Source: Methanothrix harundinacea (lineage in GTDB: Archaea; Halobacteriota; Methanosarcinia; Methanotrichales; Methanotrichaceae). From it: a stretch of DNA of 33,773 bases. The position numbers were made by a program, and so were the translations under genes. The DNA is taken from assembly GCA_001509375.1 (NCBI GenBank), contig LGFT01000015.1, positions 1-33,773 on the forward strand. The letters run 5' to 3'. How positions within the stretch are numbered: position 1 is the stretch's first letter; every line of letters begins with the position of its first letter. The notes below the pieces were generated by a model. That model was given only the letters and a program-made list of their open reading frames with translations, had not been told where the DNA came from and made no database searches. Below are positions 1-33,773 of the stretch, one piece after another.

Positions 1-1247
1 ACGTGCTTTATGAACTCCTCCTCGGTCCCGATGGGAATCGAGGCGCCGCTGGCGACGCTGTGACCGCCGCCATTTCCGCCCACCTTCTCCGCCCCCTCAC
101 GCAGGGCGACGGAGAGGTCGAGGCCATTGAAGACTAGGAGCCTGTTGCCCCGGGCCGAGACCTTGACGATCCCCTCAGACCTGTTCATGAGGATCATCGG
201 CTTGTCGGCATAAAGGTACCGGACCAAAAGGCCGGAGACGACCCCAGCGGCATCCATATCCTCGAGGAGGACGTACCTGACGTTCTCGGTCTCCTGCAGC
301 CGCTCCTGGGCGAGATGGACTTCAGAGAGGGTCTTTGCCTTATAATCCTGGTCGATCTTTCGACACTCTGAAAGGAAGGTCTTATCCCTCATGCAGAGGG
401 TGAGGGCCAAGCCCGTCTCCTCCATTTTGCCGCAGGAGTTTAAGATCCACATCAGCTCGAAGGCGTTCTCTACGATCTCCCTCTTCAGCCTGATCGTCTC
501 CCCGACGACGGAGTCGGCCGCAAAGCTCCCCTGAATGAGGACCTTCAGTACGAGGGCCGTCGAGAGGCGCGAGAGCTCCTTTCCCCCTAACTTGGGGAGG
601 TCGCCTGCAACCCCCACCTCCTCTAGGAAGGCCCGCGTCTTCTCGGGGTCGCCGGAGAAGTCCAGAAGAGGATCGAGGGCGCTTGCGAGGACGGTCTTCA
701 GGGGCCCGTCGTCCATCTTCAGCCCCGGCCTCACCTCCACGATCCCAAAGTTTGCGGCCTCCTCAAGGATCGTCCGATTCGCCCCGATCATCATCTGCCG
801 ATCGCCCAGCGCCCCCACCAGGGCGAGCCCCGCCAGGTCCACATTATCCCCCATTTCCCGGACGACGGCGTAGACCGTCCCAGAGGCAGAGAGCTCGAAG
901 GCCCCGTCCACCCCCGCCAGGTGAGGGTTCACGTGGACGCAATTCGGGGTCCCCACGGGGGTGTGATGATCGAAGACGAAGACTTCGCCCTCGATATCCG
1001 ATATCAGATCAGGCTTTCCGCTCCCCATGTCGCAGAAGACCACCGGCGGCTCGAGGGTGCTGACGAGGGATGAGTCGAGCCTGCTGACCAGGGTGGCGTG
1101 AAAGGGGATGTTCGCCCTCCGGAGGGCGGTGCAGATCAGCCCTGCTGAGGTTATCCCGTCGGCGTCGTTGTGGGATATTACCCTTACATTCTCACACTGC
1201 AAGAGGGAACTGGCAGCGGACTTTGCCAGTTTCTCCAGCCGTTTCAT
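1..1247 (-). CDS. DHH-family phosphoesterase, archaeal RecJ-like nuclease (3' end missing)
   Basis: Reading down from ATG at 1247 gives about 415 codons and the gene runs off the window start. Near the N-terminus is SHNDADGITSAG (residues 25-36), the first aspartate motif of DHH enzymes. The signature DHH is at residues 93-95 (FVFDHHTPVG). Close to the window edge is GGNGGGHSVASGASIPIG, the DHHA1 substrate-binding motif, so only a few tens of C-terminal residues should be missing. Family knowledge: archaeal RecJ-like (GAN-type) proteins are metal-dependent exonucleases acting in replication and repair or on RNA; which of these applies here is not visible. The start overlaps the rps15 stop by ATGA, implying translational coupling. 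The family call is firm, the substrate is not. Confidence 0.92.
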   Translation of the reverse strand, partial: MKRLEKLAKSAASSLLQCENVRVISHNDADGITSAGLICTALRRANIPFHATLVSRLDSSLVSTLEPPVVFCDMGSGKPDLISDIEGEVFVFDHHTPVGTPNCVHVNPHLAGVDGAFELSASGTVYAVVREMGDNVDLAGLALVGALGDRQMMIGANRTILEEAANFGIVEVRPGLKMDDGPLKTVLASALDPLLDFSGDPEKTRAFLEEVGVAGDLPKLGGKELSRLSTALVLKVLIQGSFAADSVVGETIRLKREIVENAFELMWILNSCGKMEETGLALTLCMRDKTFLSECRKIDQDYKAKTLSEVHLAQERLQETENVRYVLLEDMDAAGVVSGLLVRYLYADKPMILMNRSEGIVKVSARGNRLLVFNGLDLSVALREGAEKVGGNGGGHSVASGASIPIGTEEEFIKH

Positions 1248-1699
1248 GTGATTAGCATCTCAGCGGTCTCTGGCCTGTACTGCCAGTTCTCTGGCAGCCG
1301 TCCAGTGCCGCGATAGTACTTTGCAAGACGCCGGATCTTGTTCTCGGTAAGCTGGAGCCACCTTCTGTTGTGATGGTCTTTCTTGTTGCTCGCCAGGTGT
1401 TTTCTCATGCCGATAGCCTTTCGCATCAGGTTTGCGAGATCCTCAGGGATCTCTGGCACCTCAGCATTCTCCTTCAGGTACCTGGTGAGCTTCGTTCCCA
1501 AAATCGGCTTGACGCTGGGAACCCCGTACTGGTCCCGGAGGGTAAGCCCGATCATGGTGGGGGGGACGCCGTTTCCGTAGAGCCTGAGAACGTGCTTCTC
1601 CAGCTCCTCTTTGCTCATGTCACACCACTCGGGTGGCGTTGATCGAAAAGGCGGTCTCGATCTCGAGGACCCTTTTCTTCTGGTATGCATTCTGGCCAT
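1244..1699 (-). CDS. rps15: 30S ribosomal protein S15 (uS15), archaeal type
   Basis: The 151-residue basic protein starts MARMHTRRKGSSRS and contains the archaeal/eukaryotic uS15 N-terminal extension, including PPEWCDMSKEELE (about residues 23-35). The conserved S15 core follows (LASNKKDHHNRRWLQLTENK, about 102-121). It binds small-subunit rRNA. The ATG at 1699 has GAGG about 7 nt upstream. It is followed with an ATGA overlap by the RecJ-like nuclease, an arrangement of ribosomal and replication/repair genes that is common in archaea. Length and motifs match the archaeal family; I see nothing abnormal. Confidence 0.98.
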   Translation of the reverse strand: MARMHTRRKGSSRSRPPFRSTPPEWCDMSKEELEKHVLRLYGNGVPPTMIGLTLRDQYGVPSVKPILGTKLTRYLKENAEVPEIPEDLANLMRKAIGMRKHLASNKKDHHNRRWLQLTENKIRRLAKYYRGTGRLPENWQYRPETAEMLIT

Positions 1700-1918
1700 A
1701 TCAAATCCTCATTATAATCCAAAGTCAGATAAAGGCGAAGGTAAGCAACCCACCGTACCATGCGATAAAAAGCTTGCGGCCTTCAGGATCAGCTCCTTTC
1801 GCTCCAATCCGTATAAACCTTCCTGCTAACTCCATCCTGCTCCTAATTGTCGATATTTTGGAAAATGAGATCTAGAAATCCAGACGGAGAAAGCTAGGAT
1901 GGGCCCCACGGGCTGCCC

Positions 1919-1926
1919 TTATATAT
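1919..1926 (+). promoter_or_regulatory. TATA box of the DUF116 gene, probably leaderless
   Basis: TTATATAT lies 22-29 nt upstream of the ATG at 1948. Archaeal transcription starts about 25 nt after the TATA centre, so the transcript would begin at or next to the start codon. No Shine-Dalgarno site precedes the ATG, which fits a leaderless mRNA. Confidence 0.6.
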
Positions 1927-1947
1927 GCATCGCCCCCATCTCGGATC

Positions 1948-2670
1948 ATGTTCCCACCGTTCTTGGATCCCCTCTTCTACCTCCTGGGAGAGGCGGTCTT
2001 CATCCTGGCCGCGGCCGTCCTCGCATCCGCCTTCCTCGGTGCCGCCCTCATAGCCTACTCCTTCAAGACCGGCCACTTCTTCATGGCGAGGATCATGCTG
2101 ATCTTCGTATGTTTCCTCGAGAACATGATCAAGAGCATCTTCAGGGCCTTCAGGGCCGACGACGCAATCGTCGACGAGGTGGGGATACGGCTCAGAAACT
2201 ACATCAACGCCGAGAAGTTCGAGGCGGTACCCATGGACGAGCGGGCGATCTTCCTGCCCCAGTGCCTCAGGAGCGTCGATTGCCCAGCCAAGCTCACCCC
2301 TGAGGGCTTGCGGTGCGTCAACTGCGGCCGGTGCGAGATCGGCGCGGCCAAGGTCTTCGCCGAGGGTCTGGGGTACAGGTTCTTCGTGGCTCCGGGATCC
2401 AGCGTCATAAAGAGGATGATCAAGAAGTACCACCCCCGGGCGATCGTCGGCGTTGGCTGCAATATGGAGATCAAGGAGGGGGTCGACCTCTGCCACAGCT
2501 ACGACATCCCAGCGGTAGGCGTCCCCCTCCTGACCAGCGGCTGCGTCTCGACGACCCTCGACTGGGACCGGTTCTACGAGGTGATCTCAGACCATCGGGG
2601 CTACACCCCAGCGGATGAGGACGAAGATCTGAAGATCAAAATATGCGCGGGCAGGCCCGACAAAAACTGA
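1948..2670 (+). CDS. DUF116 domain membrane protein with conserved cysteines
   Basis: The 240-residue protein has two hydrophobic segments near the N-terminus (about 9-35 and 43-60), then a soluble domain. The DUF116 cysteine pattern is clear: LPQCLRSVDCPAK, then CVNCGRCEIGAAK, then VGVGCNMEIKEG and TSGCVST. These cysteines could bind a metal or iron-sulfur cluster, but no function is established that I can cite. The start follows from the TATA box placed for a leaderless transcript. It stands alone, divergent from rps15 and convergent with the UPF0182 gene. Confidence 0.9.
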   Translation: MFPPFLDPLFYLLGEAVFILAAAVLASAFLGAALIAYSFKTGHFFMARIMLIFVCFLENMIKSIFRAFRADDAIVDEVGIRLRNYINAEKFEAVPMDERAIFLPQCLRSVDCPAKLTPEGLRCVNCGRCEIGAAKVFAEGLGYRFFVAPGSSVIKRMIKKYHPRAIVGVGCNMEIKEGVDLCHSYDIPAVGVPLLTSGCVSTTLDWDRFYEVISDHRGYTPADEDEDLKIKICAGRPDKN

Positions 2671-2737
2671 GCGATATGTTTCGAGCCATCCTCTTTTTGC
2701 CCAAACCACTTCAAATCTTCGATCTCGCCGTCGAGAT

Positions 2738-5371
2738 TCAGGACCCTGCCCTCTCCTCCAGAACCCTGATCACCTCGCCGAGCCTGTCTATATCCTCGCC
2801 GTAGCCCGACCAGTTACCGGCCCGGAGCTGGTCCTGGGCGGACCTGTAGAGGGACCCCGCCCTAGCCACTAGATCTCCTGTGGATAGATCGTCCCCCTCG
2901 ACATACGTCGCCCTTCCCTGGACCTCGGGGGCGAGGTCAAAGATCTCTCCGAGGGCGATCTCCAGGCTCTCCTCCATCACCAGCCTGTTGCCGTAGGATA
3001 CGACCACCCTCCGCAGCTCCGGAAGCTCTCCGACATCCGCCCGGAGGTAGATCGGCTCGACGTAGAGGAGGCTATTATCTATCGGTATCACCAGGAGATT
3101 TCCCCTGATGACGGTGGACCCCATCTGGTCCCAGAGGGTCAGCTGCTCTGAGATCTCCGTGGACTGGTCGATCCTTGCCTCGATCTGCATAGGCCCGTAG
3201 ACGAGCTGGTCCTTCGGGAACCGGTAGACGAGGATCTCGCCGTACTTCGGCTGGTCGCACATCGCCGCCATCCAGCCGATCATATTGTTCCTCGTCCGGG
3301 GTGCGAAGGGCTGGATCAGCATGAACTCCTCGCCCGTCTCGCTCTCCGGGATCTTCATGATGACGTAGTAGGGCTCCATCGGCTGGCTCCTCTCCTGGTA
3401 TATCTCCGTTGGCGTCTCCCAGGCGTCCTCCTTGTTGTAGAAGATCTGAGGGTCGGTCATGTGGTAGTTCTGGTATACGCCAGCCTGGATGGAGAATAGG
3501 TCGACGGGGTACCTTATGTGGGCTAAAAGCTCCTCCGACATCGAGTCGATGGAGCAGAAGAGGTCGGGGAAGATCGCCTCGTAGGCCCTGATGATGGGGT
3601 CGTCCTCGATGACGTAGTAATTGACCGTCCCGTTGTAAGCGTCGATGACCACCTTCACGGGGTTTCTGATGTAGTTGAACCGCCCCGACGGCTCCGAGTA
3701 CGGGTAGCGGTCGGATATGGTGTAGGCGTCGATGATCCAGAATAGGCGGCCGTCGGCCAGGACGATGTAGGGGTCCCCGTCATAGGCGAGGAAGGGGGCG
3801 ACGCTCTGCGCCCTATCGAGGATATTTCTGTGGATCATGATCCTGCTATCCCCCGTCAGCTCTTTGCTGAGGAGGATCTTGAGGCTCATCTGCCTGTAGG
3901 CCATGAGGAGCTTCATCACGGGGTCGAGGAGGACGCCCCCCGTCCCGGCGTAGGTGGTGTAGACGTTCTGATCTCCCAAGGGGTAGTCGAACTCCAGGAC
4001 GTTCGTATTGGTGATGACGTAATCCTTCCGCCCTTCGCCGTAATAGATCTCGGGTCTATCGATCTCCCCGACGACCGACTCCGGTGGGATGTTCTTGACG
4101 AAGTAATCCGGAAGGCCCTCCTCGGTGGCCGTATTCACCGGGCTCATGGCCACACCGTAGCCGTGGGTGTAGAAGAGGTGGACGTTCTGCCAGGTCTTCG
4201 CCTGATCCGGCAGCTTCTCGGTGGATATCTCCCTCGCCGATACCATCACCTGTCTCCTCTTTTCGTCGATGACGTACCTGTCGACGTCGGCGTCCAGAAA
4301 CTCGTAGTAGAGCCTAATCTCCTGGAGCTGCTTGTAGGTGGTGAGGAGCGGCCTCCAGTCCCAGATCCGGATGTTATCGACGGTATCCGAGTTGATCCTG
4401 ATATCGGCGCCAGTGAGGTTGTAGTCCACCGGAAAATCCTTCACCTCGACCTCGTCGAGGGCGTAGGCGAGGCGAGTATAGTAGATGTTGTGGGCTATGA
4501 AGGGCCTCTCCATGGTGAGCTCGTTGGGGGCGACGCTGTACTGCTGTACAACCACAGGGTATATCGTCCCGGCGGCCCCCGCCCCCACCACTAGAACCGC
4601 GATGGCGAGGGGGATCCTGGGGGACCTCTTCCCTGCGGCGACGGCGAAGAGGAGGAGGGCCGATATGGCGGCGACGGCGGCGAAGACGTAGAGGAAGGGA
4701 AGGCGAGCGTGGACGTCGGCGTAGCCTGCACCGTAGACGACGCCACCGCCGGTGTAGAGGAGCTCGTATCGGTCCAGGAGGTACCGGATAGAGAAGAGGA
4801 GCGCCAGGATTCCCAGAATCGCTCCGATGTGGCCGATGGCCCTTTCGGGGATCGACCTCGCAATCTCAGCGTAATCCCTATCCACCGGGTCGAAGATCAT
4901 CCGGTCTGCGTGGAGATAGAGGTAGGCTCCGGCCGCGATTGCCAGGTTGATCACGGCCGCAACGAAGATCGCGTACCAGAGGGCCCAGACGAAGGGAAGG
5001 GTGAATACGAAGAACCCGACGTCCATCCCGAATAGTGGGTCAGGCACCCCGAAGGGCTGGGCGTTCAGGGCCAGAAGGACCCTCTCCCACCCCCCCTGGG
5101 CCACAAGGCCGAAGAATATCGATAAAAGAACCACGACCCAGGAGAGGTATCGAGGTCTTTCGCCCACGAATTTCAGGTTCGCGAGGCTCACGGCCAGAAA
5201 GGCGAGGGCCGAGACCAGGAATAGGAGGGCCCTCGCTGCGATCATCGTCTCGTAGACGCTGGAGTATCCGAGGGTCGCAAACCACCTCAATTCCGTCAGG
5301 ATGTAGGTGATCTGACCTGAAAATACCAGAAGAAGTACCAGGGCCGCCAATAGCCCTCTTTCAAACCTCAT
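2738..5371 (-). CDS. UPF0182 family large membrane protein
   Basis: This 877-residue protein starts with a cluster of about seven hydrophobic segments (roughly residues 7-280). A long soluble, probably extracytoplasmic region follows (residues 290-870) with conserved-looking stretches such as HNIYYTRLAYALDEVEV, FYTHGYGVAMSPVN and YRFPKDQLVYGPMQIEARID. These and the overall layout match UPF0182 (COG1615), known from actinobacteria, cyanobacteria and methanogens, whose function is unknown. The start ATG at 5371 has GGGGAG just upstream. A TATA/BRE element lies at 5487-5501. It is monocistronic and convergent with the DUF116 gene. Confidence 0.93.
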   Translation of the reverse strand: MRFERGLLAALVLLLVFSGQITYILTELRWFATLGYSSVYETMIAARALLFLVSALAFLAVSLANLKFVGERPRYLSWVVVLLSIFFGLVAQGGWERVLLALNAQPFGVPDPLFGMDVGFFVFTLPFVWALWYAIFVAAVINLAIAAGAYLYLHADRMIFDPVDRDYAEIARSIPERAIGHIGAILGILALLFSIRYLLDRYELLYTGGGVVYGAGYADVHARLPFLYVFAAVAAISALLLFAVAAGKRSPRIPLAIAVLVVGAGAAGTIYPVVVQQYSVAPNELTMERPFIAHNIYYTRLAYALDEVEVKDFPVDYNLTGADIRINSDTVDNIRIWDWRPLLTTYKQLQEIRLYYEFLDADVDRYVIDEKRRQVMVSAREISTEKLPDQAKTWQNVHLFYTHGYGVAMSPVNTATEEGLPDYFVKNIPPESVVGEIDRPEIYYGEGRKDYVITNTNVLEFDYPLGDQNVYTTYAGTGGVLLDPVMKLLMAYRQMSLKILLSKELTGDSRIMIHRNILDRAQSVAPFLAYDGDPYIVLADGRLFWIIDAYTISDRYPYSEPSGRFNYIRNPVKVVIDAYNGTVNYYVIEDDPIIRAYEAIFPDLFCSIDSMSEELLAHIRYPVDLFSIQAGVYQNYHMTDPQIFYNKEDAWETPTEIYQERSQPMEPYYVIMKIPESETGEEFMLIQPFAPRTRNNMIGWMAAMCDQPKYGEILVYRFPKDQLVYGPMQIEARIDQSTEISEQLTLWDQMGSTVIRGNLLVIPIDNSLLYVEPIYLRADVGELPELRRVVVSYGNRLVMEESLEIALGEIFDLAPEVQGRATYVEGDDLSTGDLVARAGSLYRSAQDQLRAGNWSGYGEDIDRLGEVIRVLEERAGS

Positions 5372-5486
5372 AAAAACTCCCCGAAAATTCCCAAACTCAG
5401 AAGAGCCATCTCGTTAACCGCCATCGCAAAACACCTCCAAAGTCCAACGCCGCCGGAATCAGCATATTCGAAGACCGGAGGGTCCT

Positions 5487-5501
5487 GATATATATCTTTC
5501 G
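5487..5501 (-). promoter_or_regulatory. BRE/TATA promoter of the UPF0182 gene
   Basis: Read on the minus strand, the site is CGAAAGATATATATC, a purine-rich BRE followed by a TATA box. Initiation would fall near 5465, giving a leader of about 95 nt. The same CGAAAG-plus-TATA arrangement precedes the ferredoxin gene. Confidence 0.5.
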
Positions 5502-5541
5502 TCAAAATGATCCGGAGGCGAGAGGAAGACGAAGAGGCGAT

Positions 5542-5573
5542 GACGATTCGCAGCTGGAGACGATTCGCAGCTG
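5542..5573. repeat. Two tandem 15-bp direct repeats
   Basis: GACGATTCGCAGCTG occurs exactly twice, at 5542-5556 and 5559-5573, with a 17-bp period. It lies between the ferredoxin gene's 3' end and the UPF0182 promoter. It may be a regulatory site or local slippage; nothing in the sequence decides which. Confidence 0.6.
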
Positions 5574-5578
5574 TATGC

Positions 5579-5592
5579 GAAAAATATTAAAA
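5579..5592 (-). terminator. T-rich terminator after the ferredoxin gene
   Basis: Eleven bases after the ferredoxin stop the minus strand reads TTTTAATATTTTTC, the oligo-T type of signal used for archaeal termination. Confidence 0.5.
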
Positions 5593-5602
5593 GGAAGTTT
5601 AC

Positions 5603-5779
5603 TCACTCGATAGAGATGGCCTCAGAGGGACAGGCCTCAACACAGGTGCCGCACTCGGTACATTTGTCGGCGTCCACCACTGCTATCTCTTCATCGTCCA
5701 GCTTGATTGCGTTTTCTGGGCACTCCTCGACACAGGTTCCGCAACTTACACACTCATCTCTGTTGACTACTGCCGGCAT
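5603..5779 (-). CDS. 2[4Fe-4S] ferredoxin
   Basis: The 58-residue protein has two complete cluster motifs, [12 protein letters not shown] and [12 protein letters not shown], in the tandem layout of clostridial-type ferredoxins. It is a soluble low-potential electron carrier; methanogens use such ferredoxins with CO dehydrogenase, 2-oxoacid oxidoreductases and membrane complexes. The start is ATG at 5779, because GGAGG sits 8 nt upstream; a TTG 15 nt further upstream would swallow that ribosome-binding site. It has its own BRE/TATA promoter and a T-rich terminator, so it is probably transcribed alone. Its specific partner cannot be read from the context. Confidence 0.95.
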
Positions 5780-5833
5780 TACAAATTCCTCCAAAGTTGC
5801 CTAAGTTGGCAAATTTACAGTCCTGGATATACG

Positions 5834-5847
5834 ATATATAACTTTCG
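5834..5847 (-). promoter_or_regulatory. BRE/TATA promoter of the ferredoxin gene
   Basis: The minus strand reads CGAAAGTTATATAT, a well-formed BRE plus TATA box. The transcript would start near 5812 and leave a leader of about 33 nt that includes the GGAGG before ATG 5779. Confidence 0.65.
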
Positions 5848-5876
5848 TTGGGGGCTTTCTGGTCAGAAAGAGTCGA

Positions 5877-5908
5877 AAATGTGCTCTCCATTGTAGAAGA
5901 GCACATTT
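5877..5908 (-). terminator. 10-bp perfect hairpin after nrdD
   Basis: AAATGTGCTC (5877-5886) and GAGCACATTT (5899-5908) form a perfect 10-bp inverted repeat with a 12-nt loop. It lies 18 bases after the nrdD stop, where it could terminate or protect the nrdD mRNA 3' end. Confidence 0.6.
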
Positions 5909-5925
5909 CTTGCTCGGTCCTCTGA

Positions 5926-8145
5926 TCAGCTCAGGTCCGAGTACCGGTTCCGATCTTTAAGCTCCTGTTTTTTTGCCTCGTTCCACCCGCTCACCGACTG
6001 GAGGTAGCCGGTCACCCTTGAGAGGTGCTCCAGATGGTCTGACCCGCAACGCGGACATTCCTCCCTCAGGCCGGGAGCGACGTGGAAGCAACTGAGACAG
6101 ACAGTCATGTCCCGGGTGAAGGCGAAGTAGCCTATCTGGGTGCTCCTTGCCAGGTTCATGGCGAAGTCCATCAGCCCCTCAGGATCGGGAGCTGACTCCC
6201 CGAGGAAGATGTGGAATATGTTCCCGCCATCTACGATGGGGAAGAAGATGTGCTCAAGCTTTGCCCTCTCGAAGATGGAGACGTCCAGGGATGTAGGGAC
6301 GTGGGTCCCGTTGGTGTAGTAGACGGGAAGGTCCCGGTTCGTCTGGATCCTGGTCATGGCTGTCTCAAGATCGCCCTTGACCACCTTCATGGCGCAGTCC
6401 CGGAACTCCTCGGAGAGGAGGTCTGAGACCGCAAACCTTTGGACCACCGTTTCCGCAGGGGTCCTGGCGAGGGCGATCGTCATGCAGTGGCGCTGGGATA
6501 GCTCCTTTGAGTAGATCTCCATCTCGGTCATCGCCCTTACCGCCAGCTTCCAGGCCTCCTTCGATTCGTGCATCTGGGATCCGGTGTGGAACTGAACCAT
6601 CTCATTGACTCCTACGACTCCGATGGTATAGACGAGCCCCTCCAGGTCGACGGCCACCGTCCCCTTCTTTCCCGTCTGGGGATCCTTCGGTCTCTGGGTG
6701 GCGAAGGGCATCCTCCGGTTCGCAACCACCTGGTTCATCCATTCCCGCTTCACCTTGAAGATCTCGACTGCCTTATCCATCAGATCCCGGAGGTACTCGA
6801 AGAGGAGGTCGTCGTCGCTCCGAGCCAGGTAGGCGGCCCTCGGGCAGTTGAGGGAGACGACCTGCCAGGAGCCCATCGAAAAGTGCTTGCCATCCTTGAA
6901 GAGAAGCTTGTCGTCAAAGTCTGCATCGCTCTCGAAGGTGGCGGCGAACTGGTAGGCACAGCACTGGTAGCAGCTGATCCCCTTCCCGGCGCCTCTGTAG
7001 GCCGGAAGCTGGTTGTCGTAGTAGGGGGTGCCGAACTTGGAAGCGAGCTTGAAGGTTAAGAGGTAGAGATCTCTATAGGTCGGAAGGTCTGGATGGGCGG
7101 CGTTGAACTCATCGTCCTCGACCATGAAGTCGGGCTCGATGGAGATCTCGGGCTTTGGGAAGTTGAAGGGCTTGCCCCAGTAGTCCCCCTCCATCATCAC
7201 CTCCATCAGCGCCTTGAAGCCAAGGCGAACCTCCTTCTCGAACTCGCCATAGGTCTTGAGGGGGGCGGAGTCGCCGTCCCAGACCTTCCCCTTGTAGACG
7301 ACGGGCTTCTCCCGCCAGAGCTTCGGGACTCCGGGGCTGAGCTGGACAGATGAGAAGACGACCTGGCCTCCCCGGGCCACCATCATCTGGGTCATCTCGT
7401 AGACGAACATCTGCATCAGCTGGCAGATCTCAGAGTAATCAAGCTCTTCGAGGTAGGGGGCGAGGAAGGTGAGGAAGTTGTAGAATCCCTGGCCTCCGGC
7501 GAAGTTCGTCTGGGCCGAGGCGAGGGCCTTCACCGCGTGGAGCATCGCCACCTCTGGCTTCTTCGCGGGGCCCGCTACGCTGGCCTTCGTCCCAGATCCG
7601 TCGGGCATGAGGCCGTAGTAGAAGAAGTAGCGGAGGTCCCAGTCCTGACAGAAGGGGCGGGTGCCGAAGTACTCCAGGTCGTGGATGTGGAGGTCGCCGG
7701 CCAGGTGGTGGTCTGAGAGGTAGGGCGGTATGAGGAGGAGGTACTGCTCCTTCGATATCTTGTCCGCCTTCTTCTTATGGCTCGTCTCGGCGTTCTCCTG
7801 AAGGTTCGCGTTCTCGTGGGCCTCGAAGCCCGAGCCTACGTCGATGAGGTGGGCGTCGTAGACGGGTGTCCCAACCCGGGTGCAGATGTTCCTCCACTCC
7901 AGATGGTGCCTCTCCAGGAGGATGACGTTCACGATCTCCCTCACCAGGGGGCCGGAGAGAAACTTGACGTCCATCCACCTGATCCGCCGCTCCACCTCCC
8001 GAGCGATCTCCCTCGCCTCCTCCTCGGAGATGCCTGGGATCCGGTAGAACTGCTCGGAGAGCTTCGTCTCCCGCAGGAGCTGGTTCATCACCGCCTCCTT
8101 GTTCCACCTCATCAGGTGGCCGTCGGTGGTCCTGACCATCGGCAT
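5926..8145 (-). CDS. nrdD: Anaerobic (class III) ribonucleoside-triphosphate reductase
   Basis: With the ATG at 8145 the protein has 739 residues. An N-terminal ATP-cone regulates the enzyme (VRTTDGHLMRWNKEAV and following, about residues 4-100). The barrel includes LHIHDLEYFGTRPFCQDWDL and a cysteine-rich SCYQCCAYQ stretch. The C-terminus has the zinc site (CLSCFH and CPRCGS) and the glycyl-radical loop RVTGYLQ, with Gly about 713. It reduces NTPs to dNTPs without oxygen after activation by NrdG; no nrdG is in the window. The open frame extends to a TTG at 8211, but a TATA box at 8214-8220 would put the mRNA start downstream of that, so I prefer 8145 (or ATG 8139). Confidence 0.96.
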   Translation of the reverse strand: MPMVRTTDGHLMRWNKEAVMNQLLRETKLSEQFYRIPGISEEEAREIAREVERRIRWMDVKFLSGPLVREIVNVILLERHHLEWRNICTRVGTPVYDAHLIDVGSGFEAHENANLQENAETSHKKKADKISKEQYLLLIPPYLSDHHLAGDLHIHDLEYFGTRPFCQDWDLRYFFYYGLMPDGSGTKASVAGPAKKPEVAMLHAVKALASAQTNFAGGQGFYNFLTFLAPYLEELDYSEICQLMQMFVYEMTQMMVARGGQVVFSSVQLSPGVPKLWREKPVVYKGKVWDGDSAPLKTYGEFEKEVRLGFKALMEVMMEGDYWGKPFNFPKPEISIEPDFMVEDDEFNAAHPDLPTYRDLYLLTFKLASKFGTPYYDNQLPAYRGAGKGISCYQCCAYQFAATFESDADFDDKLLFKDGKHFSMGSWQVVSLNCPRAAYLARSDDDLLFEYLRDLMDKAVEIFKVKREWMNQVVANRRMPFATQRPKDPQTGKKGTVAVDLEGLVYTIGVVGVNEMVQFHTGSQMHESKEAWKLAVRAMTEMEIYSKELSQRHCMTIALARTPAETVVQRFAVSDLLSEEFRDCAMKVVKGDLETAMTRIQTNRDLPVYYTNGTHVPTSLDVSIFERAKLEHIFFPIVDGGNIFHIFLGESAPDPEGLMDFAMNLARSTQIGYFAFTRDMTVCLSCFHVAPGLREECPRCGSDHLEHLSRVTGYLQSVSGWNEAKKQELKDRNRYSDLS

Positions 8146-8213
8146 CTCCGATAGGGAGACGCCCTCCAGCGTTATCTGCTGCGTTTTATGTCCGTTAACC
8201 CTCCGATTCAAAG

Positions 8214-8220
8214 ACTTATA
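8214..8220 (-). promoter_or_regulatory. Candidate TATA box of nrdD
   Basis: The minus strand reads GGGGGTATAAGTC here. Initiation about 25 nt on, near 8192, would leave a leader of about 47 nt before ATG 8145, with a GGAGGG at about 8200. This argues against translation from TTG 8211. Confidence 0.45.
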
Positions 8221-8298
8221 CCCCCGATGAGATGCGGCAGAAGGTGCGAAGAATTTCTACCCCCTGATGGCGCAATCTTCAACTATTCTTGTAAGGGG

Positions 8299-8342
8299 CC
8301 TAAATTTATAACCCCTTCGGCCGACATGACCTAAATTTATAA
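8299..8342. repeat. Duplicated 13-bp AT-rich element upstream of nrdD
   Basis: CCTAAATTTATAA occurs exactly at 8299-8311 and 8330-8342, 31 bp (about three helical turns) apart. The second copy continues as a near-palindrome, CTAAATTTATAATTTAAG. The copies lie 150-200 bp upstream of the nrdD start, in the 440-bp gene-free stretch 8146-8586. They could be paired operator sites or alternative TATA elements. I see no gene in the rest of that stretch, only AT-rich DNA. Confidence 0.55.
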
Positions 8343-8586
8343 TTTAAGTTCACCGAGAATTCGAGCTCCTCGCCAGCTGGCGTTCACAACTCTTCATCGA
8401 TATTTAAAGCCGCTGAAAATGAAGAATAATTCGGGGTTTCAGCCCTTAAAAACCAGATATTCCAGGGGGATATCCCACCGCGAACCTTTTTTAACGGATC
8501 GTTGAAGGATAGCCCCCCTCTGAATCCATCGCGAATCAGTGACTGCCTATCTTCCGCTATTTTTGATTATGATGAGACTACATAGA

Positions 8587-9132
8587 TCATGATTGGGCAT
8601 CTCTGCCGCTCTGGAGGGCCTCAGCATACTCTGCGAGGACGGCGAAGAACTTCTTCGCCCTCCGATGGTAGGCCTCCTTCTTGACCGCCCCGTTCTCATC
8701 GAAGAGATCCTGGACGCGAGGAAAGTAGAGGACCTCCCCAGTCGGGAGCATGTGGAAGCGTGCGCAGGTCGCGACGAGATGCTCGATCATCCGGGCGCCT
8801 CCAAATACCCCAGAGGAGACACCGCAGATCCCGACGGGCTTTCCGAAATACTCCTCGTAAAGCATGTCCAGCATCATCTTCAGCTCCCCGGGGTAGCCGT
8901 GGTTGTACTCCGGGGAGACGATGACGATCCCATCGGCCCTCAGAACCACACCCATCAGCCTCTTCGCCGCCTCGGAGGTCTTGGTGTCGTCCGTCGCGAG
9001 GAGCCGGTAGTCGCGGACGTCGATGATCTCGCTCTCGAGGCCGAACTCGGCGGCCTTCGCCAGCATGAAACGGGCAACCTTCTCGGACTCGCGTCCCTCC
9101 CGGGCGGTCCCGAGGATGATGGGGATGTACAT
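8587..9132 (-). CDS. NADPH-dependent FMN reductase-family flavoprotein
   Basis: The 181-residue protein begins MYIPIILGTAREGRESEKVA, the phosphate-binding loop of flavodoxin-like FMN reductases. It carries the family signature VSPEYNHGYPGELKMMLD (about residues 74-91) and GVSSGVFGGARM (about 104-115). It should bind FMN and reduce it, or quinones/chromate-like acceptors, with NAD(P)H in the cytoplasm; the acceptor cannot be told. It is divergent from ridA across 110 bp. The start is ATG 9132; no strong Shine-Dalgarno is visible. Confidence 0.93.
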   Translation of the reverse strand: MYIPIILGTAREGRESEKVARFMLAKAAEFGLESEIIDVRDYRLLATDDTKTSEAAKRLMGVVLRADGIVIVSPEYNHGYPGELKMMLDMLYEEYFGKPVGICGVSSGVFGGARMIEHLVATCARFHMLPTGEVLYFPRVQDLFDENGAVKKEAYHRRAKKFFAVLAEYAEALQSGRDAQS

Positions 9133-9241
9133 GGGAATCTATTTCTTGGTCAAGATATGAATATCCTTGTCTCTCGTCTCGACCCGGAAGGTCTGCCGCA
9201 GCTGTCGGCCGCCCGACGGACGCGGAAAAGAGGATCTGAAA

Positions 9242-9661
9242 ATGACGAAAAGAACTCGCGGAGAGGTCCAGCATATAAACCCCGAGGGGCTCTCAAAAAA
9301 TCCAGCCTTCACCCAAGTCGTCATCGTGGCCGGCCCGGCTAAGACGATCTATGTCGGGGGGCAGGATGCCGTCGACGCCTCGGGGAATATAGTCGGAGAG
9401 GGCGACATCGGACGCCAGACGGAACAGGTCTTGAAAAACATCCAGACGGCGCTAGAGGCCTGCGGCGCGGACCTCGGTAACGTCGTCAAGTGGAACGTTT
9501 ACGTGGTCGAAGGCCAGCCCCTCCAGGCGGGCTTCGAGGCGTTCATGAGGGTATGGGGCAGGCAGCCAAACCCGCCAGCGATCACAGCCGCCTTCGTCGC
9601 TGGGCTCGCCCGTCCGGAGTTTCTGGTGGAGATCGACGCCATCGCCGTGGTGATCGAGTAG
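9242..9661 (+). CDS. ridA: RidA (YjgF/YER057c/UK114) family deaminase
   Basis: The 139-residue protein from ATG 9242 (MTKRTRGEVQHINPEGL) has the family features: VGGQDAVDASGNIVGEGD, QTEQVLKNIQTALEACGADL, and a C-terminal ARPEFLVEIDAIAVV containing the signature Arg and Glu. RidA hydrolyses reactive enamine/imine intermediates from PLP enzymes and works as a soluble trimer. The frame is open for 25 more codons upstream, but GAGG lies about 9 nt before ATG 9242 and the extension does not resemble the family. A decayed second copy of its 3' half is at 31758-31905. Confidence 0.94.
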   Translation: MTKRTRGEVQHINPEGLSKNPAFTQVVIVAGPAKTIYVGGQDAVDASGNIVGEGDIGRQTEQVLKNIQTALEACGADLGNVVKWNVYVVEGQPLQAGFEAFMRVWGRQPNPPAITAAFVAGLARPEFLVEIDAIAVVIE

Positions 9662-9675
9662 GACCTAATATTCTC

Positions 9676-9693
9676 TGATCATGAATATGATCA
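9676..9693 (+). terminator. Inverted repeat 14 bp after ridA
   Basis: TGATCAT (9676-9682) and ATGATCA (9687-9693) form a 7-bp perfect stem with a 4-nt loop just beyond the ridA stop. It is a plausible terminator hairpin. From here to 9940 the DNA is AT-richer and I support no gene in it. Confidence 0.4.
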
Positions 9694-9940
9694 TGAAAAG
9701 GGGCTTCCTATCAACCGATAGCGTTGAGGAGATGGTATCTGCTAGACTTATAATTCATCATTCCGCCAACGAGCAATCTAAAGAACGTAAAATAATCAAT
9801 ATCCGCCATCCGCAAGCGCATCGACGACCCTGTGCATCTAAGGCTATACGAGAAATAGCCGCTGTTTGTGATTCCCATCAGATCGATGTCGGTGAAAACA
9901 GGCTGAATGAATATGCGTTTGGATGAAGTAGATGAGGCCG

Positions 9941-10042
9941 ATGGTCGACGCAGAGCCTAATAAAGAATGCCCTTTGGAAGGATGGCTCACCGAGCTGGAG
10001 AAGATCGAGATTATGGTCTTGCTGGATGGAGAGAAGGTTTGA
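9941..10042 (+). CDS. Small hypothetical protein, 33 aa
   Basis: The ATG at 9941 is preceded by GATGAGG a few bases upstream. The frame encodes an acidic peptide with the segment GWLTELEKIEIMVLLDGEKV and ends at TGA 10040-10042. The next gene's alternative start (TTG 10039) overlaps this stop, so the two may be translated together. I do not recognise the product. It is short enough that a chance ORF cannot be excluded. Confidence 0.35.
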   Translation: MVDAEPNKECPLEGWLTELEKIEIMVLLDGEKV

Positions 10043-10068
10043 AAACGAGACTTCGACTTCGGACCGAC

Positions 10069-10527
10069 ATGAGCGGCCGGGAGCTGTGGCGGCTCTGGCG
10101 CGATCAGTTTGACGACGATCTAGCGGCCCTGGCCGAGGCGGTCTGGGCCGCAAACAAGATGGTGAAGACGGAATCGCCCGACGATAGGGACCGGTTCTAC
10201 GCCCTCAAGGACGAGTTCATCCTCAGGTACGCCACCAGCGGCCGGCGGGTCCGGGATGAGCCGCCGCCTCCCTGGTATCACGGGACCCAAGGCGCAGTAC
10301 GGACCCTTTACTGTTACCGAGTCCAAGTTGGCGAGAGGGTCTACAGGCTCCACAGCTATCTCCGGCCCCTGGAGGTGGAGCCGAACCTCTCCGAGGACGG
10401 GGATGAGATGGGCGGCTCCTCCGTCGACGAGTGGTCGTGGCTCCCTTTATCTTACGAAGAGCTTTACAAGATGCTCGCGAGCTACGCCAAGGACCGTTGG
10501 GGTTTTTCGGCGGAAGGGTCGATCTGA
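10069..10527 (+). CDS. Hypothetical protein, about 152 aa
   Basis: I do not recognise the family. From ATG 10069 the protein is soluble, rich in Trp and charged residues (MSGRELWRLWRDQFDDDL, later PPPPWYHGTQGAVRTLYCYR and DEWSWLPLSYEELYKML), with no membrane segment. It looks like a compact intracellular domain. An in-frame TTG at 10039 overlaps the preceding small gene's stop by TTGA and sits just after GGAGAGAAGG; it would add ten residues. A still longer frame to 9967 overlaps the small gene and is unlikely. Confidence 0.65.
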   Translation: MSGRELWRLWRDQFDDDLAALAEAVWAANKMVKTESPDDRDRFYALKDEFILRYATSGRRVRDEPPPPWYHGTQGAVRTLYCYRVQVGERVYRLHSYLRPLEVEPNLSEDGDEMGGSSVDEWSWLPLSYEELYKMLASYAKDRWGFSAEGSI

Positions 10528-10718
10528 CACCTTAAGTTAGGGGGCGGATCGGTTCGTCTTTCAAGGAGGTTTAATGATCTGCAGTCGGGCAAGAGACCTA
10601 TTTTCATGGAGGTCGACCTTCGCTGGGCGCGTGCGGGCGTACTATTCTTCTGATCTTTGACGAGATCTTTCAGCTCGCCCGGGGTCATGGTTGCCCTCAC
10701 TTCTTCGGTCAGACTCAT
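10482..10718 (-). CDS. Possible small protein, 78 aa
   Basis: The frame from ATG 10718 reads MSLTEEVRATMTPGELKDLV and continues basic and polar. GGAG lies about 14 nt upstream, rather far, and a palindromic TATA sequence is at 10769-10778. It overlaps the 3' end of the convergent hypothetical gene by 46 bp. The first 25 residues look protein-like; the C-terminal third does not. It has no recognisable family. Confidence 0.25.
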   Translation of the reverse strand: MSLTEEVRATMTPGELKDLVKDQKNSTPARAQRRSTSMKIGLLPDCRSLNLLERRTDPPPNLRCQIDPSAEKPQRSLA

Positions 10719-10768
10719 CAGACCGAACGTATCTCCAGATCCTGCATTCGTCACCATCAGGAAAGTTA

Positions 10769-10778
10769 AGTATATACT
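10769..10778 (+). promoter_or_regulatory. Palindromic TATA box, AGTATATACT
   Basis: This perfect 10-bp palindrome lies 60-69 bp upstream of ATG 10838, preceded by the purine-rich GGAAAGTTA. It can drive the surface-protein gene, with a leader of about 40 nt containing GGAGG. Being symmetric, it could also serve the minus strand. Confidence 0.5.
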
Positions 10779-10837
10779 CTTCGAGGCTGACCTGATTCTG
10801 GGGTAGACCATAAGATGGTCAGGACGGAGGACGATGG

Positions 10838-12085
10838 ATGACCGATCTATTAGATGCCTTATTTGAAGCTTTGATGACCGGCGCCGAGAGAGCAGATGGC
10901 CTTCTTCAGAGGAACGGGGCAAAGGCCGCCTTCCTCGCCCTCCCTGCGGCGGTGCTGATTATATACGCCTTGGCGCCCGGGCCTTATGAGCCCGATACGC
11001 CTTGTCCTGTGGACAACACGTCCCGCATCGGTCTTGCCCCGCCTCTGTGGTGGGTCGGTGGGGCCCCTCGAACTCCCGTCCTTTCTTCTATGGGGCTTGA
11101 CCCCAACTCCCGGATCAGCTATAGCGTCCTCCTTGGCCCCTCCGGCGAGGAGATGGAGGTGGCAGGTACGACCCACGGCGGCCGGGAAAGAGAGAACCTT
11201 CGCGTCAACATAACGACGCCACTAGATCCCGGGACCGTCTACCTCTGGCAGGTTGTGGCTAAAAACCGTCTCAAAAAGAGTAGAGAGAGTGAGATCTGGA
11301 CCTTCAGCACGCGGGCACTGCCGGAGATCGAACGTTTCGAGGTTGATAGGTCCGCGGTGGACCTGGGAGAATCCGTGAACCTCAGCTGGTCTGTGATCAA
11401 TGCGAGGGATGCCGAGATCGAGCCTGGCGTGGGCGTGGTGGCTCTCACGGGCGAGATGAGCCTCCCGCCCCAGGAGAACGTCACTTACATCTTGACGGCC
11501 ATAAACTTCGCCGGGGAGGCGAAGGCTTCGGTGGATGTGGCCGTCCTAGAGCCCAAGGTCATCGACTCTATGGCAGGAGGCTGGAGCACCCTCGAGGACG
11601 GCATGGGCTCCGTCGTCCAAGACATAAGGTCCGTTTCGGGGGTCGGAGAGAACGCCACCAGAATATCTTATGATTTAGTTCCTGGAGGCTGGGTCGGGAT
11701 CACCAAGACGGTCTCCAAGAGGAGCGGCACCGGCAGTCTGAACCTTGCCAGAACCGATGGTATCACCTTCTTCTGGAGAGGAAGCAGCACCGGCAACGCA
11801 CTTGAGCTCCGGTTGAAAGACGTGAGCGGAGCGATCATTGGCCGCTCCTTTGAGGGGGCTTCCATCTCCTCGGGCTGGACGCCCCTGGTGGCGGAATACG
11901 AGGAGTTCAACTGTATCGAGGTTGTAGGGGTCGAGCGCAAAGACGCGGCCTTCAACTTTGGCAACGTTACGGCCGTCTATTTCATCGTAAGAGACCGCGA
12001 GAATCAGGAGTTTGGAAGCTCGGGCTGGATCGCCATCGACGAGCTGGAGGCGATCAGCCGGGATGAAAGTCAGATCGAGATCTGA
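10838..12085 (+). CDS. Membrane-anchored surface protein with Fn3/Ig-like and carbohydrate-binding-like domains
   Basis: The 415-residue protein has a short N-terminal cytoplasmic part, one membrane segment (AAFLALPAAVLIIYALAP, about 29-46), then extracellular modules. Residues about 60-165 look like a fibronectin type III fold (GTVYLWQVVAKNRLKKSRES-type strands). Residues about 166-240 look like an Ig-like repeat (IERFEVDRSAVDLGESVNLS). Residues about 245-410 resemble a jelly-roll sugar-binding domain (FFWRGSSTGNALELRLKDVS; SSGWIAIDELEAIS). NxS/T sequons such as NVT fit modification by the AglB encoded nearby. The role is inferred as cell-surface display or binding; a precise function cannot be given. 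Confidence 0.8.
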   Translation: MTDLLDALFEALMTGAERADGLLQRNGAKAAFLALPAAVLIIYALAPGPYEPDTPCPVDNTSRIGLAPPLWWVGGAPRTPVLSSMGLDPNSRISYSVLLGPSGEEMEVAGTTHGGRERENLRVNITTPLDPGTVYLWQVVAKNRLKKSRESEIWTFSTRALPEIERFEVDRSAVDLGESVNLSWSVINARDAEIEPGVGVVALTGEMSLPPQENVTYILTAINFAGEAKASVDVAVLEPKVIDSMAGGWSTLEDGMGSVVQDIRSVSGVGENATRISYDLVPGGWVGITKTVSKRSGTGSLNLARTDGITFFWRGSSTGNALELRLKDVSGAIIGRSFEGASISSGWTPLVAEYEEFNCIEVVGVERKDAAFNFGNVTAVYFIVRDRENQEFGSSGWIAIDELEAISRDESQIEI

Positions 12086-12117
12086 AGATGGGGTAAAAAG
12101 GCGATCAGAACCCTTAC

Positions 12118-12672
12118 TCAACCATCTTTTTTTCTCTTCTCCAATCTCTCGGCCAGGGACTCTGCATACTTGAAGTAGTTACAGGTCGGCTTTCCAACAG
12201 GAAGGATCCTGCCCCGGATCTGTCTCCCTTCGACCTCGATCTCGGCCACCGATGGCGCTGAGAGGCGGGGCGCCACGGGGCTTCCAGGACAAATAAGGAG
12301 GCGACTCCCGCGCTCCACCAGGGGCCTGTGAATGTGGCCGAATACGAGGGCGTCCACCTCCATCTCCCTCGCCAAAAGATCGGCACCCGTGAGGTCAGCG
12401 GAATATGAGGCCCGGTGGACGAGGCCGATCTTAACATCTTCCACCTCTATGACCCTCCTCTCGGGGAGGAGGGACTTCAACTCCGGAAAGTCGGAGTTGC
12501 CGCATACCGCCTCGAGGGGACCGAGATCACAGAAAGCCTCGTAGACCTCTAAGCTCACAAAATCCCCGGCGTGAAGGACGAGGTCGGCTCCTTCCGTCAG
12601 ATCTACGAGCCTCTCTGAGACCTCCGATGAGAGCTCAATGTGGGTATCGGAGACGATGATGATCTTTTTCAT
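12118..12672 (-). CDS. YfcE/MJ0936-type metallophosphoesterase
   Basis: The 184-residue protein carries the calcineurin-like phosphoesterase motifs in order: SDTH (residues 8-11), HAGDF (about 34-38), CGNSD (about 57-61, against the usual GNCD) and GHIHRP (about 111-116). These bind two metal ions and hydrolyse phosphodiesters, as in archaeal MJ0936 and E. coli YfcE. The substrate is unknown. Its ATG at 12672 overlaps the stop of the SIS gene as ATGA, so it is translated as the last gene of the purP-SIS operon. Confidence 0.93.
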   Translation of the reverse strand: MKKIIIVSDTHIELSSEVSERLVDLTEGADLVLHAGDFVSLEVYEAFCDLGPLEAVCGNSDFPELKSLLPERRVIEVEDVKIGLVHRASYSADLTGADLLAREMEVDALVFGHIHRPLVERGSRLLICPGSPVAPRLSAPSVAEIEVEGRQIRGRILPVGKPTCNYFKYAESLAERLEKRKKDG

Positions 12673-13859
12673 GCGTGAAGCCTTTTCATCCCCGCCTCTT
12701 CGATCCCCAGATACTCGGCCCCCACTGCGACGACGCTGTTGGTGAATATTGAGGCGTTGATCTCAAATATAGGGTATCTGTGCATGCTGTACTCCGAGAC
12801 GAGCCAGCTGGTGGTACTGTGACTGCCGCATATCTGGTCCAGGTACCTCTCGGAGATGGGTATGAAGACGATGTCGTCTTCCCGCCCCCTCACCCTCATC
12901 AGCTCCACCAGCTCTGAGGAGGGGTTTGTGGTTATCGGCAAAACGTCTGCTCCCCTCTTGAAGGCGCTCTTGACCCCTTCGAGGCACTCATAGGTGTTAC
13001 CGCTACCAGTGATGGGAACATAAACGTCGCCGATTTGAAAGCTCGGGGTGTTGAAGTCCCTCTCCCAGTAGCTGGTCTTGTTGAGGTGGGTGAACCTCAT
13101 CTCGAAGGCCCTCGCCACAAGCCCTGACCTCCCCACGCCGCCTATGATGTATCTGCCGCTTCTAGGAAAGAGCCTCTCAAACCATCGCGTGAGCCGTTCC
13201 TCGTCTATCCGGGAGATGAGCTTGCACTGGGCCGCAAAGTCCTTTATCGTGGAGAGGTAGCTCTCGCAGGCCTCGTCCCTCTCACCATCGATCCTGGCCT
13301 GGATCTCTTTGAAGACGGCGTTGAGGAAGGCGAGCACCTCCAGCTCGAACTCAGTTCCCATGGGGGAGAGCTTGGAGGTTCGAGTCATGTCCTCGTCGTA
13401 CTTCGTCTTCCCCTTTATCACTAAAATCGAGCCGTTCTCGTAGTCCTCCACCAGCCGATGGGCTGTCCCATCCTCGTTGGCGGTGATCAGCCTCATATCC
13501 CCCCCTTGGTTTATTATGTCCTCGATGTACTTGTTCACTGCGGGGGTCTCGCCGGACCCCGAGACTGCGATCCCCAGGTTCTTCCTCGTATCTCGGAAGT
13601 GCTTCTGAACGGGATCCTCCATGGTGCAGGGGAAGGCGTTGAAGTGGTTGTAAAGGAGCTGGAGAAAGCTATAGAGAGAGAGGGCGCTCCTCCCTGCTGC
13701 GAGGCCGTAGACGAAGTTCTTCTCGTCTTTTGCGCTCAAAAACGACGCCAGCGAATCGGAGAAGCCGTTTACGCTCTCCAGGTCGAGCCGTTCCAGTTTC
13801 TCTATAAACGAGCACTGGAGGACGGTAGCATCTTTGTAAGTGTCGAAGAGACCTGCCAT
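12669..13859 (-). CDS. Double SIS-domain protein (sugar isomerase-like)
   Basis: The 396-residue protein has two SIS domains. The first carries FVYGLAAGRSALSLYSFLQ (about 49-67) and IAVSGSGETPAVNKYI (about 97-112). The second has IIGGVGRSGLVARAFEMRF (about 238-256) and VPITGSGNTYECLEGVKSAF (about 278-297). SIS domains bind phosphosugars; tandem copies occur in GlmS-type isomerases, but there is no glutaminase domain here. The substrate cannot be assigned. It is 46 bp downstream of purP and coupled by ATGA to the phosphoesterase. No clear Shine-Dalgarno precedes ATG 13859; a CTTATTATC about 25 nt upstream could give a leaderless internal transcript. Confidence 0.88.
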   Translation of the reverse strand: MAGLFDTYKDATVLQCSFIEKLERLDLESVNGFSDSLASFLSAKDEKNFVYGLAAGRSALSLYSFLQLLYNHFNAFPCTMEDPVQKHFRDTRKNLGIAVSGSGETPAVNKYIEDIINQGGDMRLITANEDGTAHRLVEDYENGSILVIKGKTKYDEDMTRTSKLSPMGTEFELEVLAFLNAVFKEIQARIDGERDEACESYLSTIKDFAAQCKLISRIDEERLTRWFERLFPRSGRYIIGGVGRSGLVARAFEMRFTHLNKTSYWERDFNTPSFQIGDVYVPITGSGNTYECLEGVKSAFKRGADVLPITTNPSSELVELMRVRGREDDIVFIPISERYLDQICGSHSTTSWLVSEYSMHRYPIFEINASIFTNSVVAVGAEYLGIEEAGMKRLHA

Positions 13860-13905
13860 ACAAGAGAAAAAGTCAGGCGAGGGAAAGATAATAAGCCTTT
13901 GCCCT

Positions 13906-14976
13906 TCAGCTTATAATCTCCGATAGTCTCCCCTGGTCTCTTGCGAGGCTTATCTCCTGGGCGATCCTTCTGCCGTTGGAGAGGTCCTTTTCGATCAGGT
14001 CGGAGTAGGGGGAGCCTGAGATGAATACGTTGGTTCCTGCTACGATCCGCGCCGAGATCTCGAAGACCTTGAACTTCAGGTCGTCGGTGACTATCGTCTC
14101 GAGGCAGAAAGGTCCTATCATCCCTCCGAAGAGGTCAAAAGATGCCTCGACGACCCTCTCGCCGAGCTCGAAAGCCTTCGGGAGGAGCGATTCTCTCAGG
14201 ACGAGGGGGATGTTTCCGGTGACGACGAAGCTGGGGAATATCCCTGCCGCCTCCAGCTCGTCCATCGAGCCTATCCTGAATATCTCGTCGGCGTTGCTCT
14301 CGACCCTCCGATCTATCCCCAGCATCTCCAAAGTCCCCTTGCTTAGGGAGTATCCGGTGGACCGTATGGGGGAGTAGAAGTAGTGGATGTAGTACCGGGT
14401 TCCCAGGATGAACTCCTGGATGGTGTGCCGCTGGGACGAGTCCACCTTGCTCAGGTACTCTCCCTTGCTCTTGGATATAAAAAAGCCCTTGCCGCCCTTG
14501 GCGCCGTGGTACTTGACTATCACCGGCCGGTCGATCTCCTCGGGGGTCGCAAACCTCATAGGGAGGTCGATTCCCGCTTTGAGAAGCCATTCCCGCTCCA
14601 TCTCCCGGTCGCTCTCCCAGCCGAGAGACTTCCGGTTACCGAAGGTCGGAACAGGCATATTCTCGAACTTCTCGGCGCCCAGATACTCCACCAAGGATCC
14701 GTGGGGCACCACTATCGCATTCTTCTCCACGAGCCGGTCGCTCTCATCGAGGAGGGCCCCGTAGCCGTCGAGGCTCAGAAAGGAGTCGGGCTTTGCCAGG
14801 GGAAAGGCGTCGTAGAACTTTGGCGGTCGGCCCAGACATATCCCCAGGGTCTTGAAACCCTCCTGGCGAGCTCCATGAAATATCTGTAGGCTGCTATGAG
14901 AGCACACTGTGGCAATAGTTAACTCGTTTGGATTATATCCTTCCAAAATTTCTTGTATTTTGCTCTTGTCTATCAT
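13906..14976 (-). CDS. purP: FAICAR synthetase PurP (formate-dependent, ATP-grasp)
   Basis: From ATG 14976 the protein has 356 residues and starts MIDKSKIQEILEGY, followed by IATVCSHSSLQIFHGARQEG, the conserved PurP N-terminus. The ATP-grasp core is seen in VIVKYHGAKGGKGFFISKSK and IQEFILGTRYYIHYFYSPIR, with catalytic-region residues near FKVFEISARIVAGTN. It makes FAICAR from AICAR, formate and ATP, the archaeal replacement for the folate-dependent step of IMP synthesis. The frame continues to a TTG at 15039, but family similarity begins only at 14976. First gene of a three-gene minus-strand operon. Confidence 0.95.
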   Translation of the reverse strand: MIDKSKIQEILEGYNPNELTIATVCSHSSLQIFHGARQEGFKTLGICLGRPPKFYDAFPLAKPDSFLSLDGYGALLDESDRLVEKNAIVVPHGSLVEYLGAEKFENMPVPTFGNRKSLGWESDREMEREWLLKAGIDLPMRFATPEEIDRPVIVKYHGAKGGKGFFISKSKGEYLSKVDSSQRHTIQEFILGTRYYIHYFYSPIRSTGYSLSKGTLEMLGIDRRVESNADEIFRIGSMDELEAAGIFPSFVVTGNIPLVLRESLLPKAFELGERVVEASFDLFGGMIGPFCLETIVTDDLKFKVFEISARIVAGTNVFISGSPYSDLIEKDLSNGRRIAQEISLARDQGRLSEIIS

Positions 14977-15113
14977 ATATATAACCTTTGGAATGAAATG
15001 GTATGATCCACTGGTACATAAGCCCTTCGACAGGACCAAAATTGCTCAGCATCGAACGTTAGGGATGGATCGATCATCTTGATATCATGGGCGCCATATG
15101 CTATCCCTGAATA

Positions 15114-15126
15114 GGTTAAAATATCT
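15114..15126 (+). promoter_or_regulatory. TATA box of the HisB-like gene
   Basis: GGTTAAAATATCT lies 20-32 bp before ATG 15146, the spacing expected for a leaderless transcript. This supports 15146 over the further upstream start at 15098. Confidence 0.5.
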
Positions 15127-15145
15127 TAGGCGGGACCCACCTATT

Positions 15146-15679
15146 ATGCGCGCTTCTTTCAGGAGAGATACCTCCGAAACAGAAGTTGAAGTCTCCTTGG
15201 ACCTCGGGGGGTCGGGATCTTCAGCTGTCCAGACGAGGCTTCCTCTCCTCGACGAGATCCTCAAGATCGTAGCCCAAGCGTCGGGATTCGATATCGTGGT
15301 CGAGGCCAGGGGTGACCTGCCCACTGGTGATCACCACATCGTCGAGGACGTCGCCATCGCCCTGGGATCGGTTCTGGCGAAGCTGGTCGAGGTGGGGATC
15401 GGAAGCTCCACTGTGCCCTCCGGAGAAGCTCTGGCCTTCGCAGCCATCCGTTTTGGGGCTCCAGGATATCGGGAGGACGTCAAGTTCCAAGAGACGTACC
15501 TGGAAGGTGTCCAGCTGGAGAATATCGGCCATTTCATGAGGACTCTGGCCTACAATGGGAGGTTCACCCTCCATCTCAGAGCCTCGGGAGGCGACGACTG
15601 GCAGAAGGTTGAGGCTCTTTTCCTCTCTCTGGGTCGGGCCCTGAGGAGGGCGGTCGAGGACGGAGAAAGGCAGAGATAA
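15146..15679 (+). CDS. HisB-like protein lacking several metal ligands
   Basis: The 177-residue protein follows imidazoleglycerol-phosphate dehydratase (HisB) throughout: TSETEVEVSLDLGGSG at the start, then GDLPTGDHHIVEDVAIALGS (first HHxxE), then FTLHLRASGG near the end. Known HisB needs histidines in FFDHML, in the DHHxxED motif and in GxNxHHxxEA. Here the first reads LLDEIL and the third reads GDDWQKVEAL, so two of three histidine motifs are gone; the usual DLSGRP segment is also absent. It is therefore probably not a working dehydratase but a paralogue with another role. It is divergent from purP and not beside other his genes. Confidence 0.75.
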   Translation: MRASFRRDTSETEVEVSLDLGGSGSSAVQTRLPLLDEILKIVAQASGFDIVVEARGDLPTGDHHIVEDVAIALGSVLAKLVEVGIGSSTVPSGEALAFAAIRFGAPGYREDVKFQETYLEGVQLENIGHFMRTLAYNGRFTLHLRASGGDDWQKVEALFLSLGRALRRAVEDGERQR

Positions 15680-15711
15680 AATAACTCAAAATGCTAAAAA
15701 ACCCAAAATAC

Positions 15712-16203
15712 TCAAGAGGCCTTCTGTATCGGCTCGATGAAGATCTCCGAGGTCGCGATGGCGTTTCCGCCTCTTGCGGTGTTTATGGATATGACGATTA
15801 TATTCCTCACATCGATATCCATGTAGTTCACGTCCGTCGGGACCGTCTTAAACTGACCTTGGCCTGTGACGGTATTGCCCCTCTCGGTGTTGATCGCCAC
15901 TACGCCCTGGAAGGTCTCTTCGTCATCGGGATCGTCGAAGAGGGATACGCCGGTGAGGTCGGATAGTGAAGAATCGAACTTGGTGCTCCTCTTCAGATCA
16001 CCGGGGCTGAATATGCCGGCCTTTGCTGACGAGCCACCTTTGGCGAAGTCCTCAAGGGAACTTTTTACCATGTTGAGGGACTCGGGGTAGCTCCGCTCCG
16101 CTGCCGTTGGGAGCGGTCCTGCCGACGCGACGTCGCACGCCGGAACAAAAATGAGGAGCGTGCTCATCAGCACGAGGCCGATGAGCCGACAATTGTTCTC
16201 CAT
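15712..16203 (-). CDS. Secreted/lipoprotein-like hypothetical protein, 163 aa
   Basis: The N-terminus is a signal peptide (RLIGLVLMSTLLIFVPACDVASA, about residues 6-28) with a possible lipobox-like PAC at the end of the hydrophobic run. The rest is a polar beta-rich domain, including VVAINTERGNTVTGQGQF and RNIIVISINTARGGNAIATS. I do not recognise a family. It follows the other secreted gene (16229-16672) by 25 bp on the same strand, so the two form an operon of exported proteins. Function unknown. Confidence 0.75.
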   Translation of the reverse strand: MENNCRLIGLVLMSTLLIFVPACDVASAGPLPTAAERSYPESLNMVKSSLEDFAKGGSSAKAGIFSPGDLKRSTKFDSSLSDLTGVSLFDDPDDEETFQGVVAINTERGNTVTGQGQFKTVPTDVNYMDIDVRNIIVISINTARGGNAIATSEIFIEPIQKAS

Positions 16204-16228
16204 CTTTTCCCTATTTCAGGCACTGGGG

Positions 16229-16672
16229 TTAATAGTCACCGCCAACGGCGGGGCCCTGGGTCGAACATACACTTATCGTGTTCTTAGCAGTTGCGTAACC
16301 GGTGGCAGTAGCGAACTGGTTGCCGGAGGATATCATCTCTATGTTTATTAGATCTGGGCTACCCTCCATCATCACCTGATCAGCGGCATCACAATCGCAT
16401 TCGACTAGGGGGAACAATCCCTGAAATGCCGCCGATCCTGCCGTCTGGTCTTTCTTTACCAACAGATCATTGCTGGCTTTGCCATTCCAGAAGGCGAAGG
16501 CTTTCTGCTCACCAGAGCTGACAGAGTCAAAGTTCATGTTGGCTGGCCAGGCGCCGAAAGAAATGTCTCCGGCGTTGAAGTCCACCGGGCCGCTTGTTCC
16601 GGTACACTGTGCTATTGCTGGAGCGGCAAAGAATGCTACCACCAGCACTAATAGCGCTGCAAATTTCTTTAT
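16229..16672 (-). CDS. Secreted hypothetical protein with probable ATA start
   Basis: The mature part is a Cys-containing polar domain (QCTGTSGPVDFNAGDISFG and so on, with VECDCD and SVCSTQG). The signal peptide reads KKFAALLVLVVAFFAAPAIA, and its two lysines lie upstream of the first canonical start, GTG 16648. The frame is closed by TGA at 16685-16687, and the only codon placed well for initiation is ATA 16670-16672, a few bases after AGGGGTGA. Either ATA is used, or GTG 16648 gives a signal peptide without its basic end. The protein has 147 residues from ATA. Family and function unknown; it is the first gene of the two-gene secreted operon. Confidence 0.7.
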   Translation of the reverse strand: MKKFAALLVLVVAFFAAPAIAQCTGTSGPVDFNAGDISFGAWPANMNFDSVSSGEQKAFAFWNGKASNDLLVKKDQTAGSAAFQGLFPLVECDCDAADQVMMEGSPDLINIEMISSGNQFATATGYATAKNTISVCSTQGPAVGGDY

Positions 16673-16880
16673 ACTCTCACCCCTTCATTGCGTGATGACT
16701 CATCTTAGACGACAATCATATTTGTATTTTTTGGTATACGGAGCCGGATTGGATGTCTACACTTCCAAACTCGTTTATGAGCTTCGATGCAAGATTCGTT
16801 CAGCAAGGTATGACCTCTCCTGCAAGATAGTATGCCCCGTTTCATCGTTTAATCAAAACCTGTAAATAACCTCCCCGATT

Positions 16881-19064
16881 ATGGGTGAGAAAAACGATGG
16901 AGGGAGGGTGTCACTGAGGTTAGATCGAGGAGGTGTGAAGGAGCTTGCGTCCGTCATCGCCGTATATCTTCTCGGCCTCCTTGTGCGGATGGCCCCCCTG
17001 AGGGGCGCCACCATCGACGGCGATATCTTATTCTACGGCTCAGACTCCTTCTACCACATGCGGAGGGTTCTCTACACCGTCGACCATTTCCCCCACACCC
17101 TCTGGTTCGACTCCTTCCTCAACTACCCTCGAGGTCTGGAGCTGACGTGGCCGCCACTCTTCGACCAGCTCATCGCTGGGACCGCCATCCTCTTCGGGGC
17201 CGAATCCCAAAGAGAGATCGAGATCGTGGGGGCGTTCGTTCCACCGATCCTCGGCTCTATGACCATATTAGCCCTCTACTTTCTGGCCCGGGAGCTCTTT
17301 GGGCGCCGAGTGGGGCTCATATCTGCCCTATTCCTGGCCATAAACCCCCAGCATGGGAGCGCCACCATCTTCGCCCGGCCGGATCACCACGTCCTTGAGA
17401 CCTTCCTTCTGGTGACCGCCCTCCTCTTTCTCGTCTTGGCCCTGACCAGGAATGACAGGAATCTCTGGTTTGCGGCCATTGCCGGAGTTTTTTTGGCGGC
17501 CATCGCTTATACTTGGTATGGGGCCGCAGCTTATTTTTCGATATTTCTCGTCTACCTCCTGGCCCAGACAGCCATCGATATCCGGAGGAGGGAATCGTCG
17601 AGAGATACGACTGAGATCTTCTCTGTCGTCTTTGGGGTTGCAATGATTCTGATCTTGCCCTTCTGGAAAGAGACGTGGATGATGCCCTCCTTCCTCGCTG
17701 TGGCAGGAATGCTTCTGATGTTATTTGCGCTCAGGATACTTTCCCATTATTTCATAAGAAAAGGCCTGCACTGGGCCGGCCTTCTCCTCGCCGTCGCGGC
17801 CTTCGGATATCTTCTCTACGTATCGGTCTACGCCCTCGATCGGTTTGTGGGAAGCTACCACATCCTTTTGTCGGGCCTGGGCTACTTCTTTGGAGGCCCC
17901 CTATCCCAGAGGGTTTCAGAGGCCGCCCCCCTTTACTCCTCTGTGAGACCCATTTCGGTTCTTGGGTTCAATCTGACGATCGCGGTGATGGGCTTCGCCT
18001 ACCTGTGGCGTTCAGACATCGATCGGCCTCAACTGCTGTTTCTCACATCAGCAGTCTTCCTCCTGTTCATCACAGTATTTCAGAACAGATTTCTCTACGT
18101 ATTCTCAGCATGCATGTCGATTCTTATGGCCTTATTCTTCTTCCGGGCTTCAGAAATAGTGAAAAGTTTGGGATGGTTCAAAAATGATGATGCAGCATCC
18201 AAATTCATTCCCTTGGCTCTTTTAGCCCTCCTCATACTCCCCTCAGCCGCGAACGTTACAGACGCCTTCGAGGTCAGTCCGACCATCGTCGAATGCAGCT
18301 GGAACCGCCCTCTTTTCTGGCTGGAGGAGAATACTCCGGAGACTTTCGGCTTTGAAGACCCCAGCCAAGTTCCCGATTACGGCGTCCTGTCATGGTGGGA
18401 TCGAGGCAACTGGATCCTCTACATATCCCGAAGGCCTGTGGTGGCAAACGGCTTTCAGGCCGGGGCCGAGGATGCGGCACGGTTCTTCCTATCCGGTGAC
18501 GAAGGAGAAGCCCTCAGGATCCTGGATGACAGAAGGGTGATCTACGTCGTCACAGACTCGAGGATGGTGGGGCCGGGCCTATTGGCGATGGCTCTATGGA
18601 AGGGCGAAAAGCCAGCCGATTACGTCAGCATCACCGATGACGTCTATGGCCACACCGAAAAGTTCCTGAAAACCACCCTTGCTCGCTGCCACCTCTTCGA
18701 CTGCCAGGGCATGAGCCATCTCCGGCTGATATACGAGCATTCAACGGAGGCGTCGGGCCCTTCAGCAGATCAGGTAAAGATATTTGAGAGGGTTTCGGGC
18801 GCGACGATTTCAGGGACGGCGTCCGATGGGACCGTTGCGGCGACCCTCGACCTGACGACGGGCCAGGGCAGGAGCTTTAGGTACACCAAGATCGCAACGG
18901 TCCGAGATGGTCGGTATGAGATGACGGTTCCCTACTCTACGGAAGGGATGGGCCAAGTTCATGCCATAGGTCCCTACGTTTTATCTTCCGACGGAAGAGT
19001 CCTTTTTGTTGATGTCGGCGAAGAAGACGTTCTCCAGGGGAAAGTAGTAGCTGCCGACTTTTGA
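16881..19064 (+). CDS. aglB: Oligosaccharyltransferase AglB (Stt3 family)
   Basis: The 727-residue protein has an N-terminal region of about 12 membrane segments (residues 23-455) and a soluble extracellular C-terminal domain. Catalytic features: the first acidic loop motif YGSDSFYHMRR (about 52-62), the second ARPDHHVLE (about 164-172), and SWWDRGNW (W505-G509), the Stt3 WWDYG signature with Arg in place of Tyr. It transfers lipid-linked glycans to NxS/T asparagines of exported proteins, such as the surface proteins encoded on either side. The C-terminal domain (about 270 residues) is on the small side. It is convergent with the VOR operon. Confidence 0.93.
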   Translation: MGEKNDGGRVSLRLDRGGVKELASVIAVYLLGLLVRMAPLRGATIDGDILFYGSDSFYHMRRVLYTVDHFPHTLWFDSFLNYPRGLELTWPPLFDQLIAGTAILFGAESQREIEIVGAFVPPILGSMTILALYFLARELFGRRVGLISALFLAINPQHGSATIFARPDHHVLETFLLVTALLFLVLALTRNDRNLWFAAIAGVFLAAIAYTWYGAAAYFSIFLVYLLAQTAIDIRRRESSRDTTEIFSVVFGVAMILILPFWKETWMMPSFLAVAGMLLMLFALRILSHYFIRKGLHWAGLLLAVAAFGYLLYVSVYALDRFVGSYHILLSGLGYFFGGPLSQRVSEAAPLYSSVRPISVLGFNLTIAVMGFAYLWRSDIDRPQLLFLTSAVFLLFITVFQNRFLYVFSACMSILMALFFFRASEIVKSLGWFKNDDAASKFIPLALLALLILPSAANVTDAFEVSPTIVECSWNRPLFWLEENTPETFGFEDPSQVPDYGVLSWWDRGNWILYISRRPVVANGFQAGAEDAARFFLSGDEGEALRILDDRRVIYVVTDSRMVGPGLLAMALWKGEKPADYVSITDDVYGHTEKFLKTTLARCHLFDCQGMSHLRLIYEHSTEASGPSADQVKIFERVSGATISGTASDGTVAATLDLTTGQGRSFRYTKIATVRDGRYEMTVPYSTEGMGQVHAIGPYVLSSDGRVLFVDVGEEDVLQGKVVAADF

Positions 19065-19129
19065 TGCTCAGATCGTCCCGGTCTTACAATAGATTTTATC
19101 CCGGTTTATAAAAATTGAAAATTGAGAGG

Positions 19130-19150
19130 TCCGCCTTCGTTAAAGGCGGA
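19130..19150. terminator. Hairpin between convergent aglB and VOR genes
   Basis: TCCGCCTT (19130-19137) and AAGGCGGA (19143-19150) form an 8-bp perfect stem with a 5-nt loop, extendable by flanking pairs. It lies in the 125-bp space between the two stops and could end transcription from both sides. Confidence 0.55.
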
Positions 19151-19189
19151 TCTACCAGTATTGGATGGCGAAGATGGGAAATCGACGCT

Positions 19190-20608
19190 TCACCTCACGC
19201 TTCTTGCGCCCGCCTCCAAAATCTCGAGGTTGAGGGGTATCAGCTTCGGCTTCTTGGCGAAGGTCTTCTCAAGAGCCCCGCCAAAGGCCCCCTTGGGAAG
19301 TCCCAAGTTGCCCGCTTCCATCAGTGCCCCGAACATCACAGTGTTCGCGGCCTGTTCTGCCCCCTTGCTCAAAGCGATCTCCGTTGCCGGGACGGGGATT
19401 GCCCTCACCTCCTCCGGAGGCTTGAAAGCCCCTATCAGGGCGTCGTAGAGGATCAGGCCGCCCTTTTTGACGTCGGAAGCGAACTTCTCCAGGGAGGGCC
19501 GGTTGAAGGCGACGAGAACGTCGGGGTTATCGACCACAGGAGATCCAATTCTCTCACCTGAGATGACGACGGAGCAGTTTGACGTCCCTCCCCTCTGCTC
19601 CGGGCCGTAGTCGGGGTACCAGGAGACGGACCGACCAGACCGATAAGCTGCCTGGGCAAGAGCTAGTCCCATGCTGAGGACGCCCTGACCGCCGAAGCCC
19701 GCTATCTTGACCCCCTTGATCTTGAAGTCGGGGTCGGACAGTACCTCGATCGCCTCCTCCCCGGCAAGGCCGAAGATAGAATCGAGGGAGGCCTTTGAGA
19801 AGTCGCTCTCATTCCTCGCGATCGGCTCCGCCTCGCTGGATCGGTCCCTGAAGACCCTCAGGGGAAACTCCCTCTCCATCTCTTCGTTCATGAACTTCTC
19901 GACTCCCCTCACGTCCATCCTCAGGATGGTGGGGCAGGGCGAGAGAAACTCGACGAAGGCGTAGCCCTTCTTGTCCTTCTGGATCTCAAGGGCCCTCCTC
20001 ACAGCGCGACGGGCCTTCCGGATATGGCTTATGTTTGAAAGGGAGACCCGCTCTATATAGACCGGTGCCTTGAGAGTGTCGAGGATCTCGCAGATGTGGA
20101 TCGGATATCCGGAGTCTCGGGGGTCTCTCCCGGCCGGCGTCGTCGCCGTCACCTCGCCCACCAACGTCGTCGGTGCCATCTGGCCTCCGGTCATCCCGTA
20201 GACGGTGTTGTTCACGAAGAAGACCGCCATCTTCTCTCCCCGGTTTGCGGCTTGGACCGTCTCGTTCAGTCCTATGGAGGCGAGGTCGCCGTCTCCCTGG
20301 TAGGAGATGGGGATGGCGTCGTCCTCAGCCCGGGATATCCCTGTGGCGATGGCGGGAGCCCTCCCGTGAGCCGCCTGAACGTGGCCGCAGTCGAGGTAGT
20401 AGTAGGCGAAGACAGAGCAGCCCACCGGGCTCATCACCACACACCGGTCCTGGATGCCGAGGTCCGCCATGGTGTCCGCTATGATCTTATGCAGGATGCC
20501 GTGGCCGCAGCCGGGACAGTAGTGGGTGGCTGTGGGGGCTGATCCTCCTTTCCTCTCAAAGATGCCGTAAAATCCCGCGGGTCCTATGATTTTCTCCGTC
20601 GCAGCCAT
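19190..20608 (-). CDS. 2-oxoacid:ferredoxin oxidoreductase, fused beta-gamma subunit (VOR type)
   Basis: Residues 1 to about 265 are the TPP-binding beta subunit: [15 protein letters not shown] (about 28-42), the TPP/Mg motif [19 protein letters not shown], and [16 protein letters not shown]. Residues about 293-472 are the gamma subunit: [20 protein letters not shown] and [20 protein letters not shown]. These are separate proteins in many archaea. With the alpha subunit it decarboxylates branched-chain (or other) 2-oxoacids to acyl-CoA and passes electrons to ferredoxin; the reverse direction fixes CO2 into 2-oxoacids. It immediately follows the alpha gene, with stop and start adjoining. Substrate choice (2-oxoisovalerate) is inference. 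Confidence 0.92.
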
Positions 20609-21652
20609 TTATGCCACCTCCCTTATCCTCTCAAGTATCTGGTCGCGCTGGATCAGATTTCCTCCAAACCTCGAGACAAGGGCGACGTCTTTGCAGCCTG
20701 TCGCAAGCCTTATGTCGTCTCTCATCTGGCCGTCGCTCATCTCAACGGAGATGAAGCTAGAGTCCCTCTCGGCTAGGGCCCTCAGCTCCTCGGCAGGAAA
20801 GGGGAAGAGGGATATCGGCCTGAAGAGGCCGGCTCCGATCCCCTCCTTTCGGGCGGCGTCCACCGCAGACTTTGCGATCCTGCTGCTGATCCCGTAAGAG
20901 ACGAGGACCACCTCGGCGTCCTCGCACCTGTACTCCTCGAATTCGACCTCGTTCTCTCGGATCCTATCGTACTTCGCCTGGAGCTTGAGGTTGTGCTCTT
21001 CAAGCTCTTTGAAGTCGAGGTCTATGGATGTGATCAGGTTTCCTCTCGTCTCCCGGTTGCCGCATACGGCCCAGGAGGTGTCGATCACAGGCTCGATCGC
21101 TTCTTCCGGAAAGGTCAGGGGCTCAATCATGTGGCCGAGGACGCCGTCGGCCAGGATCACTGCTGGGTTTCTGTACTTGAAGGCGAGGTCGAAGCCTTTG
21201 ACGGTGAAATCGCACATCTCCTGGACCGAGTTTGGGGCGAGGACTATATTCCTGTAGCAGCCGTGCCCACCGCCCTTAACCGCCTGGTTGTAGTCGGATT
21301 GCTCTGGGCCGATGTTTCCCAGGCCGGGACCCGCTCTCGCTATGTCCACGATGACGCAAGGAAGCTCCGCCCCAGCAATGTAGGATATCCCCTCCTGCTT
21401 CAGGCTCATCCCAGGGCCCGAGGAGGCCGCAAGAACCCGGTGGCCTGCAGCCGCTGCACCGTAGACCATGTTTATGGCCGATTCCTCCGACTCGGCCTGG
21501 ACGAACTTTCGTCCCACCATAGGGAAGCGCTTTGAGGCCTCGTGGAGTATCTCGCTCGCCGGGGTTATGGGGTAACCGAAGTAACAGTCACATCCGGCGT
21601 ACATCGCCCCGACGACCACGGCGGTGTTTCCATCAACTAGCTGGGCAGGCAT
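20609..21652 (-). CDS. vorB: 2-oxoacid:ferredoxin oxidoreductase alpha subunit (VorB type)
   Basis: The 347-residue alpha subunit shows the pyrimidine-binding domain ([20 protein letters not shown], about residues 16-35), [21 protein letters not shown], and [22 protein letters not shown]. The C-terminal domain includes [20 protein letters not shown]. The compact size and missing gamma/delta extensions fit the VOR/KOR group rather than pyruvate oxidoreductase. It lies 3 bp after the ligase-ferredoxin gene and directly abuts the beta-gamma gene, so the stoichiometry is set within one operon. The complex is cytoplasmic. Confidence 0.92.
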
Positions 21653-21655
21653 ATC

Positions 21656-23548
21656 TCATTCCTCCTCGATCTTCTCCTTAGACGGTATGTGAACCTCGAT
21701 GGCGAAGGGCTCGGGACAGGTGTAGTAACAGTTGCCGCAGCCTATGCACCCCTCCCCCGAATAGATGGCGAACCGATAGCCTCGGGCGTTCAGCTCCTCC
21801 CCGAGAGCAAGAACGTTGGCGGGACACGCGACGATGCACCTCTCGCAGGCCTTGCACTCGAGGGCGTTTATGACCGGATAGGGCTTGTCCTTCTCCCTGA
21901 TCTCGACCCTTCTTATCTTTCCGCTGATCGTCTTGGGAAGCTCGTCGGCGAACTCGACGATCCGCGGGTACTTGTAGGGGGCGGTGATATTTTTGACGTG
22001 GCTTTGAAGCTCAACCTTCAGCTCTTCGGAGGGTGCGTATCCCTTCGTTAGGACCACCGTCGCCTTCACCACCTGTCCCCTCAGCTTGTCGGGGACCCCT
22101 GTGATGGCGCACTCCAGGACCGCAGGGTGAGTGAGAAGGGCGCTCTCCACCTCGAAGGGGCCGACCCGGTAGCCAGAGCTCTTTATGATGTCGTCGGCCC
22201 TTCCGACGAACCAGAAGTAGCCGTCCTCATCGATCCAGGCTGTGTCCCCGGTGTGATAGTAGTCGTCGTGCCAGGTGTTCCTCATCTTCTCCGGGTCGAG
22301 GTGGTAGTCGACGAAGAGGCCGACGGGCCGTCCTATGTCGGTCTTGATCACGATCTCCCCCTCCTCACCGACATCGCAGACCTTGTCGTTCTTGTCAACC
22401 AGGACCATCTCGTACCCTGGCGAGGGCTTTCCCATGGACCCGGGCTTGGGGTTCATCCAGGGGTAGTTGGCGATGGCGACGACCGTCTCGGTCTGGCCGT
22501 ATCCCTCCATCAGCCGCAGGCCCGTAGCCTCCAGAAATCGGTTATAGATCGTGGGGTTGAGGGGCTCGCCAGCGGTGACGGCGTAATTGAGGGTCGAAAA
22601 GTCGTATCTGGACATATCCTCCTTTATCATGAACCGATAGATGGTGGGTGGAGCGCAGAAGGTGGTGACGCCGTACTTTGAGACAATCTCCATCATCCGT
22701 CCGGCGTCGAACCGGCCGTAGTCGTAGACGAATACAGCAGAGCCAGCGATCCACTGGCCGTAGAGCTTGCCCCAGACCGCCTTCCCCCAACCGGTGTCCG
22801 CGACGGTGTAGTGGAGGCCGTCTTCCTCGACGTTCTGCCAGAACTTCGCGGTCAGGATGTGGCCGAGGGGGTAAGTCTGATCGTGGTTCACCATCTTGGG
22901 GTTTCCCGTAGTCCCGCTGGTGAAGTAGGCGAGGAGGATGTCCGAGTTCTCCGTCGCTTCTTCGCCCCTGGGCCTCTCGAAGTCTGGGGATGCAGCTTTA
23001 AGCTCCTCTCTGAAGTTGAGCCAGCCGTCCCTCTCCTCTTTCCCCACGAAGGCCTTCAAAACCTTACCGTTCCCGAGCTCCTCACAGGCGCCGTCCACCT
23101 CCTCGGGGACACCCTCCTCCTCGATGGTGACGATCATCTTGAGGTCGGCCCTTCTTATCCGATAGACGATATCCTTTTTCTTGAGCATGTGGGTTGCGGG
23201 GATGGCTACGGCCCCGATCTTGTGAAGGCCGATCATAGCGATCCAGAACTCGTAGCGGCTCTTGAGAGAGAGCATCACTGCGTCGCCCTTCCGAATCCCC
23301 AGACCGGAAAATAAGTTTGCTGCCTTGTCGCTAAGAAGCTTCATCTCCCTGAAGGTGATGATCTTCTCCTCGCCGAGGTCGTTACACCAGACGAGTGCGA
23401 CCTTATCGGGGTCGTCTTCGGCATAGACGTCCACGACGTCGAAGGCGAAGTTGAAGTTCTCGGGCACCGTTATCTTGAAGTTCTCTTTAAAATTCTCGTA
23501 AGATTCAAAATCCGTCCTTGAGACGAACTTACCCAGTAAAGACGACAT
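21656..23548 (-). CDS. AMP-forming acyl-CoA synthetase fused to a 2[4Fe-4S] ferredoxin domain
   Basis: Residues about 30-560 are an ANL-superfamily ligase: [16 protein letters not shown] (ATP loop), [28 protein letters not shown], and the catalytic lysine region [14 protein letters not shown]. Residues about 575-630 hold two cluster motifs, [12 protein letters not shown] and [12 protein letters not shown]. This tail looks like the delta (ferredoxin) subunit of VOR, which is otherwise missing from the operon. Methanosarcina has a medium-chain acyl-CoA synthetase (MacAS) that prefers 2-methylbutyrate; a branched-acid role here would match VOR. Inference: the fused protein activates branched acids and docks electron flow to the oxidoreductase. 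Confidence 0.9.
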
Positions 23549-23569
23549 TTTTCGTTCCTCGTTCTGCTG

Positions 23570-24118
23570 TTACATCACCACGACGAGCATCTTCGCGGGC
23601 TCGTCGTTTTGGGCCTCCATAGCGTGCCGATATGACGAATCGAAGAATATCGAGTCGCCCTCGTTCAGGATGATCTCGTGATCGTGGATGAAGAACTTGA
23701 GGGAGCCCTCCAGGACGTAGTCGAACTCCTGGCCCGGATGGCTGTAGGCCGAGGGCTTCTCCTTCCGGGGCTCGACGGTGACGATGAAAAATTCCGCCTT
23801 CTTATGGAGGAACTTCCCTGCCAGGTTCTGATACCTGTACTGCTTCCTCCGCTCCACCTCGACCCCTTCGCCCCTCCTGGTCACCGTGAATATCCGCATC
23901 CTCGGCTCCTCGCCGGTGAGAAGTAGATTCATGTCTACGTCGAGCCTCTGGCCGATCTCAATCAGCTTGCTCGCTGGGATCTCGCTCTTCCCCTCCTCGT
24001 AAGAGGAATAGGTCTCCAGGGGTACCTTCAGATACTCCGCCATCTCTTCAGTCGTCACCTTGGACAGCTCCCGCATCTCGCGAACCCGGGATGCAATCTC
24101 CTCAATCGTCTCCGCCAT
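23570..24118 (-). CDS. XRE-family HTH regulator with C-terminal cupin domain
   Basis: Residues about 8-65 form a helix-turn-helix ([20 protein letters not shown], then the second helix) and residues about 110-180 a cupin barrel ([20 protein letters not shown] and [20 protein letters not shown]). This is the HTH_3-cupin architecture of small-molecule-responsive regulators. It is the first gene of the ligase-VOR operon, 21 bp before the ligase gene. It probably senses a substrate or product of that pathway through the cupin and controls the operon, including itself. The inverted repeat at 24142-24158 is a candidate operator. Confidence 0.92.
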
Positions 24119-24141
24119 GCCGATTCACCATCTGAACCTCG

Positions 24142-24158
24142 ATATACCTATCGTATAT
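24142..24158 (-). promoter_or_regulatory. Inverted repeat ATATAC-N5-GTATAT, operator/TATA of the VOR operon
   Basis: ATATAC (24142-24147) and GTATAT (24153-24158) form a perfect 6-bp inverted repeat with a 5-bp centre, 24-40 bp upstream of the regulator's ATG. The minus strand reads CTATATAC across it, so a TATA box is embedded. A dimeric HTH protein binding here would compete with TBP, which suggests autoregulation by the XRE-cupin protein. Confidence 0.5.
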
Positions 24159-24265
24159 AGCCTCTACCACTCGGCGGGGCTGATATCTTCGATAATACGG
24201 CGGCGATAAAAATCTGCCCCGAATTCGGCGTCTTTTTGAGAGGGGATCGAGAGGCCGACCTCAAC

Positions 24266-24276
24266 CTATTAATAAA
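24266..24276 (+). promoter_or_regulatory. TATA box of the archease-rtcB-trmJ operon
   Basis: CTATTAATAAA lies 24-34 bp before ATG 24300. This spacing gives a leaderless or nearly leaderless transcript, and there is no Shine-Dalgarno before the ATG. Confidence 0.5.
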
Positions 24277-24299
24277 CCCCTGCCCTTGATTGGGCTAGG

Positions 24300-24740
24300 A
24301 TGGAGCCATTCACGTATCTCGAACATACCGGCGACGTGAAATTCCGAGCCCATGGCCGGGACCTGGGAGAGACCTTCGAGAACGCCGCCCTCGCGATGCT
24401 GGGAGCCATGATAGATCCCGCCACCGTGGGGGCCGAGGAGACCTGGACCGTCGAGATCGAGGCGGAGAGCCTGGAGAACCTCTTATACGAGTGGCTCTCG
24501 GAGATCCTCTACCTATTCGAGGTAGAGCTGGCCGTCTTCTCGAAGTTCGTGGTCGCGGTCGAAGAGGGGGGAGAGGTGTGGAGGCTCTTTGGTCGGATCG
24601 GTGGGGAGAGAGTGGACCCCACAAGGCACTTCTTCGAGACGGAGGTGAAAGCGGTCACCCTCCACCAGTTCGAGATCAGAAAAGAGGAAGGGAAAGGGGG
24701 AGAGAAGATCTGGACTGCCCAGGTGGTCTTAGACGTTTGA
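24300..24740 (+). CDS. Archease, RtcB cofactor
   Basis: The 146-residue protein has the family N-terminus FTYLEHTGDVKFRAHGRDLG with the conserved Asp, the central LENLLYEWLSEILYLFEVE, and a C-terminal acidic metal-binding end (AQVVLDV). Archease speeds guanylylation of RtcB and widens its nucleotide use. The next gene, 9 bp downstream, is rtcB, the expected partner. Length is typical. Start chosen by family alignment and the TATA spacing. Confidence 0.96.
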   Translation: MEPFTYLEHTGDVKFRAHGRDLGETFENAALAMLGAMIDPATVGAEETWTVEIEAESLENLLYEWLSEILYLFEVELAVFSKFVVAVEEGGEVWRLFGRIGGERVDPTRHFFETEVKAVTLHQFEIRKEEGKGGEKIWTAQVVLDV

Positions 24741-24749
24741 GGTAATCCC

Positions 24750-26171
24750 ATGCTGAATAAGGTAGACGATTACATCTTTGAGGTGCCGATGGGCCACCAG
24801 AGGGGAATGATTGTGCCGGGTAGGATCTTTATCTCCGAGAAGCTCCTCGCGCAGGTGGAGCCGGGAACCATCGACCAGGTGGCGAATGTCGCCACCCTTC
24901 CCGGCATAGTTAATTACTCGATGGCGATGCCCGACGCCCACCTTGGCTACGGATTTCCCATCGGCGGAGTTGCGGCCTTCCGGGAGGAAGGGGGCGTCAT
25001 AAGCCCCGGGGGCGTCGGCTTCGACATAAACTGCGGGGTCCGGATGCTCAGGACAGATCTCCGGGCTGGTGATGTGGTGCCGATGATATCAAACCTTGTC
25101 GAGGACCTCTTTCATGACGTCCCCTCCGGCGTCGGGGCGAAGGGTAGGCTCCGGGTCTCAGAGCACGAGCTGGACGAGACCTTCACCAGAGGGGCCGCCT
25201 GGGCTGTAGAGGCGGGCTTCGGCGTCGCGGCGGATCTTGAGCACTGCGAGGAGAACGGCCAGCTCGAGGGAGCAAAGACGGAGCATGTCAGCCTCAAGGC
25301 GAGGAAGAGAGGCCGGCCCCAGCTCGGGACTCTCGGAAGCGGAAACCATTTCCTAGAGATCCAGAGGGTCGACAAGATCTTCGACGAGGATCTCGCAAAA
25401 AAGTACGGCCTCTTTGAGGGGCAGGTCACCGTCATGATCCACTGTGGATCCAGGGGGGCGGGCCACCAGATTTGCACCGACCACCTCCAGGTCCTCAGCC
25501 GGGCGGTTAAAAAGTACGGGATAGAACTTCCCGATAAACAGCTCGCCTGCGCGCCTTTGGGGACGCCCGAGGCCGAGAACTACTTCGGAGCGATGGCGGC
25601 GGCCGCCAATTACGCCTGGGCCAACCGTCAAATAATCTCCGCCTGGACGAGGGAGGTCTTCGAGAGATACTTCGCCGACTCCCGGCTCGACCTCGTCTAC
25701 GACGTCGCCCACAACGTCGCCAAGGTGGAGGAGCATTCCGTCGACGGCTCGAAGGAGAGGCTCTACGTTCATCGAAAGGGGGCAACTAGAGCCTTCGGCC
25801 CAGGAAGATCCGAGATCCCAGAGGCGTACAGAGCCGTAGGACAGCCTGTCCTCATCCCCGGCAGCATGGGAACCCCCTCCTATGTCCTCTGCGGGAGCGA
25901 GGGGGCGATGAAGCTCACCTTCGGGAGCGCCTGCCACGGGGCCGGGAGGATCATGTCCAGGACCCAGGCGAAGAAGACCTACGTCGGGACCGAGGTGAGA
26001 GACGTTCTGAGTCGGCGCGGGATCAAGGTGATGGCGACACATCCGAAGATGTTGGCCGAAGAGGCTCCCGAGGTCTACAAGCCGAGCGACGAGGTCGTCG
26101 ACGTCGTCCACCATTTGGACATAGCCAAAAAGGTGGCCAGGGTAGTTCCCCTGGGAGTCTCCAAGGGATGA
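24750..26171 (+). CDS. rtcB: tRNA-splicing ligase RtcB
   Basis: The 473-residue protein carries [17 protein letters not shown] (about 60-76), the metal/guanylate loop [18 protein letters not shown] (about 89-106), [14 protein letters not shown], the active-site [10 protein letters not shown] (about 231-240) and SACHGAGR with the GMP-accepting His. It joins 2',3'-cyclic phosphate and 5'-OH RNA ends using GTP and Mn, as in tRNA intron splicing. Many archaeal rtcB genes hold inteins; the uninterrupted length shows there is none here. It is between archease and trmJ, sharing an ATGA overlap with trmJ. Confidence 0.97.
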
Positions 26172-26902
26172 AACTCCGGGTCGTCCTGGTGGAGCCGATT
26201 TATGAAGGGAACGTCGGCTCTGTGGCGAGGGGGATGAAGAACTTCGGCTTCTCCGACCTCTTCCTGGTCCGCCCTTGCGATATCGAGGATTTCGGCCTCG
26301 CCATGGCCTCCCACGCAAAAGATCTGATCGAAAAGGCGAGGGTTGTCGAGAGCCTCAATGAGGCGATAGCCGGCGCAAACCTGGTCGTGGGGACCACCGG
26401 GGTCAGGGGCCTCTCCACCGACCGCCACCTGAGGATCCCCAGCCTCAGCCCCCGCGAGCTGGCCGAGAAACTCCAGGGAACGAACGGTGAGGTGGCGCTC
26501 CTTTTGGGGAGAGAGGATGACGGCCTCTCCCGGGATGAACTCTTGGCCTGCGACATCGTCGTCACCATCCCCACCAGCCGGGAGTACCCGATAATGAACC
26601 TCTCCCATGCCGCAGCCGTCCTATTTTACGAGCTCAGTCAGGTGGAGCCCGGCGGCCTCATGCTTGCAAGCCCCGAGAACCTCGCCCACCTCCTCGCTCA
26701 CCTTCGAGCCGCCATGGTGGAGTCGGAGTACCATAGGCACAAGATCGATAAGACGATGCTGATGCTGAAGAGGATCTTAGGAAGGGCACAGCTCACCGAT
26801 AGGGAGGTCCAGACCCTTCATGGCGTCGTCCGGAACCTCCGGTGGGGGGCGGAACACCGGAGCGGGGAGTTAGAGAAGGTGAAAGAGGATCTCCTTGAAT
26901 AA
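26168..26902 (+). CDS. SpoU-class tRNA 2'-O-methyltransferase, TrmJ type
   Basis: The 244-residue SPOUT protein starts [20 protein letters not shown] with the catalytic-type Asn and Arg of motif 1. Motif 2 is seen in [17 protein letters not shown] (about 117-133) and motif 3 in [20 protein letters not shown] (about 140-159). A C-terminal helical extension (about 170-244) matches TrmJ, which methylates tRNA position 32 using SAM. The ATGA overlap with rtcB ties it to the tRNA ligation operon. Substrate position is inferred from family, not proved. Confidence 0.9.
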
Positions 26903-26961
26903 AAATGTAGATTTGTGACGTCTTCGGGTTGATCGTGCACGAAATCTCGGAGAATTCGATA

Positions 26962-27024
26962 TCAGGTCTTGACGACGCAGGTGCCGCCGATCTTGTTGTG
27001 CCAACTGATCTTAATCGCCATCAT
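26962..27024 (-). CDS. Possible 20-aa microprotein coupled to the zinc-ribbon gene
   Basis: ATG 27024 overlaps the preceding stop as ATGA, like other junctions in this string. The frame holds 20 residues beginning MMAIKISWHNK and ends at TGA 26962-26964. At this length only the coupled start supports it. It would be the last gene of the small-gene string; no family is recognisable. Confidence 0.3.
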   Translation of the reverse strand: MMAIKISWHNKIGGTCVVKT

Positions 27025-27212
27025 CCCCGATGTCTGGCCGATGCAGACCCACTTACACTGTCATCGCCTCGCTGTCTTCGGGTATCATCTTTCAGCGAAG
27101 ATCCGGCGAGCCTTCGGCATCGTGAACATATGCCCCGCCTCACCCCGATTGTATCAATCAACGAAATTTTGCTGCCGCAGCTCCTGCAAATAGGTGGCTC
27201 TTCATCTGTCAT
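27021..27212 (-). CDS. Small zinc-ribbon protein, 63 aa
   Basis: Four cysteines in two pairs, C9-x2-C12 and C29-x2-C32 (CRSCG and CSRCRR), form a zinc-ribbon pattern; the remainder is basic and polar. The ATG at 27212 has a strong GAGGAGG, 7 nt upstream, so translation is likely. The rest of the protein matches no family I know. Such miniproteins often bind nucleic acid or regulators in archaeal viruses and plasmids. Confidence 0.65.
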   Translation of the reverse strand: MTDEEPPICRSCGSKISLIDTIGVRRGICSRCRRLAGSSLKDDTRRQRGDDSVSGSASARHRG

Positions 27213-27224
27213 TTCGTTCCCTCC

Positions 27225-27308
27225 TCATCCCATATCTGCAATCCAATCCTTCCCGAACGTGTGAATTTGCCTGGGACTTGGCACACCCAGGAACCAAAAG
27301 CCGCACAT
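27225..27308 (-). CDS. Possible 27-aa peptide with CxxC-like context
   Basis: ATG 27308 opens a 27-codon frame (MCGFWFLGVPSPRQ...). The frame continues upstream into HRCAMC, giving a CxxC, but no upstream start codon is seen. Its stop overlaps the ribosome-binding region of the next gene. It may be a truncated zinc-ribbon gene rather than a functional one. Confidence 0.25.
   Translation of the reverse strand: MCGFWFLGVPSPRQIHTFGKDWIADMG
27270..27291. repeat. 6-bp inverted repeat CCTGGG/CCCAGG
   Basis: CCTGGG (27270-27275) and CCCAGG (27286-27291) form a perfect stem with a 10-nt loop inside the small-gene string. It could be an RNA hairpin that separates or regulates expression of the last genes. 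Confidence 0.4.
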
Positions 27309-27378
27309 AGCACACCGATGTATGCGACTTAGCTATTCGATCCCGTATTATGCGTCAAGCCACCATCTTTTTCTTGGG

Positions 27379-27459
27379 TCAATCCGTCTCTTCAGTCCTT
27401 GCCACGGCTTTACCGAAAGCCCGTCCTCGTTTCTTTTTCTTGTCTAACTTCGTTCTCAT
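27379..27459 (-). CDS. Basic 26-aa microprotein
   Basis: ATG 27459 overlaps the previous stop as ATGA and has GAGGAGG 7 nt upstream, one of the best ribosome-binding sites in the region. The peptide starts MRTKLDKKKKRGRAFGKAV and is strongly basic, fitting nucleic acid binding. No family is recognised. The combination of strong site and overlap makes translation more likely than its length suggests. Confidence 0.5.
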   Translation of the reverse strand: MRTKLDKKKKRGRAFGKAVARTEETD

Positions 27460-27599
27460 CTAATTTCCTCCTCAGATTCGAATAGGTCACAGTCTTGATA
27501 TCCTTTATCTTCAAGGGTGGCTATGCAAACCACCCCGGAACCATCTAGCCCGCACTCCACGGCGCCGCCCGCGCCCATTATCTCAAATCGACATCGCAT
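27456..27599 (-). CDS. Four-cysteine miniprotein, 47 aa
   Basis: From ATG 27599 the peptide has cysteines at 3, 16, 25 and 37, spaced as if to bind one zinc, with a glycine-rich start (RFEIMGAGGAVECG) and acidic end. Its start lies just after the stop of the 132-aa LIM-like gene, and its stop overlaps the next gene as ATGA. Family unknown. Confidence 0.5.
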   Translation of the reverse strand: MRCRFEIMGAGGAVECGLDGSGVVCIATLEDKGYQDCDLFESEEEIR

Positions 27600-27603
27600 A
27601 TCA

Positions 27604-28002
27604 TCATCGTCCTTCTTTTGGTGTCGCCTTCTCGACCTCTCTTGAGATCTCCTCCAGCTCTCTTATTCGCAAAATAAGCCGCTCAAGCTCCGAGAAAAGG
27701 ATGTCAAATCTGGCATACAGAAAAAACAGCTCCTCTTCGTCGGAGGTCACGGCCTTGCTTCCTTGGAACCGGACCACCTCACCGACCTTTGCGGAGCTTT
27801 GACCGATGATCCTCACACCATCTCCCAAATTAGCGACAGGATCAATAATTGGCAGCGCTGGACCTTCAAGCAAGGACGCTTCAACGCAAGCCACGTGATA
27901 TAAGCTCCTGTGATCGGTTACGTAGACGTCACCAATTTCAATTGGTCTGTAACAAATACCGCAACGGTAGCCCACACATTCCATCCGATGCCCTCGGCTC
28001 AT
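27604..28002 (-). CDS. LIM-like zinc-finger protein with coiled coil, 132 aa
   Basis: Residues 14-39 hold C-x2-C-x18-H-x2-C (CGIC ... YHVAC), the pattern of one half of a LIM domain or a treble clef. The middle (about 55-95) is a small beta domain, and residues 95-127 form a charged helix suited to a coiled coil (FDILFSELERLILRIREL). The first 40 residues are duplicated in the 48-aa gene upstream. The ATG at 28002 overlaps the prior stop as ATGA with GAGGAG just before. Probably a regulator or adaptor; function unknown. Confidence 0.7.
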   Translation of the reverse strand: MSRGHRMECVGYRCGICYRPIEIGDVYVTDHRSLYHVACVEASLLEGPALPIIDPVANLGDGVRIIGQSSAKVGEVVRFQGSKAVTSDEEELFFLYARFDILFSELERLILRIRELEEISREVEKATPKEGR

Positions 28003-28121
28003 CTCCTCGCCCCCACTTTTTCGGAGGCCTTCCCAGGAATCGCTAGGGGCCGTCTTTTGACATTCTTAACCATCCCAGATGCGGTTTGATAGCCCATGGC
28101 ACCGGCTATAATCTGAATCAT
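27999..28121 (-). CDS. Small basic protein, 40 aa
   Basis: ATG 28121 follows GGGGATGAC. The peptide begins MIQIIAGAMGYQTASGMVKN and ends in a basic tail GARR, with its stop overlapping the LIM-like gene's start (ATGA). The tail aligns loosely with the 52-aa protein at 28305-28463 (TGGMSKSQ... to SRR against ASGMVKNV... to ARR), so it is probably the matching, shortened member of the duplicated gene pair. Confidence 0.45.
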   Translation of the reverse strand: MIQIIAGAMGYQTASGMVKNVKRRPLAIPGKASEKVGARR

Positions 28122-28161
28122 GTCATCCCCTACCAACCAGTGACCAATCCACCCACGGGAC

Positions 28162-28308
28162 CTACGGGGACCCAGCCAGTGCCTTCTCAGCACAAGCCGC
28201 GTGATATAAGAGCCCGTGGTCGGTCACGTAGAACTCCCCGCACCTAATGGGATTGCCACATATACCGCAGAGATAGCCTTCGCAATCCATCTGATACCTC
28301 CGGCTCAT
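28162..28308 (-). CDS. LIM-like zinc-finger miniprotein, 48 aa
   Basis: The peptide keeps C14-x2-C17 and H36-x2-C39 exactly as in the 132-aa paralogue downstream (CGIC ... YHAAC) and then stops after nine residues (EKALAGSP). It is therefore only the zinc finger, without the beta domain and coiled coil. The ATG at 28308 overlaps the previous stop as ATGA and has GAGGAG adjacent. It may be a truncated paralogue or a natural short form. Confidence 0.6.
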   Translation of the reverse strand: MSRRYQMDCEGYLCGICGNPIRCGEFYVTDHGLLYHAACAEKALAGSP

Positions 28309-28463
28309 CTCCTCGACCTCTTCTTCCACCGCTTACCCTCATAGGCTAACAGTACCGCAGCCTGGCTCTTCGACATACCGCCGGTAACTTCTAAGACCTC
28401 GGCGGATGCCTGCAAAGTTTTTTTAGCTACCTCTGTTTGGTGTTCCCTAAACACGTCTTTCAT
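28305..28463 (-). CDS. Small basic helical protein, 52 aa
   Basis: From ATG 28463, with GGAGG 7 nt upstream, the peptide reads MKDVFREHQTEVAKKTLQAS, then a helix-forming stretch, and ends KRWKKRSRR. It is strongly basic at the C-terminus and probably binds nucleic acid. Its stop overlaps the zinc-finger gene's start. No family recognised. Confidence 0.6.
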   Translation of the reverse strand: MKDVFREHQTEVAKKTLQASAEVLEVTGGMSKSQAAVLLAYEGKRWKKRSRR

Positions 28464-28541
28464 CTCATCGCCTCCAGATAGTGATTCTTATCTATGCGTT
28501 GCCTCGTCCCAGCGTTGCTCAGCAGAACCGTGTCCTGTTGT

Positions 28542-28655
28542 TCATCGCCACCACCCCGCCACGGAGAGCACAAACGTCGCCAGAACCAAAACTGCTAGCG
28601 CCAATGCAACTAAGCCATAGTCGGAGAGACCATAAAGAAGCCCCCTATCACTCAT
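28542..28655 (-). CDS. Single-pass membrane microprotein, 37 aa
   Basis: ATG 28655 has GGAGGAGG 7 nt upstream and overlaps the previous stop as ATGA. The peptide has a short polar start (MSDRGLLYGLSD), one hydrophobic span (YGLVALALAVLVLATFVLSV) and an end at GWWR. This is a classic small membrane protein. Its own stop overlaps another ATG that opens only eight codons. Candidates are a holin-like, regulatory or toxin peptide, all inference. Confidence 0.6.
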   Translation of the reverse strand: MSDRGLLYGLSDYGLVALALAVLVLATFVLSVAGWWR

Positions 28656-28924
28656 CGATCTGCCTCCTCCGAGGGGTTTTTCCCCAAATCGCCTCGGATC
28701 TCGTCTTCGTCATCCTCTTGGCAGAAACTCGGATTCAACCGTATAGAGAATTTGATTCCACAGGCGGCACATTTGCCGTCGCCTTCGCCCGTCGTGTCGT
28801 CATAGTAATACCAGTTGATCTTGTGATTCGCTCCGAACCTTTTGGAGTGCAAATTCTCGATTTGTGCGGCCACTTTCTCCATCATTTCGGACTTTGTGCT
28901 GTTTGGATTCAACTCCAATGCCAA
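28652..28924 (-). CDS. Small protein with CxxC motif, up to 90 aa
   Basis: The protein has a helical N-terminal half (MMEKVAAQIENLHSKRFG), then INWYYYDDTTGEGDGKCAAC and a later cysteine (NPSFC), suggesting a zinc ribbon, and an acidic tail. The start is uncertain: TTG 28924 gives 90 residues without a good ribosome-binding site; ATG 28885 or 28882 gives 76-77. The stop overlaps the membrane microprotein's ATG. Family unknown. Confidence 0.55.
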   Translation of the reverse strand: MALELNPNSTKSEMMEKVAAQIENLHSKRFGANHKINWYYYDDTTGEGDGKCAACGIKFSIRLNPSFCQEDDEDEIRGDLGKNPSEEADR

Positions 28925-28939
28925 TTATACGCGCCCCAC

Positions 28940-29260
28940 TCAATATGACGAATCGCACAGCTGCAGGCCATCGTCCTGGAAGATTTTCTTTAGTTCCGAT
29001 TCCGTAAATGTCACGATTTCAGCCAGCCAGAGGAACGGGTCGCCTTGCTTCTCGCCGCCGTGGTTGTGTATCGATTGTAACCGAAGGGTTTTCGTTTGAT
29101 TTAGCCAGGTCATCTCAATTCGTTCCGCAAGTCGTTCAGGGTGGCGACACTTTGAAACATCGATGATGTCTCCGCGTATCGCTGGTGTTATCAAGCCCGA
29201 GTCGGCCCGTTTGTCTAGGTACGATTCTGTCAGTTCCCAGTAACCTTCGATTTTCGTCAT
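28940..29260 (-). CDS. Hypothetical protein, 106 aa
   Basis: ATG 29260 has GAGGAG and a second GGAG upstream. The protein starts MTKIEGYWELTESYLDKRAD, has HNHGGEKQGDPFLWLAEIVT in the middle and is soluble throughout. No recognisable family. The frame is open a further 22 codons upstream (to 29326), but that part overlaps the preceding gene and lacks a ribosome-binding site. Confidence 0.6.
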   Translation of the reverse strand: MTKIEGYWELTESYLDKRADSGLITPAIRGDIIDVSKCRHPERLAERIEMTWLNQTKTLRLQSIHNHGGEKQGDPFLWLAEIVTFTESELKKIFQDDGLQLCDSSY

Positions 29261-29522
29261 CTCCACATCTCCTCGACCCTCGTCCCCGCCTCCTGACCAC
29301 TCGGAGTTCATGGAGGCTTTCCCCAAGCCCCCAGACTACGATATCAGCCCTCAGATCCCTGATTCTGGCAAGGGTTTGGTTCAGCTCTAGAAACAATTCG
29401 TCGGCCCGTTCCTCCAGCTGTGGGAGCTTCATGGTTCCAACTTCTGGCTTGTTAATCCAGAGTGAAGTGCCACAGTGGGGGCAGGTCAGCCTATCGGTCT
29501 CTCCTCTCTCAAATGATCCCAT
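29136..29522 (-). CDS. Zinc-ribbon/coiled-coil protein with read-through tail
   Basis: From ATG 29522 (GAGG about 10 nt upstream) the protein begins with a CxxC knuckle (RLTCPHCGTSLWINKPEVG) followed by a helical segment (LEERADELFLELNQTLARIR). At codon 86 the recurring junction TCGAGGAGATGA reads TCGAGGAGATGT, so a stop seems to have become Cys and the frame runs on 42 codons through the next gene. The natural protein probably ended near residue 85. It is the first gene of the minus-strand small-gene string. Confidence 0.55.
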   Translation of the reverse strand: MGSFERGETDRLTCPHCGTSLWINKPEVGTMKLPQLEERADELFLELNQTLARIRDLRADIVVWGLGESLHELRVVRRRGRGSRRCGDDENRRLLGTDRIVPRQTGRLGLDNTSDTRRHHRCFKVSPP

Positions 29523-30067
29523 CTCTACACTTCCTCAGCACTCATCATCAGCTTAAAGCTTAGAAGCCGCCACGCCGAATTCTCCAGCCCCAAAGGATCT
29601 GCCTGAGAGCCAAAAGGGTAGGATTGGTCGTTCTATAACCTATCCGGTCCCACGTTTACCGGACCTCAGAAATCAGGGTGGTGTTTTGGGCATGACACGA
29701 GCCCCGTGGAGGCTATCGGCCGCAGGTCCAGGTGCAGTAAGCCGGTCCAGCTCCCTAAGGATAGCTGTCTGCTGGTCGCAAGATCGACGTCGTCAAGGCT
29801 ATTTTTCGACGTCGCCGCTGCTCGCCGAACCTCCACAAAGAAAAGCGTTTTTCACCGCCCGCCCCCCCCCTCAAACTTTTGGAGATTTAAAATAGTCTCG
29901 GCATTTGCCCCGTGGAGTAGACGCAGTCGGCTACCACTAAATGCGATTCCCATGCTCATTTCAGCTCACCGATACTACATGAGGATTCTAGTTATATAAC
30001 ATTATCGACGATAACTTTTAAGGACTTCAAGTAATCAATAAAAACTTGTATAACCGAGGCGATTCGC
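29523..30067. other. Gene-poor stretch of 545 bp
   Basis: I find no ORF with a ribosome-binding site or protein-like composition. Visible: a TCCGGT/ACCGGA inverted repeat at 29643-29663, a tract of cytosines near 29860-29875, and an AT-rich tail from about 29990 (GTTATATAACATTATC) that probably contains the promoter of the AbrB gene. It may be decayed element DNA. Confidence 0.4.
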
Positions 30068-30232
30068 ATGAGAGAGTACACGACCGTAGGACGAGTTTTT
30101 AGTGGCGGAAAAGTAACCATCCCAAAATCGATACGTGACGCTATGAGACTAAGGGACGGTGATCTTGTGGAGATCACTATCCGGATCGTGGAAGAAGATA
30201 AAGACAGGGAGACAGCTAAGCCTCCCGTCTAA
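30068..30232 (+). CDS. AbrB/MazE-type swapped-hairpin DNA-binding protein, 54 aa
   Basis: The peptide follows the AbrB pattern: MREYTTVGRVFSGGKVTIPK then IRDAMRLRDGDLVEITIRI, containing the GxVTIPKxIR and LxxGDxVEI signatures. GAGG lies about 8 nt before ATG 30068. Such domains dimerise through swapped hairpins and serve as transition regulators or antitoxins. No toxin gene adjoins. It is flanked downstream by the palindrome AATGTCGACATT (30231-30242) and the inverted repeat at 30260-30278, which could be its operators. Confidence 0.85.
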   Translation: MREYTTVGRVFSGGKVTIPKSIRDAMRLRDGDLVEITIRIVEEDKDRETAKPPV

Positions 30233-30259
30233 TGTCGACATTTAGCGGTGAACTGAAAT

Positions 30260-30278
30260 GTCAAATACCACATTTGAC
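30260..30278. promoter_or_regulatory. Inverted repeat GTCAAAT-N5-ATTTGAC
   Basis: GTCAAAT (30260-30266) and ATTTGAC (30272-30278) form a perfect 7-bp inverted repeat 28 bp after the AbrB stop. A CGAAAGTTATATC element (minus strand, 30288-30300) lies beside it. It may be an operator at a promoter or a terminator hairpin. Confidence 0.45.
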
Positions 30279-30349
30279 GTTATCAAAGATATAACTTTCG
30301 GCGTCTCAAAGGTGATATCATAGCTCTTCGACCGCATCATCGTTTCAAT

Positions 30350-30457
30350 TCAGATGATACGTCCAATATCAAATCCTTCATAACTATTCCACTGGTGATT
30401 GATGTCAGCCTTCAGGTATATCGAGGTCGTCAGATCGGTATGACCGAGCTGAGGCAT
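30350..30457 (-). pseudogene. Remnant of a tyrosine recombinase/integrase (C-terminal catalytic end)
   Basis: The minus-strand frame from 30457 to the TGA at 30350 reads MPQLGHTDLTTSIYLKADIN, matching the LGHxxxxTxxYL box of XerC/D-type integrases, including the third catalytic His and the nucleophilic Tyr. Continuing upstream the same frame gives RRTAS and then a TAG stop, and no N-terminal or core-binding domain is found. It is a dead fragment and marks a past integrative element here. Confidence 0.65.
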
Positions 30458-30511
30458 GGACGCCGTCCGCCTTAGCTATTTGGTACACGTCCACGCATGT
30501 CACAGCCCACC

Positions 30512-31486
30512 CTACAGGAAGCTGTCCAAAGTACACTGGCGCCTCGATCTCGTCTCCCTCCTCTCGGATCGCGGTTTCGGGATGCTTGGAAAGACCGTTG
30601 GGAGGCTGTAACGCCTGGAGACCTCGTATATCCTCTTCAAGAGATCGGCTAGATAGGCGTTATCCTGCGGTCCTGAACCGAACTTGGGGCCAAACTGTCT
30701 TGCTGGATAGAGCTCTTCGTATCTCTTTACCAGCGCAGGAAAATGCTTTTTCAGGACGCCGAAGCACGCATCCCTCTGTTTTCCGCTGCTGGTGACCCTC
30801 AAGGGCTCTGGAATGACGTACTCGCATCCGTTCTCGGCGGACCTCGAAAACAAATGGTCCAGCTCTTCATCGGAATCCGAGATGAAGGGGAGCACGGGCA
30901 TCAGTATTATGCCGGTCTGTATACCGACATCAGATATCCTTTTCAAGGCCTTTAGTCGATTGAGGGGAGAGCACGTATAAGGTTCAAATATCCGAGCATG
31001 ATCTTGATTCAGGCTCGTCAGCGAGAAGGAGACGTTCACGAAGACGCCGGAATCGTTCAGCTCTTCTAGCAGGTCCAGGTCTCTCAGTACCAGGTCGGAC
31101 TTCGTCTGGATGAGAAGCGGTATCCCGTACTGGACGATCACCTTCAGAGACGACCTAATGATCCTCTCTTTCTGCTCTGCAGTTTCGCAGTCGTAGCCGT
31201 CCAGCAAGATCGCCTTGGTCTTGTCCAGCTCTGGAATGTTGCTCTTCAAGACCGAGACGGTGTTGGTCTTTATCTTGACCTCGTTCTCACGTATGAACTC
31301 GTTGTGGGGTTCGAAGCAGTACTGACATCTCTTGGAGCAGCCCATGTACGGTGAGAGCCTGTACTCGTAGACCTCCTTCTTGATGAGATCACGCGGGAGG
31401 AAGGCCCCAGCCTTTCTGAACGCCGAGGGCGTCTCGTACTTGGTATAGACGATATTCGGGTTATTCTCACCCAGCCGTGGAGTCAT
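30512..31486 (-). CDS. Radical SAM protein, SplB-like (COG1533)
   Basis: The 324-residue protein has the cluster motif CSKRCQYCF (Cys-x3-Cys-x2-Cys, about residues 50-58) within YRLSPYMGCSKRCQYCFEPH. Barrel strands follow: AILLDGYDCETAE, PLLIQTKSDLVLRDLDLL, VFVNVSFSLTSLNQDHARIF and GIILMPVLPFISDSDEEL. This pattern is that of the spore-photoproduct-lyase-like group, whose members mostly have unknown substrates. It lacks the C-terminal Cys needed for photoproduct repair as far as I can see. ATG 31486 has GAGGCGAG just upstream and overlaps a small upstream gene. Confidence 0.87.
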   Translation of the reverse strand: MTPRLGENNPNIVYTKYETPSAFRKAGAFLPRDLIKKEVYEYRLSPYMGCSKRCQYCFEPHNEFIRENEVKIKTNTVSVLKSNIPELDKTKAILLDGYDCETAEQKERIIRSSLKVIVQYGIPLLIQTKSDLVLRDLDLLEELNDSGVFVNVSFSLTSLNQDHARIFEPYTCSPLNRLKALKRISDVGIQTGIILMPVLPFISDSDEELDHLFSRSAENGCEYVIPEPLRVTSSGKQRDACFGVLKKHFPALVKRYEELYPARQFGPKFGSGPQDNAYLADLLKRIYEVSRRYSLPTVFPSIPKPRSERRETRSRRQCTLDSFL

Positions 31487-31601
31487 CTCTCGCCTCGATA
31501 TCTTCCAATCTTTCCATCTCCACCATCTCCTCCATCTTCTCTCGCCGATTCTTGTAATATCCAGAATAAAGCGCAGCTGCTGGATTGTGGCCCAATCTCA
31601 A
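31467..31601 (-). CDS. Small protein, 44 aa, TTG start, upstream of the radical SAM gene
   Basis: TTG 31601 lies 5 nt after AGGAGG, an excellent ribosome-binding site, and the frame runs 44 codons to TGA, overlapping the radical SAM start by 20 bp. The peptide reads RLGHNPAAALYSGYYKNRRE and then a charged Met/Glu-rich helix. No family recognised. The overlap would couple its translation to the radical SAM enzyme. Confidence 0.45.
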   Translation of the reverse strand: MRLGHNPAAALYSGYYKNRREKMEEMVEMERLEDIEARDDSTAG

Positions 31602-31669
31602 CTTTTCCTCCTGGTACAAATAACCCGCACCGCCTCAAAACGTCCCGGTTTTCATCATCCGTGCGGAAA

Positions 31670-31757
31670 TCCTTCCTCGCAAAACTCGTTCGGGCAGCAG
31701 GTCAGGATCGTATCCGCCCCGGCCCGCTTGATCGACGTCAGCTATATCCAGCATCGC
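31670..31757 (-). pseudogene. Decayed fragment of the hemB 3' end
   Basis: This segment aligns with the true hemB end at 33684-33769. Over 31670-31742 there are 10 mismatches and one indel in 73 positions. The frame reads LTSIKRAGADTILT, where hemB has LTSIKRAGADMILT, then degenerates to CCPNEFCEEGF in place of YYAKEYARKE. There is no gene upstream of it to complete it. Confidence 0.8.
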
Positions 31758-31905
31758 TTTTTTGTCGTCGCCGGACAGCCCCTCCAGCCAGCCTTCGAGG
31801 GCCTTCCAGCGGGCCTGGGGCCAGCGTCCCGACCCACCGGCGATCACCGTCGCCATTGTCACCGGGCTCGCGCGCCCGGAGTTCCTGGTGGAGATCGAAT
31901 TATAG
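31758..31905 (+). pseudogene. Decayed, frameshifted ridA 3' fragment
   Basis: The plus strand reads FFVVAGQPLQPAFEGL in one frame, then in the +1 frame RAWGQRPDPPAITVAIVTGLARPEFLVEIEL and a TAG at 31903-31905. This parallels the C-terminal half of the intact RidA at 9242-9661 (VVEGQPLQAGFEAF and ARPEFLVEID). The 5' half is missing and one frameshift is present, so it is not functional. Confidence 0.8.
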
Positions 31906-32076
31906 TGAGATAATATGGCCTAGAATTCTATATAACTACTGCTTTAAAATTTCGATAGATTTTTAAGAGAATACATGGTAGGATCAATTGGCTTAAATCA
32001 TTCAACCTTACATCATAGCGGTCCTGATATCACTAATACTTGAAAGTGAGCATAAAAGAACAAATTGGAGGTTCCT

Positions 32077-32970
32077 TTGACGAATAACCCAACATTAAAA
32101 TTTGCCGTCGAAGCACTACTTAATAAGGCAAATTCCAGGGGAGACGCGGTCTTAGGAGCAACTGCCTTTAACAAGATGGTCTTCCTACTTTATAAAAGAT
32201 TGAAACGGAAGGGAAAACAATTAGACCTCAGATTGCCTTACTGTTGGTATTTATGGGGGCCATTTATAGCACACGCCGAATTTGAACACGAAGTAGGGGT
32301 TCCACTTGATTATTATGTTCCGAAGGGTGAGCATACTCGTGTAATCGATAATGTATCTGACGTAGAAATTCCTATCGCAGAGAAAAGATTAATAGAAAAA
32401 GAGATAGATAAAATGCTTGCCGAGTTTGATAATAATGGAATTATTAACCTAGATCTTTTGCTCAACCGCGCGTATGAACTTGCCCCATATGAGTTTCAGA
32501 AGGTGTTTAATCGAAGTTTCAGGCCTGAATTAAACAAGCTAAGGTCGTACTCGGTATCAAAAGAGGAGATTGAAGCTTACTTGGATAGACTTCTAGAGAC
32601 GTATCCAGAAAAAGAGATGGAAGAATTGTATGACGTTTTTCTTGAGTGGGATGATACATTTCGGCTTGCTCTCGAAAACGATACATCTCGCACATACGTT
32701 CTTGCAGAAGAATTCTGGGGAGTTTTTTGTAAACTATTACGAGTAAAGCAGCGTTATGGCGTCTCTAGAGATACGATTATCAATTGGTCGTTCAGCTTTA
32801 AAGAAAGTCTCCATCAATACGAAAACAAGCTCGAAAATGAACGAAATGATCTGCTGGGAATCCACTTTGAGAAAGAACAAACTGATGTGAAGGTCCAAAG
32901 GATCGTCGGTGATGTTATGGAGTTATCTCATAAAATTGCAATAGAATATAAACCGGTGAAGGAGGTCTGA
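32077..32970 (+). CDS. Possible antitoxin-like protein (Panacea/DUF4065-like outline), 297 aa
   Basis: The start is TTG 32077, placed 5 nt after GGAGG; an upstream TTG at 32065 overlaps that site. The N-terminal region includes AFNKMVFLLYKRLKRKG then LPYCWYLWGPFIAHAEFEHE, resembling in outline the (K)-hydrophobic-W-x-GP pattern of Panacea (DUF4065) antitoxin-associated domains. A long helical C-terminus follows (EKEMEELYDVFLEWDDTFR and so on). The gene is AT-rich, unlike the surrounding genome, and 4 bp separate it from a PIN nuclease. The family assignment is tentative; the pairing with PIN suggests toxin-antitoxin or defence. Confidence 0.6.
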   Translation: MTNNPTLKFAVEALLNKANSRGDAVLGATAFNKMVFLLYKRLKRKGKQLDLRLPYCWYLWGPFIAHAEFEHEVGVPLDYYVPKGEHTRVIDNVSDVEIPIAEKRLIEKEIDKMLAEFDNNGIINLDLLLNRAYELAPYEFQKVFNRSFRPELNKLRSYSVSKEEIEAYLDRLLETYPEKEMEELYDVFLEWDDTFRLALENDTSRTYVLAEEFWGVFCKLLRVKQRYGVSRDTIINWSFSFKESLHQYENKLENERNDLLGIHFEKEQTDVKVQRIVGDVMELSHKIAIEYKPVKEV

Positions 32971-32974
32971 CAAA

Positions 32975-33628
32975 CTGCCATACTTCCTGGATTCTAATGT
33001 ATTAATCGGATATGTATTTAGAAAGGCAGACATCTGGGGCGACCCTGCAAACGTAGTAGTTGAAGATGATGAGGAAAATAATTCAAGTACAGTTGTTTGG
33101 GGCGAATGCTTTGGCTCTTCAGAAGGTGGTAGATGCAACACTATACAAAAAAAGATAAGTCGGGAATTTAGGAGAGCAATCGCAAAATTAAATAGTGGAT
33201 TATCAAATGAAGAACTTTTAATGTTTGCTCGCGGTGAAAATTGGAGAATTTTGGGTATTCTTAAGAGTATATTTGATGAGCACAAAGGATATTCATCAGT
33301 GATATTAATCAAATTACTTAGAGATGTTCAACGAAGATACGATAAGGAATACATAGATAGATTCAACAAGCTTAAGGAAATTGTGACGATTCATAACAGA
33401 GAAAAACCATATTTAGAGATTCGCAAGCTCCTAGAAGAATTTATTGAAGATTGGGATGATATTCAGATTATTCTTGATGCGCATTATGTAGGAAACTTAA
33501 GTAAAAATATAATATTAATTACAGGAGATTACAATCATATAGTGCCGAACAAAAAACTTATTTGTACGCACACATCATTGGTAGATGTAAAAGGTCTAGG
33601 CGATTATAGGGCTAAGTCTATAATATAA
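32975..33628 (+). CDS. PIN-domain nuclease, probable CTG start, 217 aa
   Basis: PIN acidic residues are all present: Asp6 in YFLDSNVLIGYVF, Glu44 in VVWGECFG, Asp168 in IILDAHYVGN and Asp185 in LITGDYNHIV. These bind metal and cut RNA in VapC-type toxins; at 217 residues this one is longer, with a helical insert (about 60-165). ATG 33221 would delete Asp6 and Glu44. GGAGGT at 32961-32966 lies 8 nt before CTG 32975, the only codon in a sensible position, so a CTG start is likely. Low GC marks it as acquired DNA along with its partner. Confidence 0.75.
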   Translation: MPYFLDSNVLIGYVFRKADIWGDPANVVVEDDEENNSSTVVWGECFGSSEGGRCNTIQKKISREFRRAIAKLNSGLSNEELLMFARGENWRILGILKSIFDEHKGYSSVILIKLLRDVQRRYDKEYIDRFNKLKEIVTIHNREKPYLEIRKLLEEFIEDWDDIQIILDAHYVGNLSKNIILITGDYNHIVPNKKLICTHTSLVDVKGLGDYRAKSII

Positions 33629-33667
33629 TAAAAATAGTTTGTATTACATCCTGCCAGTGTTATTCAG

Positions 33668-33773
33668 TCAAACGCCTTCCCGCTCCTTCCTCGCATACTC
33701 CTTCGCGTAGTACGTCAGGATCATGTCCGCCCCGGCCCGCTTGATGGAGGTCAGCGCCTCGCGCATCGCCCGC
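33668..33773 (-). CDS. hemB: Porphobilinogen synthase, C-terminal end only
   Basis: The window ends within this gene. The visible 34 residues read AMREALTSIKRAGADMILTY and then YAKEYARKEREGV before TGA at 33668-33670, the typical HemB C-terminus (EALTSIKRAGADxILTYYA). HemB condenses two 5-aminolevulinates to porphobilinogen, feeding haem, cobamide and F430 synthesis in methanogens. A decayed copy of this end lies at 31670-31757. Confidence 0.88.
   Translation of the reverse strand, partial: RAMREALTSIKRAGADMILTYYAKEYARKEREGV

Follow-up and report, generated by a model that had tools for sequence, protein, structure and literature searches.

The closest described arrangement is the control region of the plasmid-virus pSSVx, in which the single-domain AbrB-like protein C68 is encoded opposite a run of small genes and binds the intergenic region that they share (PMC5569661). 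The locus described here lies in a window of 33,773 nucleotides (the whole stretch analyzed; contig LGFT01000015.1, Methanothrix harundinacea) and likewise pairs an AbrB gene with a divergently oriented array of small genes, numbered here with the prefix g. It differs from pSSVx in being chromosomal and euryarchaeal and in having no replication or structural genes, and no homology of the array genes was found. The recognition motif of C68, TATG(C/GG)TTTTC, was not found in positions 29523-30067 when searched as TATGSTTTTC with up to one mismatch, a form that does not separately cover the GGTTTTC variant. The second point of comparison is the archaeal Brz-type CPxCG zinc finger proteins, which are very small, carry Cys/His pairs, are in some cases regulatory, and often go unannotated; they are defined by a length of <100 aa, two Cys/His pairs 7-40 residues apart, and at least one CPxCG, CPxCx, or CxxCG (PMC2253796). 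By inspection, this definition fits g13 only, which is not conserved. The conserved peptides g7 and g9 (CGICY...HATC) differ from the Brz type in lacking a CPxCG-like half, and g1 and g3 differ in having one half only, with the second pair missing.

The array occupies the minus strand at 26962-29522, where about 12 small ORFs were observed with SD sites and ATGA overlaps, the 4-nt overlaps joining g3/g4, g6/g7, g8/g9, and g10/g11. A count limited to ORFs with an ATG start, a strong SD, and a length of 20 codons or more gave seven in the array, compared to 1.9 ± 1.3 in 1,000 dinucleotide shuffles, none of which reached seven; the other segments of the window held at most four strong-SD ATG-start ORFs each. 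No Rfam family at gathering score and no tRNA was detected. The ORFs largely bear out the sequence-only reading, which had placed a string of tiny coupled genes here. The motifs that it described were also confirmed, namely C-x2-C-x18-H-x2-C in g7 and g9, C-x2-C-x16-C-x2-C in g13, and a single CxxC in each of g1 and g3. The description of many products as zinc-binding miniproteins was overstated, as the full four-ligand site is carried by one conserved family, the two other conserved peptides have one CxxC each, and g13 is not conserved. The borders originally given were too narrow, the homologous unit reaching beyond the array to the divergent AbrB gene at 30068..30232 (plus strand). This unit, 2-3 kb in size, comprises AbrB, g1, g3, g6, g7 (duplicated in g9), and the coiled-coil gene g9b.

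The 54-aa AbrB-family protein was assigned from curated cutoffs for the AbrB/MazE swapped-hairpin domain, scoring 26.5 bits against a cutoff of 24.7 for PF04014 and 33.1 bits against 28.3 for TIGR01439. The assignment was supported by structure matches to the AbrB-family regulators 5itm, 5itj, and 2l66. The protein is 91-94% identical to its copies in G001, G006, and G007, and its relatives were found in the four carrier genomes only. AbrB proteins are repressors, although not in every case, and this one is presumed to repress the array. Between AbrB and the array lies TTATCnnnGATAATGTTATATAAC (29991..30014, minus strand), which contains two palindromes, the second holding a TATA-like box, and is a candidate operator/promoter to which AbrB may bind. 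The sequence is exact in the window, G006, and G007 and has one change in G001; in the window, a single occurrence of its core 16-mer was counted against zero expected. A possible leading small ORF with a GGTGA SD, g0 (29852..29959, minus strand), has a start region common to all four cassettes, and no third-position excess was found to support its coding.

The putative zinc peptide g7 (28162..28308, minus strand) has the LIM/RING-like spacing C-x2-C-x18-H-x2-C. Its family numbers six copies in four genomes, with 25 invariant residues that include all four putative ligands, and zinc binding is predicted. The features that g7 shares with the LIM, RING, and DUF2175 treble-clef zinc domains are the CxxC, a beta hairpin, and an HxxC where a helix begins. 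These domains gave the best matches to g7, yet none was significant, and g7 and g9 differ from them in having one putative zinc site in 48-59 aa and low model confidence. PDB matches of g7 to Pizza designer propellers were deemed an artifact driven by an 11-residue repeat, and distant matches to the g7 profile at E values of 0.006-0.009, several of them interrupted by stops, were taken as chance. The second copy, g9 (27604..28002, minus strand; 132 aa), is a 73% DNA repeat of g7 fused in frame to g9b. The zinc peptide and the coiled-coil gene are separate in all other copies, the latter having its own SD and ATG, and g9 thus corresponds to two genes. A KOW-like domain in the middle of g9 was considered and rejected, as this stretch is poorly modeled and aligns with an intergenic spacer elsewhere.

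The remaining ORFs are of uneven standing, and the count of about thirteen genes in the sequence-only reading could not be retained. In alignments, the counterparts of the 128-aa ORF at 29522-29136 are 82-codon genes with a stop at 29277, so that g1 (29277..29522, minus strand; CPHCG and a helical peptide) is an 82-codon gene that has lost its stop in the window, the remainder of the ORF being out-of-frame g2. Its identity to relatives, which occur in this genus only, is 72-76%. The 106-aa ORF g2 itself (28940..29260, minus strand) is truncated or interrupted in relatives. The TTG-initiated g3 (28652..28924, minus strand; one CAACG) encodes a helix and three-strand protein that is 69-75% identical to relatives over 72 aa; its AlphaFold model has a pLDDT of ~88-96 for residues 11-60, and the fold found no PDB match at E < 0.001. 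The 52-aa basic peptide g6 (28305..28463, minus strand), whose gene overlaps g7 through ATGA, is kept in G001, G007, and G006 and partly on contig C26. A further group of minus-strand ORFs has, like g2, no conserved homologue. These are the 37-aa hydrophobic, membrane-like g4 (28542..28655), which was found in the window only; the 40-aa g8 (27999..28121), a doubtful coding sequence whose DNA aligns with the spacer between g7 and g9b in relatives; and the small window-specific g10-g13 (27021..27599). For g4, g8, and g10-g12, no homologue was present in the homologous cassettes. The only match to g13 (27212-27021) among 100 relatives, in G026, lies antisense to a rhodanese-like gene and was rejected. 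The last ORF, g14 (27024-26962, MMAIKISWHNKIGGTCVVKT), belongs to a 3' remnant of an RDD-family gene (26962..27045, minus strand) and marks a border rather than a cassette gene. This RDD-family gene follows trmJ in the congeners compared; in the window it is broken by a rearrangement near 27045.

Conservation of the frames under purifying selection in related genomes had been named as the finding that would support the array, and it was observed most clearly for AbrB and the CxxC...HxxC peptide. With trmJ (dN/dS of 0.20-0.24) as the yardstick, AbrB gave a dN/dS of 0.04 with a third-position excess, and g7 gave 0.1-0.3 for most pairs with a third-position excess reaching P = 2e-4. Conservation also held, more weakly, for g1 (0.26-0.37 against the window copy), g3 (0.13-0.37), g6 (0.25-0.58), and g9b, in all four of which the third-position signal was weak. 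Taken together, these results indicate that a real, selected cassette exists. Since g1 has lost one Cys in G001 and gave a dN/dS of 1.9 between G001 and G006, and since g1 and part of g3 have been lost in G007, most of the array is deduced to be dispensable. It looks, from these comparisons, as though selection preserves about five of the genes even as the block is gained, lost, and relocated among genomes, and the locus resembles a small accessory module more than random sequence or a recognizable virus.

Of nine genomes of the genus, Methanocrinis, four carry the cassette, and the genome of the window (G000) also holds part of a second copy. In M. harundinaceus 6Ac, the cassette lies at about 190.3-192.2 kb on contig C2 of G001. 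Relatives of AbrB, g1, g3, and g7 were confined to the same genomes, and the other archaea sampled yielded no relatives. The order of AbrB and the divergent array is the same in G001, G006, and G007, and the sites differ between G000 and these three. The GyrI-ICMT site is empty in G002, in G004, and on contig C1 of G000, and it holds different genes in G003 and G008. G007 carries the cassette, whereas its close relative G003 does not (dS of 0.05-0.12 at flank and core genes). Between G001 and G007, the dS of the cassette was 0.24 versus 0.39-0.61 for other genes, which suggests exchange between species; AbrB and g7 are short and contribute few sites to this value. The patchy, moving distribution points to a mobile origin.

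One account of such an origin is that an integrated archaeal virus or plasmid has been decaying and that its early-control region, made up of AbrB and the small genes, is all that is left; AbrB and the zinc peptide would then be under temporary constraint or would have been acquired recently. This account, which we regard as possible though unlikely, is consistent with the occurrence of broken and fused genes in every copy, the patchy distribution, the layout shared with pSSVx (PMC5569661), and a GC content (0.50-0.55) below that of the left-hand core genes. It is opposed by the searches. No sign was seen of a hallmark virus or plasmid gene, an integrase, a capsid, a tRNA, or an att site; the array proteins had no significant match in PHROGs; and no relatives of the cassette were present in IMG/VR, where the scans are sensitive mainly to close relatives, or among phage and plasmid records. 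Across the domain libraries and collections searched, AbrB was the only cassette family to find a match. A viral origin by homology was rejected on these grounds, as neither the hallmark genes nor the viral-collection relatives by which an archaeal virus or provirus is recognized were found. Furthermore, AbrB and g7 are constrained about as tightly as a housekeeping gene or more so. Of the two origins offered in the sequence-only reading, the early region of an unknown element is therefore the poorer fit and a domesticated regulatory cassette the better.

The differing and empty sites would also be expected of a nonautonomous mobile element that depends on a transposase or recombinase acting in trans, with the small genes as cargo. 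A 39-nt sequence that lies past the AbrB end of the cassette in the window recurs past the g9b end on contig C26, inverted relative to the array, and could be read in the same way; a circular or tandem element behind this match was rejected because the orientation is wrong. The copies in G001, G006, and G007 have no terminal repeat or target duplication, and in the window the block sits at the place of a larger rearrangement. A simple insertion of the block into the RDD gene was rejected because RDD2 is on another contig beside different neighbors, the site being a border of that rearrangement. Movement in trans is given little weight. Still less probable, to the point of being nearly discounted, is a toxin-antitoxin locus with AbrB as the antitoxin. 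The AbrB/MazE domain is of the antitoxin type, but AbrB is followed by no toxin gene as in type II systems, just, in the window, an ORF of 21 codons whose start is conserved, and no array protein scored credibly against a PADLOC family.

The explanation that we favor, with some reserve, is that the cassette is an AbrB-repressed, translationally coupled accessory micro-protein operon of Methanocrinis, of mobile origin and retained chiefly on account of AbrB and the zinc peptide. An AbrB dimer would bind the palindromic, TATA-containing region between the divergent promoters and repress the array and itself. Upon derepression, one transcript would be made, with coupled translation of its overlapping ORFs. 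The CxxC...HxxC peptide, which is treble-clef-like, may then act together with its small partners, helical or basic, as an adaptor on host protein or nucleic acid. The block is not fixed; its history includes insertion, loss, duplication, decay, and apparent exchange between species. A bolder version, which we consider improbable, is that the cassette is a self-contained mobile module, restricted to the genus and defined by its AbrB switch together with a new family of treble-clef micro-proteins. Such a module would move from one chromosomal site to another and would rewire host expression or provide defense against other elements, and it would represent a previously undescribed class of minimal genomic islands in archaea.

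The locus also illustrates that a real coupled array can carry pseudogene remnants and orphan ORFs, and because of such padding, comparative tests are needed before small genes are counted. The cassette is a selected archaeal micro-protein operon present in multiple genomes, and M. harundinaceus 6Ac, an isolate of the genus, allows its expression to be tested.

The string of small ORFs at 26962-29522 on the minus strand, with good SD sites and 4-base ATGA overlaps, is real. This was deduced from those features together with an excess of ORFs of 20 codons or more with an ATG start preceded by a strong SD (7, compared to 1.9 ± 1.3 in 1000 dinucleotide-preserving shuffles, none of which reached 7), and from the cysteine motifs, which were found as the sequence-only reading had described them. 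By the same criteria, other window segments held no more than 4 such ORFs each. The count of about thirteen genes given by that reading was too high, as the last ORF (27024-26962, minus strand) corresponds by alignment to two non-adjacent segments of an RDD-family gene, and the 128-aa ORF starting at 29522 aligns with 82-codon genes ending at 29277, its stop having been lost in the window copy. The description of many products as zinc-binding was also too generous, and the coordinates omitted the regulator, a divergent AbrB-family gene just outside them.

The RDD-family gene is convergent to trmJ in congeners and matches PF06271 (E 4e-22) in G001, which we take to be M. harundinaceus 6Ac; the window version lacks the 5' portion and an internal segment. 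Since the last ORF is a remnant of this gene, the array is deduced from the alignment to end at a rearrangement border near 27045. A clean insertion at the RDD gene was rejected because the RDD2-LSm-DUF166 block of the host lies on another contig (C103) and is followed there by a different gene, indicating a larger rearrangement. Elsewhere in the window, 32000-33773, within which the contig ends, is AT rich (GC 0.34-0.39, compared to about 0.6 on the left), and its 301-aa and 135-aa ORFs matched no Pfam family. Pieces resembling the RidA-like protein of 9167-9661 occur in several frames at 31635-31905 (LARPEFLVEI) and are apparently a pseudogene.

The host genome (2.38 Mb, 118 contigs, of which the window is contig C23 with 33,773 bases) was compared to congeners including G001, G006 (LUYE01000012.1), and G007 (Candidatus Methanocrinis natronophilus Mx). 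From these assignments the genus was taken to be Methanocrinis (PMC10598746). Homology to other genomes spans 27648-30307, exceeding the range first proposed, and comprises the AbrB gene (30068-30232, 54 aa, divergent from the array), the intergenic region, g1, g2 (damaged), g3, g6, g7 (the CxxC...HxxC peptide), and g9b (a coiled-coil gene); g4 and g10 to g13 are found in the window only. In the window g7 is duplicated (73% DNA repeat), its second copy forming an in-frame fusion with g9b, which has its own SD and ATG in all four other copies. Beyond AbrB, at 30233-30307, a second GGTGAACTGAAATG start (MSxTTFDVxKD...) is conserved in 4/4 cassettes (the window, L010, L011, and L012), and the ORF diverges beyond about 20 codons. 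A second, partial and damaged host copy lies on contig C26 (locus L061) near an argH-like gene. Upstream of it are a transposase-fragment-like ORF with CPYCGC...YRSMACR and no family match (L061 1377-1601) and an SD-led 61-aa ORF beginning MKFEEDNMKRFVFIGDQYRGM (L061 1671-1856).

The putative zinc peptide (g7), g3, and AbrB were present in four of the nine genomes of the genus, and g1 in three of the four carriers. No match was found for the zinc peptide or AbrB among 150 other relatives searched, or for g1 among 200. A profile search of 394 genomes of the phylum gave only marginal hits beyond the carriers. Phage and plasmid searches found no relatives of the cassette, nor did IMG/VR scans, which with short peptide seeds exclude only close relatives.

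AbrB scored above the PF04014 and TIGR01439 cut-offs; no other conserved array product tested passed a Pfam or NCBIfam cut-off. The predicted g7/g9 model places a hairpin before a helix, the treble-clef order, at low confidence in the zinc part (pLDDT about 64-69), and its best matches, RING and PHD fingers, were insignificant. For g3, a helix and three strands were confidently predicted, with no significant fold match. By the Nei-Gojobori method, AbrB had a dN/dS of 0.04, most g7 pairs of 0.1-0.3, g3 of 0.13-0.37, and g6 of 0.25-0.58, compared to 0.20-0.24 for trmJ. For g1 the ratio was 0.26-0.37 against the window copy and 1.9 for G001 against G006; a zinc ligand is lost from g1 in G001. AbrB and g7 showed a clear third-codon-position excess, with p to 3e-7 and 2e-4, respectively, in pairwise comparisons whose P-values are not independent; the excess was weaker in g1, g3, g6, and g9b and absent in g0.

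In G001, G006, and G007 the cassette is flanked by a GyrI-like gene and a methyltransferase (ICMT) gene. Without the cassette, this junction measures about 51-64 nt in G002, G004, and host contig C1, and it holds other genes in G003 and G008. Across the genus this junction is variable, being either empty or occupied by the cassette, by a gene for a secreted protein, or by other genes spanning several kb (L053, L054, L055, L056, L058, and L012). The host has one complete copy of the ICMT gene and, adjoining the GyrI-like gene, a 3' fragment of 68 residues (C1:12810-13013, C90:7398-8000), a trace of local rearrangement. The cassette is present in G007 and absent from its close relative G003, although ICMT/GyrI dS between them is only 0.05-0.06, and G001-G007 dS is 0.24 for AbrB and g7, compared to 0.61 for trmJ, 0.41 for ICMT, and 0.39 for GyrI. 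These comparisons suggest exchange within the genus, although the cassette genes compared are short. In the trmJ-locus tree, carriers fall in three separate places. The three syntenic copies showed no terminal repeats. Two copies of a 39-nt sequence, sharing 85% identity and in inverted orientation with respect to the array, lie just past the AbrB end in the window (30351-30389) and just past the g9b end on C26 (L061 2467-2505); with up to 3 mismatches allowed, the 22-nt core had no other occurrence in the genome.

The AbrB-array intergenic region contains TTATCnnnGATAATGTTATATAAC (30014-29991), which is identical in the window, G006, and G007, has one change in G001, and holds a TATA-like box 32-41 nt upstream of the first SD-led ATG. 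AbrB would bind this sequence and may repress the array. The layout, with an AbrB-like gene opposite small genes, is like that of pSSVx, where AbrB-like C68 is encoded opposite the other eight small genes and binds the region between divergent promoters, with an effect there that is unknown (PMC5569661). The C68 motif was not found in the cassette's intergenic region, and the likeness is therefore one of layout, not membership. By analogy to small archaeal zinc finger regulators such as Brz (PMC2253796), our best guess is that the zinc peptide may be an adaptor acting on transcription or translation. The cassette is real, partly selected, and genus-restricted, and is probably a micro-protein operon of mobile origin with a predicted AbrB switch.

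Follow-up and report, generated by a model that had tools for sequence, protein, structure and literature searches.

A pair of adjacent genes from Methanothrix harundinacea, here called A and B, probably constitutes a Panacea-type two-gene toxin-antitoxin or abortive-infection module, which would travel as mobile cargo, be coupled to other defence systems and, in haloarchaea, have been recruited as a partner of pAgo. We favour this reading because the adjacency of the two genes is kept at low identity, because B shows PIN homology together with the PIN acidic residues, and because the relatives include Panacea-carrying proteins that share the C-terminal domain of A. The occurrence of orphans of A only, the low GC content and patchy spread, a copy in a tailed virus and the defence contexts also point to such a module. 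It would give a testable role to two families of "hypothetical protein" across Halobacteriota, and would extend the Panacea network to archaeal viruses and to immunity.

The window, that is, the whole stretch of 33,773 nucleotides that was analysed, is one whole contig (G000:C23). The original observation of a gene pair was confirmed as real: A and B lie on the plus strand, separated by 4 nt, and both frames are open at the coordinates given in Table 1. The tight spacing and AT-richness claimed in the first-pass annotation were likewise borne out, with a GC content of 39% for A, 34% for B and 37% for the pair versus 57% for the rest of the window; no segment of the same size within positions 1-31486 fell below 49%. 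The candidate start codon of B is the CTG at 32975, located 8 nt past the Shine-Dalgarno-like AAGGAGGT. No ATG, GTG or TTG is found 5' of the first catalytic Asp, the list of open reading frames gives only a 135-aa frame from ATG 33221, and a standard start would leave B without the first two of its catalytic residues; the viral homologue of B, too, requires a CTG at the corresponding position. The sizes of A (297 aa) and B (217 aa) exceed those usual for toxin-antitoxin proteins, which was counted against the toxin-antitoxin reading.

Table 1. Features of the A-B region, in window coordinates.
Feature	Position	Strand	Basis
Gene A, putative antitoxin/sensor, 297 aa	32077..32970	+	TTG start; Shine-Dalgarno-like GGAGG at 32067-32071; all-helical model; homologues
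Gene B, putative PIN-domain ribonuclease (toxin), 217 aa	32975..33628	+	CTG start
Shine-Dalgarno-like AAGGAGGT of gene B, inside the 3' end of A	32959..32966	+	sequence
A N-terminal domain, about residues 1-118, outline "LLYKRLKRKG...LPYCWYLWGPFI", weakly Panacea-like	32077..32430	+	broad-family profile match
A C-terminal domain, residues 112-297, YP...YDvfLEWDDTFRLAL motif, common to Panacea-domain proteins	32410..32967	+	hhalign
B Asp6, first PIN acid, LDSNVLIGY motif	32990..32992	+	invariant in 11-member alignment
B Glu44, second PIN acid, ECFG motif	33104..33106	+	invariant in 11-member alignment
B Asp162-Asp168, third PIN acid region, DIQIILDAH	33458..33478	+	D162 invariant, D168 at least 90%
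B Asp185, fourth PIN acid, ITGDY motif	33527..33529	+	at least 90% conserved
Left repeat, 73 bp resembling the hemB 3' region, 85%	31670..31742	.	sequence comparison
Right repeat, inside the genuine hemB 3' region	33684..33755	.	sequence comparison

The pair is more than chance, because copies sharing about 17-45% identity occur across tens of genomes, among which its spread is patchy. The survey of co-occurrence that the first-pass annotation had proposed came out in favour of the pair: among 394 genomes of the phylum Halobacteriota, 30 of the 31 strong B loci (profile matches with E up to about 1e-14) have A as the gene immediately upstream, and the remaining one is a stop-containing fragment. 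In a class-level survey of 238 genomes, A was found in 10 and B in 6, mostly adjacent, and A was absent near all 30 generic PIN loci examined. Single-sequence searches of A and B against Pfam, NCBIfam, PHROGs, PADLOC and PDB produced no convincing match, a scan of genome contigs with the B sequence alone gave no match, and PDB sequence profile searches with either family gave chance-level matches only. A without B occurs in Halorussus (L018/L019), in Methanosarcina (L030) and at loci L120, L122, L123, L125 and L128, and none of the strong B matches was an intact B lacking A; beside the weakest B matches (L096-L099), A may be too diverged for detection. Such a distribution fits A as an antitoxin and B as a toxin, and is what would be expected if B needs A.

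Several of these loci have features of their own. On two Halorussus plasmids (L018, 5977-6927; L019, 5848-6777), A stands alone between the genes for an oligopeptide ABC transporter and a Rieske protein. The loci L120, L122, L123, L125 and L128, each with a B-less A, come from five genomes of one genus, and the same convergent neighbour is present in L120, L123 and L128. At L115 (948-1391), the place of B after an A homologue is taken by another PIN-like gene, which is smaller (147 aa); this suggests partner exchange. Kin of the L082 type matched neither plasmids nor phages.

PIN nucleases typically show the residue order D-x-N, E, D and TxD. Four acids in PIN order are present in B (D6, E44, D162/D168 and D185), as had been claimed for the 217-residue frame; across the 11 aligned homologues, no variation is seen at D6, E44 and D162, and D168, T183 and D185 are nearly invariant. 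The profile comparison that had been proposed as a check supported this assignment: a B-family profile built from 30 homologues matched a PF01850-type profile of ordinary PIN proteins over its N-terminal 48 residues (hhalign E=2.4e-4, score 31.7), far above the controls, which reached at most 15.6 in 40 column shuffles and 12.3 with the reversed profile. In single-sequence searches, B of the window had no Pfam match, and one haloarchaeal member of the family had a weak Pfam PIN match (E=0.039). In the structural check of the PIN fold, proposed at the same time, the top PDB match of the AlphaFold model of B (pLDDT 76, with the N-terminus and N-terminal strand poorly predicted) was VapC4 of Pyrococcus (Foldseek, E=0.5), and further VapC/PIN entries appeared within the top 50 matches, none of them individually significant. 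The lack of a significant Foldseek match for either the A or the B model, and the poorly predicted N-terminus of the latter, were counted against the toxin-antitoxin reading. Taken on its sequence, B is supported as a divergent, enlarged PIN nuclease, with a fold that is not structure-proven. PDC-S70 was not supported as the identity of B, since neither B nor its relatives gave a match at E<=1 in PADLOC-DB 2.0.0, a database that holds other PDC families and in which the inclusion of PDC-S70 is unconfirmed.

Gene A was less readily assigned. The window protein matched no Pfam family at E<=1 and so falls short of the PF13274 cut-off, which was again counted against the toxin-antitoxin reading, as was the marginal similarity of its N-terminal domain. 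This domain matched Panacea collinearly when the broad family was used, with marginal significance (E=0.008, score 20.8 vs a maximum of 16.9 in 40 shuffles), and no better than shuffles when the narrow family was used (E=0.14). The C-terminal halves of A and of the Panacea-domain proteins that pair with close kin of B, a region outside the Panacea domain, are homologous (hhalign E=3e-15, probability 98.5%) and have the motif YP...YD..L.WDD.FR.AL in common. SocA_Panacea was detected in all six A-position proteins tested (L075, L076, L077, L083, L084 and L094), at 33.6-45.1 bits vs the Pfam cut-off of 25.7, and the PIN genes of this Panacea-paired group are the closest kin of the window B, with up to 45% identity. 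The all-helical model of A (pLDDT 78) returned only spurious helical matches in Foldseek and no solved fold, and family library searches found no VapB-type DNA-binding antitoxin domain in A. Because its C-terminal half is homologous to that of the SocA_Panacea partners of B kin, and its N-terminal half shows a weak collinear match, A appears to be a two-domain helical protein that is best called Panacea-like; it may be a Panacea that has diverged strongly, or one in which the N-terminal domain has been replaced. The Panacea-like outline noted for the first gene at the outset was thus supported through its relatives and not by Pfam matching of the window protein alone.

The pair was found in several genomic contexts. 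The nearest relative of A (40%) is on an IMG/VR contig (L138) of an archaeal tailed virus, and viral scans with B or with alignments detected no virus besides this one. In this uncultivated virus, A-B (L138, 5986-7553) is carried as cargo in the head-tail cluster, flanked by head genes (maturation protease and major head protein) on one side and by neck/tail genes (tail completion protein and tail sheath) on the other. Methanoperedens relatives have A-B embedded in type I restriction operons, with hsdS on one side and hsdR on the other (L025, L028/L029 and L032); in one genome B is divided between two contig ends, and a further genome has a truncated A, with no B found. Copies lacking an evident defence island, namely L026, beside ribosomal genes, and L027, were counted against the toxin-antitoxin reading.

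In haloarchaea, A-B stands divergent to the Aga-REase gene, which is followed by short pAgo (PADLOC). A search of 294 haloarchaeal genomes with PDLC02417 demonstrated this adjacency at 27 of 27 haloarchaeal Aga-REase/short-pAgo loci, in 26 genomes, one further piece belonging to a split gene of G516. At loci of this kind (L020-L023, L069-L074, L085, L090 and L226-L243), A and B carry only the annotation "hypothetical protein" wherever annotation was seen, and the same layout is present on plasmid pNG600 of the culturable Haloarcula marismortui (L263). Haloarchaeal short-pAgo loci, pNG600 included, hence hold two extra genes that were missed by the defence library searched. A-B was absent at the Aga/pAgo loci of all eight Methanosarcinia genomes having them, among 238 searched, and the whole genome of the window organism has no Aga-REase match. 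In the B tree, the 14 pAgo-linked rows sampled all fall into a single clade (97/95 support; recovered in 98% of bootstrap trees), and B of the window groups with the virus copy and the Panacea-paired kin. Since all pAgo-linked B fall in one clade, the pAgo link probably arose once and was kept. It is quite conceivable, and we suggest tentatively, that A-B is an overlooked obligate partner of haloarchaeal short pAgo/Aga-REase, a Panacea-like/PIN guard or second effector that would fire when pAgo is triggered or blocked; the four genes would then make up a layered defence that descends from a free toxin-antitoxin module such as that of the window.

VapC toxins cut tRNA or rRNA. By analogy, B is predicted to be a toxic, metal-dependent ribonuclease of the PIN fold, which would cut translation RNA (tRNA or rRNA) and thereby stop growth. 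A, which is helical, Panacea-like and extended by a further C-terminal domain, is predicted to neutralise B by binding it directly, in the manner of Panacea antitoxins (PMC8832971). The predicted trigger is an infection or another insult that disturbs A, or the loss of the element, upon which B would be freed. The module may travel as cargo of viruses, plasmids and islands, and may be coupled to type I restriction operons in Methanoperedens and to short pAgo/Aga-REase in haloarchaea, where a functional pAgo link is likewise predicted and A-B may serve as a guard or second effector, or as an extension of pAgo immunity.

Other explanations account for parts of these data. A-B may instead be a two-component antiviral effector, in which A is not an antitoxin and senses an invader (a capsid protein, DNA end or guide complex) to activate the PIN nuclease. 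The large, two-domain architecture of A, whose conserved C-terminal WDDT domain is separate from the Panacea domain, as well as the association of the pair with pAgo, restriction systems and a virus, would suit such a sensor; however, orphan A and the lack of an intact orphan B suit a silencer better than an activator, and the Panacea domains tested to date neutralise toxins via direct binding (PMC8832971), so that we regard this explanation as unlikely. Plasmid and virus copies, AT-richness and the partial hemB repeat flanking the window pair would also be consistent with an addiction module that selfishly stabilises viruses, plasmids and islands and has no defence role. A pure stabiliser would not be expected, though, to be embedded repeatedly in type I restriction operons or to be paired constantly with haloarchaeal pAgo, and this explanation seems quite improbable.

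With regard to the haloarchaeal copies, it is possible, if somewhat doubtful, that A-B is part of short pAgo/Aga-REase itself, making a four-gene system, and that solo copies like that of the window are free-living relatives with a different job. The divergent adjacency at every haloarchaeal locus and the single clade of pAgo-linked B favour this proposal, but the Methanosarcinia loci indicate that pAgo is independent of A-B in that class, and the divergent arrangement may merely reflect stable joint inheritance. The proposal is compatible with the toxin-antitoxin module as the explanation for the window pair.

Among known systems, PanAT (PF13274; PMC8832971, PMC10440598) resembles A-B in being a two-gene operon with a nuclease-fold partner and in being known from archaea and phages; in addition, Pfam SocA_Panacea is present in relatives of A that occupy its position. 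Unlike in PanAT, A here has about 300 aa, a conserved C-terminal helical WDDT domain and an N-terminal domain that Pfam does not detect; its PIN partner is enlarged, and the haloarchaeal pAgo link is constant. VapBC shares the PIN nuclease with four acidic residues and the two-gene operon with the antitoxin-type gene first, whereas A has no AbrB, RHH, HTH or other VapB-like domain and the PIN protein here, at about 210-260 aa, contains an additional helical stretch that separates the Glu from the third acid. Haloarchaeal short pAgo with Aga-REase (PADLOC PDLC02417) has A-B divergently beside every locus examined, in contrast to the window genome, which lacks Aga-REase, and to methanogen Aga/pAgo loci, which lack A-B. 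If the guard reading is right, the CreTA guards of CRISPR-Cas (PMC9458426) would be comparable as a toxin-antitoxin module tied to immunity, also in haloarchaea; CreTA, however, is RNA-based and Cascade-repressed (PMC9458426), whereas A-B is protein-based and any regulatory link to pAgo is hypothetical. PDC-S70, a candidate defence gene (PMC12988326), encodes, like B, a mostly archaeal PIN nuclease, but is described as single-gene (PMC12988326). The first-pass annotation knew of no described system with exactly this pairing, which is not quite right in kind, since many toxin folds are neutralised by Panacea antitoxins (PMC8832971) and validated NetFlax pairs include PIN/VapC-like toxins and PanA (PMC10440598). 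It held for the protein family, the C-terminal domain of A, the enlarged PIN and the pAgo link, no description of which was found in the main texts of the literature searched, a body lying largely outside subscription journals and preprints.

The window pair lies next to hemB, which is on the minus strand with its stop at about 33668 and continues on contig C1, which the right end of the window overlaps perfectly over 99 bp. The first-pass annotation had claimed a likely integration site here, and the claim stood in part: a 73-bp stretch resembling hemB (85%) is repeated on the left, and gene content at the hemB flank differs between relatives (L162 vs L163), but no integrase and no exact attachment site were seen at this flank. 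The repeat and the variable flank fit a putative acquisition of genes beside hemB. A tRNA integration site was ruled out, the window being without tRNA. A 135-bp sequence at 31764-31898 is 77% alike to one at 9503-9636, and recurs near hemB in relatives, with two copies in L162 and one in L163. To the left of the A-B region, positions 30512-31486 encode a radical SAM protein with weak similarity to spore photoproduct lyase.
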